A DNA stretch of 64,000 nucleotides from Bacteroidia bacterium (GTDB lineage Bacteria; Bacteroidota; Bacteroidia; Cytophagales; JAAEPT01). Numbering within the stretch: position 1 is the first letter of the stretch; every line of letters starts with the position of its first letter. This document shows positions 1 to 64,000 of this stretch, in pieces. The notes below the pieces were generated by a model. It was given only the letters and a program-made list of their open reading frames with translations, was not told the DNA's origin and made no database searches. The stretch lies in assembly GCA_030431525.1 (NCBI GenBank), contig JAUIJC010000002.1:62001-126000 (forward strand), written 5' to 3'. The position numbers were made by a program, and so were the translations under genes.

Positions 1-406
1 TTCCGGATGGGAAAATGATCAATGTGGCAGGCAATGCTCCTGACCAACTGCTGTCGACAATGGGAATCCAAGCATCGAAATCCACTTCGTCCAGTAGGTA
101 GGAGTCAGCCGTAATTTCTTTTTTCTTCAAGAAGGGACCAACATGGCTCTCCGCTTTTGAGGCAGGGTCAAGACTGATAAGTGAGACTTTTGCCTTTTTG
201 TCAAGCTCTTGGTGGATAGCCTCAAAGTCGGGAAGTTCCTCAATGCACGGACGGCACCAAGTGGCCCAGAAATTAATCACATGGACTTTCTTATCCAGTG
301 GAGTAATTAGGGTGTTGAGTTCGGTCGTATGAATGACCTTTGGGGTGGTCCCTTGTTGGAGCCCAAGTATGAAAAGCAACAGAATGCTGAGAATGCTTTT
401 GGTCAT
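1..406 (-). CDS. TlpA/ResA-like thioredoxin-fold protein (partial, runs off window start)
   Basis: Reverse translation from ATG at 406 gives MTKSILSILLLFILGLQQG...KVHVINFWATWCRPCIEELPDFEAI; WCRPC redox motif plus signal peptide. Confidence 0.85.
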   Translation of the reverse strand, partial: MTKSILSILLLFILGLQQGTTPKVIHTTELNTLITPLDKKVHVINFWATWCRPCIEELPDFEAIHQELDKKAKVSLISLDPASKAESHVGPFLKKKEITADSYLLDEVDFDAWIPIVDSSWSGALPATLIIFPSG

Positions 407-467
407 GTATTAAATGGTTTTGAGCTTAATGGACAAAACGTGAATCTGCACCAAAAGGTGTATTAAA

Positions 468-503
468 AAAGGCCATTCCCAAAGGAAATGGCCTTGAATT
501 TTC
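468..503. terminator. Intrinsic terminator hairpin AAGGCCATT...AATGGCCTT
   Basis: Perfect 9-bp stem between two minus-strand genes. Confidence 0.6.
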
Positions 504-526
504 GGTTATGTAAGCTTAGCGACCTT

Positions 527-1435
527 TTAAAAACAAAGGGAAGCGGCACCAACGATGCCCGCCTCGTTTTTGAGGGAGGCGACTTTAATCGTCAGTTTGT
601 CCGTGTAGTATTCACTGAGGTATTCTTTAATGGAATCCCACATTGGTTCCTCCATTAACGGAAATACGTCTGAAACGCCACCACCAATTAATATGGTGCC
701 AACATCAAAGATACGGAGGGCTGAAACCATGCCGTAGCCCAAGCGTTTTCCAACCTTCTTATAGACTTTCTGGGCAAGTTTATCGCCTTTCTTTGCCGCC
801 TTTTCAATCTTCTTGGCGTCGAAATTTCCTTCGTATTTGCTCAAGAGGATAGTGTCGCGGTGATCATGGTAGATCAGGCGCTGGGCAGTGGCCACGATTC
901 CTCGCTTGCCAACATAGTCTTCCAACGTATGCTCAGGATCGAGGAGGATATGACCAATCTCAAGTCCGTTGCCATCGGCTCCAGGGAAGATTTTTCCGTC
1001 GATGATGGCGGCGCCACCCACACCCGTTCCAAGGGTGATGAACAACAAGTCTTCTGGCATTGGCTCCTCAGAGAAATGGTATTCTCCAAGAGCGGCGGCG
1101 TTGGCGTCATTCTCCATGCGGAAGGCGATTCCTGGGAATTTCTCTTCCAACTTGTCGATGAGCTTAAGGCCGTTCAATTCCGGAATGTTAGCCAACTCCA
1201 CCAAGGTACGGCGGTCTTTGGAAAGCATTCCTGGAACGCCGATGCCTACCTTTTTGATATCAGGGTTAGCTTCAAGCAGATTGCCCAACTCCTTTGAAAA
1301 TTCATTAAGGAAGCCTTTCTCGGCCATCTCGCGAGAAGGGAACTTAATTTTCTCCAATAACTCGCCCTTGCTCGTTACGATACCAAATTTGACGTTTGTA
1401 CCGCCAACGTCAATGCCTATAAACTTTTCGTCCAT
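527..1435 (-). CDS. ROK-family sugar kinase / polyphosphate glucokinase-like
   Basis: FIGIDVGGTNVKFGIV, LGTGVGGAAIIDG, ENDANAAALGE motifs. Confidence 0.88.
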   Translation of the reverse strand: MDEKFIGIDVGGTNVKFGIVTSKGELLEKIKFPSREMAEKGFLNEFSKELGNLLEANPDIKKVGIGVPGMLSKDRRTLVELANIPELNGLKLIDKLEEKFPGIAFRMENDANAAALGEYHFSEEPMPEDLLFITLGTGVGGAAIIDGKIFPGADGNGLEIGHILLDPEHTLEDYVGKRGIVATAQRLIYHDHRDTILLSKYEGNFDAKKIEKAAKKGDKLAQKVYKKVGKRLGYGMVSALRIFDVGTILIGGGVSDVFPLMEEPMWDSIKEYLSEYYTDKLTIKVASLKNEAGIVGAASLCF

Positions 1436-1687
1436 ATACCTTAATAGGTCAAGGAATTAAGAATTGAGATGTAAGAGTTAAGAACGTTTTTCGTGTTTCG
1501 AATGAACTGATTCTCAATCGTATAACATAAATCCTTAATTCTCACCTTTTATAAAAGGAGTGAATATCTATTAAAATGCCAACTCTAAGATGTTAAGTTT
1601 TCGTTAGCTGACAAAAGGAATTGTGCACCAAATGCCTGTTTGGATGTGATTTTTTCTTCAAAGTTTTCAACATTCTTAATCTGTGGT

Positions 1688-1695
1688 TATCTTTG
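1688..1695 (+). promoter_or_regulatory. Bacteroidota -7 element TAnnTTTG (TATCTTTG) upstream of the SAM riboswitch
   Basis: Exact TAnnTTTG match shortly before the riboswitch; -33 element is weak. Confidence 0.45.
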
Positions 1696-1699
1696 CGGA

Positions 1700-1811
1700 G
1701 CTTATCCAGAAAGGCTGAGGGATTGGGCCCGAAGACGCCTTGGCAACCATCCGTTCCAAACGGACAGGTGCTAACTCCCACTCTGAGATTTTTTCAGAGG
1801 AAGATAAGCGG
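1700..1811 (+). promoter_or_regulatory. SAM-I (S-box) riboswitch upstream of metH
   Basis: Hallmark segments CTTATC...GAGGGATTGGGCCC..GAAG..GGCAACC...AGGTGCTAACTCCC...GAAGATAAG, followed by methionine biosynthesis genes. Confidence 0.95.
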
Positions 1812-1860
1812 ATGCATGTTTTTGCACATCCCCGCCTGTTTTTCATCCCTTCTGGTAAGC

Positions 1861-1918
1861 GTATTATGTATCAAGTATTAAGTACAATGAATCATTGTAC
1901 CTAATACATTGTACTCTC
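1861..1918. repeat. Palindromic 'GTACAATGTATTA' dispersed repeat, copy 1
   Basis: GTATTAAGTACAATGA / TCATTGTACCTAATAC inverted arms; related to 14103-14190 and 58060-58095. Confidence 0.75.
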
Positions 1919-1925
1919 TACGCAG

Positions 1926-2918
1926 ATGACCATTCAAGACATAGCCAAGGAGCGGATTCTCATTCTCGACGGAGCGATGGGAACGATGATTCAACGCCAC
2001 AAGTTGGAGGAAGAGGATTTTAGGGGAGAGGTGTTCAAGGATCATCCTTCGCCGTTGAAGGGAAACAATGACTTGCTTTCCATCACCCGTCCGGACATCA
2101 TCAAGGATATCCATCGCCAATATTTCGAGGCAGGAGCCGACATCGTAGAGACCAATACTTTCTCGGGAACTTGGATTGCCCAAGCCGATTATGGGTTAGA
2201 GTCTGCCGTGTACGACATCAATTACCAATCGGCCAAGATTGCTCGTGAGGTAGCCGACGAGATGACCGCCAAGGAGCCGAATAAGCCTCGTTTTGTGGTG
2301 GGAACCATGGGGCCTACCAACCGTACGGCTTCCATTTCTCCAGATGTGAACGACCCTGGTTATCGCGCCATTACTTTCGATCAACTGGTTTCGGCCTATA
2401 AAGACCAAGCTTTGGCTTTGATCGAAGGAGGATGTGATTTGCTGATGGTGGAGACCATTTTTGACACCTTGAATGCCAAGGCGGGATTGTTCGCCATTGA
2501 AGAGGCTTTTGAGGAGAAAGGTGTAGAAATGCCCGTCATGGTTTCTGGTACAATTACGGATGCCAGCGGACGTACATTGTCAGGTCAAACTTCTGAGGCC
2601 TTCTTGATTTCCGTTTCACATTTGCCACTGTTCAGTATTGGTTTGAACTGCGCCTTGGGTTCCAAGGATATGCAACCGTATGTCGATGTGTTGGCGAAAA
2701 AAGCGGACTTCATGGTTTCTGCCCACCCGAATGCTGGTCTTCCAAATGAGTTTGGTCAATACGATGAAACTCCAGAGGACATGGCAGAGCAGTTAAGGGA
2801 GTTTTTGGATGCTGGGATGCTAAATGTTTTGGGTGGTTGTTGTGGAACAACTCCTGACCACATTAAAGCGATGGCGGAATTGGCCAAAGACTTTAAACCG
2901 AGGGTGGTTCATGGTTGA
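1926..2918 (+). CDS. metH: Methionine synthase, homocysteine-binding N-terminal module (split MetH)
   Basis: [23 protein letters not shown] and [11 protein letters not shown] zinc-binding motif; 330 aa. Confidence 0.93.
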
Positions 2919-2935
2919 TAGTTGATGGTTCATAG
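2905..2935. repeat. GGTTCATGGTTGATAGTTGATGGTTCAT tract (left arm flanking the four-helix-bundle gene)
   Basis: Inverse complement of the CCATCAACCATGAACCATTAACCATGAAC tracts at about 3390-3420 and 3467-3495. Confidence 0.75.
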
Positions 2936-2991
2936 TCCTGTAGGACGGCAGACGTTTGCGACTGTTTTATTGAGCTATAAATCTTTAGAAA

Positions 2992-3369
2992 ATGGCATTT
3001 AGTTTTGAACGATTGGAAGTTTGGAAAAAGGCTATAGAATTGAGCAAGGATGTTCATTTTCTTACCAAGAGTTTTCCAAAAGACGAATTGTTCGTGCTGT
3101 CAAGCCAAATGAAAAGAGCGACTGATTCCATCTCCCTTAATATTGCTGAAGGGTCATTTGGACAGACCAAAAAGGAGTTTACTCGATTTCTGGTAATAGC
3201 ACAGCGGTCAGCCTTAGAAGTTGTGACCTGTTGTTATTTGGCAAGGGATAGAGGATACATTGATCAGAATCAATTCAGTGCGTTTTATACTCGCTTGGAG
3301 AGTTTGACCAAAATGATTCAAGCCTTAAAAAACTCCCTGAAAGAAAATAACGAGCATGGAAGGAAGTAA
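2992..3369 (+). CDS. Four-helix-bundle protein (23S rRNA IVS / S23-like family)
   Basis: FERLEVWKKAIELSKDVHFLTKSFPKDELFVLSSQMKRATDSISLNIAEGS is diagnostic of the family. Confidence 0.93.
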   Translation: MAFSFERLEVWKKAIELSKDVHFLTKSFPKDELFVLSSQMKRATDSISLNIAEGSFGQTKKEFTRFLVIAQRSALEVVTCCYLARDRGYIDQNQFSAFYTRLESLTKMIQALKNSLKENNEHGRK

Positions 3370-3495
3370 TGGCTGATACTCTGGTGAGTACCATCAACCA
3401 TGAACCATTAACCATGAACTAATAACGAGCATGGAAGGAAGTAATGGCTGATACTCCGGTGAGTACCATCAACCATGAACCATTAACCATGAACC
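3346..3495. repeat. Tandem duplication, 75-bp unit x2
   Basis: AATAACGAGCATGGAAGGAAGTAATGGCTGATACTCTGGTGAGTACCATCAACCATGAACCATTAACCATGAAC starts at 3346 and again at 3421, nearly identical. Confidence 0.95.
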
Positions 3496-3499
3496 GATA

Positions 3500-6211
3500 A
3501 TGAGCTTACATCCAGATTACTCCGGAGTTTATAAATATAAGTGGGACAATGTTCCGCCGATGAAATTGTCTGGCCTTGAGCCATTGGTGGTCACGCCAGA
3601 CATGAACTTCATCAACGTTGGTGAGCGTACCAACGTAACGGGTTCCCGCAAGTTCTTGCGCCTTATTAAGGAGGAGCAATTCGAAGAGGCTTTGCAAATC
3701 GCTCGCGACCAAGTGGAGGGCGGTGCGCAAATCATCGACGTGAATATGGACGAGGGAATGCTCGATGGCGTGGAAGCCATGACGACTTTCCTCAACCTGA
3801 TTGCCTCCGAGCCTGAAATCGCTCGAGTGCCTGTCATGATTGATAGCTCCAAGTGGGAAATCATCGAGGCGGGTTTGAAATGCGTGCAAGGTAAAGGCGT
3901 GGTAAACTCCATTTCACTGAAAGGAGGTGAGGAGGAGTTTATCGCCCAAGCAAAACGCATCAAGCGCTATGGCGCCGCGACCATAGTAATGGCCTTTGAT
4001 GAGGTCGGTCAGGCGGATACTTATGAGCGCAGGGTTGAAATCGTGAAGCGTTCCTACGATATCTTGGTTGGCCCGAAAGTAAATTTCAAGCCAGAGGATA
4101 TCATTTTTGATTTGAACGTGTTCCCTGTGGCTACGGGCATGGAGGAGCACCGCAAGAACGCCATCGACTTTATTCAGGCGACTCGATGGGTGCGTGAGAA
4201 CCTCCCAGGAGCACACGTTTCAGGTGGTATTTCCAACGTATCTTTCTCCTTCCGAGGAAACAATGTGGTGCGTGAGGCCATGCACTCGGCCTTCCTTTAC
4301 CACGCCATCCGCGAGGGTATGGATATGGGTATCGTGAACCCGACCATGTTGGAGGTTTACGATGACATTCCGAAGGACTTGTTGGAACATGTCGAGGATG
4401 TGTTGTTGGATCGCCGTGATGATGCTACCGAGCGTTTGCTAGAATTTGCGGAAACCGTAAAAGGCACCGCCAAGGAGAAGAAGAAAGATGATAAGTGGCG
4501 CCAAGGAAGTGTTGAGGAGCGTCTTTCTCATGCCTTGGTCAAAGGTATTGTTGAGTTTATTGACGGAGATACCGAGGAAGCCTATCAAAAATACCAGTCG
4601 CCATTGAAGGTGATTGAGGGCCCGTTGATGGACGGCATGAACATCGTTGGTGACTTGTTCGGAAGCGGAAAGATGTTCTTGCCTCAGGTGGTGAAGTCTG
4701 CCCGTGTGATGAAGAAGGCCGTCGCTTACTTGACTCCATATTTGGAGGCGGAAAAAGCTTCAGGCTCTACTCAGGGTAAGATTCTTTTGGCGACCGTAAA
4801 AGGTGACGTTCACGATATCGGTAAGAACATCGTGGGTGTGGTGTTGGCCTGTAACAATTTCGAAATTATTGACATGGGCGTTATGGTGCCTACTGACAAG
4901 ATTTTGGAGAAGGCCAAGGAAGTCAATGCTGATATCATCGGTCTATCGGGTTTGATTACCCCATCCTTGGACGAGATGGTGGATGTAGCCACCCAGATGG
5001 AAAAGCAAGGGCTTAAAACCCCATTGCTGATTGGCGGTGCCACCACTTCCAAGATTCACACGGCCGTGAAGATTGACCCTGTGTATTCTGGGCCAGCCAT
5101 TCACGTGTTGGATGCTTCCAAGTCGGTTCCTGTTGCCCAAGAGCTTTTGAGCAAGGACCGAAGAGAAGGATACTCAGCCAAGGTTAAGGACGATTATGCG
5201 GTGATGCGTGAGAATCACGCCAACCGCAAACGCGATAAAAACTATATTCCTTACGAGCAGGCCAAAGCCAATAAGTTCCAAATTGATTGGGATCAGGCCA
5301 ACATCGTGAAGCCTAAGAAATTGGGCACACAGGTGTTCGCTGGCTATTCCTTGGAGGAGATTCGCCAATACATTGACTGGACGCCATTCTTCTCGACGTG
5401 GATGCTCAAGGGTAAATACCCGAAAATCTTCGAGAATGAAACCATTGGGGCCGAGGCCAAAAAGCTATTTGATGATGCCAACGCCATGTTGGATGAAATC
5501 ATTGAAAGCGATTTGCTCCGTGCCAATGCCATTGTAGGTCTCTATCCAGCCAACACCGTGGGTGATGAGGTGATGGAAGTCTATGACGAGAACGGAGAAG
5601 TGCTTAAGTCCTTCCCGTCATTGCGTCAGCAAGGGCAGAAGGGCAAGAACATCCCGAACATCGCCTTGTGTGACTTCTTGGCGCCTAAGGAAACAGGCAA
5701 ACAGGACTATCTTGGTTTCTTCGCCGTAACCGCTGGTTTGGGTATCGAGCCAATGTTGGAAATGTACGAGAAGGACCACGATGATTACAACGGCATCATG
5801 CTCAAGGCGCTTGCCGACCGTTTGGCTGAGGCGTTTGCCGAGTTGATGCACGAGCGTGTCCGCAAGGAGTTCTGGGGCTATGCTTCTGACGAGCAATTCT
5901 CCAATGAGGAATTGATCAAGGAAGTCTACAAAGGCATCCGTCCGGCACCAGGTTATCCTGCCTGTCCAGACCATACCGACAAACCATTGATTTGGGATTT
6001 GCTGGAAGTTGAAAAGCATACGGGCATTTCCCTCACCACAAGCAACGCCATGTATCCCGCCGCCTCTGTTTCTGGATTCTATTTCGGGAACCCTGAGTCC
6101 AAGTATTTTGGTTTAGGTAAAGTGGCTAAGGATCAAGTAGAGCGATATGCCGAGCTGAAAGGCAAGTCCGCTGAGGAAATGCAAAAGTGGCTACAGGCTA
6201 ATTTGGCGTAA
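3500..6211 (+). CDS. metH: Methionine synthase, pterin/cobalamin/SAM-binding C-terminal module (split MetH)
   Basis: [30 protein letters not shown] (B12-binding DxHxxG); activation-domain motif [15 protein letters not shown]. Confidence 0.96.
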
Positions 6212-6217
6212 TTCGCG

Positions 6218-6249
6218 GTAGAGACAAGGCATTGCCTTGTCTGTACGAC
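6218..6249. repeat. Palindromic repeat GTAGAGACAAGGCATTGCCTTGTCTGTAC
   Basis: Near-perfect 13-bp-arm palindrome between metH and metF. Confidence 0.8.
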
Positions 6250-6283
6250 CCCATTTTTACCATGAAAAAAGAAAATTGAACCT

Positions 6284-7240
6284 ATGAAGGTTATAGATCA
6301 TATCAATAATGCCGGAGGAAAAACCCTTTTCTCCATCGAAATCCTTCCTCCTCGAAAAGGAGAGGACATGAAAACCCTTTTCAAGGCCCTTGACCCATTG
6401 GTGGAATTTGACCCTGCTTTTATCGATGTCACCTACCACCGCGAGGAGTACGTTTACCGCGATTTGGGAAATGGCTTGCTGAAAAAGCAGACCACCCGCA
6501 AGCGTCCAGGAACGGTGGGCATCTGCGCTGCTATCCAAAACCATTACCAGGTGGACGCCATTCCTCACTTGATTTGTGGAGGCTTCGACAAGGAGGAAAC
6601 TGAGAATGCTTTGATCGATCTTAGCTTCTTGGGAATCGACAACATCTTGGCCTTGCGTGGTGATGCCATCAAGTCGGAGGGACGTTTCATTCCACATCCT
6701 GAGGGAAATGCCTATGCTTCTGATTTGATTGAGCAGATCATGGACATGAACAAGGGCAAGTACTTGGACGATGATTTGGAGAATCCTGTACACACCAATT
6801 TCAGCATTGGCGTGGCGGGTTACCCAGAAAAGCATTTCGAGGCGCCAAACCTTGATTCGGACTTGGCTTACCTCAAGAAGAAAGTGGATTTGGGCGCCGA
6901 GTACATCGTGACCCAGATGTTCTTCGACAACCAGAAGTATTTCGACTTTGTAGAGAAGTGCAAGGAGGCTGGTATTCACGTGCCGATCATTCCAGGATTG
7001 AAGCCATTCGCTACCAAGGCGCAATTGAACGTCTTGCCAAGTGTGTTCCACATTGATTTACCAAGCGATTTGGTAAAGGCTGTGGAGCAATGCAAGAACA
7101 ACAAAGAGGTGAAAGATATTGGTGTGGAATGGTGTATTCAGCAGTCCAAAGAGCTGAAGGAAGCTGGTGTGCCGGTGTTGCACTACTATACCATGAGCCG
7201 TAGCGAGACCACAAGAAGGGTTGCTGAACAGGTGTTCTAA
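6284..7240 (+). CDS. metF: Methylenetetrahydrofolate reductase
   Basis: FSIEILPPRKGED, LALRGD, YIVTQMFFDN motifs. Confidence 0.95.
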   Translation: MKVIDHINNAGGKTLFSIEILPPRKGEDMKTLFKALDPLVEFDPAFIDVTYHREEYVYRDLGNGLLKKQTTRKRPGTVGICAAIQNHYQVDAIPHLICGGFDKEETENALIDLSFLGIDNILALRGDAIKSEGRFIPHPEGNAYASDLIEQIMDMNKGKYLDDDLENPVHTNFSIGVAGYPEKHFEAPNLDSDLAYLKKKVDLGAEYIVTQMFFDNQKYFDFVEKCKEAGIHVPIIPGLKPFATKAQLNVLPSVFHIDLPSDLVKAVEQCKNNKEVKDIGVEWCIQQSKELKEAGVPVLHYYTMSRSETTRRVAEQVF

Positions 7241-7257
7241 TTGGATTTAGTTATTGA

Positions 7258-7297
7258 AAAAAGCCCCTATGGATTGAGGTCCATAGGGGCTTTTTTC
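7258..7297 (+). terminator. Intrinsic terminator after metF
   Basis: AAGCCCCTATGGA-TTGAGG-TCCATAGGGGCTTTTTT. Confidence 0.92.
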
Positions 7298-7303
7298 GAT
7301 TGT

Positions 7304-7366
7304 GGTTAACGTTCTGTGTATGGTGCGTATCCCGTAGGGTATGCACTATACACGGTGTTGGCATTA
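7304..7366 (-). repeat. attC-like recombination hairpin at the 3' end of a two-gene cassette
   Basis: Minus strand TAATGCCAAC-ACC-GTGTATAGTGCATACCC-TAC-GGGATACGCACCATACAC-AGAAC-GTTAACC: imperfect stem with mismatches/bulge; the outer box TAATGCCAAC is complementary to GTTGGCATTA at the other cassette end. Confidence 0.65.
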
Positions 7367-8308
7367 GTTTTTGCTTTTTTCTTTCTCTTTCAACTCAGCT
7401 TCTGTGAGTGGAACTTCGACTAGTGGAGTATGTTTAACAGAACCATTAGCTAGCTCCTTTAATATTATTCCATGTTTAATTGAGTGCCCTTCTTTTCTTA
7501 GCTTAGACGCTAGGAGTTTTATGTATTCCATTTTAGGAGTTGCATTTACTAATTTAATTAGTTCTTGTCCAATTTTTGTAAAAACGAGAACTTGCAGTTG
7601 CTGTTCAGGTTGATTACTAGGTTTTTCAAGTAACACCAATGATTTTCCTAAAACGAAATAGAGTTGAGATTGCTTTTCTTGTGTTGCAAGGATTCGAAAT
7701 TGTAGATCATTAGCAGTTAAGAAACCTAATTCTTCCAAGAGTAATCGGTCATTAAAATTTAAACCATACTCTTCTTCGAGTAGTTTTTCGTTTTTAAAAT
7801 TTAGAATAAATGAGGTGCCATTTGAGTTTATCGCTAAAGAAGCAAACTTCATAAACGTTTCGGCTTCATGTTTAGATAAGTTCTTAAGAAGTTCTAGGGT
7901 TCTGAGGGAATATGATTTAGGTTTCTTAACTTCACCGGCTAGAATTCTTCCCCATAATTGTTGCATTTCTTCATTAGAAATATCTTCTGCAATATTAAAG
8001 AACCGATTTATCCAATCTTCTTCGACTGGTTCTTCGGAAACCGTTTCTTCTTGGGTCAATTGTTCTGCAGCTATAAAGTTTATGTAATCTAGGTTTTGTT
8101 GTCTTTTGGTTTCCTTATAGATTAATCTTTCTTGAATTCTTTCATTTGGATGAAAGCTTGTACTAGCAGTACTAGGTTCATCTGTGTTATAATCACTTTC
8201 TTTTTTTATTTCAGAATCGTTATTTCCACCACCTAGTCCTTTTTTAATAACTCCAATTAATTTTTCAAGTGGTTTTCCTGCAACTTTTATTATTCTATTG
8301 TTTGACAT
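7364..8308 (-). CDS. DUF2806-like protein
   Basis: WINRFFNIAEDISNEEMQQLWGRILAGEVKKPKSYSLRTLELLKNLSKHEAETF segment typical of DUF2806. Confidence 0.75.
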   Translation of the reverse strand: MSNNRIIKVAGKPLEKLIGVIKKGLGGGNNDSEIKKESDYNTDEPSTASTSFHPNERIQERLIYKETKRQQNLDYINFIAAEQLTQEETVSEEPVEEDWINRFFNIAEDISNEEMQQLWGRILAGEVKKPKSYSLRTLELLKNLSKHEAETFMKFASLAINSNGTSFILNFKNEKLLEEEYGLNFNDRLLLEELGFLTANDLQFRILATQEKQSQLYFVLGKSLVLLEKPSNQPEQQLQVLVFTKIGQELIKLVNATPKMEYIKLLASKLRKEGHSIKHGIILKELANGSVKHTPLVEVPLTEAELKEKEKSKN

Positions 8309-8911
8309 TTAATTCTCTAGTTTTGAAATAGTTTGATGATGAAGTTTTTGAATGTACTGGTCTTTTGCATTTAAATAGGTGTCAAATGAAGTAACAAAAT
8401 TTTGTTGGCTATATGGTCTCGTTCTAACAACAGCTAATAAATTGTTTAGCGCAGTTAAAAGATCGGTGTTATCAATATCAATAAATAAGTGAGTGTAATT
8501 ATTTCCAAATGTGGTAACGGTTTGCTGAACTCTTAAGACTTCCCAATCCGTTTGTTGTCTATTTGCAATTATTTTTTGCCCCAATGAATTTAATGCTTCA
8601 GATAATTCTTTTACAGAATCATGCATGAGTCCACTTGTAAGTATTTTCTTTTCATAGTTCAACGCCTGCTGAGTTGACTTATCCTGCATATCTGCAACTA
8701 TTAGTGTCAGTTTGATAAAAATTATCAAATTCGCTAAGGCAAGTATTGGATTAAAAATCCCACCAAAGTAATCTCCAAATGTCCCCCATATTTGAGGGTC
8801 TTTGGATAAACCACCACCCCAAAAATTAACAATATAAAAAAGTGAAGGAATCATTAAGCAAATGGTTATAATGAAACCAAAAACTATTAAAAATATTTTG
8901 AGTTTATTCAT
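8309..8911 (-). CDS. Two-TM membrane protein with GTFGDYFGGIFNPILALANL motif, resembling putative phage abortive-infection membrane proteins
   Basis: Two hydrophobic helices at the N-terminus, FGDxFGGxxNP motif; directly abuts the downstream DUF2806-like gene. Confidence 0.6.
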   Translation of the reverse strand: MNKLKIFLIVFGFIITICLMIPSLFYIVNFWGGGLSKDPQIWGTFGDYFGGIFNPILALANLIIFIKLTLIVADMQDKSTQQALNYEKKILTSGLMHDSVKELSEALNSLGQKIIANRQQTDWEVLRVQQTVTTFGNNYTHLFIDIDNTDLLTALNNLLAVVRTRPYSQQNFVTSFDTYLNAKDQYIQKLHHQTISKLEN

Positions 8912-8925
8912 ACTTGTTTTTCAAT

Positions 8926-8990
8926 TAATGCCAACAGTTGTATAAACGCACTAGTGACTGTTATTCAGCCCTATATACGCACCACCAAAT
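8926..8990 (-). repeat. Cassette 5' boundary box GTTGGCATTA with adjacent degenerate attC-like hairpin
   Basis: TAATGCCAAC (plus strand) at 8926-8935, then imperfect inverted segment GTATAAACGCACTAGTGACTG ttatt CAGCCCTATATAC. Confidence 0.5.
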
Positions 8991-9137
8991 ATAGCCTCTA
9001 AGATAACAGGAAGCAATTTGGGTAGAAAGGTGCTAATCGCCAAAGGTGTCGATATACAAATCATCCAACTACGTAATAAAAACGAAAAAGGGTAGGCTAT
9101 TGAGCCTACCCTTGAACTTGAAAACTTGGTTTTATTT

Positions 9138-10925
9138 CTACTCCCTCACCACCATCAACCGCTTCACCATCTCCTTATTCTCCGAAAATAGCCTTACCAA
9201 ATAAACCCCTCCACGCAGATTCTCTGTTTGAATGGCTAAGGTATTCAAACGAGCTGGGATGTTATTTTCTTCAAACACCAACTGTCCAGATACACTGTAG
9301 ATTTGGATGTTCACTTGCTCATTTCCGCCAAACAAGGAAACCAACGTGGTGGATTGGTCAGCAGGATTGGGCTCAAGGTAGAAGCTTAGTTCATTGCTGA
9401 ATTGCCCAATGCGGAAGTTGCGAAGGAAGAGTGGTCCTTGGCCTTTGGAATAATTCTCAAAACGGAAGGAGATGTAGCCTTGTAGATTGCCCAAATCCAG
9501 TTGGATGCGCTTGTAATCTTCTTCAAATGGAATGGTCAGCGGGTTTTGATCTGTGGAAACCAAGGAATCACCCGTGAATGTCAGTAGCGGTTTCCACTCG
9601 GGTGAACAGTTCAGGTTGTAGCTGATTTTGAAAGAATCTGTCGGAGAGATGTTTCCGTAGGCCAGCTCAAACTCCATTTCACTGGAGCTGAATAATTTTA
9701 ATAATGGAGAAATCAAGATGGTGGAGTCTCCAATATTTCCTGTGTTGTTGTCTGCCAGCAAGCCATTTTCCCCGTCAATGGTCCAAACCAAATTTGGATT
9801 CGAGGAACTGATCGACCATCCACCTTCTTGGAGGAACAAGCTATCATTGAAATTTTGATAGTAGGGAAGTCCGTAGGCCACACCATCGCCTTCGCCACAG
9901 CAACCTGGAGAACTGAGAAGGGCTTTCCGACGTGGGCTGGTTTCCATGGCCGTTCGCATCCTGTCCTTTTGGTCCTGTGTGAATAGGTTCATGCAAGCGT
10001 CAAAGGTGTAGTCCATGAAGTTTTGAGTCATATCTACACTTCCACAGCTTGATTTAGTGGTTTTCGGACATGAGTTGGTGGCTTCACGTTGGCTTGGCGT
10101 GTCCTCACAATAGTCAGTGCCAAAACAAGAATCGTCATCTCCCCAGATATGAATAAGCCCCAGCCAGTGGCCAATTTCATGGGTACTTGTCCTACCTCGG
10201 TTATAAGATTTATAGCGCGTAAGGGCTGTACCAATATTTCCGAAGGCCCCATGGTCAAGAACGACTCCATCTGTAATGGCATCATCATCAAACCCTGACC
10301 CAATCCCTGGAAGTCCACTGTCATCAGGAAACTGAGCCCAACCGAGAACACTGTTTGAAATTTCAGTGACCCAAATGTTCAAGTATTGGTCACTTGGCCA
10401 ATAGTCAATGGCTTTTAAGGCGTAGTTATCTGAGGAACTGTAGCTGGAATAGGGGAGGTTTGCGGAGTAGGATCGGGTGATGCCGTTGGTGACGTTACCT
10501 TCAGGGTCACGGCTGGCAAGGCAGAATTCAATATTTACGCTGGTGGCCACATCTTTAAAAATAGCTGGAGTGTCTGTGGTATCAGCGTTTTGTCGGTTGA
10601 AGTCCTCGTTTAAAATCTGAATCTGGGAAAGGATTTGTTCGTCGGAAATGTTCGAGGCACCGCCGTTGTGTACTACGTGAACAACTACTGGAATTCGGTA
10701 AACTTCCTCTTCCGTTTCGGCAGTTTTCATGGCCTTTTTAAGGGCAATGCGCTTTTGAAGTTTTTCCTCAAACTGATGACGATGTTTGGCGTAGTTAGGG
10801 TGCTGGTGACACCTAAGGCTGTCATGATATGTAGCATTACAGCGGTTTACTGTTTCTTCCTCGGTTTGAGCAAAAAGGCTGTTCGAAAAAATAAGGAGGC
10901 CGAACAAAAGGAATATGTTTTTCAT
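9138..10925 (-). CDS. M43-family (cytophagalysin/pappalysin-like) secreted zinc metalloprotease with T9SS type A sorting domain
   Basis: HEIGHWLGLIHIWGDD (HExxHxxGxxH), signal peptide MKNIFLLFGLLIFSNSLFAQ, C-terminal FYLEPNPADQSTTL...GGVYLVRLFSENKEMVKRLMVVRE. Confidence 0.92.
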   Translation of the reverse strand: MKNIFLLFGLLIFSNSLFAQTEEETVNRCNATYHDSLRCHQHPNYAKHRHQFEEKLQKRIALKKAMKTAETEEEVYRIPVVVHVVHNGGASNISDEQILSQIQILNEDFNRQNADTTDTPAIFKDVATSVNIEFCLASRDPEGNVTNGITRSYSANLPYSSYSSSDNYALKAIDYWPSDQYLNIWVTEISNSVLGWAQFPDDSGLPGIGSGFDDDAITDGVVLDHGAFGNIGTALTRYKSYNRGRTSTHEIGHWLGLIHIWGDDDSCFGTDYCEDTPSQREATNSCPKTTKSSCGSVDMTQNFMDYTFDACMNLFTQDQKDRMRTAMETSPRRKALLSSPGCCGEGDGVAYGLPYYQNFNDSLFLQEGGWSISSSNPNLVWTIDGENGLLADNNTGNIGDSTILISPLLKLFSSSEMEFELAYGNISPTDSFKISYNLNCSPEWKPLLTFTGDSLVSTDQNPLTIPFEEDYKRIQLDLGNLQGYISFRFENYSKGQGPLFLRNFRIGQFSNELSFYLEPNPADQSTTLVSLFGGNEQVNIQIYSVSGQLVFEENNIPARLNTLAIQTENLRGGVYLVRLFSENKEMVKRLMVVRE

Positions 10926-11107
10926 ATGCCGAAGGCTATCGTTAAAGGTCATTGTAGGTCAGAGCTTTTTAAGCCGTGAAAAGAAAGATTCCCAAAATCA
11001 TGCTTAAAAAACCTCTTACAAAGAAATTGAGGTTTGAATAGTCAAACCTCAAATCTCATTATACATTCGTCATTCATAAAGGTTGTAAACCTTTTATGCT
11101 ATGAAGA

Positions 11108-12061
11108 TTATTGAAACTCGTCTTCTTCCTGCTTGTTGTAGGCGTCAATAATGCGTTTGACCACCTTGTGGCGAACCACATCCTCAGCCTCCAAACGGAT
11201 GATGCTGATGTCTTTGATGCCATGCAAAACGTGGAGTGCTTCCACCAAACCAGACTTTTGGTTGCGAGGAAGGTCGATTTGGGAAGGGTCGCCCGTGATG
11301 ATCATCTTGGAATGCTTACCCAAACGAGTCAGGAACATTCGCATTTGCATGGATGTGGTGTTTTGGGCCTCATCCAACAACACAAAGGCGTTCTCCAAGG
11401 TTCGACCACGCATATAAGCCAGCGGAGCGATTTCGATGGTTCCAGCTTCTTGAAGCGCCTTGAGGCGTTCCCCAGGAATCATATCGGTCAGGGCGTCATA
11501 AACAGGTCGGAGGTAAGGATCCACCTTTTCCTTCAAATCGCCTGGTAGGAAACCCAAGTTTTCGCCAGCTTCTACGGCGGGACGGCTAATGATGACCTTT
11601 TTTACCTGCTTGTTTTTCAGGGCCCGAACGGCCAAAGCTACGGCCACGTAGGTTTTTCCTGTGCCTGCAGGTCCAACGGCGAACACTAAATCATTCTTGT
11701 TGCAAGCATCGACAATGGCCTGTTGGTTAGGTGTGCGCGCTTTGATGGGGTTGCCACCAATGCCGTGTACCAAGGCTATTTTTTCAGGATGTTTGACGGG
11801 AACATTTACATCACGAGCCACATAGGACTCGACAATCTCGGGAGAGATTTTTCCGTAGCGGTGAAAATGTTCCAAAAGGATGAAAATCAATTGGTCGATC
11901 TGGTCAACCTCCTGATTTTTGCCAATAATCTTGATGTCTTGGCCACGAGAAATAATCTTGCTCGCAGGAAAAGCCCTTGAAATGGCTCTCATATTCCTGT
12001 TCTCGGTTCCAAGGAAATCAATCAATGGAACATCCTCCAACGTAATGGTCTTTTCTATCAA
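11108..12061 (-). CDS. phoH: PhoH-like ATPase
   Basis: FAVGPAGTGKTYVAVALAVRALK, RPAVEAGENLGFLPGDLKEKVDPYLRPVYDAL. Confidence 0.95.
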   Translation of the reverse strand: MIEKTITLEDVPLIDFLGTENRNMRAISRAFPASKIISRGQDIKIIGKNQEVDQIDQLIFILLEHFHRYGKISPEIVESYVARDVNVPVKHPEKIALVHGIGGNPIKARTPNQQAIVDACNKNDLVFAVGPAGTGKTYVAVALAVRALKNKQVKKVIISRPAVEAGENLGFLPGDLKEKVDPYLRPVYDALTDMIPGERLKALQEAGTIEIAPLAYMRGRTLENAFVLLDEAQNTTSMQMRMFLTRLGKHSKMIITGDPSQIDLPRNQKSGLVEALHVLHGIKDISIIRLEAEDVVRHKVVKRIIDAYNKQEEDEFQ

Positions 12062-12112
12062 GGCAATAGGGTGTTTGAATCAATAGCCAACTTTCCAAAT
12101 AGAGTGAATGGA

Positions 12113-12224
12113 CCACCGAGTTCACAGAGTCAAGGAGAAAAGGAGGCCTCTTACTCTCAAAAACTCAATGATTTTATAGAGTGAGAGTCTCTGTGCCCTC
12201 CATACCTCTGCGTACTCTGTGGTT
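12113..12224. repeat. 'CCACAGAG' inverted-repeat element, copy A
   Basis: CCACCGAGTTCACAGAGTCAAGGAG ... CCTCTGCGTACTCTGTGG. Confidence 0.8.
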
Positions 12225-12316
12225 CCTTACGAATAATTCTATTCGGAAAGCTCTATGTTAGGCTTTACAAAAATAACAGAAATCACGTCCTTTCAGTTTA
12301 TTCCCACATAAAAGCT

Positions 12317-12589
12317 ATGGCCAGCACATCCATTCCAATTGAAAAAGCCAAGAACTTAGGACCATTGACAGGAGCTGAACTTAGGGCTGTCGGGATTGAA
12401 AGTGTTCAACAGCTTCAGGCTTTGGGATGGGAAAAGGCTTTTGAATCTTGGGTCAATGTATTTCCAGAAAGAGTCAATCTCAATGCCCTTTACGCGCTGA
12501 TAGGGGCCGTGGAGGAATTGGATTGGCGGGAGATTCCTGCTGATCAAAAACAGGAAGCCAAGGATTTTATACGGGGATTTAGGCGCTGA
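12317..12589 (+). CDS. TfoX/Sxy C-terminal-like protein
   Basis: KNLGPLTGAELRAVGIESVQQLQALGWEKAF...LYALIGAVEELDWREIP. Confidence 0.85.
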   Translation: MASTSIPIEKAKNLGPLTGAELRAVGIESVQQLQALGWEKAFESWVNVFPERVNLNALYALIGAVEELDWREIPADQKQEAKDFIRGFRR

Positions 12590-12590
12590 T

Positions 12591-12821
12591 TTACTGGGCA
12601 ACTTCTCCGCGATGAGGACGGAGAGCATCCCTGACCATTGGCATCTCTGCTTCTTCAACAATCAAAAAGGCTGTCCACAATACAGGCGATTTTTCTTCCA
12701 CGCCCGTTGTTTTGATGCTCAGGTTCTCACGCTCGGCAAATTCCTCCAAATGGATCCGATGGTGCTCGGCAGTGCCTTTGGCATCTTGTCCTCGGAAATC
12801 CCAAATCAGTTTCAATTTCAT
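12591..12821 (-). CDS. Conserved hypothetical small protein
   Basis: Intact 76-aa ORF in a gene-sized gap, not antisense to another gene. Confidence 0.65.
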   Translation of the reverse strand: MKLKLIWDFRGQDAKGTAEHHRIHLEEFAERENLSIKTTGVEEKSPVLWTAFLIVEEAEMPMVRDALRPHRGEVAQ

Positions 12822-12844
12822 GGTGTTGTTCTATTGGTTTAAAA

Positions 12845-12882
12845 ACATAAAAGCGCTCCTATGAGCGCTTTTATGTTTTCTA
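12845..12882. terminator. Hairpin terminator AAAAGCGCTCCTATGAGCGCTTTT
   Basis: Stem AAAAGCGCTC/GAGCGCTTTT with poly-T. Confidence 0.85.
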
Positions 12883-12892
12883 TCTATAGGAA

Positions 12893-14074
12893 TTATTTGG
12901 ACTGCTCAATGGCCTTGTCCACTTCAGCGATGATGTCATCGATATGCTCCAAACCAACGGAGATGCGAATCATACCAGCAGTGATGCCCACGGCTTGGCG
13001 CTCCTCTTCGGTCAATTTGGAATGCGTCGTGGAAGCAGGGTGGGAAACGATGGTGCGCGTATCACCCAAGTTTGCCGTAAACGACAAGGTTTTGGCTGAG
13101 GCATCCAAGAATTTGCGTCCGCCTTCCAGTCCTCCTTTCAATTCGAAAGTGACCAATCCACCACCTTTTTTCATTTGCTTTTTGGCCAACTCATGTTGAG
13201 GGTGGCTTGGAAGGAATGGATACTTAACGAAGGTTACTTCTGAGTGGTTTTCCAAGTGTTTTGCCAAGGCCAAGGCGTTGTCGCAATGGCGGTCCATACG
13301 CACAGCCAAGGTCTCAAGGCTTTTGGACAATGTCCATGCGTTGAAGGGCGACATGGCTGGACCAGTGTGGCGGGCGAAGAATCGCAACTGGTCAATCAAT
13401 TCCTGACGACCAGCAATCACACCACCCAATACGCGTCCTTGGCCATCAATAAACTTGGTGGCAGAATGGACCACAAGGTCAGCGCCGAACTTCAACGGTT
13501 GTTGCAAATAAGGAGTGGCAAAACAGTTGTCCACGTTGAGCAAGGCTCCCTTAGACTTACAAAGTCCAGCCAACCATTCTAGATCAATCAGGTCCAAGCC
13601 AGGGTTTGAAGGCGTTTCAATGAAACACATCTTAGTGTTCTCCTCAAAAGCTTCTTCCCATTGCTCAGGCTTGTCAATGTCCACATAGGTGTGGGTGATG
13701 CCCCATTTGGAAAGGATTTGCGTGGTGATTTGGTGAGTGGATCCAAACACCGAACGACAAATCACGATATGGTCTCCGCTGGAGAGAAAGGCTCCCATGC
13801 TTGTGAAGATGGCAGACATTCCTGTAGCGGTTGCCCAACCGTCTTCGGCGCCTTCCATCACACAAATCTTCTCGATAAACTCAGAAGTGTTCGGGTTCGA
13901 AAAGCGTGAGTAGATATTTCCAGGTTCCTCGTCAGCGAACATGGCACGTGCCTGCTCAGCATCCTCGAACATGAAGCTTGAGGTCAAATAGAGGGGAACC
14001 GAGTGCTCTCGGTTTTGGGTGCGTTCAGCTTGCGTGCGAACGGCCTGGGTTTCAAAATGCTTGGAATCGTTCAT
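12893..14074 (-). CDS. metZ: O-succinylhomoserine sulfhydrylase / trans-sulfuration PLP enzyme
   Basis: FETQAVRTQAERTQNREHSVPLYLTSSF, SATKFIDGQGRVLGG (PLP lysine). Confidence 0.9.
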   Translation of the reverse strand: MNDSKHFETQAVRTQAERTQNREHSVPLYLTSSFMFEDAEQARAMFADEEPGNIYSRFSNPNTSEFIEKICVMEGAEDGWATATGMSAIFTSMGAFLSSGDHIVICRSVFGSTHQITTQILSKWGITHTYVDIDKPEQWEEAFEENTKMCFIETPSNPGLDLIDLEWLAGLCKSKGALLNVDNCFATPYLQQPLKFGADLVVHSATKFIDGQGRVLGGVIAGRQELIDQLRFFARHTGPAMSPFNAWTLSKSLETLAVRMDRHCDNALALAKHLENHSEVTFVKYPFLPSHPQHELAKKQMKKGGGLVTFELKGGLEGGRKFLDASAKTLSFTANLGDTRTIVSHPASTTHSKLTEEERQAVGITAGMIRISVGLEHIDDIIAEVDKAIEQSK

Positions 14075-14102
14075 TGGCCGAAGGGGACTGAATCTGGGTA
14101 GG

Positions 14103-14190
14103 TGTACAATGTATTATGTATAAAGAATTATGTACAATGAGATGTCTTACTGCATCGGTCATTGTACATAATACTTTGTACTTGATACTA
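14103..14190. repeat. Palindromic 'GTACAATGTATTA' dispersed repeat, copy 2
   Basis: ATTATGTACAATGA ... TCATTGTACATAAT perfect 14-bp arms, extended by TACAATGTATTATGTA / TTTGTACTTGATAC. Confidence 0.85.
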
Positions 14191-14203
14191 CTTCGAGCAG
14201 GTC

Positions 14204-14620
14204 TCAGTTTTTGATGACCAAGCTGTGGGTGATGTTCGCCGTTTTCTCCATGATTTTGGTGACGGAGCAATACTTTTCCATGGAGAGCTTAACAGCACGC
14301 TCAGCTTTCTTCTGGTCAATGTCGCCAGTCAAAACAAACTCGACATGGATGTTATTGAACAAAGAAGGAACGTTATCCTGATCGCGATCAGCCAAGATGT
14401 TCACTTCGTAATCCTTAACCTCTACTTTTTGTTTTTTGAGGATGCTCAGGACGTCCATTGAGGAGCAACCACCCAAGCCCATAATCAACAGCTCCATCGG
14501 GCGTGCGCCTTGGTCCTCGCCACCAATTTTCGGTGCGCCATCGATTTGTACTTTATTTCCATTTTCATTGGTTGCTTCCAAATGGACGGCTTGGTTGATG
14601 CGCTTGAGGTTGATTTTCAT
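14204..14620 (-). CDS. OsmC family protein
   Basis: GARPMELLIMGLGGCSSMDVLSILKKQK; AVKLSMEKYCSVTKIM. Confidence 0.92.
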   Translation of the reverse strand: MKINLKRINQAVHLEATNENGNKVQIDGAPKIGGEDQGARPMELLIMGLGGCSSMDVLSILKKQKVEVKDYEVNILADRDQDNVPSLFNNIHVEFVLTGDIDQKKAERAVKLSMEKYCSVTKIMEKTANITHSLVIKN

Positions 14621-14844
14621 GGTGATATGGGTTCTCTAGGGTGTTAATCCACAATTTTTTGCTCCCCCAAAGGTAGGAAATTTTAGAATTGGGATATTTT
14701 CTCTTTTGTTGAAACAAGACTGTTTTACTACATTCGAGTAGTTTTGCTTTGGAAAAGGGGATTTCGGGAACGGAACTTGTTTAATTGTTGTTTCGCTCAA
14801 CTTTAAGGGGAAATTTCCAAAATCAGTTTTGAAAACAATCTGTT

Positions 14845-15816
14845 ATGAAAAGAATATTACACGTCTTTGGTTTCTTGCTTGCCTTGATGTTTGTGGTCGC
14901 AAGCCCATTCGAGGCACAGGCACAAAACCCTAAGGCGATGAAAAAGATGCGGAAGAAGGCCCGCAAAAAGCCGAAGAAATCGAAGAAACCAGTGACTTAT
15001 ACTAAGCGAACCACAAGAGACCAAGACTCTGACGGGGTTCCAGATTATTATGACCACTGTTTGGATACGCCTCCAGGCGCTACGGTAACCTCTTTTGGAT
15101 GTCCATTGGATACTGACTTTGACGGTCTTTACGACTACGAGGATGAGTGTATTAATGAACCTGGCCCAAAAGCGAACAAAGGTTGTCCTTATGCAGATAA
15201 GGATGGCGATGGCATCTTGGATAAGGATGACAAATGTCCTGAGGTTCCTGGTTTGATTAAATATCAGGGTTGTCCAGATACGGATGGCGATGGCATTCAG
15301 GATAGTGAGGATGCTTGTCCGAATGAGCCTGGTTTGGTGGCCTACAAAGGTTGTCCACGTCCTGATCAAGATTCAGATGGTGATGGCATTTTGGATAAAG
15401 ATGACCACTGTATCCTTGTTCCAGGAACCGTAGAGAACCATGGTTGTCCTGAGATTAAGAAAGAGGAGAAAGAAGCTTTGGACCTCGCTTTCAAAAGCCT
15501 ATTGTTTGAAAGTGGAAAGGCGGTCATCAAGTCATCTTCTTTTGAGTCGCTCGACAAACTGGCCACGGTGATGATTGAAAACGATCACTTGTTGTTGCAT
15601 TTGGTTGGTCACACGGATAATGTTGGCGATGACAACGACAACATGAAGCTCTCTGAGAGCCGTGCCAAAGCTGTTCGTCAATATTTGATGGAGCATGGTG
15701 TTGACGGTGTTCGTATCACCACCGAATGGCATGGTGAAACTAAGCCAGTAGATACCAACGAAACTGCTGACGGTCGTAAGAATAACCGTCGAGTGGAAAT
15801 GGAATTGAAGTACTAA
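14845..15816 (+). CDS. OmpA family protein with thrombospondin type 3 (DxDxDG) repeats
   Basis: DQDSDGVPDYYDHC...DKDGDGILDKDDKC repeats, then OmpA C-domain LVGHTDNVGDDNDNMKLSESRAKAVRQYL. Confidence 0.93.
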   Translation: MKRILHVFGFLLALMFVVASPFEAQAQNPKAMKKMRKKARKKPKKSKKPVTYTKRTTRDQDSDGVPDYYDHCLDTPPGATVTSFGCPLDTDFDGLYDYEDECINEPGPKANKGCPYADKDGDGILDKDDKCPEVPGLIKYQGCPDTDGDGIQDSEDACPNEPGLVAYKGCPRPDQDSDGDGILDKDDHCILVPGTVENHGCPEIKKEEKEALDLAFKSLLFESGKAVIKSSSFESLDKLATVMIENDHLLLHLVGHTDNVGDDNDNMKLSESRAKAVRQYLMEHGVDGVRITTEWHGETKPVDTNETADGRKNNRRVEMELKY

Positions 15817-15832
15817 TTCCAATCAAAAACAT

Positions 15833-15875
15833 AAAATTGCCCTTTCTGACATTTGTCGGAAAGGGCAATTTTTTT
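15833..15875 (+). terminator. Intrinsic terminator after OmpA gene
   Basis: AAAATTGCCCTTTCTGACATTTGTCGGAAAGGGCAATTTTTTT. Confidence 0.9.
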
Positions 15876-15893
15876 GTCTGAAGATCAAATGCA

Positions 15894-15970
15894 AAGCCCT
15901 GTAAGGGTGAAATATGTCAGAGTGGGGCGTATAACCCCACTTTTGTTGATAACATTGGGTGAACCCAACC
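15894..15970. repeat. Dispersed repeat AGCCCTGTAAGGGTGAAATATGTCAGAGTGGGGCGTATAACCCCACTT...TTGGGTGAACCCAA
   Basis: Three consecutive small palindromes; AGCCCTGTAAGGG core is shared with 31333-31346. Confidence 0.65.
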
Positions 15971-16036
15971 GTTCCAAGAAGACACAAAAAAAGCGCACCG
16001 TTTGGAGCGCTTTTAATGTTTTAGGCAAGTCAAGTA

Positions 16037-16813
16037 TTAAGCATTGCCTTTGGCTGTCGTATAGTTTTCAGCAACACCTTCCCAGTTAATGATTTTGAAG
16101 AAGTTGTCGATGTATTCCTTACGACGGTTTTGGTAATGCAAGTAATAGGCATGTTCCCAAACGTCGATGCCCAGAACAGGAATTCCAGGCTTTTCTACAA
16201 TCTTCAACATCATTGGGTTGTCCTGGTTTGGCGTAGAGCTGACAAATAACTTTCCGTCTTTGTCAAGCGCAAGCCATGCCCACCCTGAACCAAATCGAGT
16301 AGCGGCAGCCTTTGCAAACTCCTCTTTAAAGGCGTCATAGGACCCGAAAGCCTCGTCGATGGCCTTGGCCAAATCTCCAGTAGGGGCTTCTCCACCACCT
16401 GGCTTCATGATTTTCCAGAAGAGGCTGTGGTTGTAGTGACCACCACCATTGTTTCGAACGCCCGTATCGGCATCATCCTCGCTCACCGAGGTCACAATGG
16501 AATCAAGGTCTTTACCCGCCAATGGATGGCCTTGCAGGGCTTTGTTGAGCTTTTTAACGTATCCAGCATGGTGCTTACCATGGTGAATGTTCATGGTCAT
16601 CTTATCGATGTATGGCTCCAAGGCGTCCTCTGCGTATGGAAGCTCTGGTAAGGTAAACTCACCTGCAGAAGTTGTGGCAGGAGGAATGGAGTCTGTTGGC
16701 GTATTGGAAGACTGATCCTTGCTTTCTTCGCTGCTTGAACAGGATGAAAGAGGGGCGATAAGCGCACCCGCAGTAAAAATGGCTCCTGTTTTTAGAAAAT
16801 CACGTTTTTTCAT
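16037..16813 (-). CDS. Exported Fe/Mn superoxide dismutase (lipoprotein-type signal)
   Basis: MKKRDFLKTGAIFTAGALIAPLSSCSSSEE signal; AWLALDKDGKLFV, DVWEHAYYLHYQNRRKEYIDNFFKIINW. Confidence 0.93.
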   Translation of the reverse strand: MKKRDFLKTGAIFTAGALIAPLSSCSSSEESKDQSSNTPTDSIPPATTSAGEFTLPELPYAEDALEPYIDKMTMNIHHGKHHAGYVKKLNKALQGHPLAGKDLDSIVTSVSEDDADTGVRNNGGGHYNHSLFWKIMKPGGGEAPTGDLAKAIDEAFGSYDAFKEEFAKAAATRFGSGWAWLALDKDGKLFVSSTPNQDNPMMLKIVEKPGIPVLGIDVWEHAYYLHYQNRRKEYIDNFFKIINWEGVAENYTTAKGNA

Positions 16814-16902
16814 GGAGAATCCGGCATATTGGTTAAAATGCCAAGGAAGATAAATATTTTTGTTTGAACAGGGTTCCTCTACACCGCTTTTTGAAAGGAT
16901 TA

Positions 16903-17658
16903 ATGAAAAAAGAAACATGTTTGACTGCGGTCATTATCGATGATGAACAGGACAGTCGTGATATTATTGAGGGCTACCTCACGCGTTATTGTCCTGATGT
17001 AGAAGTGCTTGGTTTTGGGAAAGATGTTCCGACAGGTGTGGACGCAATTCGACAACATCGCCCAGACATCGTTTTTTTGGATATCGAAATGCCTTTTGGC
17101 AATGCCTTCGACCTTTTGGAGCAGGTCGAGGAGATTGACTTTGAAACCATTTTTGTAACGGCTTATGACAATTATGCCATTCAGGCCATCAATCGCAGCG
17201 CTGCTTTTTATCTGTTAAAGCCCGTTGACATTGATGAGTTAGTGGAAGCCGTGGAGAAGATTAAAAAGGAGAAGGAACAGGCAGATTATGTGACACATGC
17301 CAAGGTACTGGCCGAGAATATTCGCATCGCCGCAAAGCAGGAACAAAAATTAATGCTTCCCACACTTTCAGGTTTTGACATCATCAAGGCCAAGGAGGTA
17401 GTTAATTGCTCTGCAGAGGATAACCTAACCCGGTTTTTTCTCTTGGATGGCTCCGAAAAACTGATTTGTCGGACTTTAAAGTACTATGAAGAGGTTTTGG
17501 AGGAATTAGGCTTTTGTCGGGTGCATCGTTCGCACTTAGTGAATTTGGAGCATGTGGCGAGCTACACGAAAGGAAAAGGGGGCTACCTGACTTTGACGAA
17601 CGGAAAAATGGTGGAGGTCTCAAATTCCAAGAAAGAGAATTTCTTGAGCCGTTTTTGA
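16903..17658 (+). CDS. LytTR-family response regulator
   Basis: Receiver: AVIIDDEQDSRDII...DIVFLDIEMPFGNAF; LytTR: ICRTLKYYEEVLEELGFCRVHRSHLVNLEHV. Confidence 0.93.
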   Translation: MKKETCLTAVIIDDEQDSRDIIEGYLTRYCPDVEVLGFGKDVPTGVDAIRQHRPDIVFLDIEMPFGNAFDLLEQVEEIDFETIFVTAYDNYAIQAINRSAAFYLLKPVDIDELVEAVEKIKKEKEQADYVTHAKVLAENIRIAAKQEQKLMLPTLSGFDIIKAKEVVNCSAEDNLTRFFLLDGSEKLICRTLKYYEEVLEELGFCRVHRSHLVNLEHVASYTKGKGGYLTLTNGKMVEVSNSKKENFLSRF

Positions 17659-17675
17659 AAAAAGTGAAAGCATAA

Positions 17676-17714
17676 GAAAGCCTCGGAGGTCATAAAGACT
17701 TCCGAGGCTTTTTT
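17676..17714. terminator. Intrinsic terminator AAGCCTCGGAGGTC...GACTTCCGAGGCTTTTTT
   Basis: Strong stem and T-tract after the response regulator. Confidence 0.9.
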
Positions 17715-17736
17715 AATGCGTTTTAAGCTGGGTGGC

Positions 17737-17847
17737 TTACTTGTGCTTTGGGCCAGTGATGGCCAAGTAGGCAGCAGCAACAAGAACAGGGCCTCCCATA
17801 AAGAATGCGGCAGCCGCAAGAAGGTAGCTAGACTCTAATTCAAACAT
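17737..17847 (-). CDS. Putative 36-aa single-TM small protein
   Basis: ATG...TAA reads MFELESSYLLAAAAFFMGGPVLVAAAYLAITGPKHK; lies in an otherwise gene-free gap between terminators. Confidence 0.5.
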   Translation of the reverse strand: MFELESSYLLAAAAFFMGGPVLVAAAYLAITGPKHK

Positions 17848-17937
17848 GATCACTCAGATTTTGTCGTTCAGTCCCGAAGATAACACATCCTGACGGGAAT
17901 AATCAATGGTTTCCTTGGCTATTGACAAGGAAATACA

Positions 17938-17969
17938 AAAAAAGGTTCCTTCGAAAAGGAACCTTTGAA
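17938..17969. terminator. Hairpin AAAGGTTCCTTCGAAAAGGAACCTTT
   Basis: 11-bp stem downstream of the 17994-18875 minus-strand gene. Confidence 0.8.
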
Positions 17970-17993
17970 ATCATTTCTGACAATCACGGAGTA

Positions 17994-18875
17994 TTATTCA
18001 CCGATTGGCAATCCGTTGCGAGTCATGAAGTTAGCATATGCTACTTCGTAAAGTTCTGTGTCAGGAGAAATGGCCATGGCTTTTTCAAAACTTTGCTTGG
18101 CATAAATTGTCAAGCCATTTTTCTCATAAAAGTTAGCCAAAAGAACGTTGTCTAATGGTTTTTCAAGGTTTAGTTCAGTAAGGAGTTTTGTCTTTTCCTT
18201 GATGATTTCTTGCTCATTCTTAGCCACGTAGATTTGGTACATGACTTTATTATGACTTGGGTTTTCTTTCGAGTCAATGGTAAGAACATAAACCTCGCCA
18301 GCTTTTAGACCTAATTCTTGAGGGTTAAGCTCAAAGCTCTTCTTCTTAGTCTCTTCTCTAACCAATGGCTCGTTGAAACGAGTCACCAATTTAATTTCAA
18401 AGGTTTTAGGTTCTCCTTCAGTCACCCAAGTAATAGCTACTGGTTCATTGGAAAGGATAAAGATTTTCTTTGGTGCCTGAATGTTGATTGGCAACCCACG
18501 TGTTACCGCTCCAGTCACGTCGTTTCGTTGCTTTACATCTTGTCCACCAGAAATGCCATCCATCACAAAGTCAGCATATTCTTTGGTGAAGTTGCCATCA
18601 CCACCGTTTAGTTTTGTGGAGAGTTCAGCAACCGAAAACTCACCTGCAGATTTTAGCTCAAGGGTTTTTCCGTTGTTGTGAATCAAGGCCAAATAGCCAT
18701 TATCTCCAATTTTCACTTTGTCTTCCTTGTTGAGGGTAGAGCCGTAAGAAAGTTCTTTCCAAGCTCCGTTCTGGAGTACCTCATTTTTGCCTGTGAAGGC
18801 AATGACCTTAAAAATTTGCGCATTGGCCATAAAGCAAAGGCCGAGCAACAGGGTGAGCAATGATACTTGTTTCAT
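17994..18875 (-). CDS. Secreted hypothetical protein (FecR-like N-terminal region)
   Basis: Signal peptide MKQVSLLTLLLGLCFMANAQ; lies just downstream of the CHASE2 gene. Confidence 0.7.
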   Translation of the reverse strand: MKQVSLLTLLLGLCFMANAQIFKVIAFTGKNEVLQNGAWKELSYGSTLNKEDKVKIGDNGYLALIHNNGKTLELKSAGEFSVAELSTKLNGGDGNFTKEYADFVMDGISGGQDVKQRNDVTGAVTRGLPINIQAPKKIFILSNEPVAITWVTEGEPKTFEIKLVTRFNEPLVREETKKKSFELNPQELGLKAGEVYVLTIDSKENPSHNKVMYQIYVAKNEQEIIKEKTKLLTELNLEKPLDNVLLANFYEKNGLTIYAKQSFEKAMAISPDTELYEVAYANFMTRNGLPIGE

Positions 18876-18988
18876 GATGCGTTATGCTGATTCAAAGTTG
18901 AGTTTTAAGTGATCATTCAAAAAGAAGTCAGTGCTTCCAAGTAAAAACCTTACCAAAGGTTCCTCATAGGTTAAATACTTCTTCTTTT

Positions 18989-20302
18989 TCACACAGTTCG
19001 TCTTGAAAAACGGGTTTGTGAAACCTTACCGTAAACTTTAGGGAAAATGACCTTTTGAATAAAGCCAAAGTGGATTTCCAAGAAGTCACCTGCCAAAAGT
19101 ATGGCAATATAGTAAATGGCGCTTATTTCCAGTTTGAAGTTAAATCGAAGGAATAGAAAGAACGACAAGCATAGGAAGCAAGCTGACAGAATCAAACTAA
19201 ATAGTTTGGTCACTCCATCATAGAGGGCTGGATAATTTTTGTGGACGTTTCGGCAAAATGCGAAGGTGAGAAACATCAAGGTAAAGCCAAGGCCGTGTTG
19301 GATCCAACTTGGAGTTTCTATGATGTAGTTGTCATTGAGAATCGTGGCAATGGCGTTAGCCTGAACTACCACGCCATACATATCCAAGTTTGCCTTACCT
19401 ATGTAATGGTGGTTTAATGGGGTGAAGAATTTATCATCGATGTTTGTTTCGTCCCCCACATGATCACCCATGAAACCAAACAAAACAATTTTGTTTCGAA
19501 TGGCTGATGTATCCACCAGCTTTTCCTCGAAGTCCTTTAGGTCGTAGGCGGCAAAGCACTGGTGAGGATGGAAGGCCTTGATGTAATTTCCTATGTAGTT
19601 GATGGGGAGGATATTACTTTCCTTATCCAGCGCTTTTTGGCCAGCTGTGGAATCATAGAGATGTGCTGTTTTGAGGGCAAATGTTTCTAGGAGCGTATCC
19701 TTCTTGGTAAGCTCAATTTTTGTGTAGAAATCACGGCAAATGAAGAAATTTCCATCCTCATAACCCTTGTCCTGTATGGAAAGGTTGGCTGGAGCAATGT
19801 GGCCAAAGCGGGAAAATTTATCAACCGGAACATGACTCAGGGAGTCAAAAGTTCCGTCGGAAAGGGGGTGAGCCTGTGTGGCTAATACTAAATTCTTAGT
19901 CCTTGAAAAAGCATCTGAAAGAAGCTTGTCCTGCAAAAATGATTTCTCACCGACCAGTTTGACATCCATGGAAACCACTTTTGGATCCATGCCATTCACC
20001 ATATTAATCAACATGGCAATCTCCGCTCTGGAAAGGTGGGCGATGTTGACTATCGTGATGTCGGGGTTAGGAATGGACTCCTCGTTCGAATCCTTTTGAC
20101 GGAACTCTTTGTTCTTATTGAATTGGGAATAGGCAATGTCTGTCAGTTGAACATCAGAGAAAGCCTCGCCCACAGGGTTCAAAAATTCGAGTTGGAGATT
20201 GCCGAGGAGGAAAATAAACAAGAAGAAAAATAAGACGGCAACGAAGTTCTCCCAGTGAAGGATCGTCTTGGGGTCAAATACGGCTTTGAAAAAACGTTTC
20301 AT
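18989..20302 (-). CDS. CHASE2 domain membrane protein
   Basis: DITIVNIAHLSRAEIAMLINMVNGMDPKVVSMDVKLVGEKS...; KIVLFGFMGDHVGDETNIDDKFFTPLN; C-terminal TM segments. Confidence 0.82.
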   Translation of the reverse strand: MKRFFKAVFDPKTILHWENFVAVLFFFLFIFLLGNLQLEFLNPVGEAFSDVQLTDIAYSQFNKNKEFRQKDSNEESIPNPDITIVNIAHLSRAEIAMLINMVNGMDPKVVSMDVKLVGEKSFLQDKLLSDAFSRTKNLVLATQAHPLSDGTFDSLSHVPVDKFSRFGHIAPANLSIQDKGYEDGNFFICRDFYTKIELTKKDTLLETFALKTAHLYDSTAGQKALDKESNILPINYIGNYIKAFHPHQCFAAYDLKDFEEKLVDTSAIRNKIVLFGFMGDHVGDETNIDDKFFTPLNHHYIGKANLDMYGVVVQANAIATILNDNYIIETPSWIQHGLGFTLMFLTFAFCRNVHKNYPALYDGVTKLFSLILSACFLCLSFFLFLRFNFKLEISAIYYIAILLAGDFLEIHFGFIQKVIFPKVYGKVSQTRFSRRTV

Positions 20303-20439
20303 CGATGATTCAATCTGGCTGATGGGTAGTAAACAGTTTCAGAACCAAATTCCCTAGGGCAAATCCGAACTATCCAATTTTTCCTTTTTATTCCCCAAAA
20401 AGCCAAGGTTTTACGTTTACAAAATTAAGGAAAATCTAA

Positions 20440-21420
20440 TTGAATGCCCCTGAAATGAATCTTTCTGTTCAAAGCTTAGTGGAACAAATCCGAAAGGGAG
20501 ACCGAAGAGCCTTGGCCAAAGGCATTACGCTTTTGGAAAGCGGACTGGAAGAGGACAAAAAAAAGGGGGAGGAAGTTCTTGAATCTTTATTGGGAGATAC
20601 TGGAAAGGCATGGCGAATCGGGGTAAGTGGATCTCCTGGGGTGGGTAAAAGCACTCTTATTGAAGGTTTTGGGCAATTTTTAGTGGAGAAGGGAAAGAAG
20701 TTGGCAGTGTTAGCGATTGACCCTACAAGCAGTCTTACTGGTGGGAGTCTTCTCGGCGATGAGGCTCGAATGGAGAAGCTGTCGGCCAATCCTGATGTGT
20801 TTATTAGGCCATCCCCTTCTGGAATGGGGATTGGTGGCGTAAGTTTAACCACCAGAGAGGTTGTGCTGCTTTGTGAGGCTGCTGGATATGATGTGATTTT
20901 GATTGAAACTGTTGGGGCTGGACAGGTGGATACAATGGTTCATTCCATGGCAGACTTTTTCCTGCTGATGGTTCAGCCAAACGCTGGGGATGAACTACAG
21001 GGAATGAAAAAGGGAATTGTGGAATTGGCTGATGCTATTTTTGTGACGAAGGCTGACCAAGCAAAAAGGGTGGCAAGCCAAACCCAACGTTTTTACCAGA
21101 GGTCCTTGGAAATTTATGGTGTTGATCCATTTGGCTGGACACCGAAAGTCCTGCTGGGCTCAGGCTTGGAGGCATTAGGATTTGATAAACTGTACCATAC
21201 GTTGGAGACCTTTTTTGAGAAGGCAAATTGGCCAGAGAAGCGAAAAGGACAACGCGTATTTTGGTTTGAGCAAACCTTGAAAAAGGAATGGGAGAGATTA
21301 CTTGAGGGCTCAGGCAATTATAGCAAACAGATAAAAAAATTAAGGCGTGAGGTTCGCGAAAAGAACCTTACGCCTTACAGTGCTGTCAGCATTCTATTGA
21401 AAGGAATTCATCTTGATTAG
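20440..21420 (+). CDS. meaB: Methylmalonyl-CoA mutase-associated GTPase MeaB (ArgK)
   Basis: GVSGSPGVGKSTLIEGFGQFL, AIDPTSSLTGGSLLGDEARM, ETVGAGQVD; start codon may be TTG (20440) or a nearby ATG. Confidence 0.93.
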   Translation: MNAPEMNLSVQSLVEQIRKGDRRALAKGITLLESGLEEDKKKGEEVLESLLGDTGKAWRIGVSGSPGVGKSTLIEGFGQFLVEKGKKLAVLAIDPTSSLTGGSLLGDEARMEKLSANPDVFIRPSPSGMGIGGVSLTTREVVLLCEAAGYDVILIETVGAGQVDTMVHSMADFFLLMVQPNAGDELQGMKKGIVELADAIFVTKADQAKRVASQTQRFYQRSLEIYGVDPFGWTPKVLLGSGLEALGFDKLYHTLETFFEKANWPEKRKGQRVFWFEQTLKKEWERLLEGSGNYSKQIKKLRREVREKNLTPYSAVSILLKGIHLD

Positions 21421-21590
21421 AACATCTCAGGGTTGTTCCGTCGTTGTTTGGCAATGCGGTTTTTATTTTTTCTGTGTTGAGATTTCCGCTTTTGATGGAG
21501 CGCTCGGTCATTGGGTTCCATGCGTGAGGCACAGGAAGGGATCCCTCCGAGTAAAACTGCTCCAATAAGAAATGGTATAATATGTTTCAT
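21417..21590 (-). CDS. Putative 57-aa basic lipoprotein
   Basis: Reads MKHIIPFLIGAVLLGGIPSCASRMEPNDRALHQKRKSQHRKNKNRIAKQRRNNPEMF, lipobox GIPSC. Confidence 0.6.
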   Translation of the reverse strand: MKHIIPFLIGAVLLGGIPSCASRMEPNDRALHQKRKSQHRKNKNRIAKQRRNNPEMF

Positions 21591-21682
21591 ATCGTGGTCG
21601 ACTTTAAGGTGGGTTCAAGGCATTAATAATAGTGTAACAACAAAAACCTTGACAATTAAGTTTTTCACGAAAAGATTTTGAA

Positions 21683-21844
21683 TCACATCATCCCAGGATG
21701 GGCTTTTCTCATCTTTTGAATGCGCTTTGAATTTTGCCTGCAATGCTTATTTCGGGCAGAACATCCACTTGCTAGAAATAGTGTAATCATTAAGCCAACA
21801 AAGGCTTTGTGAATTGAAACTGTTCTTTTGATTGTTGAACTCAT
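21683..21844 (-). CDS. Putative 53-aa basic lipoprotein, similar in layout to its neighbour
   Basis: MSSTIKRTVSIHKAFVGLMITLFLASGCSARNKHCRQNSKRIQKMRKAHPGMM, lipobox LASGC. Confidence 0.6.
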   Translation of the reverse strand: MSSTIKRTVSIHKAFVGLMITLFLASGCSARNKHCRQNSKRIQKMRKAHPGMM

Positions 21845-21900
21845 TGTGGCGGGAAGAATGTTAAACAAGCAAGGTTTTTCACATCTACGCACGTTTTGCA

Positions 21901-22482
21901 ATGGGAGAGAATAAGAATACCAGATCAAAGGAGTCCATCACTTTTCATCACCAACAGGATCCGCATAAAATCCTATCAAAGCTCAGGCAACTTGAGCAAG
22001 AAGGAGAGCTTTCCAAGGAGTTAGAGGAATTGAAACAGAAGGTTCAAAAGGTCTATCAAGATCATCTGTATGCCAAGATCCTCCAGGAAGCCAAGCAGGT
22101 ATCCTTATTTTCAAAGACCGCGGTATTCTGGACTTCTCTGGGATTTGGAACGTGGATGGGCGGCAGCCTGTTAGCGGCAAACGGAAAAATTCTCAAAAAG
22201 AAAAAACAGGGTTTTAGGGTGTTCCTGTTTTCGATATTGGTGACCGCCATCGCGTGGTTTGGAGGAGCGTTTCTTTCGCCATTTGGCGTTTATCATCCCC
22301 TAAGTTTTAGTTGGTTAGGGATGATTTTTTGGGGAGGAACCAACTTCCTTGGAGGAATCCTGCTCAATGAAACTTTCTATGATAAAATAGCTGGAGAACC
22401 AAAACACAGCTTTAGGAGAATTAGAGGACCAGTGGCTCTTGCCAGTTTGCTGGGGCTTCTCCTTTGGATCTACTTCCTCTAA
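21901..22482 (+). CDS. Hypothetical membrane protein
   Basis: 193-aa ORF with several hydrophobic segments. Confidence 0.7.
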   Translation: MGENKNTRSKESITFHHQQDPHKILSKLRQLEQEGELSKELEELKQKVQKVYQDHLYAKILQEAKQVSLFSKTAVFWTSLGFGTWMGGSLLAANGKILKKKKQGFRVFLFSILVTAIAWFGGAFLSPFGVYHPLSFSWLGMIFWGGTNFLGGILLNETFYDKIAGEPKHSFRRIRGPVALASLLGLLLWIYFL

Positions 22483-22483
22483 A

Positions 22484-22521
22484 AAGGAAAAGGCTTGAGA
22501 CAAAACATCTCAAGCCTTTTT
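22484..22521. terminator. Bidirectional terminator AAAAGGCTTGAGA...TCTCAAGCCTTTTT
   Basis: 12-bp stem between convergent genes. Confidence 0.9.
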
Positions 22522-22524
22522 CAT

Positions 22525-24756
22525 TTAACTGATATCTTTTTGTTTGCTCGTGTTCACAAACAGGACGTCTCCAAGGTCATCATAGCCTTTAAAGACTTCA
22601 TCGGTGCTTCGTTTTACGAGTTCGGCACGAAAGCCGATAATCGTCAAATCAGCATCTTTTGAACGTTTACTGATGACTGTCTTGTGTTCGTTGTTTTCAT
22701 CTCTTGCCACCAGTTCAATATTGGTCGGCGAGATCGGCAATCGCCCTGAATGGATGAGCTCCAAGAGTTTTTCTTTTTGGTCCTGAAGTTCCTCCTGAGG
22801 GTAGAGCGCAAAAATCTTAATGTCGGCTTTTTTCCAATCTGGGTGGCCAGAGATAATGTAGCCAAGCAGAATCATCAAGTTCGCGTTCTGATAATCGCTG
22901 GAGGTAATCCAAATGTGGATGGCGCTCTTGAAACCAAAGCTTCGAATGGAGCTGGCCAACAGACACACATCAAATTCTGTCGATTTTATTAGGGCAAAAT
23001 GCTCTACGATTTCCTTCAAGTCTCCAGGTTTGCCCTTGGCGTACTCAAACAATACCATGTTATTTTCCTTGCCAGAAATACCAGGAAGTTGAAGCACCTG
23101 AACAATAGCATTCGTGAAGGATGGGCTGATAAGCGTATCTACATACACATTACTACCTGTTCGCTCGGCGTTTTTAATTAGCCTTTTCTGAGTTTCTTCG
23201 GCTTCTAAATGGCTGTCCTTAGATAGGTAGCCCTCTATGTAATGAATGTAAGTGCCAAAGCCATACTTGTGAGAAATCCATTTCAGTAATTCAAAAGCGG
23301 CAAAGCGATCAAAGGAAGTACTGGAAACACAAATTACCGATGGACGCCATTTATCTTGGGACTGGTCCTTGTCCACTTTTTGGAGGAAAATCTGCAAGCG
23401 TCGGCTGAACTGGGAAGTCACACCTTGGAAAATGGCGGCCATGCCTCGCTTGTTCTCACTGAAATACGTCACACCTATGTAAATGACGATCATAATCAGT
23501 ATGCCCAAAATGGAGTATCCTGGGTCCATCTTGAACATCAGCCAGAAACATAGAATAGCTCCCAAGAGTGAAAGTGTCCAGCGCGAGCGGAAGGAAGGAC
23601 GGTAGGATGGGTCAGCTGCAAAGTGTTCCAAAAAGGAAATCAGGCAGAGCACACCATAAGTCACCATGAAGAAGACGGATACGATTTTCGCTACCAAGTT
23701 TACATCACCAATTAAGACAATGCCCACGGCAATAATAGAGGTGACAATGGTAGCATTTAACGGCTCCGAAGTCCCTTTTTTATTCCTTCGGAGGAAGGCA
23801 TTCACACCCGCTAATGGGAAGATGTTATCCTTACTGAGTGCTTGAAGTGTTCGAGGAGCTACGATGATGGAGCCGATGGCCGAAGAGATGGTAGCCGCAG
23901 CCAATCCAATTGGGATAATGGGGCCCCAAAGTGCAATTTTTCCCATTACCAATTGGTCATTTGCGAGATCCTTAGGGTCAGCAAAGGCAGCCAATTTCCA
24001 GACAATGGCAATGTAGATAAGCATGCCCATTACGGTGGCAAGCATGGTACCCAATGGGATAGATTTACTTGGGTTTTTGAGCTCACCCGACAATCCAACA
24101 CCGGCTGTCATCCCTGTGAAGCCAGGGAAACAAATGGCAAAAACAGTGAAGAAATCGTATTCGTGGCGACCCTCAATTTCAAAGATGCTCTCAGTCAATC
24201 CATTATGATATTCAGTATTTCCAAGGAAGAAAAACAGCAAGGAAACACCCAAAATGGCAACAACAAAATACAGGAGCTTCAATCCCAAGTCTGCGCCCTT
24301 CCTGATAATCACGAACACCAGAATCAACATGGTGGGTATGGTGATGATCTTCAGGTCGTAAATCAGAATGCCATGCTGTTCCTTTAGGTAGGTGATCACT
24401 GGTTCAAAAGCCTGAGCAAAGGCAATGACATAGAATGCAGCTGAAATGGCTTGAGAAAGGTACAAAGCGACCCCAATGGCACTACCAATATTCAATCCGA
24501 AGGAACGAGAGATGATATAATATTCCCCGCCACCTTCTACTTTTTGGTTGGTTGCAATCTCAGAGATGGCCAGTGCCGTTGGAATGGTCACAAGGTGACC
24601 CAAGATGATGATTCCCAATGCACCTTGGAAGCCGAGGTTACCTACAGCAAAACCAAAACGAAGGAACATGATGGCACCTAAAATGGTGGAGATGGCGGTG
24701 AAAAAGACAGCAGGAGCCCCGAGGCCGGAGGTCTGTTTCAGTAACTTATTGGACAT
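22525..24756 (-). CDS. SLC12-like (cation-chloride cotransporter-type) APC permease
   Basis: TILGAIMFLRFGFAVGNLGFQGAL...VEGGGEYYIISRSFGLNIGSAIG; long cytosolic C-terminal region. Confidence 0.88.
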   Translation of the reverse strand: MSNKLLKQTSGLGAPAVFFTAISTILGAIMFLRFGFAVGNLGFQGALGIIILGHLVTIPTALAISEIATNQKVEGGGEYYIISRSFGLNIGSAIGVALYLSQAISAAFYVIAFAQAFEPVITYLKEQHGILIYDLKIITIPTMLILVFVIIRKGADLGLKLLYFVVAILGVSLLFFFLGNTEYHNGLTESIFEIEGRHEYDFFTVFAICFPGFTGMTAGVGLSGELKNPSKSIPLGTMLATVMGMLIYIAIVWKLAAFADPKDLANDQLVMGKIALWGPIIPIGLAAATISSAIGSIIVAPRTLQALSKDNIFPLAGVNAFLRRNKKGTSEPLNATIVTSIIAVGIVLIGDVNLVAKIVSVFFMVTYGVLCLISFLEHFAADPSYRPSFRSRWTLSLLGAILCFWLMFKMDPGYSILGILIMIVIYIGVTYFSENKRGMAAIFQGVTSQFSRRLQIFLQKVDKDQSQDKWRPSVICVSSTSFDRFAAFELLKWISHKYGFGTYIHYIEGYLSKDSHLEAEETQKRLIKNAERTGSNVYVDTLISPSFTNAIVQVLQLPGISGKENNMVLFEYAKGKPGDLKEIVEHFALIKSTEFDVCLLASSIRSFGFKSAIHIWITSSDYQNANLMILLGYIISGHPDWKKADIKIFALYPQEELQDQKEKLLELIHSGRLPISPTNIELVARDENNEHKTVISKRSKDADLTIIGFRAELVKRSTDEVFKGYDDLGDVLFVNTSKQKDIS

Positions 24757-24876
24757 TCAGTAAACTATTGAAAGTGGTATTTCCTTGCAGGATATGGCGC
24801 AAGATATAAAAATGGAAGCTGTAAAAGCTGTTTCCTCTAAGGAATGCAGCCTTTTGTGAGATTCTGTGAAAATAAG

Positions 24877-24925
24877 AAAGCTATCCATAGCAATGGAAAT
24901 AAGTTCATTGCTGTGGATAGCTAGG
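24877..24925 (-). terminator. Hairpin AGCTATCCATAGCAATG...CATTGCTGTGGATAGCT
   Basis: Long stem downstream of msrB. Confidence 0.7.
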
Positions 24926-24948
24926 GAAGTTAAGGACAATTCCGCCTA

Positions 24949-25431
24949 TTATTTTTTTATGAACTTCAATGAGGCTGAGTTGATGCAATAGCGCAATCCT
25001 GTTGGCTGAGGGCCATCATTGAAGACATGTCCCAAATGCCCATCACAACGTGCACAAGTTACCTCGGTGCGGGTCATCCCATGACTGTAATCCACGATTT
25101 CGGCAACATTTCCTTTTTCGATAGGAGCGTAGAAACTTGGCCAACCCGTGCCAGAATTAAATTTCGTTTCCGAATCAAATAGTGGGAGATCACAACATTT
25201 ACAGGTGTAGGTGCCTGCATCCTTGTTGTCCCAATATTCACCAGTAAAAGCCCGCTCAGTTCCTTTTTTGCGGGTGATTTGGAATTCTTCATCAGTCAGC
25301 TGAGCCTTCCATTCAGCATCGGTTTTCACAATCTTTTCCATCGTAGGGTTGTTTTGCTGTGCCTTCGGTGGGTGATTACCGCACTGTACCAGACCGAAGC
25401 ACAAAAGGGAAAGTATGAATGTTAGTCGCAA
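24949..25431 (-). CDS. msrB: Peptide-methionine (R)-S-oxide reductase, lipoprotein-type signal
   Basis: [48 protein letters not shown]. Confidence 0.95.
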
Positions 25432-25548
25432 GGTCTTATCATTTCACGGTTTAACATAGCGCTCTGTGGAAATAAACGAATAATTACCGTCAATTGGCAC
25501 AATTCCAAGGCCTGCTGTCGTTAATCCGACAAATAAAAGGTCAATGTT

Positions 25549-26037
25549 ATGAAAGCAATAAAATCCCTAATGAAGGCCGTATTGCTGATGTTGAGTGTAG
25601 GGGTCTTCGCTCAGAACACCTCCTCGCAGATGCAGAGCCAATCCGAGAATGACTTGATACAATCGGTGTTCAATGCAGAGAAACGGTCTCTCGTTGATGA
25701 GTACATGAATCTCAAAGGAGAAGATGAAGAAGTCTTCTGGGAGATTTACAATAAGTACGAAGCCGATATGAGTGAGCTGAGTAAGGAGCGTCTGGACCTG
25801 ATGCAGAATTACGCCCAAGACTTTGATAATCTCACAGAGGATCAGGCTGACAAGTTTTCGAAGGAATATTACAAGCTGGACAAGAAGACACAGGCGGTGA
25901 GTCAAAAGTATTACAACCAAATGAAGAAACGACTTTCGCCTAAGCAGGCGCTAAGTTTTAAACAGTTGGATGATTATATCCGCACTGCCGTGAGGTTCCA
26001 TGTATTGGATGCCATTCCGTTTGTAGAAAATAAGTAA
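25549..26037 (+). CDS. Secreted hypothetical helical protein
   Basis: Signal peptide KSLMKAVLLMLSVGVFAQ, heptad-rich body. Confidence 0.65.
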   Translation: MKAIKSLMKAVLLMLSVGVFAQNTSSQMQSQSENDLIQSVFNAEKRSLVDEYMNLKGEDEEVFWEIYNKYEADMSELSKERLDLMQNYAQDFDNLTEDQADKFSKEYYKLDKKTQAVSQKYYNQMKKRLSPKQALSFKQLDDYIRTAVRFHVLDAIPFVENK

Positions 26038-26127
26038 AGCACTGAAGTTACGCAGGCTGTCACCTGCCAAAAGCTATTAGCTATTGGCAGGTGGTGTGAA
26101 AAACAGTGCTGCAAAACTCCAGTAAAG

Positions 26128-26168
26128 CATAAAAAATCCCCCTGAATCATGTTTCAGGGGGATTTAAT
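26128..26168. terminator. Terminator AAATCCCCCTGAA...TTCAGGGGGATTT
   Basis: 13-bp stem between convergent genes. Confidence 0.9.
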
Positions 26169-26170
26169 TT

Positions 26171-27655
26171 TTAGTGAGTTTCAAAAAGTGATTTGGTGAT
26201 CGGGACGTTCCCATAATGGTCCACAAAGACCGCTTTCCCAAAGGAACTGAGCTTGGCATATTCCAAGTTGGAGCTCGACATTAACGTTTCTTGACTTCCG
26301 CCTTCTTGGTCGGTGTCGGAAATAGAAATGGTAAACGGCAAAATTTGTCCTTCAGATGGTTGAATATTGATCCAACGCAAGGGAATAGCAAAGTCCATTA
26401 AATAGCCTCCCGTAATTCGTTCGGCATTGCCCTCCAAAATCAATTTCTTACCATTGTTAGGATAAGTGGTGGTCAGCAAAATTCGTCTTCCGTTTTCACC
26501 TTCAGTGACGTTGACAAGAAGTTGCTGCAGTTTGTTGGCTCCATCGGCAAGCCAAATTTCCATATGGTCAGTGCCAAGGCCTTCGCCCCACACAATGGTA
26601 TTGTCCCTGATGCGTCCTTTCACATAAAGGTTGTCCTTGTCATAGCTGATACTACATCGGCCCCCAAGGTCTTTTTCGCTGCGGAAATTATCCTTGCCAT
26701 AGCTCACCTGAAATTCCTTGAACTCATTAGCTGCCTGACTCCCTTTAGGCGTTACGCGTAGCAGCTGCCCGTTTGCACTGGTCCAGTTCCCAAAATCCAA
26801 AATAGGCTGAGATTTCTGGAACACGCTTTTTGCACAAATCTTTCCGTTGATTAAATCCGTCCAAACGGTGCGTTCCATGCTTCCATCTCCAGAGGTCCAG
26901 TATTGACGGCTAAACATGATGTTCCCTTGGGATTCATATCCTTTCATTGTGGATTCCCCTCGAGCATAAATTTCACGATAGGGAAGGGTGTCGGAAAGAA
27001 TGTAATTTCCTCCAGACCGTGCAATGATGTAATAGTCTCCGTTGCTGTTCCAGTTTTGGGCGGCTCTATTGGTCAGGGCCAAATAGAATTCCTTGCTGTT
27101 CGTGCCCTTTGTGAGAATCACTGTGTCTTGCAGATGCAGGTTATGACGTGACAGCAATTGCGATAGCGAAGCGTTTCCTTTTGGGCCTTCTGACTCAAGT
27201 GCGCTGATGTCCTTCTCAGCTTCGTCATACACATAGAAGCCCATTTTCTCGCCGTTCTTTTGGCGGAAGCCTCGTAGTTCGTGCATGCTGCCGAATTGCC
27301 CTTGGAAGACTGCCACTTCTTTGCCTTCCGTATTCCTTTCCTTCAAAGAAATCACCTCATCTTGGATACTTCCTGTGATGACTTTTGGAGCCTGATTTCC
27401 ATAGCGAATATTGCCGCTCAATTCGGCTCCCTTACGGATGAGCGTTAGGCGGATTTGCTCTTTCTCTGCAATACTCCCCGAAAAGGTCTTTGTGAAATTC
27501 TTGCGGAATGGGTCTGAGGGAACCACCACCTCCTGTTCAATGATTTCTGGGATTTCGGGCAGGGTGGCTTGCTTCTCCTGAACGCGTTTTTTGAGTTCGT
27601 CGCAGGATCCGAAAAGTAATGTGGTCAGGAAAAGGGGAATCAGATGTTTTCGCAT
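26171..27655 (-). CDS. Lipoprotein with C-terminal CBM9-like/DOMON-like region
   Basis: LFGSCDEL lipobox; ISYDKDNLYVKGRIRDNTIVWGEGLGTDHMEIWLADG. Confidence 0.6.
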   Translation of the reverse strand: MRKHLIPLFLTTLLFGSCDELKKRVQEKQATLPEIPEIIEQEVVVPSDPFRKNFTKTFSGSIAEKEQIRLTLIRKGAELSGNIRYGNQAPKVITGSIQDEVISLKERNTEGKEVAVFQGQFGSMHELRGFRQKNGEKMGFYVYDEAEKDISALESEGPKGNASLSQLLSRHNLHLQDTVILTKGTNSKEFYLALTNRAAQNWNSNGDYYIIARSGGNYILSDTLPYREIYARGESTMKGYESQGNIMFSRQYWTSGDGSMERTVWTDLINGKICAKSVFQKSQPILDFGNWTSANGQLLRVTPKGSQAANEFKEFQVSYGKDNFRSEKDLGGRCSISYDKDNLYVKGRIRDNTIVWGEGLGTDHMEIWLADGANKLQQLLVNVTEGENGRRILLTTTYPNNGKKLILEGNAERITGGYLMDFAIPLRWINIQPSEGQILPFTISISDTDQEGGSQETLMSSSNLEYAKLSSFGKAVFVDHYGNVPITKSLFETH

Positions 27656-27784
27656 AGGACAAAAATACCACCTTATAGTGCAAGTAGAAAAACTTTGTCA
27701 CTAAGGCAGGAAGGCAGGATGCTTAAAAAAGCTATTTTTGCCTCCATTGGCTGAACGCCACACATTCCAATTTGAATAGAAGTT

Positions 27785-29014
27785 TTGAACGTTTCCCAGT
27801 TTATTTCCAGTCGGATCCGACACCAGTCGGGAAAGTCCTTTGCCGCCACGGTTTCCCGTTTGGCGGTCTTTGGCTTGGTAGTGGGCATTTCCACACTTAT
27901 CATAGCCTTTGCCATTTTAGGAGGCTTTAAGCGGAAAGTTAGGGAGCGTGTCTATGATTTTGATGCCCATATTCATTTGACCCAATTTGGTTTGGGAACA
28001 GAAGCCGAGAACCAGCCGGTGCCCATGTCGGCGGATGCTTTTGTGCAGGGAAAAGAGCTTAACTCCATCAAGGAAATCTATCCTGTTGCCTTCCAGAAAG
28101 GGATTTTACACGCAAACGCCAATGTAATGGGCGTCGTGTTCAAGGGCATTGATTCCACCTTTGATTCCACCCGTGTTCGATGGGATCAGAGCGGAGAGCA
28201 TCACGGGAGTTACATTGAGTTTGGTGGGAAACCACATTCTCGCGATTTGATTGTCAGCCGAAACATTGCCGACAAACTCCAATTGAAAGTAGGGGATGAT
28301 GTCCGTTTTTATTCTTTCATTGACGGTCGCTTGAAACCCAAAAAGCTTTACCTAAAAGGTATCTATCGAACGGATTTGGAGGAGTTTGATGAGCGCTTGG
28401 TGTTGGGGGATATCAATGTGGTGCGTAGCCTTCAACAATGGCCAGATACCCTTGCCGGAGGTTTTGAGGTGGTGGTCCAAAATCCTGAAAAGCTGAATGA
28501 AACGCGCAATGAGCTTTCGGCTATAGCCGACTACTATTTTGATATTCAGACCATAGAGGAGCGTTTTACTCACATTTTTGATTGGTTGGGGTTGCTTGAC
28601 CAAAACGTGACGGTACTCATTTTCTTCCTTTTCTTTATCGCCTTCTTTAATGTGGTGGCCACCATGTACATCCTTATTATGGAGCGTACTCAAATGGTCG
28701 GTTTGCTAAAAGCATTGGGCGCTACGGATGGTACGATTCAACGCATTTTCTGGAGAACGGGACTGTGGTTGTTAATTTATGGACTGATTGGCGGAAACGC
28801 CTTGGGCCTCGGGGTTTGCGCCCTTCAGGATTTTGCCAAGGTGATTCCTTTGGATGCCTCTAACTATTACATGGACTACGTGCCTATTTATTGGGATTGG
28901 GAAGCCTTTTTCTTGGTGAATGTGGTGGCCATGGTGGTGATGGGAGCGGTCTTGGCTCTGCCTGTCCTGACTGTCCGATGGATGAAGCCCGTAAAAGCTA
29001 TCCGATTTGATTGA
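27785..29014 (+). CDS. ABC transporter permease (LolC/LolE/FtsX-like)
   Basis: TTG start; AVFGLVVGISTLIIAFAILGGFKRKVRERVYDFDAHIHL; C-terminal RTQMVGLLKALGATDGTIQRIFW. Confidence 0.9.
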   Translation: MNVSQFISSRIRHQSGKSFAATVSRLAVFGLVVGISTLIIAFAILGGFKRKVRERVYDFDAHIHLTQFGLGTEAENQPVPMSADAFVQGKELNSIKEIYPVAFQKGILHANANVMGVVFKGIDSTFDSTRVRWDQSGEHHGSYIEFGGKPHSRDLIVSRNIADKLQLKVGDDVRFYSFIDGRLKPKKLYLKGIYRTDLEEFDERLVLGDINVVRSLQQWPDTLAGGFEVVVQNPEKLNETRNELSAIADYYFDIQTIEERFTHIFDWLGLLDQNVTVLIFFLFFIAFFNVVATMYILIMERTQMVGLLKALGATDGTIQRIFWRTGLWLLIYGLIGGNALGLGVCALQDFAKVIPLDASNYYMDYVPIYWDWEAFFLVNVVAMVVMGAVLALPVLTVRWMKPVKAIRFD

Positions 29015-29085
29015 TTCAGAGAGGTGGACAAATGTTGTTACCTTTTGCCTGAATCCTTTAACTTGTTAACGCATACCTATATTCA

Positions 29086-29520
29086 GTGGAAAAAAATCAA
29101 TTGATTTTGGCTGGAGTAGATGATTTGCCGAGGGTGGCAAAACGTCTTTTGGAGTTGGGAAAGGATTATCCCGTGTGGTTGTTTGAGGGTGAAATGGGTG
29201 CTGGAAAAACCACGCTCATTCGCGCTATTTGTGAAGAGTTAGGTGTAGAGGATAATGTGTCGAGCCCGACGTTCTCTTTGGTGAATGAATACCTTTCAGC
29301 CTCTGGAGAAACGCTCTACCATTTTGATTTTTACCGGTTGGAGGACGAGGAGGAAGCACTGGAAATAGGGATTGAAGAATATTTTTATTCAGGAAACCGC
29401 TGTTTTGTGGAGTGGCCCTCCATGATTCCATCTTTGTTGCCTGATGATGCCTTGAACATTGAAATTGAGGTGGTCGATGGTGGTGAGCGGACTATTACTT
29501 TAAGTGTGTATGGCGAATAA
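29086..29520 (+). CDS. tsaE: tRNA threonylcarbamoyladenosine biosynthesis ATPase TsaE
   Basis: GTG start; LFEGEMGAGKTTLIRAICEELGVEDNVSSPTFSLVNEY. Confidence 0.95.
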   Translation: MEKNQLILAGVDDLPRVAKRLLELGKDYPVWLFEGEMGAGKTTLIRAICEELGVEDNVSSPTFSLVNEYLSASGETLYHFDFYRLEDEEEALEIGIEEYFYSGNRCFVEWPSMIPSLLPDDALNIEIEVVDGGERTITLSVYGE

Positions 29521-30748
29521 GCCCTTTGTTTCTGATATCGAGTCACTGGCCAAACAGAGTGCCCTGTACCCTCAGGAATCTCCGGCCGTGATTGAACGCT
29601 CTCAGGAGTCCATGCTCATCGGGATTCCCAAAGAGAAGGCCCAGCATGAGAACAGGCTATGCCTGACTCCCGAGTCTGTGGGTGTATTGGTGGCCAATGG
29701 CCATCAGGTGGTGATTGAAACAGGGGCAGGAAGCGCCGCAAATTATTCCGATCGGGATTATTCCGAGAAGGGTGCCCGAATTGTGTATTCAGCCAAGGAG
29801 GCCTTTCAAGCGGAAATTGTCTTGAAAGTTCACCGTGCCACCATCCAAGAGGTGGAATACATGAAGTCTGGAACCATCCTGATTTCCACCATTCGTGAAG
29901 CTTCTTTGGGTCAAGATTACCTTCGGGCATTGAACCGCAGGCGCATCACGGCCTTGGCTTTTGAGCTGATTGAAGATAAGGGTGGAAGCAAGCCTGTTGT
30001 TCGTTCCATGAGCGAAATCGCAGGAAACAGCGTTCTTCCTATAGCTTCTGAATATTTGAGTACCACCCGCAATGGCCGAGGGATTTTGCTCGGTGGAGTA
30101 ACAGGGGTGCCACCTTTGAAAATGGTCATTCTTGGTGCCGGAACCGTGGGTGAGACCGTTGCTCGTGTGGCCCGTGCATTGGGTGCTGAGGTCAAGGTTT
30201 TTGACAACCATCATTATAAACTGCGTCGTCTGAAGCGTGAGCTTCACGAGCAGGTCTATACTTCCATCATTGATGCCGACGTATTGCGCAAGGAATTGCT
30301 CGAAGCAGATGTAGTGGTTGGAGCCCTACGTTCGCAAGAAGGTCGAGGACTTTGTGTAGTCAGCGAGGAAATGGTGATGGACATGAAAGAGGGAGCAGTG
30401 ATTGTGGATGTGAGCATCAACCAAGGAGGTTGTTTCGAAACCTCAACGCCAACCTCACTTTCCTCTCCAATTTTCGTGAAGCATGGTGTTATTCACTATT
30501 GCGTACCTAACGTCGCTTCTCGTGTGGCAACTACAGCAACTCGTGCTTTAAGCCACATTTTCACCCCAATTCTTCTCCAGATGGCCAGCCTCGGTGGAAT
30601 TGAAGAAATCATGTATCGCAAGGAGTGGTTTGTCAAAGGCGTTTATGCTTTTGAGGGTTTTGTGACCAATAAGAATATCGCAGAGATGCATCGCATGGAA
30701 TACAGGGATTTAAGCCTGTTGTTGGCCGCGCGTATGAGTTGTCGATAG
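29510..30748 (+). CDS. ald: Alanine dehydrogenase
   Basis: IGIPKEKAQHENRLCLTPESV; GAGTVGETVARVARALGAEVKVFDN; overlaps the tsaE 3' end. Confidence 0.9.
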   Translation: MANKPFVSDIESLAKQSALYPQESPAVIERSQESMLIGIPKEKAQHENRLCLTPESVGVLVANGHQVVIETGAGSAANYSDRDYSEKGARIVYSAKEAFQAEIVLKVHRATIQEVEYMKSGTILISTIREASLGQDYLRALNRRRITALAFELIEDKGGSKPVVRSMSEIAGNSVLPIASEYLSTTRNGRGILLGGVTGVPPLKMVILGAGTVGETVARVARALGAEVKVFDNHHYKLRRLKRELHEQVYTSIIDADVLRKELLEADVVVGALRSQEGRGLCVVSEEMVMDMKEGAVIVDVSINQGGCFETSTPTSLSSPIFVKHGVIHYCVPNVASRVATTATRALSHIFTPILLQMASLGGIEEIMYRKEWFVKGVYAFEGFVTNKNIAEMHRMEYRDLSLLLAARMSCR

Positions 30749-30832
30749 GACTCATAGTTCATTTTTACAGAAAATATGGATTAAAAGGATTCTGTTCATA
30801 AATTGTGGACGAATCCTTTTTGTTTTTCAGTT

Positions 30833-31252
30833 ATGTTGATCAAGATTGAATCCCTTCCGGAAGAAAAACCCCTCTTTGAATTGGGGCAACACATTGTTGA
30901 GATCTCGAGTATCAACGATGGTTTGAGCGAGCAAAAGCAAACGCCATTTTTCCAGTGCAAGTTTGAGAACAGTGGCGGTTTTATCCGTGAGCGCTATTAC
31001 AACACGGAAAATTCCCTTTGGAAAATCATCGACCTTTTTCGTGCCTGTGGCTTTGAGGTGAAAGCGAATACCACCTTGGATACAGCTGACTTGATTGGAA
31101 AGAAATTAGAAATCGAAATTGGGGAGGAGCAGTATATTGATCGCCTTACTGGAGAAGTGAAACAGGCAAAGCGTGTGGTGAAGCTGGAGCGTTTTGGAGA
31201 AGGTGATGAGGAAGGAGAAAAAGGAAGTGAGGAGGGGGATTTGCCGTTTTGA
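30833..31252 (+). CDS. Hypothetical protein with SSB-like acidic C-terminal tail (EEGDLPF)
   Basis: ATG at 30833 (MLIKIESLPEEKP...); ends GDEEGEKGSEEGDLPF. Confidence 0.65.
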   Translation: MLIKIESLPEEKPLFELGQHIVEISSINDGLSEQKQTPFFQCKFENSGGFIRERYYNTENSLWKIIDLFRACGFEVKANTTLDTADLIGKKLEIEIGEEQYIDRLTGEVKQAKRVVKLERFGEGDEEGEKGSEEGDLPF

Positions 31253-31275
31253 TAGCGTTTGGGTCGTGCATAGTG

Positions 31276-31380
31276 TCGATGGATTGAAATCCATCGCTTT
31301 GGAGAATCGCCCTTACAGGGCTTTGTTGTGGTAGCCCTGTAAGGGCGGTTCTTTTTAGCAAAGGACTTTAGTCCTTTGAT
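31276..31380. repeat. Cluster of three palindromes incl. AGCCCTGTAAGGGCG family
   Basis: GATGGATTGAAATCCATC; CGCCCTTACAGGGCT...AGCCCTGTAAGGGCG; CAAAGGACTTTAGTCCTTTG (overlaps MATE stop codon). Confidence 0.8.
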
Positions 31381-32654
31381 GATTTGATATTTTCAAACCC
31401 CCACCAAGGCACCCCACCTCGAATCCCAACCCAAACCACCATACTCACCCAAACAGCGCTTAGCCCCAACCCCTGCCAGTCCAAAAAATAAAGCAAAGGA
31501 ATAAAAATACCTGTCGCCAAAATCAGGGTGTTTCTGAGGAAGCGGACGTTTCCAAGGCCAATAAAAATCCCATCGAAGGTGAAGGCTACTGAGCCCAGTA
31601 CAATGCTCAAGGAAAAGGAGGGAAGGACTGCGCTGATTTGATCCAAAACATTGATTTCTTTCGTGAAAATCTGAGCGATGGTTTCTCCAAAAAGCCAATA
31701 GCTCAATCCTAAGACTGAAGCAATAAGGAAGTTGGCGAACATGATTTTTTTGGCAAGCAATCGGATTCCAAGGGTGTCACCCTCGCCATTGAGCTTACCC
31801 ACCAAGGCCAATCCTGCATTGGCGTAGCCATCAATAAAAAAGGAGCAGAAAAGCCACAAGTTCATCAAAATGGTATGGGCTGAAATGGCGTATTCCCCAT
31901 TGCTCACAGCAATTCTGTTCGCAAAAAAGAGGGCTAAGTTAAGGCTGGCAGTGCGGATAAAGAGGTCGCCACTGACCCGTAATAATTCAAAAATGCTTCC
32001 TTCCTTTTGGCCAAATAACTGAGGTCTGGAAGGAATCTTTCGGAAGAGAAATAACACCGCCAAAAGAAAGATGATGGCTTGGGAAACAAGGGATGCATAA
32101 CCTGCGCCTTCAATGCCAAACTCCGGAATCCAGAGGTAATCCAATAGCAAGTTTATCTCTCCTCCAATTAGGGTGATGATCATCGCCCAAAGCGTGTTTT
32201 GGTGTCCTTTAAATATGCCAAAACAGGTATAGGCTGTCAGGATTAGGGGCAGTCCCAACAATCGAATTTTTAGATAGGAAGTACTGGCTTCCAAGAGTTC
32301 GCCTTCAGCACCATAAAGTCGAATAATTTGCTGGCTCAGCACATAGCCAATCAGCAGAAAGCAGATGCCCAGACCTGCGCTAAGAAGTAATGCCCTTCCT
32401 GCAATCGCTGATGTTTTTCCTTTATCCTCCAGATTATTGGCAATCATGGAGGCCGTGGCGCTTCGGATGGAGGCAAGCACCCAAATGATGACCAACAGAA
32501 TGGAGGTTGAAAGCCCCACAGCCGAAATGGCCACGTGTCCTGCTTTCCCCACCAAAGCAGTATCCGTCAGTGAAATAATGGGCTCAGCCATGCCCGAAAG
32601 CATGGATGGAATGGCCAGACTATTGATGTGTCGGAAGCTGGTGGTTTTGGACAT
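31368..32654 (-). CDS. MATE family efflux transporter
   Basis: INSLAIPSMLSGMAEPIISLTDTALVGKAGHVAISAVGL; 12-TM pattern. Confidence 0.93.
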   Translation of the reverse strand: MSKTTSFRHINSLAIPSMLSGMAEPIISLTDTALVGKAGHVAISAVGLSTSILLVIIWVLASIRSATASMIANNLEDKGKTSAIAGRALLLSAGLGICFLLIGYVLSQQIIRLYGAEGELLEASTSYLKIRLLGLPLILTAYTCFGIFKGHQNTLWAMIITLIGGEINLLLDYLWIPEFGIEGAGYASLVSQAIIFLLAVLFLFRKIPSRPQLFGQKEGSIFELLRVSGDLFIRTASLNLALFFANRIAVSNGEYAISAHTILMNLWLFCSFFIDGYANAGLALVGKLNGEGDTLGIRLLAKKIMFANFLIASVLGLSYWLFGETIAQIFTKEINVLDQISAVLPSFSLSIVLGSVAFTFDGIFIGLGNVRFLRNTLILATGIFIPLLYFLDWQGLGLSAVWVSMVVWVGIRGGVPWWGFENIKSSKD

Positions 32655-32693
32655 GCCTACAAAAATGCACGGATGAAAAACATTTTGGCAGGG

Positions 32694-32724
32694 TTTGGAG
32701 TTTAAAAAAATGCATCTACATTTG
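32694..32724 (+). promoter_or_regulatory. Bacteroidota sigma-A type promoter (TTTG-N19-TACATTTG)
   Basis: TTTG at 32694-32697 and TAnnTTTG at 32717-32724, 19-bp spacing. Confidence 0.75.
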
Positions 32725-32766
32725 CATCATCAATTCGAGACACTCCTCAATCCGAGGAGGACGACA

Positions 32767-32814
32767 ATGTTGGAACTTAGTCACATATCGCCCAGAATGA
32801 CCGAGCGCAGGTAA
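32767..32814 (+). CDS. Putative leader peptide MLELSHISPRMTERR
   Basis: AGGAGG-ACGACA-ATG Shine-Dalgarno spacing; 15 codons then TAA. Confidence 0.4.
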   Translation: MLELSHISPRMTERR

Positions 32815-32844
32815 TCCCGAAGCCTGCATGAATGATATTCCTAT

Positions 32845-32871
32845 GCCCGGTTATTCGACCGGGCTTTTTTT
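32845..32871 (+). terminator. Intrinsic terminator GCCCGGTTATTCGACCGGGCTTTTTTT in the rtcB leader
   Basis: 7-bp GC-rich stem and T7 located upstream of the rtcB start. Confidence 0.85.
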
Positions 32872-32948
32872 GTGCCTTACTTTTTGGCCAAGCCTGGGTG
32901 TTGTTTTCAGTACGAAGTACACTGTACTTTCAAAGTAACCCCAAACAC

Positions 32949-34355
32949 ATGGGCAGTAATAAACTCAAAGGCAAAGACCTTAGAGCAATTGAATTTCATT
33001 CAGACAAGGCAAAGAGCCTTGCATTATCTATTCTCAAAAAACATTACAAATTCCATTCGAAGCAGGAGCAATTGACGCTGTTGCAGGAGGTGTTCGCTAA
33101 TCCCCAAGACTTCGCTGATGATACCCTTTGGCATCGTGTAGCAGAGGAGTTGATTGCTAAACCAGCTGAGGCCATGAAGCAGGAAATTCCTTTGAGGGAA
33201 GAGCCGAACGCTTTCGAAGTATTTGGACGAAAACACATCACAAGCAATGCTTTTCAGCAAATGCGGATGGCCATGCGTCTTCCCATTGCGGAAAGTGGTG
33301 CTCTGATGCCCGATGCCCACCAAGGCTATGGTCTTCCGATTGGAGGTGTGTTGGCCACCAAAAATACCGTGATTCCTTATGGCGTTGGCGTGGATATCGG
33401 TTGTCGGATGAGCATGAGCATTTATGATGTGTCGCCAGATTACCTCAAGCGCAATGCTTATCAGTTTAAGATGGGCTTGAAGGAGCGCACCAACTTTGGT
33501 ACAGGCGGGGAACTGAACATCACCCAAGAGCATGAAATTTTGGACCGTTCTGAGTTTCAGTCTTTTGATTTGCTGAGGCAATTGCATGGCAAGGCCGTCA
33601 AGCAGTTGGGGACCTCGGGCTCAGGAAACCATTTTGTGGAGTGGGGTGTGGTTCGCTTGTTTTCCAATAATGCTTTGGGCATGGAGGCAGGTGAGTATTT
33701 GGCCCTGCTTTCCCACTCAGGATCTCGTGGATTGGGCGCTAACATCGCTAAGCACTTCACTGAAATTGCAAAGAGCAAATGCCTTTTGCCACGACAGGCT
33801 GGGCATTTGGCTTGGCTTGATTTGAACACAGAGGAAGGTCAGCAGTATTGGCTGGCGATGAACCTTGCGGGTGATTATGCCAAGGCATGTCATGATCAAA
33901 TCCATTATCACCTGAGCAAGTACATGGGCATTAAGCCAATAGTCAACATTGAGAACCACCACAATTTTGCTTGGAAGGAAGTTCAGGAAAATGGTGAGGA
34001 ATTGATTGTCCATCGAAAAGGTGCAACTCCAGCCAAAAAAGGTGAGTTGGGCATTATTCCAGGATCCATGACCGCGCCAGGATATTTGGTACGAGGCCAA
34101 GGAAATTCCGAATCACTTAACAGTGCCTCCCATGGAGCAGGACGAAAAATGTCTCGCAAAATGGCGAAGGAGTCTTACACAGGTAGCGCCATGAAAAAGG
34201 ACTTGAGTAAAGCTGGAGTTCAATTGATTGGTGGTGGCATTGATGAGGCGCCAGTGGCCTATAAGGACATTGACGAGGTGATGAAGTCGCAGTCCGAATT
34301 GGTGGAGGTTATTGGAAAATTCACTCCGAAAATTGTGAGGATGGATAAGGCGTAA
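32949..34355 (+). CDS. rtcB: RNA ligase RtcB
   Basis: MPDAHQGYGLPIGGVLAT, GVGVDIGCRMSMSIYD, SHSGSRGLG, HGAGRKMSRKMAK; start chosen at MGSNKLKGKDLRAIEF. Confidence 0.94.
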   Translation: MGSNKLKGKDLRAIEFHSDKAKSLALSILKKHYKFHSKQEQLTLLQEVFANPQDFADDTLWHRVAEELIAKPAEAMKQEIPLREEPNAFEVFGRKHITSNAFQQMRMAMRLPIAESGALMPDAHQGYGLPIGGVLATKNTVIPYGVGVDIGCRMSMSIYDVSPDYLKRNAYQFKMGLKERTNFGTGGELNITQEHEILDRSEFQSFDLLRQLHGKAVKQLGTSGSGNHFVEWGVVRLFSNNALGMEAGEYLALLSHSGSRGLGANIAKHFTEIAKSKCLLPRQAGHLAWLDLNTEEGQQYWLAMNLAGDYAKACHDQIHYHLSKYMGIKPIVNIENHHNFAWKEVQENGEELIVHRKGATPAKKGELGIIPGSMTAPGYLVRGQGNSESLNSASHGAGRKMSRKMAKESYTGSAMKKDLSKAGVQLIGGGIDEAPVAYKDIDEVMKSQSELVEVIGKFTPKIVRMDKA

Positions 34356-34365
34356 ATGAGCGAGA

Positions 34366-35004
34366 ATGGGAAATTATAAAGAACAATACTTTGTCCAGAT
34401 CAGCTCGGGCAGGGGACCAGCGGAATGTTGTTGGGTGGTGGCACAAGTGTTAAAAACCATCGTGAATGAGCTGAAAACAATGAAGTTAAATTATGAGGTA
34501 ATTGAACGGGTGCCTGGCCAACAGGTTGGCACTTTGTTCTCTGCCTTAATTAAAGTAGAAGGAAACGGGATAAGGGAAAAACTGTCTGGGTGGGAAGGCA
34601 CCATCCAATGGATTGGAAAAAGCCCATATCGCAAATTCCACAAGCGAAAGAACTGGTTTGTGGGTGTAAACTTGATTCGTTTGGAGGAGCAAGCCGGATG
34701 GAGAGATAGCGAGTTGGAGTTTCAAACTTATCGTTCATCGGGGCCTGGTGGCCAAAACGTAAACAAGGTGGAAACGGCCGTTCGTGTCATTCACAAGCCA
34801 TCGGGTGTGGTGGCTTCCGCTTCAGATTCCCGTTCCCAACACCAGAATAAGAAACAGGCGTTGGAGCGATTGAAGCTTGTTTTTGAACAACATCGCCTTC
34901 AAAAGCAGAAAGATCAATTGGAGGAGCAATGGAAAAATCATTTGGCCTTGGAGCGAGGAAATCCAGTAAAGGTGTTTTCAGGGCCGAAGTTCAACGAAGA
35001 TTGA
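34366..35004 (+). CDS. prfH: Peptide chain release factor H-like protein
   Basis: [19 protein letters not shown] and GGQ loop [20 protein letters not shown]; directly after rtcB. Confidence 0.93.
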
Positions 35005-35050
35005 TGTAACTTTGTGGAATGATTAAACTCTTTTCTGAATAGAGTGTTTG

Positions 35051-35161
35051 TACCACAGAGAACACAGAGGAAAGGAGAATAGGAGGCTTTCTATGTTCAA
35101 AACCAACCTGTTTGGAGAATGAGAGCCTCTTAAACCTCTATTCCTCTGGGTTCTCTGTGGT
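35051..35161. repeat. 'CCACAGAG' inverted-repeat element, copy B
   Basis: ACCACAGAGAACACAGAGGAAAGGAGAATAGGAGGC ... AGAGCCTCTTAAACCTCTATTCCTCTGGGTTCTCTGTGGT. Confidence 0.9.
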
Positions 35162-35246
35162 CATTTTGATATCCATTGAATCGAAACCTGCTCAGTTTTC
35201 AATCTTTTCCTTTTTGGGTAATCCTATTATTTGCTCTGACAAGCTC

Positions 35247-36149
35247 ATGAAAAAAGCACTTCTGACTGGCGCATCAGGTTTTTTGGGGAAACATCTTCAA
35301 TCCGCTCTTCAAGAAAACTATGAAGTGACCGGCTTGGGAAGAAAACCTTCTGGAGGGAATTTTATCACTGCAGATTTGGCCTCTGAAGTTCCTGATATCC
35401 ACGTAAGTTTTGACTTGGTGGTGCACAATGCGGGAAAGGCCCATGTGGTGCCTAAGACCGAGGAGGAGAAGCAGGCTTTCTTTGATGTCAACTTGAAAGG
35501 CACTTTGCACTTGCTTGAAGGTCTGGAAAAGGCTCAGGCTTTGCCAAAAAGCTTGGTTTTTATCAGCACCATTGCTGTTTATGGCCGTGAATTTGGCGAA
35601 GGCATTGCCGAGGATCATCCACTAGAAGGAAATACGCCTTATGCTTTGAGTAAGATTGAGGCGGAGAAGTTGGTGGAAGAGTGGGGTCAGCGAATGGGAG
35701 TGAAGGTATTGATTCTTCGTTTGCCATTGATTGCCGGGAAAAATCCTCCAGGCAACTTGGGAGCAATGATTCGAGGTATTCAGAAAGGTTTTTACTTTGG
35801 TATTGGAGATTCTTCGGCGCGGAAAAGTGTCGTGTTGGCCGAAGATGTGGCCGAGTTGGTTGCCAAATCAGAGGTCAGGGAAGGGACATACAACCTTACT
35901 GACGGGAAGCACCCAAGCTTCAAGGAATTGGAAGAGTTAATTGCCCAAAAGCAGGGAAAAAAAGCACCAAAGGCGTTGCCGATGGGTTTAGTAAATCTCT
36001 TAGGAAAAGTCGGAAATGTACTTCCATTCTTCCCCATTGATTCCTTAAAAGTGAAGAAAATTACTTCTAACCTGACCTTTGACGATGCAAAGGCCAGAAA
36101 GGAAATAGGTTGGAAACCAAAGCAAGTGCTGGAAGGGCAGTGGCTCTAA
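35247..36149 (+). CDS. NAD-dependent epimerase/dehydratase
   Basis: KKALLTGASGFLGKHLQSAL; YALSKIEAEKLVEEW. Confidence 0.9.
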   Translation: MKKALLTGASGFLGKHLQSALQENYEVTGLGRKPSGGNFITADLASEVPDIHVSFDLVVHNAGKAHVVPKTEEEKQAFFDVNLKGTLHLLEGLEKAQALPKSLVFISTIAVYGREFGEGIAEDHPLEGNTPYALSKIEAEKLVEEWGQRMGVKVLILRLPLIAGKNPPGNLGAMIRGIQKGFYFGIGDSSARKSVVLAEDVAELVAKSEVREGTYNLTDGKHPSFKELEELIAQKQGKKAPKALPMGLVNLLGKVGNVLPFFPIDSLKVKKITSNLTFDDAKARKEIGWKPKQVLEGQWL

Positions 36150-36207
36150 ACTTTAAAAATTAGATAAGGGACTTTGGCGCTAACGCCAAAAGTCTAATCT
36201 CTAAAGT
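36150..36207. repeat. Inverted repeat ACTTTAAAAATTAGA...GACTTTGGCGctaaCGCCAAAAGTC...TCTAATCTCTAAAGT
   Basis: Palindromic; the 3' arm GTCTAATCTCTAAAGTCTC recurs at 45571-45589. Confidence 0.75.
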
Positions 36208-36215
36208 CTCATAAA

Positions 36216-37184
36216 ATGGATTACCTGATTTACCTCGCGGTGTTTGCGGGCTTGTTTTTGTTGATCAACGGCTACTTCAAGTTGGCTGATAAGTTCAATA
36301 TCATTGACAAACCCAACGAGCGCAGTTCACACACTGAAATTACCATTCGTGGTGGTGGAGTTGTATTCTACCTTGCCTCCATGTTGTTCTTTGCGCTCTA
36401 TGGCTTTCAGTTTCCCTATTTCTTTTTGGGTTTGAGCTTGGTGGCTGGCGTGAGTCTTCTCGACGATATTTATTCCCTTTCCAACAAACTTCGCTTTGGC
36501 ATCCAATTATCGGCGGTACTGCTGTTGGCGTTCCAGCTTGGTGTTTTTGGTGAAGCGTGGTGGTTGATTCCTGTTATTGTGATTGTGGCGGTAGGGGTGA
36601 TTAATGCCTACAACTTTATGGATGGCATCAACGGAATCACAGGTATGTATAGCTTAGTGCTGTTGGGGTCACTTTACTTAATTGATTGGGCGATGGTGGA
36701 TTTCATCGACGGGGATTTGCCACTGTATGTTGGCCTTTCCTTGTTGGTTTTTGGCTTCTACAATTTCCGACGCAAGGCCAAATGTTTTGCCGGAGATGTG
36801 GGAAGCGTTGCCTTGGCTTTCTTGGTGCTATTCCTTTTGGGCAAATTGATTCTTCAAACTCAAAACCTCAGCTATGTGCTGTTGCTTGGTTTGTACGGTG
36901 CAGATTCTATTCTTACCATAGTCCACCGATTGATCAAAAAGGAAAACATTTTTGAGGCGCACAGGTCTCATCTTTATCAATACATGGTGCACACTGGTAA
37001 GTGGACTCACCTTCAGGTAGCGGGCTTTTATGCCTTGATGCAATTATTGGTCAATGCCATTTTGTTGGGAGGTTTGGAAAACCGATTGGACCCTGTAATA
37101 ATGAGTCTTGGTGTCCTTGTGGTATTGGCTATTTTTTATGTGGTCTGGAAAAGGCATTACGTCCGTTTGGAGGCCAGTAATTAA
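36216..37184 (+). CDS. Glycosyltransferase family 4 (WecA/MraY-like undecaprenyl-phosphate sugar-1-P transferase)
   Basis: DKPNERSSHTEITIRGGGVVFYL; NAYNFMDGINGITGMY; AHRSHLYQYM. Confidence 0.93.
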   Translation: MDYLIYLAVFAGLFLLINGYFKLADKFNIIDKPNERSSHTEITIRGGGVVFYLASMLFFALYGFQFPYFFLGLSLVAGVSLLDDIYSLSNKLRFGIQLSAVLLLAFQLGVFGEAWWLIPVIVIVAVGVINAYNFMDGINGITGMYSLVLLGSLYLIDWAMVDFIDGDLPLYVGLSLLVFGFYNFRRKAKCFAGDVGSVALAFLVLFLLGKLILQTQNLSYVLLLGLYGADSILTIVHRLIKKENIFEAHRSHLYQYMVHTGKWTHLQVAGFYALMQLLVNAILLGGLENRLDPVIMSLGVLVVLAIFYVVWKRHYVRLEASN

Positions 37185-37189
37185 CAAGC

Positions 37190-38308
37190 ATGGAAGAAAA
37201 AATCTGGCTTTCATCTCCACATTTTGAAGGAACTGAAGGCGCGCTTCTTCAAGAAGTTTTGATGCCTCAGGGTGGAGGGGAACAGCTTTATGCCCAATTG
37301 CCCAAGTTTGAAAAGCAATTGGAAGAACTATTGGGAGTTCCTGCAATAGCCTTGAATTCAGGAACCTCGGCGCTACACCTTGCGCTTCGCCTATTGGGTG
37401 TGGAAAAGGGGGATGAGGTGCTTTGTCCGACCTTTACTTTTTCCGCTGCTGTTAATCCAATTCTTTATCAAGGTGCCAAGCCTGTATTCATCGACAGCGA
37501 GCAGGAGACTTGGAACATGTGCCCAGAATTACTTCGGGAGGCCATTTTAGATCGTCGTTCCAAAGGAGGGAAGCTCAAGGCAATCATGTTGGTGCACAAT
37601 TATGGTGTGCCTGGAAAGCTTGATGAACTGTTTGAAGTGGCTGAGGAGTTCGATCTCCCAGTCATTGAGGATGCTGCTGAAGCCCTTGGAGGAAAATATG
37701 ACGGAAAACCCTTGGGTGCTTTTGGTCGTATGGGCATTCTTTCCTTCAATTTGAATAAGATTATTACGGCGACTGGTGGAGGGGCATTGGTCTCCGAGAA
37801 TAAGGACTTGTTGGCTCAGGGGCTTCATTTGGCAACACAAGCCAAAGATGGATCTGGACATTACCAACATTCCACTCTCGGTTTCAATTATCGAATGAGT
37901 CCTTTGCTTGCAGCCTTGGGTGGAGCCCAGCTAAAAATGCTTGAACAGCGGGTGGAGAAGCGCCGTCAGCTGTTTAAAGAATATCAAGCTTCATTGGAAA
38001 CTGTTGAGGGGCTTACCTTTCAGCAGGAAGAAAAAAAGGCTTGTTCCAACCGCTGGCTTACTTGCTTGAAACTACCGAATGGTATCGCTCCAGTGCAAGT
38101 CCTACAGCAAATGGCTGCTCGTGGTGTTGAGCTGAAGCAATTATGGAAGCCAATGCACCAGCAACCCGTTTTTGAAGGTTTCCCAAGCTACTTAAATGGG
38201 GTGTCTCAAAACCTCTTTGAACAAGGTCTTTGTCTGCCTTCAAGTTCCTCACTCACAACTGGGCAAATGACAAAAGTGACTCAATACTTACATGAACTCG
38301 TGGGCTGA
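37190..38308 (+). CDS. DegT/DnrJ/EryC1/StrS-family aminotransferase
   Basis: LNSGTSALHLALRLLGVEKGDEVLCPTFTFSAAVNPI; EDAAEALGGKYDGKPLG. Confidence 0.95.
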   Translation: MEEKIWLSSPHFEGTEGALLQEVLMPQGGGEQLYAQLPKFEKQLEELLGVPAIALNSGTSALHLALRLLGVEKGDEVLCPTFTFSAAVNPILYQGAKPVFIDSEQETWNMCPELLREAILDRRSKGGKLKAIMLVHNYGVPGKLDELFEVAEEFDLPVIEDAAEALGGKYDGKPLGAFGRMGILSFNLNKIITATGGGALVSENKDLLAQGLHLATQAKDGSGHYQHSTLGFNYRMSPLLAALGGAQLKMLEQRVEKRRQLFKEYQASLETVEGLTFQQEEKKACSNRWLTCLKLPNGIAPVQVLQQMAARGVELKQLWKPMHQQPVFEGFPSYLNGVSQNLFEQGLCLPSSSSLTTGQMTKVTQYLHELVG

Positions 38309-38401
38309 TTTTGGCCTAAAAAATCTATCTTTGTATTAAATCTAAAAGACTGGCCCTAACGTATATCCCCCAGTTTTTTTGTTTGATTTAATTTCCATTT
38401 T

Positions 38402-40357
38402 ATGGAGCCCCTGTATCCCTTAAAGAAATTGGCGCTGAATTATTCCAACCGCTTTGTATCCAAGTGGCTGGTGTTGTCAATTGACCTTTTTCTCACCTTT
38501 AGCATTTTTGTTTTCTCCTTTTTGCTTCGTTTCAACCTTTCGGTAGAAAAAATGCCCTGGGAGGATGTTGAGCATAAATTGCTGTGGATGCTGGCCGTTT
38601 ATGGCTTTAGCTTCTTTGTGTTCCGTTCCTTTTCGGGAGTGATTCGACACACCTCATTGAACGATGCCATTCGCGTGGCAAAGGCAAGTTTCTTCGCCGC
38701 TTCACTTTTGATAATCACCTCCTTTTTCACAGGAAAAACGAGTTTGGATGAATTCTTTTTCATTCCGAATTCTGTGATTCTCATCCATTTCTTTATCAAC
38801 CTGATTGTATTGGTTGGAAGCCGAGCGCTATTCAAACTGGGCTATTTTCGGGTCTTGGAAAGTTCACGCGACAAGCTTGATCTTCAGAAGACCAAGGTGT
38901 TGATCTATGGTGCGGGCCAATCAGGCATTGTCACTAAAAACACCCTTTTACAGGAAAAGCGTGTAAAGTATCACATTGTCGCTTTCTTGGATGACAACCC
39001 ATCCATGGCTGGAAAGAAGATTCAGGATATTCCTGTTTTGTGTCCTAAGCGAGATGGTCTTGACAATATTTTGGAACAGGCGGAAGCCGAGGAAGTGGTG
39101 ATTGCCATTCAGAATGTGCATCCTGAACGTAAGCGTCGGATGATTGATGCTTGCTTGAAGCATCAGATGCAGGTCAAAGTTGTTCCTTCAATCAAGAGTT
39201 GGGTGAATGGCGAGTTTAACGCCAAGCAGTTGAAACAAGTCCGCATTGAGGATTTGTTGGGTCGTGATCCAATCAACTTGGACAAAGAGAATGTCGCTAA
39301 TGAGGTAGCGGATAAGGTGGTGCTTGTTACGGGTGCTGCGGGTTCAATTGGCAGTGAGATTTCCCGTCAATTGCTGCATTATAAACCCAAGCAAGTCATT
39401 CTCCTCGACCAAGGCGAATCTCCATTGTACGATTTGGAGTTTGAGCTGAAACAGACCATAAAGGAGCTGGATTTATTTAAGGTTGTGGTTGCTGATATTT
39501 GCAATTATGACCGTCTGCGTTCTGTTTTTGAGCACTTCAAGCCACACATGGTTTTTCATGCGGCAGCTTACAAGCACGTACCATTGATGGAAGAGCATCC
39601 CGTTGAAGGTGTTTCCGTGAATGTTTTTGGGACAAAAAATGTTGCGGACTTGTCGGTTGATTTTGGCGTGGAGAAGTTCGTAATGGTTTCCACAGACAAG
39701 GCAGTGAACCCAACGAATGTGATGGGTGCCACCAAGCGTGTTGCCGAGATTTATACCCAAAGTCTGAATGGTTGTTCACATGTGAAAACTAAGTTTGTGA
39801 CCACCCGTTTTGGAAATGTTTTGGGCTCGAACGGTTCTGTGATTCCATTGTTTAGGAAACAGATTGAAAATGGTGGACCGTTGTTGGTGACCCACAAGGA
39901 GATCACCCGTTTCTTTATGACGATTCCAGAGGCCTGCCAATTGGTTTTGGAAGCTGGAACAATGGGACAGGGCGGAGAGATTTTCGTCTTTGATATGGGC
40001 GAGTCGGTGAAGATTTATGATATCGCCCGCAAGATGATTAAGCTTTCTGGGTTAGAGCCTGACCGTGATATCAAAATTGAAATCATGGGTCTTCGTCCAG
40101 GAGAGAAATTGTATGAGGAGCTTCTCAATGTGAAGGAGAATACCACTGAGACCCATCATCCAAAAATTATGATTGGAAAGGTAAGGGAATATGCCATTGC
40201 GGACGTGGTGGCTTCTTTGGAGGGATTGGAGGAAATGCTTTCTCTGCAAAACACCATGGGCGTTGTGAAATCCTTGAAAACGATTGTTCCTGAGTACATC
40301 AGTCAGAATTCTGTATTTGAGCAGCTCGACAAAGAAAAAGTGACGACATCATCTTAA
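38402..40357 (+). CDS. FlaA1/CapD/WbpM-like polysaccharide biosynthesis nucleoside-diphosphate sugar epimerase/dehydratase
   Basis: N-terminal TM region; KVVLVTGAAGSIGSEISRQLL; AAAYKHVPLMEEHPVEGVSVNVFGT. Confidence 0.95.
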   Translation: MEPLYPLKKLALNYSNRFVSKWLVLSIDLFLTFSIFVFSFLLRFNLSVEKMPWEDVEHKLLWMLAVYGFSFFVFRSFSGVIRHTSLNDAIRVAKASFFAASLLIITSFFTGKTSLDEFFFIPNSVILIHFFINLIVLVGSRALFKLGYFRVLESSRDKLDLQKTKVLIYGAGQSGIVTKNTLLQEKRVKYHIVAFLDDNPSMAGKKIQDIPVLCPKRDGLDNILEQAEAEEVVIAIQNVHPERKRRMIDACLKHQMQVKVVPSIKSWVNGEFNAKQLKQVRIEDLLGRDPINLDKENVANEVADKVVLVTGAAGSIGSEISRQLLHYKPKQVILLDQGESPLYDLEFELKQTIKELDLFKVVVADICNYDRLRSVFEHFKPHMVFHAAAYKHVPLMEEHPVEGVSVNVFGTKNVADLSVDFGVEKFVMVSTDKAVNPTNVMGATKRVAEIYTQSLNGCSHVKTKFVTTRFGNVLGSNGSVIPLFRKQIENGGPLLVTHKEITRFFMTIPEACQLVLEAGTMGQGGEIFVFDMGESVKIYDIARKMIKLSGLEPDRDIKIEIMGLRPGEKLYEELLNVKENTTETHHPKIMIGKVREYAIADVVASLEGLEEMLSLQNTMGVVKSLKTIVPEYISQNSVFEQLDKEKVTTSS

Positions 40358-40441
40358 GACAGTAATGATTCTACCACTGAGAAATTGGGTTATACGCCCA
40401 TTTTTTAGTGTTTTTTGTAGAAAATCAATTAACTTCTAACA

Positions 40442-42088
40442 ATGATTCAAAAGAAGTTTATTCCAGGTATTGGCACATATGTCGCCGTAGCAATGCTCGG
40501 TCTCTTGTTGCTATTGGGCGGTTTGTCGTGGGGGGTAATTGCCTACCACGTGGAGCGCATGCATGAGAACATGGTTCTCAATCAGCAAATTGACTTGGAG
40601 AAAGACCGATATACAAGGCTTACCAATTTAAAGCTTGTTGCTTCTGAGATTAACGGTCATGTCACTTCTGCAAGTTTGGAAGTACATGAAATTGTGGAGC
40701 AAGAAGATCATTCGGCCTCTTTTGATTTTTCTAAGCGACGAGAGGAGCTCTGGCAAAAGGAAATCATGCCATCCTTGATCATGTTAGAATCCCAGATCGA
40801 GCGAAGTGGTTTTTCGGATAATACCAAAAAGGTGATTGCCAGCTTTGTGGCTGATGTGCGTACAAACTTGGCTTTGCAGGACAAAATCTTGTCCGATTTC
40901 CGTGCTGGGCAGCTGGATTATGATTGGCGTTCGGAATTGGATCATGCCCTCATCAATAGGGTTTGGACAAGACATGACCAGTTATTGGATTTGGAGAAAG
41001 ACTTTCAGGTTGGCACTTACAAAGCTTATGACCTGAAAAAGAATTTACCTGTTTACTTGTGGACTCTTGGTGTTCTCGCTTTGTTCTTGGCGGGGGTGAT
41101 TTACCGTTTGTTGGTCCATAAGCTTCGAAAGCCAATCAACGATTTGGAGGAATACATTTGTACGTTGGAAGAGGGAGAATTTCCTGAGCCAATCCGTGTA
41201 AAGACCAAGGAATACCGTCCGATGGCGGCCAGCTTGTTCTCAATTTCTGAAGGGCTTCACCAGATTTATGGCTTTGCCAAAAATGTTGGTCAGGGGCATT
41301 TGGCAGGAAAAGATGAGAACACGTTTAAGCGCAAAGGCATTTTGGGTAATGCCTTGGGTGACATGCAAGAAAGCCTCACTCGCGTAGCCAAGGGAGACAG
41401 CCAACGTCAGCATATCAATGAAGGCTTGGCCAAGTTCTCTGAAATTCTTGGTAACAACGGTAACAACTTGGAGCGATTTGGTGAAGAGGTAATTGTCAAC
41501 TTGGTGAAGTTCCTCAATGCTAACCAAGGCGCTATTTTCGTGGTGAATGATGAGGAGCCTGAAAATGAGTTCTTGGAGTTGAAGGCTAGTTACGCCTACG
41601 ATAAAAAGAAGTTTATCCAGAAGCAGATTAAACGTGGTCAAGGTTTGGTTGGGCAGGCGTGGTTGGAGATGGAGCCAATTTACATGACCAAAGTGCCGGA
41701 GGATTTTGTGAACATTACCTCTGGTCTTGGTGAGTCCACTCCACGCTGCGTGCTAATCATTCCATTGAAATTCAACGATAAAGTTCAGGGTGTCATCGAA
41801 TTGGCTTCCTTTAAGGCGCTTCAGGATTACGAACTTGGCTTTGTTGAAAAGGTAACAGAGAGTATTTCGGCTGCCTTGTCTTCGGTAAAAGTGAACGACC
41901 GTACACAGGAACTCCTTAAGCGCTCGGAACAGTTGGCGACACAAATGAGGGCCCAAGAGGAGGAGACCCGCAAGAATGTTGAGGAATTGCGTGTTACCCA
42001 AGAGGAATCTCAAAAACGTGAAGAGCGCTATATCCGTGAGATTCGTCGCCTCAAAAAGAGAATTCAAGAATTTGAGCAGGTGTTTTAA
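40442..42088 (+). CDS. Membrane-anchored GAF-domain sensor protein
   Basis: Two TM helices, HAMP-like linker, GAF region (RGQGLVGQAWLEMEPIYMTKVPEDFVNITSGLGESTPRCVLIIPL), C-terminal coiled coil. Confidence 0.85.
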   Translation: MIQKKFIPGIGTYVAVAMLGLLLLLGGLSWGVIAYHVERMHENMVLNQQIDLEKDRYTRLTNLKLVASEINGHVTSASLEVHEIVEQEDHSASFDFSKRREELWQKEIMPSLIMLESQIERSGFSDNTKKVIASFVADVRTNLALQDKILSDFRAGQLDYDWRSELDHALINRVWTRHDQLLDLEKDFQVGTYKAYDLKKNLPVYLWTLGVLALFLAGVIYRLLVHKLRKPINDLEEYICTLEEGEFPEPIRVKTKEYRPMAASLFSISEGLHQIYGFAKNVGQGHLAGKDENTFKRKGILGNALGDMQESLTRVAKGDSQRQHINEGLAKFSEILGNNGNNLERFGEEVIVNLVKFLNANQGAIFVVNDEEPENEFLELKASYAYDKKKFIQKQIKRGQGLVGQAWLEMEPIYMTKVPEDFVNITSGLGESTPRCVLIIPLKFNDKVQGVIELASFKALQDYELGFVEKVTESISAALSSVKVNDRTQELLKRSEQLATQMRAQEEETRKNVEELRVTQEESQKREERYIREIRRLKKRIQEFEQVF

Positions 42089-42103
42089 TCACTTTGATGC
42101 TAT

Positions 42104-42145
42104 AAAAAAGGGCTCGGTAGCAAAATGCTGCCGAGCCCTTTTTTA
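42104..42145. terminator. Terminator AAAGGGCTCGGTAGCAAAATGCTGCCGAGCCCTTTTTT
   Basis: Long GC stem with T-tract between convergent genes. Confidence 0.92.
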
Positions 42146-42152
42146 TAGCGGA

Positions 42153-43412
42153 TTAATGAGTCAATAGCTCTTTTTCTTGAGGAATCTTATTTAGACATAA
42201 TTCCTTAAGAAGATTACTGAGCCCATCTTCATTGTCGAGTTTGTTACCAACCAATTTGGCTTGCTTTCGAAGCTCTTTGTCATGGACCAAAACCTCTATG
42301 GTGTGGACTAATTTTTTAAGATTCAGCCTTGCCCTTGGAATTGGTTTCGGTCCAATGCCTTGTTCAAAAACCGACTTGGCAAAATGGAACTGGTCTACCA
42401 TATAAGGTACAACTAACTGTGGTGTACCTGATTTTGCAGAAATAGCCGTGGTCCCTGAGCCCCCATGATGGATGATTCCAGACAGTTTTGGGAAAAGCAC
42501 TGCATGGGGTGTAGGTCCAATGACTTTTACATGGTCAGGGAGATTTTCATCACCAAGATTGGCCCAGCCTTTTGATAATAGAAGGCGCACATTCGCCTTC
42601 TTCGAGGCTTCCACCAACAATCGTGTAGTCTGCTCAGGCTTGGGGTCAATCATACTCCCGAATCCAGCATAGATGACAGGCTGTTCGCTGGATTCAATAA
42701 AATCAAGAATGTCCTTGTCCAATTCTTCCTCTTTTTGTGGGAAGAAAAGGAAACCGGTTTCCTTCAAATGGTTCAGGTCTTTCGGTAGCGGACAGATATG
42801 TGGGGAAGTAGCAACAATTGGATTATCACCTATATAATGTTTCCAATAATCATTGATTGGCCCCAATCCAAAATCCCGACGACGCCGGTTAATCAATCCA
42901 TTAAAGGTAAGACTGAAGCCCAAGCGGTGACCAAACCAAGTCAGTTGGTTACAAAAGGTTGGTAGGTTTTGGAAAGGAACACTCGTTGGTGGGTGATCGC
43001 TTGAGGGCAACATCTGTGGCGAAAAGCAGATGAACCGATAAGGCACGCCATAAGCCTCAGCCAAACTCGGGCTCGCCATTTGAATCCCTGTGGCCAACAC
43101 CAAGTCATATTCCCCAAAGTTGATTTTTTCCAAATCATTGAACTGATGATGAATATCGGCTCTCAGTCCCTTTGCCAATAGCGCATATCCTTTGATAAGA
43201 TTCGTGGACACTACTTTTGTATGCTCTCGCATCCATTCTTCAAAGTTCCGCCCAACAGGATGAAATGGAACATTCTCCCGTTTTGCCCAATCTGTAAAAT
43301 CTGGTGGGGCGCAAAGGAGAACTTCATGGCCATCGGCTATTAGTCGTTTGGCCAAGGCCATGCTGGGTTGGATATCGCCTAGTGTTCCGAAGGCTGTAAT
43401 GAGAATGTGCAT
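42153..43412 (-). CDS. GT1-family (MGT/UGT-like) glycosyltransferase
   Basis: HILITAFGTLGDIQPSMALAKRL; VIYAGFGSMI; GIIHHGGSGTTAISAKSGTPQLVVPYMVDQFHFA. Confidence 0.92.
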   Translation of the reverse strand: MHILITAFGTLGDIQPSMALAKRLIADGHEVLLCAPPDFTDWAKRENVPFHPVGRNFEEWMREHTKVVSTNLIKGYALLAKGLRADIHHQFNDLEKINFGEYDLVLATGIQMASPSLAEAYGVPYRFICFSPQMLPSSDHPPTSVPFQNLPTFCNQLTWFGHRLGFSLTFNGLINRRRRDFGLGPINDYWKHYIGDNPIVATSPHICPLPKDLNHLKETGFLFFPQKEEELDKDILDFIESSEQPVIYAGFGSMIDPKPEQTTRLLVEASKKANVRLLLSKGWANLGDENLPDHVKVIGPTPHAVLFPKLSGIIHHGGSGTTAISAKSGTPQLVVPYMVDQFHFAKSVFEQGIGPKPIPRARLNLKKLVHTIEVLVHDKELRKQAKLVGNKLDNEDGLSNLLKELCLNKIPQEKELLTH

Positions 43413-43702
43413 ACCAATCTGTCAAAAGAAATGGAGTCCTGTGGGGACTTCTATAAAAGTAGGAAGAATTGGTTTTGGTTCATACGGGTTAAATACTATT
43501 GTTGTTTAGGGATAAAGCACGCATTTTTTGTGACTAAATTTAACCGATTAGATAAGTTGCAATGTGCAATTGACCATTCTTATGTAAAATTTTGTCGCAA
43601 ACATCAGAATACACTATTTTAGAGTTGTCATTATGGGAAATCTAAATTTCGTATCCGTGTATGTACAACCTTTAGCCGAAATGCTAAAAAGAAATTTTAA
43701 AA

Positions 43703-43969
43703 ATGATGCCTACGTATATTGTGATATATGATCTTAGTTCTGACGGAGATTACGATGAACTATACAAAAAACTGAAATCATTCAATGGGTGGGCTAAGAT
43801 AACAGAGTCTGCTTGGGCGATTGGTAGTTCAAAAAAAGCATCCGAAATCAGAGATGAATTGATTCCATTTGCTGGAGTTAATGGCAAATTATTTGTGATT
43901 AAGTCAGGTAAGGCAGCTGCATGGAAAAATGTTATTGCTTCTAATGAATGGCTTAAGAAATTTTTATAA
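43703..43969 (+). CDS. Cas2-fold/SinR-like small protein
   Basis: MPTYIVIYDLSSDGDYDELYKKLKSFNGWAKITESAWAIGSSKKASEIRDELIPF. Confidence 0.65.
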   Translation: MMPTYIVIYDLSSDGDYDELYKKLKSFNGWAKITESAWAIGSSKKASEIRDELIPFAGVNGKLFVIKSGKAAAWKNVIASNEWLKKFL

Positions 43970-43971
43970 GG

Positions 43972-44391
43972 ATGAGTGAGGAGAAAAACGAATCGTATCC
44001 AGTAAAAAGAGGACGTTTTGATTCATTAACTATATATGATGTCACCTCTCAAGAGCTAAAAATTATAGAAAATGGTTCGACAAATTCATTGTATTTGAAT
44101 TTTGCAATTTTCTTATTATCGGTATCTGCTTCTTTTTTTGTGTCAATCTTTACCGTAGACTGGTTTCCAGATTCAACAGAACAAAATGCCCATTTAGTTT
44201 CTTTTATTGTCTTCTTGATAATATCAATATTAACTCTCCTTGTTGGAATTATCTGTGGAATAGTTTGGTATCGTTCACATGATTCCTTTAAAGAAACAAT
44301 TAAAATTATTAAGCAGAGATTAAAGGAAGAAAAAATTGTTAACCCAAATGATGACGAATCAATTGATATTAAGTACTCTGATGATGACTAA
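43972..44391 (+). CDS. Two-TM hypothetical protein, translationally coupled to the Cas2/SinR-like gene
   Basis: TM1 LNFAIFLLSVSASFFVSIF and TM2 VSFIVFLIISILTLLVGIICGIVWY; 2-nt gap after the upstream stop. Confidence 0.7.
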   Translation: MSEEKNESYPVKRGRFDSLTIYDVTSQELKIIENGSTNSLYLNFAIFLLSVSASFFVSIFTVDWFPDSTEQNAHLVSFIVFLIISILTLLVGIICGIVWYRSHDSFKETIKIIKQRLKEEKIVNPNDDESIDIKYSDDD

Positions 44392-44469
44392 GAAATAGTG
44401 AGATTTTTTATTTGTTTATAGGGGTTAAGAATAAATACTTGATTTAAAATAGTCCAAATTGATGAAAGA

Positions 44470-44513
44470 AAAGAAGCCTAAAATAGATTTGTTATTTTAG
44501 GCTTCTTTTTTAC
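44470..44513. terminator. Terminator AAGAAGCCTAAAAT...ATTTTAGGCTTCTTTTTT
   Basis: Strong stem and T-tract. Confidence 0.9.
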
Positions 44514-44527
44514 TACAAAAAAAAATA

Positions 44528-45388
44528 TCACTCAAACTCCTCCACCAAATCTCCCATTTTTCCCATCTGGTAATCCGTAATGGCCTGATTGATTTGAGGG
44601 ATACTGTTCAGTACAAATGGACCGTGGGAGACCACTTCCTCATTTAATGGCTCTCCAATCATAAGAAGTAAGAGGCTTTCTTCGGTGGAAGCAATCTCTA
44701 CTTTTTCACCATCCAACCATGCCAAATGTTTCTTTTTGAGTGGTGTGTCGTTGACGATAGCATTGCCTTTGATTTGGTAGATGGCGCCATTGAAATCCTT
44801 TGGCAAAGGAAGAATGGTTTTTCCTCCAGGTTGGATCTTGATGCTTGCCAAAGTCACAGGGCTGTGGGAAGAAACAGGGCCTTTCACGCCTTGAATTTCT
44901 CCGCTGGCAATACCCAAAATGACTTTTCCGCCGTCCAAGGTAAGCTTTGGAACATCCTTGCCATCCAGATTGAAATAGGTTGGCTGATCCATTTTATGTT
45001 TGGCAGGGGTATTCACCCAAAGCTGGATAAACTCTAAGGTTCCACCATTTTCAGCCAAGTCTTTTGATGGCCGTTCGCTGTGCACCACGCCATGGTCGGC
45101 GTTCATCCACTGAAAACCACCTGGTCCCACTTGCGCTTGGTTGCCCATAGAATCTCGGTGAGTCAGAGTGCCTTCCACGATAAAGCTGACAGGGGAAAAT
45201 CCACGGTGAGGATGGGGTGGAACACCTTTATTTTCTTCCTTTTCACCGCCTGGGAATTTCAGGACGGCATGGTGGAGGAGTAGGAAAGGGTCAACCTGTT
45301 CCACTTGTCGTGAGGGGAGGGCTTGGTCGATGAGTAGACCGCCCATATTGATTTTCTCGGCTCGGATAATGGATTTTATGTTTTTCAT
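44528..45388 (-). CDS. Pirin family protein
   Basis: DPFLLLHHAVLKFPGG...GVPPHPHRGFSPVSFIVEGTLTHRDSMGN. Confidence 0.95.
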   Translation of the reverse strand: MKNIKSIIRAEKINMGGLLIDQALPSRQVEQVDPFLLLHHAVLKFPGGEKEENKGVPPHPHRGFSPVSFIVEGTLTHRDSMGNQAQVGPGGFQWMNADHGVVHSERPSKDLAENGGTLEFIQLWVNTPAKHKMDQPTYFNLDGKDVPKLTLDGGKVILGIASGEIQGVKGPVSSHSPVTLASIKIQPGGKTILPLPKDFNGAIYQIKGNAIVNDTPLKKKHLAWLDGEKVEIASTEESLLLLMIGEPLNEEVVSHGPFVLNSIPQINQAITDYQMGKMGDLVEEFE

Positions 45389-45408
45389 GGCTCTTCAATG
45401 TCTTGATA

Positions 45409-45429
45409 ATAGTTGTTTTAAACAACTAT
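45409..45429. promoter_or_regulatory. Candidate MarR operator ATAGTTGTTT-T-AAACAACTAT
   Basis: Perfect 10-bp arms, 1-nt spacer, upstream of the pirin gene. Confidence 0.6.
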
Positions 45430-45588
45430 GTGGGTTCAGTTTTGGGGACAATTGGCTGATTTACTGAGAGGTTATTTCCTTCAATCAGTTCCTTGCGCTA
45501 TGCTAAGGATGACAGCCTTGCTGGCAGGCCTAAGTTTCCTTTACAGTTTATTCAGAAGCTAAAATCTAAGGTCTAATCTCTAAAGTCT

Positions 45589-46050
45589 CTAAGGCCTTAT
45601 CAGGTCTAAAACACGGCTGAACGCCGAGGCCTGTTCCGTGGTGATTTTGCTTTGAAGGTTCTCATAGTCAAACACCTTTTCAATTTCGGGTTCCAATGCC
45701 TTTAGGATGCCAATGCCTGCCTTGGTGATGGACACCTCAACCCTTCGGCGGTTGGTGGGGCAGGTTTCTCGGATGATGAATTCCTTTTTGACCAGTCGGT
45801 CCATCAGTCGGGTCAGGTCCGAGTTTTTGAACATAATGCGCTCCTTGATTTCATGCACGTACAAGGCCTTAGGGTGACTTCCGTTCAAAATCCTCAGGAT
45901 ATTGTACTGGGGGTGCGTCAATCCGTATTCCTTGAAAACGGCGGAAAGCTTTTGTTCAAAAAGGTCGGCTGTGTACAAAATGTTCAGCATCATGCGCTGG
46001 TGCTCATTTTTGAAGCTCGACTGTAGTTCCTGATCAATTGGTTTTCCCAT
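45589..46050 (-). CDS. MarR family transcriptional regulator
   Basis: YGLTHPQYNILRILNGSHPKALYVHEIKERIMFKNSDLTRLMDRLVKKEFIIRETCPTNRRRVEVSITKAG. Confidence 0.93.
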   Translation of the reverse strand: MGKPIDQELQSSFKNEHQRMMLNILYTADLFEQKLSAVFKEYGLTHPQYNILRILNGSHPKALYVHEIKERIMFKNSDLTRLMDRLVKKEFIIRETCPTNRRRVEVSITKAGIGILKALEPEIEKVFDYENLQSKITTEQASAFSRVLDLIRP

Positions 46051-46054
46051 CTCT

Positions 46055-46072
46055 TTTGTTGTTAACAACAAA
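46055..46072. promoter_or_regulatory. Candidate MarR operator TTTGTTGTTAACAACAAA
   Basis: Perfect 18-bp palindrome at the marR start; GTTGTT core shared with 45409-45429. Confidence 0.6.
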
Positions 46073-46159
46073 TGTTGTGATAAAGTTTTATTTAGTCAAG
46101 GGAGATGCTGGGAAATTTGGGATGTGGTTTTGGTTTAGGAGACAGGGCTTGGAAGTATT

Positions 46160-46918
46160 CTATTCCTTTCTCCAATCAGCACTTAAATGGCGCTTGCCAA
46201 CCACTCCAAAAATTTGGGCACGACTCACCTCTTTTTCAAAGGTGGGAATGTCAAAGCTTGGCTCAAGATCAACGGGGACATCCTGTTTTTCAATGATGTC
46301 GGTAAATCCTCTGTTTTCGATTGCTGTTTCAGAAAAGTAAATGGCCAAGCGAAGGGAAAAGTAGTTTCCGTAGGGATAAGGCTTATCTGGATTGACCTCA
46401 AAAACTTCATTGCTGATCCAAAGGCGTTCTCCATTTTCAAAAACCAATTCCCAAATCGCAGGAAATCGGGCAATGCGGTCCTCATCATAATAGCCAGCCT
46501 CTTTGTCCAATTGGGTGCGCACCCCTTGCGTCAGTCGCCAATGAAGGTGCACTCCAGAAATGGGGACATTCAATATGTTTTTATAGTTGGGGTGCTGGCT
46601 AAGGTTTAGGAGTTTTTCGGGTTCAAAGCGTACTTGATGGGGCGTAAAGTCAATATTTTCGATGCCATTGGTATCCGAAAACAAGTTGTTTGTCTCAATG
46701 CCACAAACGGTGCTGTCATCCATGCTGAGCCAAAGCTTCATATCCACAAAGTGCATTGCCTGTTTTCCTACCTCGTGACCATTGGAGTTTCCTTCAATTA
46801 ATTCATAGTAATGAACTCCTTGGATGGATTTTCCAATTAGCCGATGGGAAATTTGGCTAATGTATTCTTTAACAAAGGTTTCGTAGGAAATTGGTGGTGG
46901 AAGCGGGGTGGGTGGCAT
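46160..46918 (-). CDS. Hypothetical protein
   Basis: Intact 252-aa ORF. Confidence 0.7.
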   Translation of the reverse strand: MPPTPLPPPISYETFVKEYISQISHRLIGKSIQGVHYYELIEGNSNGHEVGKQAMHFVDMKLWLSMDDSTVCGIETNNLFSDTNGIENIDFTPHQVRFEPEKLLNLSQHPNYKNILNVPISGVHLHWRLTQGVRTQLDKEAGYYDEDRIARFPAIWELVFENGERLWISNEVFEVNPDKPYPYGNYFSLRLAIYFSETAIENRGFTDIIEKQDVPVDLEPSFDIPTFEKEVSRAQIFGVVGKRHLSADWRKE

Positions 46919-47014
46919 GCTTGAGTGGACTACAGATTTTAGAGAACCAAATTGTTATTGGGTGACTTCTAAACTTGTTCTTGAATAAATTGCGGGAAGA
47001 ACTGAAAATAAGCC

Positions 47015-47731
47015 ATGAATCATAGCTATCAATTATCGGGATTGACCTGCCAAGGATGTGTGGCCAAGGTGAAAGCTACCTTTGAGGCCATGCCTGAAGT
47101 CAAGGAGGCAAAGGTAAGCCTCACTGAATTGGCCTTGGAAACTAAGCAGGAAATCCCATTGGCACAACTTAGGGAGGTGCTTGCCAGTGCAGGAAACTAT
47201 CAGATTTCATCTTCGCCAAAGGTGATGGAGGAGTCCGAGGAATTGCCCGAGAAAAGCCTGACGACTTATAAACCGCTGTTGCTGATTGTTGGATTTATTG
47301 CTGGCGTGACTGCTTTGGCGCAATATCCCTTCGGTGAATTTTCGTCCATGTTATGGATGCGTCATTTTATGGCGGGCTTCTTTCTGGTCTTCTCCTTTTT
47401 CAAGTTTTTGAATTTGGAGGGCTTTGCCAATTCATACCGCATGTATGACATCGTGGCCGAGAAGTGGAAAGGCTGGGGCTATATTTATCCCTTTGTGGAG
47501 CTTGGTCTTGGCGTCCTTTACCTCACCAATGTAGCGCCTGAGTTTACGAACTGGGTAACCATAGTAGTACTCGGGGTAAGCACCATTGGCGTGGTAAAAA
47601 GCAATTTGAACAAACGAAAAATCAAATGCGCTTGTTTGGGCGATGTGTTCAATCTGCCAATGAGTACCGTCACCATCGTGGAGGATGTTTCTATGGTATT
47701 GATGGCGGTTGCCATGCTGGTATTGATTTGA
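47015..47731 (+). CDS. HMA metal-binding domain fused to MauE/DoxX-like membrane region
   Basis: YQLSGLTCQGCVAKVKATFEAMPEV plus four TM segments. Confidence 0.85.
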   Translation: MNHSYQLSGLTCQGCVAKVKATFEAMPEVKEAKVSLTELALETKQEIPLAQLREVLASAGNYQISSSPKVMEESEELPEKSLTTYKPLLLIVGFIAGVTALAQYPFGEFSSMLWMRHFMAGFFLVFSFFKFLNLEGFANSYRMYDIVAEKWKGWGYIYPFVELGLGVLYLTNVAPEFTNWVTIVVLGVSTIGVVKSNLNKRKIKCACLGDVFNLPMSTVTIVEDVSMVLMAVAMLVLI

Positions 47732-47807
47732 TATCCAACATTTCTACTAAGAGGGCCTCCTTTCCTCCCCAACGCTGTCAACTTAAGGGTGAACTGGGAT
47801 ATAAATT

Positions 47808-47970
47808 TTAACCACGGAGAAAGGGAGAAAAGGAGCAGGTCATGATTCAGAGGAGAAAAGGCAAAGCCTTTGGAGAGGGAGAGGTGTAGTGTTCTCCTTT
47901 TCTCAACACACCAATCATTTCATTATTGAACAATATTGAGTCTCCCTACCTCCCTTTCTCCGTGGTTAAA
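47808..47970. repeat. 'CCACAGAG' inverted-repeat element, copy C
   Basis: TTAACCACGGAGAAAGGGAG ... CTCCCTTTCTCCGTGGTTAA. Confidence 0.88.
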
Positions 47971-48000
47971 AACCATCCATTGGGCTACTCCCTTGCACGA

Positions 48001-48384
48001 TTAAATCTCGTATAACTCCAAAGGAAGCTGGTCGGGGTCCTCAAAAAAGGTGAAGCGTTTTCCAGTGAATTCGTCAACGCGGATAGGCTCTGTGATGACA
48101 CTTTTGGCATTAAGTTCCTTAACCACGGCGTCCAAATCGTCCACTTGAAAAGCCAAATGACGTAATCCTCGGGCTTCAGGGCGGGAGGGACGCAATGGCG
48201 TATTTGGAAAGGAAAACAACTCGATGACGTATTGGCCATTAAGGGCTAAATCCAATTTGTAAGATTGCCGTTCTTCTCGATAAACCTCTTGGATAGGCTC
48301 TAAACCAAGGATTTCAGTGTAAAAATGCTTGGACTTTTCGTAGTCTGAGCAGATGATGGCGATATGATGAATTCCCTTCAACAT
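48001..48384 (-). CDS. VOC/glyoxalase-fold protein
   Basis: GIHHIAIICSDYEKSKHFYTEILGL; GLRHLAFQVDDLDAVVKEL. Confidence 0.93.
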   Translation of the reverse strand: MLKGIHHIAIICSDYEKSKHFYTEILGLEPIQEVYREERQSYKLDLALNGQYVIELFSFPNTPLRPSRPEARGLRHLAFQVDDLDAVVKELNAKSVITEPIRVDEFTGKRFTFFEDPDQLPLELYEI

Positions 48385-48438
48385 TGAATCTTGCAGTTGA
48401 AATATGTTAGTTTGTAATCAAAGATAAACCGTTCCTGT

Positions 48439-48849
48439 TTGAAACGCTGTTTAGCCATATTGTTGTCTTTCATGATGTTGCTCACCAACATGAGCTTCAC
48501 TGTGGCCACCCATTTTTGTGGGGGCAAAGCGGTGAAGTCCTCTGTAATGATGGGCAAGAAGGATATTGGCTGTGGGATGGAAATGCCTGTGGTGGATGAT
48601 TGTGAGGACAGTCCACAGCTAACCAAAAAGAGATGTTGTGAGAGTCACTTTGACGAGTTGCAAACGGCTGGCGACTACCACAAAAGCGTACAAGTCCTTG
48701 ATTTGGACATTGAAATAGTGACCGCCTTTTTGGGCGTATTTTTTAAGTTATGGATTGGGGAAACTACTGCCTCACAATCCGTAAGAATCAATTCTCCCCC
48801 CTTAATTCTCAAGAATTTATTGGTTTTGCATCAGGTCTTCAGGCTGTGA
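48439..48849 (+). CDS. Small Cys-rich secreted protein (HYC_CC_PP-like)
   Basis: ATHFCGGKAVKSSVMMGKKDIGCGMEM...KKRCCESHFDELQ pattern upstream of metal efflux genes. Confidence 0.7.
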   Translation: MKRCLAILLSFMMLLTNMSFTVATHFCGGKAVKSSVMMGKKDIGCGMEMPVVDDCEDSPQLTKKRCCESHFDELQTAGDYHKSVQVLDLDIEIVTAFLGVFFKLWIGETTASQSVRINSPPLILKNLLVLHQVFRL

Positions 48850-48930
48850 TAATGGTCCGTGTTGCGTATGTACATCTAGATGTTCCTTACGCTCATGCTG
48901 TCTCATTGTCATTGACCTAAGATTGCTAAT

Positions 48931-51900
48931 GTGCTAAATCAAATTATTCGTTTTTTCCTCTATAACCGATTGGTGACCGCCCTGTTGCTGGTGGCTATCG
49001 TGGCATGGGGAATCATCACTGCACCATTCGGTTGGAAGGTCGGTTTCTTACCTTCTGACCCCGTCCCCGTGGATGCCATTCCAGACATCGGGGAAAACCA
49101 ACAAATTGTATTTACGGAATGGAAAGGGCGTTCGCCCCAAGACATTGAGGACCAAATCAGCTATCCGCTGACCACCTCTTTGCTTGGTATCGCTGGCGTC
49201 AAAACCATTCGAAGTTCCTCCATTTTCGGGACCTCCACTATCTTCATCATTTTTGATGAGGACGTGGATTTCTATTGGTCTAGGTCCCGCATCCTTGAAA
49301 AGCTCAATTCCCTCCCCAAAAATCTATTGCCAGATGGCGTGACGCCCACCTTGGGGCCAGACGCTACGGGCCTCGGGCAAATCTTCTGGTACACCCTCGA
49401 AGGGCGAGATAAGGAGGGAAACCCGACAGGTGGTTGGGATTTGCATGAGATTCGTTCCGCTCAAGATTTCTATGTGAAATACGGATTGAGCGCCGTGGAT
49501 GGCGTTTCCGAGGTGGCCTCCATTGGCGGATATGTCAAGGAATATCAGGTGGATGTCAATCCTGATGCGATGAAGGCCTACGGCATTTCTTTGAAACAGG
49601 TGATCAAGGCTGTCAAGGAATCCAACCGTGATGTGGGCGCCAAAACCATTGAAATCAACCAAGCTGAATATTTCGTGCGTGGCCTCGGCTATGTGAAGAG
49701 TGTGGCGGACTTGGAGATGGCCGTGGTAGATGTACAAGACAATGTCCCGATTCGGATTAAAGACGTGGCGGTCGTCCATTTGGGACCAGAGACACGACGG
49801 GGAGTATTGGATAAGGACGGCGCCGAGGTGGTCGGCGGAGTGGTGATTGCCCGATACGGGGCAAACCCCTTGGCTGTCATCAATCGTGTGAAAAGCAAGA
49901 TTAGGGAGATTTCCTCGGGTTTGCCTTCTAAAACCTTATCCGATGGAAGGGTGAGCCAATTGACTGTGGTTCCGTTCTACGATCGCACCCAGCTCATCAA
50001 TGAAACCTTGGGAACGCTGGAAGAGGCACTTTCCTTGGAGGTGGTGATTACGGTGCTGGTCATCGTGGTGATGATGCTCAATCTGCGGGCTTCCATACTA
50101 GTATCTGGATTGCTCCCAATCGCCATTTTATTGGTTTTTGTAGGCATGCGCTATGTTGGTGTGGATGCCAATATTGTTGCCTTGTCGGGCATCGCCATTG
50201 CCATCGGCACCATGGTCGATTTGGGCATTGTCCTCTCGGAGAATGTCCTGTCAACCATGGATGAGCATCCCGAAAAGAAGTTGGTGGACAGTATCTATAC
50301 CGCATCTTCTGAGGTGAGTGGAGCCATTGTCACGGCAGTGTCTACCACCATCGTCAGCTTCCTTCCAGTGTTCCTGATGGAGTCAGCTGAAGGGAAACTG
50401 TTCCGTCCATTGGCTTGGACAAAGACCTTTGCCTTGGTGGGCGCTTTGATTGTGGCCCTGCTGATTTTGCCGACTTTGGCGTATTGGATGTTTCGGGGGA
50501 GTACAAAGTACGGAGTACAGAGTACAGAGCCTCGCCGTCTGTTCAGAAGCTCCGTACTCAAGAAGTGGTCTGAAAGCTCCGTACTTCGTACTCTGTACTC
50601 AGTACTAAAGAAGGAATACCTCGTAGCGCTTTGTGTCACCTATTTGCTCGCGCAATACTGGATGCCTTTGGGGCCAGATAAATCCTTGTTGATGAATGCC
50701 TTATTTGTAGGCTTGTTGGTGGGATTGGTATTGGGAGGATTCTATCTGCTGGAGCGCTATTACCTGAACATATTGAGCTGGACCTTAGCCAACAAAGGGA
50801 AGTTTCTGCTCATTCCTGCCACCGTGATGGTATTTGGGCTATTTGTATGGCAGGGCTTTGACTCCATATTGGGCTTCATTCCCAAGGCTTTTGACCGTGT
50901 TGGTTGGAATGTTCGCACGACCAAATTATGGTCCTCCATGAGCCATGAGTTTTCGGGCATAGGTCAGGAGTTTATGCCTTCCTTGGATGAGGGTAGCTTT
51001 TTGTTGATGCCCACTTCCATGCCTCATGCCGGAGTGGAGCAGAACAAGCGGGTGGTGCAACAATTGGACATGCTGGTGGCCAATATTCCAGAAGTAGATT
51101 TGGTAGTCGGTAAAATGGGGCGTGCCAATACGGCCATGGATCCTGCGCCAATCTCCATGTATGAGAATATCATCAACTACAAGCCGGAGTTTTTGGTCAA
51201 TGAAAAGGGCCATCGTATTCGTTTCAAGGTGGATGATAAAGACCGATTCATTCTAAGGACTGGGGATGCGATTTCCAATCAAGATGCCTTGAAGCAAGGG
51301 GTTCAGGAAAAGGATTTGGTTCCCGATAAACATGGCCAGTATTTCAGGAATTGGCGTGAGCACATCACTTCTCCTGATGATATCTGGAAGGAGATTGTAA
51401 AGGTGACGAAGCTTCCCGGAGTAACCTCAGCTCCCAAGTTGCAACCCATAGAAACCAGATTGGTGATGTTGCAGACAGGCATGCGCGCACCGATGGGCAT
51501 CAAGGTGTTTGGGCCAGACCTCAAGACGATAGAGGCCTTTGGTCGGGAGCTTGAAGGCATTCTCAAAAATGTCCCGTCTGTTAAAGCAGAGGCCGTTTTT
51601 GCAGATCGCATTGTGGGCAAACCCTATCTCCATCTCAATATCAACCGTTCGGCCATCGCCCGTTATGGGCTGAGCATTGAGATGGTGCAACAGGTGATTG
51701 AGAGCGCTATTGGAGGCATGCCGATTACCACCACGGTGGAAGGCAGAGAGCGCTATCCCGTTAGGGTGCGCTATCCGCGTGAGTTGCGCGACAGTCCAGA
51801 CAAATTGGCAGAGGTGCTGATGCCGACCCCAACTGACGCACAAGTCCCCTTGGGGGAGTTGGTCGATTTTGAATACGTGCAAGGACCGCAAGCCATCAAA

Positions 51901-52668
51901 AGCGAAAACACCTTTTTGCTAGGCTATGTGCTCTTCGATAAACAGGATGGTTTTGCAGAGGTGGATGTGGTGAACGATGCGCAACAAACCATCCAACAGC
52001 GTATTGACGATGGAAGTTTAGTGGTTCCGGCAGGTATCAGCTTCAAGTTTTCAGGGAACTATGAGAACCAAGTGCGTGCCCAAAAACGGCTTTCCATTAT
52101 TGTTCCTGTGGTGCTGGGTGTGGTGTTCTTGATTCTCTATTTCCAGTTCCGTTCGGTCAGCACCTCGCTGATGATTTTCACGGGAATCGCTATGGCCTTT
52201 AGCGGAGCCTTTATGATGCTCTGGCTCTATGGGCAGGATTGGTTCCTGAACGTTTCCGTGTTCGGAGGGAATTTCCGAGAAGTGTTCCAGATGCGGACCA
52301 TCAATCTGAGTGTGGCCGTTTGGGTGGGATTTATCGCCTTGTTTGGCATCGCCACGGACGATGGCGTTTTGATTGGCACCTACCTCGATCAGAGTTTCAA
52401 GAAGCATAATCCTAAGACACTGCAAGAGATTCGGAAAGCGGTGGCCGAAGCAGGGCATCGGCGCATCAAGCCAGCCATCTTGACATCGGCGACCACCTTG
52501 ATAGCCCTCTTGCCGGTGCTTAGCTCAACTGGCCGTGGCTCGGATATTATGATTCCGATGGCCATTCCTGCCTTTGGGGGAATGATTGTGGCCTGCATCA
52601 GTTATTTCATTGTTCCCGTGCTCTATGCTTTGCGCGAGGAACTTCAACTTAAAAAAAGACAATCATGA
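48931..52668 (+). CDS. cusA: CusA/CzcA family heavy-metal RND efflux transporter
   Basis: DAIPDIGENQQIVFTEWKGRSPQDIEDQISYPLTTSLLGIAGVKTIRSSSIFG; EFMPSLDEGSFLLMPTSMPHAG. Confidence 0.96.
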   Translation: MLNQIIRFFLYNRLVTALLLVAIVAWGIITAPFGWKVGFLPSDPVPVDAIPDIGENQQIVFTEWKGRSPQDIEDQISYPLTTSLLGIAGVKTIRSSSIFGTSTIFIIFDEDVDFYWSRSRILEKLNSLPKNLLPDGVTPTLGPDATGLGQIFWYTLEGRDKEGNPTGGWDLHEIRSAQDFYVKYGLSAVDGVSEVASIGGYVKEYQVDVNPDAMKAYGISLKQVIKAVKESNRDVGAKTIEINQAEYFVRGLGYVKSVADLEMAVVDVQDNVPIRIKDVAVVHLGPETRRGVLDKDGAEVVGGVVIARYGANPLAVINRVKSKIREISSGLPSKTLSDGRVSQLTVVPFYDRTQLINETLGTLEEALSLEVVITVLVIVVMMLNLRASILVSGLLPIAILLVFVGMRYVGVDANIVALSGIAIAIGTMVDLGIVLSENVLSTMDEHPEKKLVDSIYTASSEVSGAIVTAVSTTIVSFLPVFLMESAEGKLFRPLAWTKTFALVGALIVALLILPTLAYWMFRGSTKYGVQSTEPRRLFRSSVLKKWSESSVLRTLYSVLKKEYLVALCVTYLLAQYWMPLGPDKSLLMNALFVGLLVGLVLGGFYLLERYYLNILSWTLANKGKFLLIPATVMVFGLFVWQGFDSILGFIPKAFDRVGWNVRTTKLWSSMSHEFSGIGQEFMPSLDEGSFLLMPTSMPHAGVEQNKRVVQQLDMLVANIPEVDLVVGKMGRANTAMDPAPISMYENIINYKPEFLVNEKGHRIRFKVDDKDRFILRTGDAISNQDALKQGVQEKDLVPDKHGQYFRNWREHITSPDDIWKEIVKVTKLPGVTSAPKLQPIETRLVMLQTGMRAPMGIKVFGPDLKTIEAFGRELEGILKNVPSVKAEAVFADRIVGKPYLHLNINRSAIARYGLSIEMVQQVIESAIGGMPITTTVEGRERYPVRVRYPRELRDSPDKLAEVLMPTPTDAQVPLGELVDFEYVQGPQAIKSENTFLLGYVLFDKQDGFAEVDVVNDAQQTIQQRIDDGSLVVPAGISFKFSGNYENQVRAQKRLSIIVPVVLGVVFLILYFQFRSVSTSLMIFTGIAMAFSGAFMMLWLYGQDWFLNVSVFGGNFREVFQMRTINLSVAVWVGFIALFGIATDDGVLIGTYLDQSFKKHNPKTLQEIRKAVAEAGHRRIKPAILTSATTLIALLPVLSSTGRGSDIMIPMAIPAFGGMIVACISYFIVPVLYALREELQLKKRQS
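50500..50607. repeat. In-frame palindromic GTACAAAGTACGGAGTACAGAGTAC element inside cusA
   Basis: GAGTACAAAGTACGGAGTACAGAGTACAGAG ... CTCCGTACTTCGTACTCTGTACTCAGTAC inverted arms, translated as TKYGVQSTEPRRLFRSSVLKKWSESSVLRTLYSVL. Confidence 0.88.
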
Positions 52669-53981
52669 GGGGGACTAACGTAGGGGCGGACCTATGTGTC
52701 CGCCAGAAACATAAGGTAAACCGGCAATTTAGGGCAGACACACAGGTCTGCCCCTACAGGAAACTTCTGCTTTCGGTTTGCTTTTTATTGATGACATGGA
52801 ATGCTTCTGCGCAAACCTTGGATGATTATGTCCAAGAGGCCTTGGAACACAATCCAAGCCTTGAGGCCAGTTACAAAAGCTTTGAGGCGTCCATGCAACG
52901 AGTGGCACAGGCCAAGGGTTTTCCAGATCCTGTCTTGGGTTTTGGGTATTTCATCAGCCCCGTGGAGACAAGGGTTGGTCCGCAACGGGCCAAGTTTTCC
53001 TTGAATCAGATGTTTCCGTGGTTCGGGACGCTTTCAGCCAAACGGGATGTAATGGCCCTGCGTGCCGAGGCTGATTACCAACGGTTTTTGGATGACAGGA
53101 ATATGGTCGTTTTCAAGGTGAAGGGCGCCTATTATCCTTTGCTTGAGCTTGATGAGAAAATCGAATGGCAACAGGAGAATCTCCAGCTATTGACTACTTA
53201 TAGGGAGATGGCTCTGAGCCGTTTTCGGAATGGTCAAGGCACCATGGTTGATGTCCTTCGGGTGGATATGTCCATTGATGACACCAAGATTGAAATCACG
53301 CTTTTGGAACAGCAAAAATGGCCTCTTCAGGTCCAATTCAACCGCCTGTTGAATCGCTCCGACAGTCTGGAAATCATGCATTCGGATAGCCTTGTGATGG
53401 GAGATTCCCTTTCGCTTGGATTGCGAGATAGCCTTATCGCCCAAAATCCAGCTTTGGAACGCATCGAACTAATGCGACAGTCCGCTATCGCCCAGAAAAC
53501 CTTGGCGAGAAAGCAGGGAATGCCACAGCTGGGTGTAGGGGTGGATTATGTGATTGTAGGCAAAAACGAGATGGATGTTCCTGATAACGGACAAGATGTA
53601 CTGATGCCCATGGCGACCATCAGTTTGCCTGTTTTCAGAGGGAAGTATAAGGCGATGAGTGCCGAGGCAGAATTGATGGAGCAGTCTTTTGAGGCCTCCA
53701 AACTGGCCATGGAAAATTCCTTGGTGGTGGATGTAGAGTCTGTGCTCTATGAGCTGGAAAGGTCAAGGCAAACCGTTGCCCTATATGATGAGCAAATCGG
53801 CAGGACTAAACAGGCCGTGACGCTTCTGATTAGTAGTTACAGCACCTCGGGAAATGATTTTGTGGAGGTCCTCCGCATGCAAAAGCAGGCTATCAAGTAT
53901 GAGTTGGCTAAAGCCACTGAACTCAAGAAGTATTGGGTGGCGATGGCCAAGCTGGAGTACCTGATCGGTGAGCCACTGTAA
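52665..53981 (+). CDS. TolC/CusC-like outer membrane efflux protein
   Basis: LDDYVQEALEHNPSLEASYKSFEASMQRVAQAKGFPDPVLGFGYF; ATGA overlap with cusA. Confidence 0.92.
   Translation: MRGTNVGADLCVRQKHKVNRQFRADTQVCPYRKLLLSVCFLLMTWNASAQTLDDYVQEALEHNPSLEASYKSFEASMQRVAQAKGFPDPVLGFGYFISPVETRVGPQRAKFSLNQMFPWFGTLSAKRDVMALRAEADYQRFLDDRNMVVFKVKGAYYPLLELDEKIEWQQENLQLLTTYREMALSRFRNGQGTMVDVLRVDMSIDDTKIEITLLEQQKWPLQVQFNRLLNRSDSLEIMHSDSLVMGDSLSLGLRDSLIAQNPALERIELMRQSAIAQKTLARKQGMPQLGVGVDYVIVGKNEMDVPDNGQDVLMPMATISLPVFRGKYKAMSAEAELMEQSFEASKLAMENSLVVDVESVLYELERSRQTVALYDEQIGRTKQAVTLLISSYSTSGNDFVEVLRMQKQAIKYELAKATELKKYWVAMAKLEYLIGEPL
52678..52760. repeat. Inverted repeat GTAGGGGCGGACCTATGTGTCCGCC ... GGGCAGACACACAGGTCTGCCCCTAC within the 5' coding region of the TolC-like gene
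   Basis: Arms complementary except for a few positions; translated between the start codon and the signal-peptide core. Confidence 0.9.
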
Positions 53982-53992
53982 TAATTGAAAAA

Positions 53993-54087
53993 TACCACGG
54001 AGGTCACTGAGGAATGGAGGGCACAGAGACAGCCTTCTTTGGCATAACATGTCTCCTTCCCTCCATTCCTCTGTGACCTCTGTGGTT
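53993..54087. repeat. 'CCACAGAG' inverted-repeat element, copy D
   Basis: TACCACGGAGGTCACTGAGGAATGGAGGG ... CCCTCCATTCCTCTGTGACCTCTGTGGTTA. Confidence 0.92.
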
Positions 54088-54101
54088 AAAATTGAACTAG
54101 A

Positions 54102-55799
54102 ATGAATGCATTAAAAAATAAATGGTTCCTCGGCATCTCCCTCTTACTCATCGGCTTTATCGCCGGCTATCTCGTCAACGACGGAGGGAAAAATACCGAT
54201 AAACAACACGTTCATGAACAAGAAGCTGGACAGACCATTTGGACCTGTTCCATGCACCCTCAAATCCGAAAAAATGAGGCAGGCGATTGCCCAATTTGTG
54301 GCATGGAGTTGATTCCCCTCGGGGACAAAGAGGAGGCCGGTCCCAATGAGATTCGAATGTCGCCAACTGCCATGCAATTGGCCAATGTGCAGACTTCCAT
54401 CATCGGAAAGGAAACCCCTGTGAAGGAAATTAGGTTGGAAGGAAAAGTTCAACCTGATGAACGTAAACTTCTGACCCAAACCACCCATATAAGTGGACGC
54501 ATCGAGCGCCTATTGGTCAATTATACTGGCGAGCAGGTGCGGAAGGGGCAGGTCTTGGCTTATGTGTATTCGCCTGAATTGGTGACCGCCCAAGAGGAGC
54601 TGTTTCAGGCTTATGCCATTCGCAATGACCAGCCGGAGCTTTATCGGGCTTCCCGCCAGAAACTAAGGAACTGGAAGCTTTCAGAGAAGCAGATTAACGG
54701 GATTCTTCAGGCAGGAAAACCGCGCTTGAACTTCCCGATTTTGGCGGATGTCAGTGGGGTGGTGATTGATCGAAAAGTGAATTTGGGCGACCATGTAAAG
54801 GGCGGACAGCCCTTGTTTGAGATTGCAGATTTGTCTTCCGTCTGGATTCTGTTCGATGTATATGAAAGCGAGCTTTCATGGGTGAAGCAGGGCGATAAAG
54901 TGGAGTTTGTGGTGCAAGGATTACCTGCAAGTGACTTTGAGGGAGAAATCAGTTTTGTTGATCCTGTTATCGATCCCAAGACCCGAGTGGCTAAGGCAAG
55001 GGTGCAGTTCAGTAACAAGAGTGGCCAACTCAAGCCAGAGATGTTTGCCACAGGTATTCTGAAAAGTAAGATTGACGGGGACGAGAATTTGATTGTGGTG
55101 CCCAAGTCTGCTGTCATGTGGACGGGTAAACGCTCTGTGGTGTATGTGAAAACAAGCTCGGATCAGGGAACCAATTTTACGCTTCGGGAAGTGGTGTTGG
55201 GGCCTGTTTTGGGTGAGGGTTATGTGATTGAAAGTGGGCTGTCTGAGGGCGAGGAAATCGCTACGAGCGGAACCTTTAGCATTGATGCATCAGCACAGTT
55301 GGCTGGAAAACCCAGCATGATGATGCAAAAGGAAAAACCCTTGGAGCTGGAAAGGGAAGCCAAGGAAGCCTTGGGCGTGTTGTTTCAAGGGTATCTGAAT
55401 GTGAAGGATGCCTTGTTGATGGATGATTTCAACTTGGCCCAAAAACAGGCAAAAGGCCTTTCCAATGATTTGGAAGAGGTCAGAATGCATTGGTTCAAAG
55501 GGGAATCCCGCAAAACATGGATGAAGTACAGCAATCCTATGGCAAGTGCGCTCTCAGTTATGGAATCCGCGAAAAATTTGGAGGAGGGAAGGGATGCTTT
55601 CCAACTGTTGTCCAACCAGTTTGTCGGTCTGGCCAAGGCCTTTGGTTCACCCTCCACACCGCTCTTTATCCAGCATTGTCCCATGGCTGGGCATAATCAG
55701 GGAGCGGATTGGATTAGTGGTGAGAGGGAAGTGAGGAATCCGTATTTCGGGGAGTCGATGTTGAAGTGTGGTGAGGTGACGGATTCGGTGATGCCTTGA
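54102..55799 (+). CDS. cusB: CusB-like periplasmic adaptor with heavy-metal-binding domain
   Basis: WTCSMHPQIRKNEAGDCPICGMELIPL; adaptor core LADVSGVVIDRKVNLGDHVKGGQPLFEIADLSSVWILFDVYESEL. Confidence 0.95.
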   Translation: MNALKNKWFLGISLLLIGFIAGYLVNDGGKNTDKQHVHEQEAGQTIWTCSMHPQIRKNEAGDCPICGMELIPLGDKEEAGPNEIRMSPTAMQLANVQTSIIGKETPVKEIRLEGKVQPDERKLLTQTTHISGRIERLLVNYTGEQVRKGQVLAYVYSPELVTAQEELFQAYAIRNDQPELYRASRQKLRNWKLSEKQINGILQAGKPRLNFPILADVSGVVIDRKVNLGDHVKGGQPLFEIADLSSVWILFDVYESELSWVKQGDKVEFVVQGLPASDFEGEISFVDPVIDPKTRVAKARVQFSNKSGQLKPEMFATGILKSKIDGDENLIVVPKSAVMWTGKRSVVYVKTSSDQGTNFTLREVVLGPVLGEGYVIESGLSEGEEIATSGTFSIDASAQLAGKPSMMMQKEKPLELEREAKEALGVLFQGYLNVKDALLMDDFNLAQKQAKGLSNDLEEVRMHWFKGESRKTWMKYSNPMASALSVMESAKNLEEGRDAFQLLSNQFVGLAKAFGSPSTPLFIQHCPMAGHNQGADWISGEREVRNPYFGESMLKCGEVTDSVMP

Positions 55800-55836
55800 A
55801 AATCAAAAAGTGGCTGGAGGGAGCTCTAGCCACTTT

Positions 55837-56139
55837 TCATTTTTTAGTAAAAACTCCATCTCTGAATTCCATTTCTAATCTCCCGTTTTTCCATCCGTTC
55901 TCGAGAGCAAAATGAATAGAATGAGTAATGAATTTTGGCGTTACAATTTTGGGCTCAAAGTCTGGAGGTCGGTTTTCTGGGTCATTTGCAAATCCCCACA
56001 CATCATACCATCCAAAATCTACAACAAGATGATTTTTAGGATCTTCAATTGAGAAGATTTTTATGTTGCCTTCGAACTTCCAGAGGTACTCTTTTTCATC
56101 AACGACTACTTTTCGCAAGCCTTTTTTTGATATTGCCAT
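55837..56139 (-). CDS. Hypothetical protein
   Basis: Intact 100-aa ORF, no recognised domain. Confidence 0.6.
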   Translation of the reverse strand: MAISKKGLRKVVVDEKEYLWKFEGNIKIFSIEDPKNHLVVDFGWYDVWGFANDPENRPPDFEPKIVTPKFITHSIHFALENGWKNGRLEMEFRDGVFTKK

Positions 56140-56167
56140 ATATCCTTTACCAAAGGAGAGAGTACTA

Positions 56168-57328
56168 TTACTTCTCTATCAACACCGTCTTAAACTTCTC
56201 CTCAGTTTCCACCCATTCCTTTTCAGGTTCCGAGTCCACAGTAATGCCAGCGCCAGCATAAAGAGCCAGCTTTCCGTTTTGGAATTGGGCGCAACGGATA
56301 TTGACAAACTGTTGCGTTTCCCCTTCGATGTTTACAGGACCGATATGTCCGCAAAACAGCCCGCGTTCATGCGTTTCATTGGTGAGGATAAACGCCTTGG
56401 AGGCTTCCAATGGAGTGCCACAAACAGCTGAGGTAGGGTGGAGGAGGTCAAGCATCTGCTGAGGAAGCTCAGGGTGGTCTACTTCCTTCATGTCCACCGA
56501 GTAGGTAGTTTTCAGATGGAAGAGATTACCAGCCTGAACGGTTCTTGGACCGTGTTCCTCAAATTCACGAAGACGGATTTTCTTGAAGCAGGAGATGATG
56601 TAACGGCTGACAAGCGCCTGTTCCTCAATTTCCTTTTGGCGCCAAACCGCTTCCTTTGGAGAAAGTCCGTTATGGGGCTGTGTACCCGCCAAGGCTACCG
56701 TTTTGAATACCTCGTTTTTGTCCTTAGAAATCAAGATTTCTGGGGTGGCGCCAATCCAAGTGCCGTATTCAGGTGTCGAATGGAGATTGACAAAGGCATT
56801 TGGGTATTGGTCGCAAAGCTTGATGAAATGCTCCATTAGGTCGGGAGCAGATTCTAAAACCCTGACTTTGGAAAGCACCACTTTTTGGAAAAGGTCCTCT
56901 TCCATGGCTTCCACGGCCAAACTTACATTCCCACAGAATTCGTCTTTGCTTGTATTTGTCGTTGGAAAAAGAGTGCCCTTATGCCAACTGAAGGTATCAG
57001 CCTTATCGACTTTTTGTTCCTTCCCAACAATCAGTGAGTAATCATGATTAGCACTGGATACTTGATAAAGTGAGTCGGCCACCAAGCCTTTTGCTTCATG
57101 ACCCTTCGCTTGAAAAGTGTTTAGGGCAAAAGCGTTTTGCAGTTGCAGGTTGTCGAGCGAATGCAATTTTTCATTCTCTTGAATCAACAACTGGAACGCA
57201 TCTTCCTCGGGCATTCGCCAAAGGGCAATGGAATGTCCCTTGGCTAAACTTGATGTAATGAGTGTTTTGAATCCCGTTTTTAAATGTTCGGAAGGGGTGT
57301 TTATAGGGGATGATTTCAACTCGGTCAT
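56168..57328 (-). CDS. menF: Isochorismate synthase / chorismate-binding enzyme
   Basis: FQKVVLSKVRVLESAPD; GTWIGATPEILISK; LHPTSAVCGTPLEASKAFILTNETHERGLFCGHIGPV. Confidence 0.9.
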   Translation of the reverse strand: MTELKSSPINTPSEHLKTGFKTLITSSLAKGHSIALWRMPEEDAFQLLIQENEKLHSLDNLQLQNAFALNTFQAKGHEAKGLVADSLYQVSSANHDYSLIVGKEQKVDKADTFSWHKGTLFPTTNTSKDEFCGNVSLAVEAMEEDLFQKVVLSKVRVLESAPDLMEHFIKLCDQYPNAFVNLHSTPEYGTWIGATPEILISKDKNEVFKTVALAGTQPHNGLSPKEAVWRQKEIEEQALVSRYIISCFKKIRLREFEEHGPRTVQAGNLFHLKTTYSVDMKEVDHPELPQQMLDLLHPTSAVCGTPLEASKAFILTNETHERGLFCGHIGPVNIEGETQQFVNIRCAQFQNGKLALYAGAGITVDSEPEKEWVETEEKFKTVLIEK

Positions 57329-57423
57329 TTAATTAATATTCGTATTCCAGCTTTTACTTCAAGAGCTTAATTGATTGAAGAAAAGCGTGTTGTGTTTTAG
57401 GAGGTCTTGTGTTGTTCAAAAGG

Positions 57424-57523
57424 ACAGAAGCCACTGAGGAAAGGAGGTCACAGAGCTTTGAGATGCGAAAAGGAACGTCTATAGGCCTCCTTTCCTCCTT
57501 ATCTCTGTGTCCTCTGTGGTTAA
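57424..57523. repeat. 'CCACAGAG' inverted-repeat element, copy E
   Basis: GCCACTGAGGAAAGGAGGTCACAGAG ... CCTCCTTTCCTCCTTATCTCTGTGTCCTCTGTGGTTA. Confidence 0.88.
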
Positions 57524-57541
57524 TTTTCCCAGCTCCACTGT

Positions 57542-57961
57542 TTATTTCTTTTTCACCACAGCCATGGTAAGCCTGCTAATGCAAACCAGTTTTTCCTGTT
57601 CGTCGTGGATGCGGATTTCCCACACATGGGTGCTTTGCCCTATATGAACGGCTGTTGCTTTGCCGTAAACCCAACCGCTTTTCACACCCCTGATATGGTT
57701 GGCATTGACCTCCAAACCAACACAATATTCCTTTTCTTGGTTTACGCAGAGGTTTGCCCCAAGACTCCCCAAGGATTCCGCCAATACTACGGAGGCTCCA
57801 CCGTGCAACATGTTAAAAGGCTGTTGGGTGCGCTCATCCACTGGCATCTTGGCGCAAAGAAAATCCTCGCCAACTTCGGTGTACTCAATGCCCAAGAACT
57901 TGGTCATGTTGGTGTTCAACTTTTCGTTGATGAACGCTGGGGTGAAGTGGGAGGGAATCAT
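57542..57961 (-). CDS. Hotdog-fold thioesterase (MenI/PaaI-like)
   Basis: QPFNMLHGGASVVLAESLGSLGANL; GLEVNANHIRGVKSGWVYGKAT. Confidence 0.92.
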   Translation of the reverse strand: MIPSHFTPAFINEKLNTNMTKFLGIEYTEVGEDFLCAKMPVDERTQQPFNMLHGGASVVLAESLGSLGANLCVNQEKEYCVGLEVNANHIRGVKSGWVYGKATAVHIGQSTHVWEIRIHDEQEKLVCISRLTMAVVKKK

Positions 57962-58059
57962 AGGAGAAGGCTTAGTGTGGCTTCGCTATTGGCGTTTAGA
58001 TAAACTACCTTTGAGCTAAAGGTCAGTGTCAAATTTTATGAACAATGGCCTTTGCAAGT

Positions 58060-58095
58060 GGTCATCATTGTACTTAATACTTTGTACTCGATACT
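58060..58095. repeat. Half-copy of the 'GTACAATGTATTA' dispersed repeat
   Basis: TCATTGTACTTAATACTTTGTACTCGATACT matches the right arm at 14159-14190. Confidence 0.7.
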
Positions 58096-58165
58096 TCGAA
58101 ATGGAATCTTTTCCTTTTTATCGATGTAACACTTAAGATGTTTCTACAATAAATCTACGACAAAT

Positions 58166-58798
58166 ATGGGGCGCAAGAAAATATACCTTGTTAGACACGG
58201 TCAGACTGATTACAACCTGAAGGGAATCATCCAAGGGGGAAAAGTGGACGCCCCATTGAACGAGACGGGTAGGGCGCAGGCCTCGGCATTTTATGAGGCT
58301 TACGCAGATGTGCCCTTTGATCGCATTTTTACTTCCGCCCTTGTGCGCACACATCAATCAGTACAGCAGTTTATTTCATCAAATATTCCGCATGAGATTC
58401 ATGAGGGCCTGAATGAAATCAGCTGGGGAAAGCACGACGGCAAGATGAATGCCGACGATCCATATTACTGGGACGTGGTTGGAAGATGGGATGAAGGAGA
58501 GGTGGATTTGCGCCCAGAAGAGGGGGAAAGTCCATCGGACGTGGCCGAGAAGCAAAAATTGGTGATTGATCATTTATTGTCCGAGGACAAGGATGAACAG
58601 GTTTTGGTGTGCATGCACGGTCGGGCCATGAGAATTTTATTGTGTTGGCTGACGGGCAAGGATTTGTCTGAAATGGACAGCTTTAAGCACCACAATCTCG
58701 GGCTTTATGTCTTGGTTTATGAACAAGGAAAATGGGAGGTTGAAACCCATAACGATTTGACTCACTTGGAGAAAGAAAAGGGGTTGTTGGTGAAATAA
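58166..58798 (+). CDS. Histidine phosphatase (phosphoglycerate mutase-like) family protein
   Basis: YLVRHGQTDYNLKGIIQGGKVDAPLNETGRAQA. Confidence 0.95.
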   Translation: MGRKKIYLVRHGQTDYNLKGIIQGGKVDAPLNETGRAQASAFYEAYADVPFDRIFTSALVRTHQSVQQFISSNIPHEIHEGLNEISWGKHDGKMNADDPYYWDVVGRWDEGEVDLRPEEGESPSDVAEKQKLVIDHLLSEDKDEQVLVCMHGRAMRILLCWLTGKDLSEMDSFKHHNLGLYVLVYEQGKWEVETHNDLTHLEKEKGLLVK

Positions 58799-59019
58799 AG
58801 CAGGTGAGCCTTCTCAATATTGGGGAGGCTTTCTTGTTTATGGAAGGATTCATTCCTGCCTTATTCCAAGCCACTCGGCGAAAGCAAATTCCCTTCGGGC
58901 TTGTCAAACATTCCCAAATGGGTTAATTTTGACGCCATTATTCATGGGCTTCGTATGTCCGTGCTAGTTTGAAAATCGTTGGGTCATCGTGACCCGTTCA
59001 AAAACCATATTGCAGTACA

Positions 59020-60657
59020 ATGGCTGAAGTGATGCTTATGCCCAAGTTGAGCGATACCATGACCGAAGGTGTCATCGCCAACTGGCTCATCAAGGTAGGA
59101 GAGAAGGTAAGCGAAGGGGACATTATCGCCGAAGTTGAATCTGACAAAGCTACCATGGAGGTGGAGTGCTACGAAGAAGGCACTTTGCTCTACATCGGTG
59201 CTGAGGCTGGTGATTCCATTCCAGTGAATGGCGTAATGGCCATCATCGGTGAGGAAGGCGAGGACTTCTCTTCTTTGTTGGAAGGCGGAAGCGCTCCAGC
59301 TTCTGAGGAGGCTCCTGCAGAGGAAGCGTCTGCTCCAGCAGAGGCCATTGACGTTTCAGGTATCGACGCGCAAGTGATGCGCATGCCTAAGTTGTCTGAT
59401 ACCATGACCGAGGGTGTGATCGCCAACTGGCTCATCAATGTTGGTGATACAGTGAACGAAGGTGACATCATCGCCGAGGTTGAGTCTGACAAGGCGACCA
59501 TGGAAGTGGAGTGCTACGAAGAAGGTACTTTGCTTTACATCGGTGCTGAGGCTGGTGGCAAAATTCCTGTAGATGGCATCATGGCCATCGTAGGTGCTGC
59601 CGACGCCGACTATAAGAAATTGATTGCTGCTGAGAAAGCCCAAGGTTCTGGTGCTTCTGCTCCTGCAGCTGAAAGCAAACCCGCGCCTGAGGCATCTTCA
59701 GCGGCACCCTCCACTCCTGCCGCTGCTCCAAAGATTGATAGCGGCTCTACCGCTGCGGAAGCTGATGGCCGGGTTAAAGCATCTCCTTTGGCCAAGAAAC
59801 TAGCGGCTGATAAAGGATATAAGTTGAGCGAAATTAAAGGTTCTGGTCCTGGTGGACGTGTAGTGAAGTCCGATGTAGAGAACTTCACACCAGCCGCTGC
59901 TGCTCCAGCTCCTGCTGCTGCCAGCGAGGCTAAGCCAGCTGCTGCTCCAATCGCATTGCCTACCGTTGTTGGTGAAGAGTCTTACAAGGAGGAGAACCTC
60001 TCGCAAATGCGTAAGGTGATCGCTCGTCGTTTGTCCGAGTCCAAGTTCCAAGCGCCACACTTCTATGTGACGATGGAGATCAACATGGACAAGGCCATCG
60101 AGGCGCGTAAGTCCATGAACGAAATCTCTCCTGTGAAGATTTCCTTCAACGACATGGTGGTGAAAGCTACTGCGGTTGCATTACGCAAAAACCCAGCTGC
60201 TAACTCTATGTGGTTGGGTGACAAGATTCGCTACAACGATCACGTACATATCGGTGTTGCCGTTGCTATTCCTGACGGTTTGGTGGTACCAACCATCAAG
60301 TTCGCCGATTCTAAGACACTTTCTCACCTCTCTGCTGAGGTGAAGGAGTTGGCTGGAAAAGCGAAGAACAAGACCTTGGGTGCCAACGAAATGGAAGGTT
60401 CTACCTTCACTATCTCCAACTTGGGTATGTTCGGTGTTGAGGAGTTCACTGCTATCGTGAACCCACCAGCAGCATGTATCATGGCTGTGGGTGGTATCAA
60501 GCAGACTCCAGTGGTGAAAGACGGTCAGATCGTTCCAGGTAACGTAATGAAAGTTACGCTTTCTGCTGACCACCGTGTAGTGGACGGCGCTGTTGCTGCT
60601 GCATTCTTGAAGGACTTCAAAGGACTTTTGGAAGACCCAGTTCGCATCTTGATCTAA
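59020..60657 (+). CDS. pdhC: Pyruvate dehydrogenase E2 (dihydrolipoyl acetyltransferase) with two lipoyl domains
   Basis: Two EVESDKATMEVE lipoyl motifs; E3-binding domain KASPLAKKLAADKGYKLSEIKGSGPGGRVVKSDVE; catalytic LSADHRVVDGAVAAAFL. Confidence 0.96.
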   Translation: MAEVMLMPKLSDTMTEGVIANWLIKVGEKVSEGDIIAEVESDKATMEVECYEEGTLLYIGAEAGDSIPVNGVMAIIGEEGEDFSSLLEGGSAPASEEAPAEEASAPAEAIDVSGIDAQVMRMPKLSDTMTEGVIANWLINVGDTVNEGDIIAEVESDKATMEVECYEEGTLLYIGAEAGGKIPVDGIMAIVGAADADYKKLIAAEKAQGSGASAPAAESKPAPEASSAAPSTPAAAPKIDSGSTAAEADGRVKASPLAKKLAADKGYKLSEIKGSGPGGRVVKSDVENFTPAAAAPAPAAASEAKPAAAPIALPTVVGEESYKEENLSQMRKVIARRLSESKFQAPHFYVTMEINMDKAIEARKSMNEISPVKISFNDMVVKATAVALRKNPAANSMWLGDKIRYNDHVHIGVAVAIPDGLVVPTIKFADSKTLSHLSAEVKELAGKAKNKTLGANEMEGSTFTISNLGMFGVEEFTAIVNPPAACIMAVGGIKQTPVVKDGQIVPGNVMKVTLSADHRVVDGAVAAAFLKDFKGLLEDPVRILI

Positions 60658-60683
60658 GCAAAATTAGATTTTGGTTATATAGG

Positions 60684-60714
60684 AAACCGCCCAAAAATTT
60701 GGGCGGTTTTTTTG
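60684..60714 (+). terminator. Terminator AACCGCCCAAAAATTTGGGCGGTTTTTTT
   Basis: Strong stem and T-tract after the E2 gene. Confidence 0.92.
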
Positions 60715-60745
60715 TGTTTTATTTATTTGATAGGAAACAATATTT

Positions 60746-61288
60746 ATGAAAACGATATCGCTTAAGCACTTTGCTCAATATGGGAAATTTGATTCAATTG
60801 CTATTGGTTCGTATAAATCTGATGTAATTAACCTTTTAGGTGATGATTTTGATTTCTACGATGATGGAGTAGAAACACAAATCTTAAAATATGGATGGTA
60901 TGAATTCTTTTTTTGGTCAAGTACTGAAAAGCTATTTGGTATCCAAAATGACCACCTTCAGGCTGATTGCATCAATCATGATGAAATGATTGAGTTTGAA
61001 AATCAAAAATTCAAAGTTGATAATTGGTTTTTACAAGTAGGTAAGGGGTTTACCTTTAGAGAGGTTTTATCTATTTTAGAAACCCAAAAAATTGAGTTTG
61101 AAATTACAGAATTATATGAGGATGGTCCAGGAATTATAAAATTCGCTAGTGGTGTTTATTTAGATTTTAGCGGTGACATTTCTGGTTGGGATATAGAGAA
61201 AGATCAGTGGTTGGATAAGGTTATAGATGATCAATTTGAATATTTGTTGAATGGGATAAGATTGTTTGATTTAAATAAAAATTCATGA
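60746..61288 (+). CDS. Hypothetical protein, AT-rich, immunity-protein-like
   Basis: Intact 180-aa ORF, acidic, visibly AT-richer than its neighbours. Confidence 0.65.
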   Translation: MKTISLKHFAQYGKFDSIAIGSYKSDVINLLGDDFDFYDDGVETQILKYGWYEFFFWSSTEKLFGIQNDHLQADCINHDEMIEFENQKFKVDNWFLQVGKGFTFREVLSILETQKIEFEITELYEDGPGIIKFASGVYLDFSGDISGWDIEKDQWLDKVIDDQFEYLLNGIRLFDLNKNS

Positions 61289-61371
61289 GAAAGTCTGACG
61301 GTGCTTCGTTAAAGCATCGAAGTTTTTTTAAACTTTTTATCGACTCGACAGCTTCTGATGGGACTCCTGTC

Positions 61372-61454
61372 GCGTTTGAAACCGTAAATTGCATTTGCAA
61401 TGCTTTAGTTTAACCTGATTGGGACATTAGAAATGTTGGGACGGTTTCGAACGC
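61372..61454. repeat. Long-range inverted repeat GCGTTTGAAACCGT ... ACGGTTTCGAACGC
   Basis: 13 of 14 arm positions complementary; encloses TTGCATTTGCAATG. Confidence 0.75.
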
Positions 61455-61521
61455 TTTGCAAAAACGCCCGAGGTGGCATTAGGGAGGGCTAAGTCGTGGA
61501 AGTTGGATTTTTTAGAAAACA

Positions 61522-62289
61522 TCACTTCACCTTCCACCAAGGAACAAGCCCAAAATCAGTCAGTAACGTTGTGATCTCTCCTGTGGAATCAGTGCCGATG
61601 TAGGTGGCATAACATCCATCTCCATAACCTGTAGAGAAGGTGGCTAGTTTATGGGGACCAAAGTTTTTGATAAAGCCCAGACCATTATTCTCATTAGGAA
61701 CCTTAACGAAAGTTGATTCCCAAATGGGATGAGGCATTTTGGTGAAGGTGTGGTTTGCTACTGAATCAATAAATATTCCTGTGCCCATATCGACAGGATA
61801 GCAGTAAATTTTTGAGTCAATAAGTTCTCTTGGTACCTGACCCTGCCTACGTGCAAATTCCCACTTCATAACCTTTTTATTGGAGAATCTAATACGCGAG
61901 TAGGCGACTCTTCTGTCATTCTCAAATTGAGCTACAGCAATTTGTACTGGAAATTCCCCTTTATCGAATTGATGAATGAAGGGCTCAGCGTTGTACATAT
62001 TGATGGGGTCGCAGGCAATGATCTTTCCTGATTCTAATTTGATGTTCCCCAGCTGGTAGGCTTTCAACTTGAAGGTCCTGTCCTTGTTTGTAATGGGTTC
62101 AGGATTTTGAAAGGCAACCTCAAAAATTCGAGGGTAGACGCCTTCCTTGCTTGCCGTGTCGTTCACCTCATTGAGATCAATTGAAGCCATAAAAGTGCTT
62201 TGGTTCTTTTCTACATTTGGCTTGAGGTAATGGAAATAATAAAGAAGGGCAAGCGGAATAAATATAAGAGCGAAATGTCTGGTTTTCAT
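61522..62289 (-). CDS. Hypothetical membrane-anchored protein
   Basis: Start MKTRHFALIFIPLALLYYFHYL; 255-aa ORF. Confidence 0.7.
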   Translation of the reverse strand: MKTRHFALIFIPLALLYYFHYLKPNVEKNQSTFMASIDLNEVNDTASKEGVYPRIFEVAFQNPEPITNKDRTFKLKAYQLGNIKLESGKIIACDPINMYNAEPFIHQFDKGEFPVQIAVAQFENDRRVAYSRIRFSNKKVMKWEFARRQGQVPRELIDSKIYCYPVDMGTGIFIDSVANHTFTKMPHPIWESTFVKVPNENNGLGFIKNFGPHKLATFSTGYGDGCYATYIGTDSTGEITTLLTDFGLVPWWKVK

Positions 62290-62591
62290 AGTTGAAGTCG
62301 ATAAGGTGTATGGGTTGATTAACCAAATCAATGGCGTCTCATACTTGGACAAAATTAACCTGAATTCTTCAAAATGTTTACCCATGCCAATGGTATGGTC
62401 GTCGTATTGACTCTTCCAGAATAAGAATCTACCCGTAAGTTTTTCGTCTTCGGAAATACTCATTCCGCGTATGGTGTTACCTAAATAAAACGGTTGTGAT
62501 CGAATGCTGTTTCTCAATCTTGATGGGTACTGTGATTTTGATGGTCCCCAGTCTTTTTGCTATCTTTTCCGAATCTCTAAAATCCATTTGT

Positions 62592-63413
62592 ATGAAAAAG
62601 TCAGTATTGTATCCGCTCTCAATCCTGTTTGCAGGTGGGGCGCTGTTCTCATGTGAGCTTAAAGACCAAACAACTGCAAGCGAAGCTGTTGAGGTGGCTG
62701 AGGAGTATTCATTGGTGAATAAACTTTACAATGATGCTTCCAACACTTCTGATGATGGAGTGATGACTGCGGAGGAGGATATGGAAGGTTCCAGTACGAA
62801 AAGAATTGCTGGGGAAGGGCCAACCATTACGGTTTCGCCAGCGGATCTTACCACTTTCCCAAAAAACATCACCATTGATTTTGGTCAGGAAGGCATCACG
62901 GGAGAAGATGGTGTTCTTCGTCAGGGAATTGTGATGATTGAATCCTCAGATTGGCATTCCGTTGAGGGAAGTGTGCATACTACAACGTTCAGCAACTATT
63001 ACCAGAATGGTTATAAAGTGGAGGGTACGCATGTGTCAACCAACCTCGGTAATGTGGATGCGGACAACCAAAAATTTCAGGTTGTTATTGAAGATGGAAA
63101 GGTGACTACGCCTGCTGGTGAAATCATCAATTACGAGCAAAACACCACGCGTACCCAAAAGGCTGGCGCCAGTACCAAATTGAATGTTTGGGATGATGAA
63201 TACCTTATTGAGGGCACCCAGTCTGGTATTAGCTCCAGTCAAATAGAGTACTCCATGGAAACAAAGGAGGCACTCCACTTTGTAGTCGTTCCTCGTGGCA
63301 TTGTTGCTGGAATTTTGGAACTCAACATTGGCACCATTGAGGATATCGAAATCGACTATGCAAAAAAGCAGATTACAACTGCCGATGGGAATACTTATCC
63401 ATTGGGTAATTAA
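62592..63413 (+). CDS. Hypothetical lipoprotein
   Basis: MKKSVLYPLSILFAGGALFSCELKDQ lipobox. Confidence 0.75.
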   Translation: MKKSVLYPLSILFAGGALFSCELKDQTTASEAVEVAEEYSLVNKLYNDASNTSDDGVMTAEEDMEGSSTKRIAGEGPTITVSPADLTTFPKNITIDFGQEGITGEDGVLRQGIVMIESSDWHSVEGSVHTTTFSNYYQNGYKVEGTHVSTNLGNVDADNQKFQVVIEDGKVTTPAGEIINYEQNTTRTQKAGASTKLNVWDDEYLIEGTQSGISSSQIEYSMETKEALHFVVVPRGIVAGILELNIGTIEDIEIDYAKKQITTADGNTYPLGN

Positions 63414-63445
63414 TTAGTTCCGTTATAGTTGAATCTTCAAGATCG

Positions 63446-63497
63446 TAAATCCCAGCTTGAGCAGTCAAAAACGATTGCTCAGGCTGGGATTTTTTGT
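63446..63497. terminator. Terminator AATCCCAGCTTGAGCA...TGCTCAGGCTGGGATTTTTT
   Basis: Long stem with T-tract. Confidence 0.88.
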
Positions 63498-63587
63498 TGG
63501 TAGGGTCACAGGTCTTAATTTGGAAGACCAAGGCAAGGAAAATGACGTTCTCTTTTTTCGAGAGCAAAAACGCTTAATACTGCTTTT

Positions 63588-64000
63588 ATGAAACTTCATG
63601 TTATAGATACCGAGCTTTTCAAATTGGACGGAGGGGCCATGTTTGGCGTAGTGCCCAAGGTGATTTGGAACAAGCTGAACCCTGCTGATGAACATAACCT
63701 CTGTACATGGGCGATGCGCCTGTTGCTGATTGAGGATGGCGACCGCAAGATTTTGATTGATACAGGAATCGGTGACAAGCAAAGCGAAAAGTTTTTTAGC
63801 TACTACTATCTGGACAAGACCAATACACTGGAAAAGTCATTGACAGCTAAGGGTTTTTCTTTTGCCGATATCACGGATGTGGTCTTGACGCATTTCCATT
63901 TTGACCATGTAGGCGGTGCGGTGAAAAAGGAAGGAGAGCAGTTGTTACCTGCATTTCCGAATGCCACTTATTGGACCAGCAGGGCGCATTTGGATTGGGC
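63588..64000 (+). CDS. MBL-fold metallo-hydrolase (partial, runs off window end)
   Basis: MKLHVIDTELFKLDGGAMFGVVPKVIW...VVLTHFHFDHVGGAV (HxHxDH). Confidence 0.9.
   Translation, partial: MKLHVIDTELFKLDGGAMFGVVPKVIWNKLNPADEHNLCTWAMRLLLIEDGDRKILIDTGIGDKQSEKFFSYYYLDKTNTLEKSLTAKGFSFADITDVVLTHFHFDHVGGAVKKEGEQLLPAFPNATYWTSRAHLDW

Follow-up and report, generated by a model that had tools for sequence, protein, structure and literature searches.

A probable integron-like mobile gene cassette in Bacteroidota, placed at an attI-like site

Introduction

Integrons, e.g., the chromosomal integrons of Vibrio, combine the integrase IntI with an attI site and attC sites. They carry promoter-poor, one-way cassettes, whose attC is a single-strand hairpin of ~55-200 nt with R and L boxes and a G|TT crossover. 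The end boxes are complementary in the circular form, and the first site of an array lies beside a tyrosine recombinase. Apart from IntI itself, these traits recur in the cassette system described here, with an attI-like element as the first site. The insertion specific to IntI is treated as essential to integron function (PMC8138268). According to the literature, IntI is also known to insert cassettes at genomic sites other than attI, termed attG.

Bacteroidota, a phylum prominent in the sea, in soil and in the gut, is generally considered to be almost free of integrons. IntegronFinder 2.0 recovered one complete Bacteroidetes integron, in Salinibacter, where earlier work had found only integrases without cassettes (PMC9024848), and the 11 taxon-specific attC models include no Bacteroidetes (PMC8352920). 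For Riemerella, a 2026 study describes homology-free, site-specific uptake of aph(3')-IVb between a 27-bp 5' flank and a 140-bp attC-like 3' flank, and leaves the mechanism open (PMC13148043).

Results and discussion

A two-gene cassette between metF and a metalloprotease gene

The window, i.e., the whole 64-kb stretch of DNA analyzed here, comes from a genome assembly of 75 contigs that is 99.97% complete and that its related genomes and loci assign to Bacteroidota. Between metF (6284-7240, plus strand) on its left and a metalloprotease gene (9138-10952, minus strand) on its right lies a 1625-bp minus-strand segment at 7310-8934, which runs from G^TT to G^TT and is almost certainly a gene cassette. 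A preliminary description had drawn the same bounds, and they proved exact, with the G^TT crossovers located at 7309/7310 and 8934/8935. The perfect 10-nt boxes reported at the two ends were likewise found as described: GTTGGCATTA (7357-7366) and TAATGCCAAC (8926-8935) are exact inverse complements, and neither has another exact copy in the 64 kb.

Both genes of the cassette lie on the minus strand, with sequence and reading frames as claimed before. The first (7364-8308) encodes a DUF2806/TIGR03899-like protein of 314 aa (PF10987, E=1e-56; TIGR03899, 131.9 bits, under the cut-off of that model), and its stop codon (7364-7366) sits within the outer box, R'', as had been noted. The second (8309-8911) encodes a 200-aa membrane protein in which the predicted FGDYFGGIFNP motif is present. 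A family search with the membrane protein gave no match above cut-off, and distant relatives of it occur in 6 genomes of the order. In other genomes, a relative of one gene was never accompanied by a relative of the other, and DUF2806 homologues lay neither in cassettes nor beside the membrane gene. Plasmid matches to DUF2806 reached ~33% identity at best among the matches listed, in an uninformative context, and a fold prediction made without an alignment (pLDDT 38) was uninformative as well.

The cassette ends in an attC-like hairpin

The attC-like site occupies 7302-7365, with the plus strand as the folding (bottom) strand. Read on the minus strand, which is that of the genes, it consists of R'' AATGCCAAC, then ACC, the hairpin, AGAAC and GTTAACCAC. 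In comparison to shuffled sequences, the plus strand folds with z-scores of -3.4 to -3.9 (-3.9 for the DNA fold) and was equaled by 0 of 200 shuffles, and the minus strand folds more weakly (z -1.7). The attC model R1 scored the site at 76.4 bits (E=3e-20) on the plus strand and at 24.1 bits on the minus strand, and 7302-7365 was its only match in the host genome. The model R2 found the site in a genome scan and missed it under default filters; Rfam returned chance matches only for the window, with no family at its gathering score. In the preliminary description the attC arose only upon circularization. The hairpin itself was confirmed, and the restriction to the circle was not, because GTTAACC adjoins the hairpin and a full attC is already present at 7302-7365. 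The core boxes of the site, TGCCAAC/GTTGGCA, depart from the consensus RYYYAAC/GTTRRRY.

A hairpin family with an exact cassette end rule

The exact pattern GTGTATRGYGCGTAN{3,33}TATACACNNNGTT, searched for in 85,488 species genomes, gave 66 loci, which lie almost exclusively in Bacteroidota and, with two exceptions, share a 44-nt span. Read in the direction of the genes, almost all of them have the form N5-YAAC-3 nt-hairpin-5 nt-GTT, with core boxes reduced to YAAC/GTTR. The sequence outside the hairpin varies by locus, as expected if every hairpin ends another cassette. In the cassette-end test, the 9-nt 3' end N6-AAC had to recur as GTT-N6 at the 5' end. An exact inverted 9-nt box stood at the far cassette end for 41 of 63 testable sites, the window included, in comparison to 1.3 expected with shuffled N6; for the other 22 of the 63 hairpins the partner end was not visible.

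Cassette starts nearly always continue with (A/C)AT. We called 115 cassettes in 53 loci (median 790 bp); the longest ORF runs in the predicted direction in 110 of them, and 42 complete attC of 56-202 nt lie between neighboring cassettes. Within arrays, R'' and R' pair in situ no better than shuffles (2.07 versus 1.94), which is expected, since R' belongs to the next cassette. As the two N6 of a cassette, at its start and at its end, are exact complements, circularization would give a fully paired site.

Covariation was evaluated on 54 attC-like sites, 31 short and 23 long. On the folding strand, 97.7% (short) and 94.5% (long) of the cells of the L-box stem are paired, and cells changed on both sides number 29 versus 3.6 in shuffles for the short class and 81 versus 25.9 for the long one; controls with slid partners fail. 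Short and long sites alike retain two G.U (G.T) pairs, at identical positions. A fixed G.T is an A.C mismatch on the opposite strand, and the fold would therefore be strand-specific. These pairs may thus select the strand and apparently set the strand bias here, unlike in classical attC, where extrahelical bases give strand specificity.

The terminator hairpin of metF (7258-7296, plus strand), called from its sequence, borders the attC in the flank outside the cassette, and one-mismatch copies of the end box are above chance in the 64-kb window (13 versus 4.4 expected). Both would suit a hairpin that is itself a terminator or a REP-type palindrome, with inverted boxes by chance. The hairpin is, however, single copy in the host genome and has no T-run, and the paired ends at 41 of 63 sites in other genomes, together with covariation beyond controls, leave this reading a negligible chance. 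The end-box test, 41 of 63 sites versus 1.3, refutes a terminator with chance boxes, and a REP or MITE was rejected on the single occurrence of the hairpin in the host genome.

By sequence comparison, the cassette is delineated as a unit that starts with G|TT-R-N5-(A/C)AT, carries its gene or genes on one strand and ends with N5-Y-AAC, a hairpin that covaries and measures ~55-200 nt, and G|TT. With an end rule of this precision, sequence alone suffices to call cassettes, and a new pool of mobile genes becomes accessible.

Some arrays have further peculiarities. Two loci of one genome (L175 and L176, G431) hold many near-identical cassettes of ~240 bp of the GTTAGGCAC type, which have no long ORF and recur several times in a single array. 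At L061, the first cassette comes after some nine tandem copies of a 39-bp repeat (~2460-2780 in gene orientation); each copy contains GTTATGTGT, as in the cassette start, and the copies resemble repeated attI-like half sites.

A tyrosine recombinase heads related arrays

About 10 of the 66 loci have matches to one family of tyrosine recombinases, and at those loci where the gene can be placed well, it immediately precedes the first cassette and runs in the same direction. In array-bearing genomes an attI-like site lies between the recombinase gene and the array. The order was represented by 199 genomes, of which 81 have a recombinase of this family (called at E<=1e-60), 41 have a match to the attC model and 26 have both, i.e., the recombinase accompanies attC in 26 of 41 genomes in comparison to 55 of the other 158 (p=0.0009). 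Where an attC lies within 45 kb of a family recombinase, it is downstream and co-directional in 26 of 27 cases. Eleven fetched regions from eight genomes contained 73 candidate cassettes on the integrase strand, some of them overlapping or repeated calls, and 0 on the other strand; reversed-sequence controls gave 6.

The array recombinases score 226-231 bits on the XerA/integron-integrase model NF040815, above its cut-off, and in this respect resemble the XerA-type or integron-like YR subgroup. Archaeal XerA members act in chromosome resolution. Against TIGR02249, the array recombinases stayed under the cut-off, with two matching stretches around a middle part that did not align. Judged by these alignments, the array recombinase is an enzyme without the IntI-specific insertion, which makes the system integron-like and not IntI-based. 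An extra N-terminal domain of ~90 aa or more is present in four of five aligned recombinases. A structure model of the array integrase (pTM 0.45), with fold matches to XerA and IntI, adds little to the sequence evidence.

Could a classical IntI integron cassette merely have landed in the window, with an ordinary attC as its hairpin? The logic is the same, with R''/R' boxes, folding on one strand and one-way genes, and IntI does insert at attG sites. However, hairpins of this family hardly occur outside Bacteroidota, in which surveys find almost no integrons, the accompanying recombinase lacks the IntI insertion, and the core consensus is not matched. We therefore consider a classical origin highly improbable.

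We instead propose that the cassette was mobilized by the recombinase family seen in the relatives, which is probable. The bottom strand of the hairpin would fold, a tyrosine recombinase related to XerA and IntI would cut at G|TT, and exchange between the folded site and an attI-like site in double-stranded form would insert the cassette in a single orientation. A search of the host genome turned up XerD and XerC as its two tyrosine recombinases and no member of the array family, and the remark in the preliminary description that no integrase is in view thus holds for the entire host genome. With no matching integrase there, the window cassette is an orphan. Most likely, it would have been inserted by an integrase that was since lost or was supplied transiently.

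attI-like landing elements in the host genome

The right end of the cassette had been taken for a plain box. The box is real (G|TTGGCATTA, 8926-8935, minus strand, followed by ATTG as in other cassette starts), but it is not bare: it is the inner edge of an overlooked element of ~139 bp (8927-9065, minus strand), in which a GTATA-type repeat is followed by AATAACAGTCACTAGTGCGTTTATACAACT|GTT. The element scores 97.5 bits on the model R3, a value that is not independent, since R3 was built from C45:47776, C73:12200, C73:36089 and the window copy itself, C73:70927. R3 finds 8 copies in the host genome, i.e., these four and four independent ones with 33-68 bits (C22:39971, C22:36555, C22:86179 and C20:3028). 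In 361 kb of other genomes it has only two matches, at L093 and L102 (E 0.004 and 0.036), both in the gap between the recombinase stop codon and the first cassette. Because R3 matches nothing but recombinase-adjacent gaps in these 361 kb, we regard the element as attI-like.

The core of the element, TAAACGCC-N-GGCGTTTA, is almost palindromic and has the size of a Xer site; at the NERD site (see below) and in the window the palindrome is degenerate. This similarity, and a host genome with XerC and XerD only, would suit insertion by the host XerC/XerD at dif-like palindromes, as for IMEX phages, with no need for the array recombinase. Against it, a dedicated recombinase heads the arrays elsewhere, R3 hits precisely those sites at L093 and L102 that lie beside a recombinase, and eight copies exceed what is expected of dif. 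Such an origin seems unlikely, and insertion by the array-type recombinase remains our preferred reading.

Each of the eight elements is followed by one or two cassette-type inserts. At four of the eight sites the 3' partner was not found, and a fifth, carrying a NERD-domain protein, pairs at 7/9 positions only. In a sister genome without the cassette, the stretch from the metalloprotease gene to metF would be expected to contain the empty landing site GCGTTTATACAACT|GTTAACCACAATCG. An R3 scan near metF in 12 relatives, all from outside the genus, gave no match and no empty site; none could be demonstrated because close relatives of the same genus were absent from this comparison. Past the attC of both solitary cassettes (L194, C73:33.8-39.8 kb; window 7296-7310), the flank resembles a cassette start (GTTAACCACAATCG; GTTACCAACAATCCCC) and no cassette follows; this flank is possibly a remnant or a feature of the target. 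On C22 (L219, C22:34-40 kb), several attI-like elements are clustered. Two of them precede small lipoprotein genes, one with MORN repeats, with no detectable attC, which suggests cargo that is either decayed or different.

Sibling sites carry defense-type genes

Strong PADLOC matches mark defense-like genes at at least four of the eight sites. The first cassette on contig C45 (~5.9 kb) encodes a metallo-beta-lactamase protein and a trypsin-STAND Avs2 protein (PADLOC E=0); its ends form an exact pair, GTTGTATGC/GCATACAAC, and it has an attC. The second cassette on C45 encodes an Mrr-type nuclease and has its own attC, making a two-cassette array. A fused PARIS AriAB (PADLOC 8e-109) lies between exact ends, GTTACCAGC/GCTGGTAAC, at C73:12 kb, and the NERD-domain protein at C73:36 kb is followed by an attC of 48.9 bits. 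Further cargo comprises an AAA ATPase like AriA/PtuA at the C20 site (PADLOC 9e-28) and an HNH protein with an effector match at C22:86 kb (PADLOC 3e-27); the two other C22 sites carry lipoproteins and no defense genes. As background, ten other window genes gave nothing better than 6e-4.

An antiphage role is suspected for the window pair mainly because sibling sites carry defense-type genes, and we lean toward it on these grounds. The cargo of this real cassette may also be something else, e.g., a toxin-antitoxin or metabolic pair, since PADLOC matched neither window protein, the pair does not co-occur elsewhere and two sibling sites carry lipoproteins. In light of the PADLOC matches at the sibling sites, we give non-defense cargo the smaller, still sizeable, share of probability. 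If the pair is defensive, one might guess, speculatively, that the DUF2806 protein is a sensor or effector and that the membrane protein executes growth arrest. The recurrent attI-like docking sites, with Avs and PARIS among their cargo, offer a practical route to new defense genes.

Comparison with described systems

Taken as an integron cassette, as first proposed, the locus agrees in geometry, with exact end boxes at 41 of 63 sites, covariation, R and L boxes in an imperfect hairpin that folds strand-specifically, one-way genes and complementary ends. The canonical part of the proposal does not stand: no IntI with its specific insertion lies beside an attI, and the core consensus is missed. 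Because these two defining tests fail, the system is set apart as a variant of the integron. Unlike in integrons, the array recombinase lacks the IntI insertion, usually has the extra N-terminal domain of ~90 aa and is encoded co-directionally with its array, and the array core boxes are only YAAC/GTTR.

The locus had also been called CALIN-like. It shares with CALINs an attC in a genome without an integrase, but a CALIN is a cluster of at least two attC, and here a single cassette with one attC occupies one of eight scattered attI-like sites, the two-cassette array being found only elsewhere, on C45. IntI-mediated cassettes at attG sites are similarly solitary and spread over the chromosome; however, the cassettes studied here target a repeated attI-like element of ~140 bp and not a loose genomic site. 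The Riemerella case is also from Bacteroidota, with a short 5' flank, a 140-bp attC-like 3' flank, one site and no homology, whereas the part of that study available to us names no recombinase, attI or cassette end rule (PMC13148043). It fits the cassette system, which could account for such homology-free uptake.

Taken together, the window very likely holds one mobile cassette of a Bacteroidota-wide integron-like system, inserted by a recombinase at an attI-like site, with defense as the likely cargo. This is apparently a cassette system of a separate kind that has not been described so far; our literature search, which covered neither subscription papers nor preprints, found no description of the recombinase, the attI-like element or the end rule. 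Standard detection, with the IntI-specific domain and attC models trained on class 1, seems to miss a whole cassette system of Bacteroidota. Going further, we marginally favor the idea that Bacteroidota hold a second, IntI-independent integron lineage, with an XerA-like recombinase and an extra N-terminal domain, in which attI multiplied in some lineages into scattered docking sites for single antiphage systems. Such sites would form a distributed defense arsenal, and DUF2806 with the membrane protein would be one unrecognized system.

Further features of the window

Within 1926-6211, metH is seemingly split into two genes (1926-2918 and 3500-6211), between which lie a small ORF of the four-helix-bundle type (2992-3369) and, at 3346-3495, a tandem duplication of 75 bp with 97% identity. 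A dispersed repeat of the ACCACAGAGAACACAGAGGAAAGGAG type occurs in both orientations, often as imperfect palindromes, at 12107-12226, 35047-35164, 47754-47971, 53994-54089 and 57424-57525.
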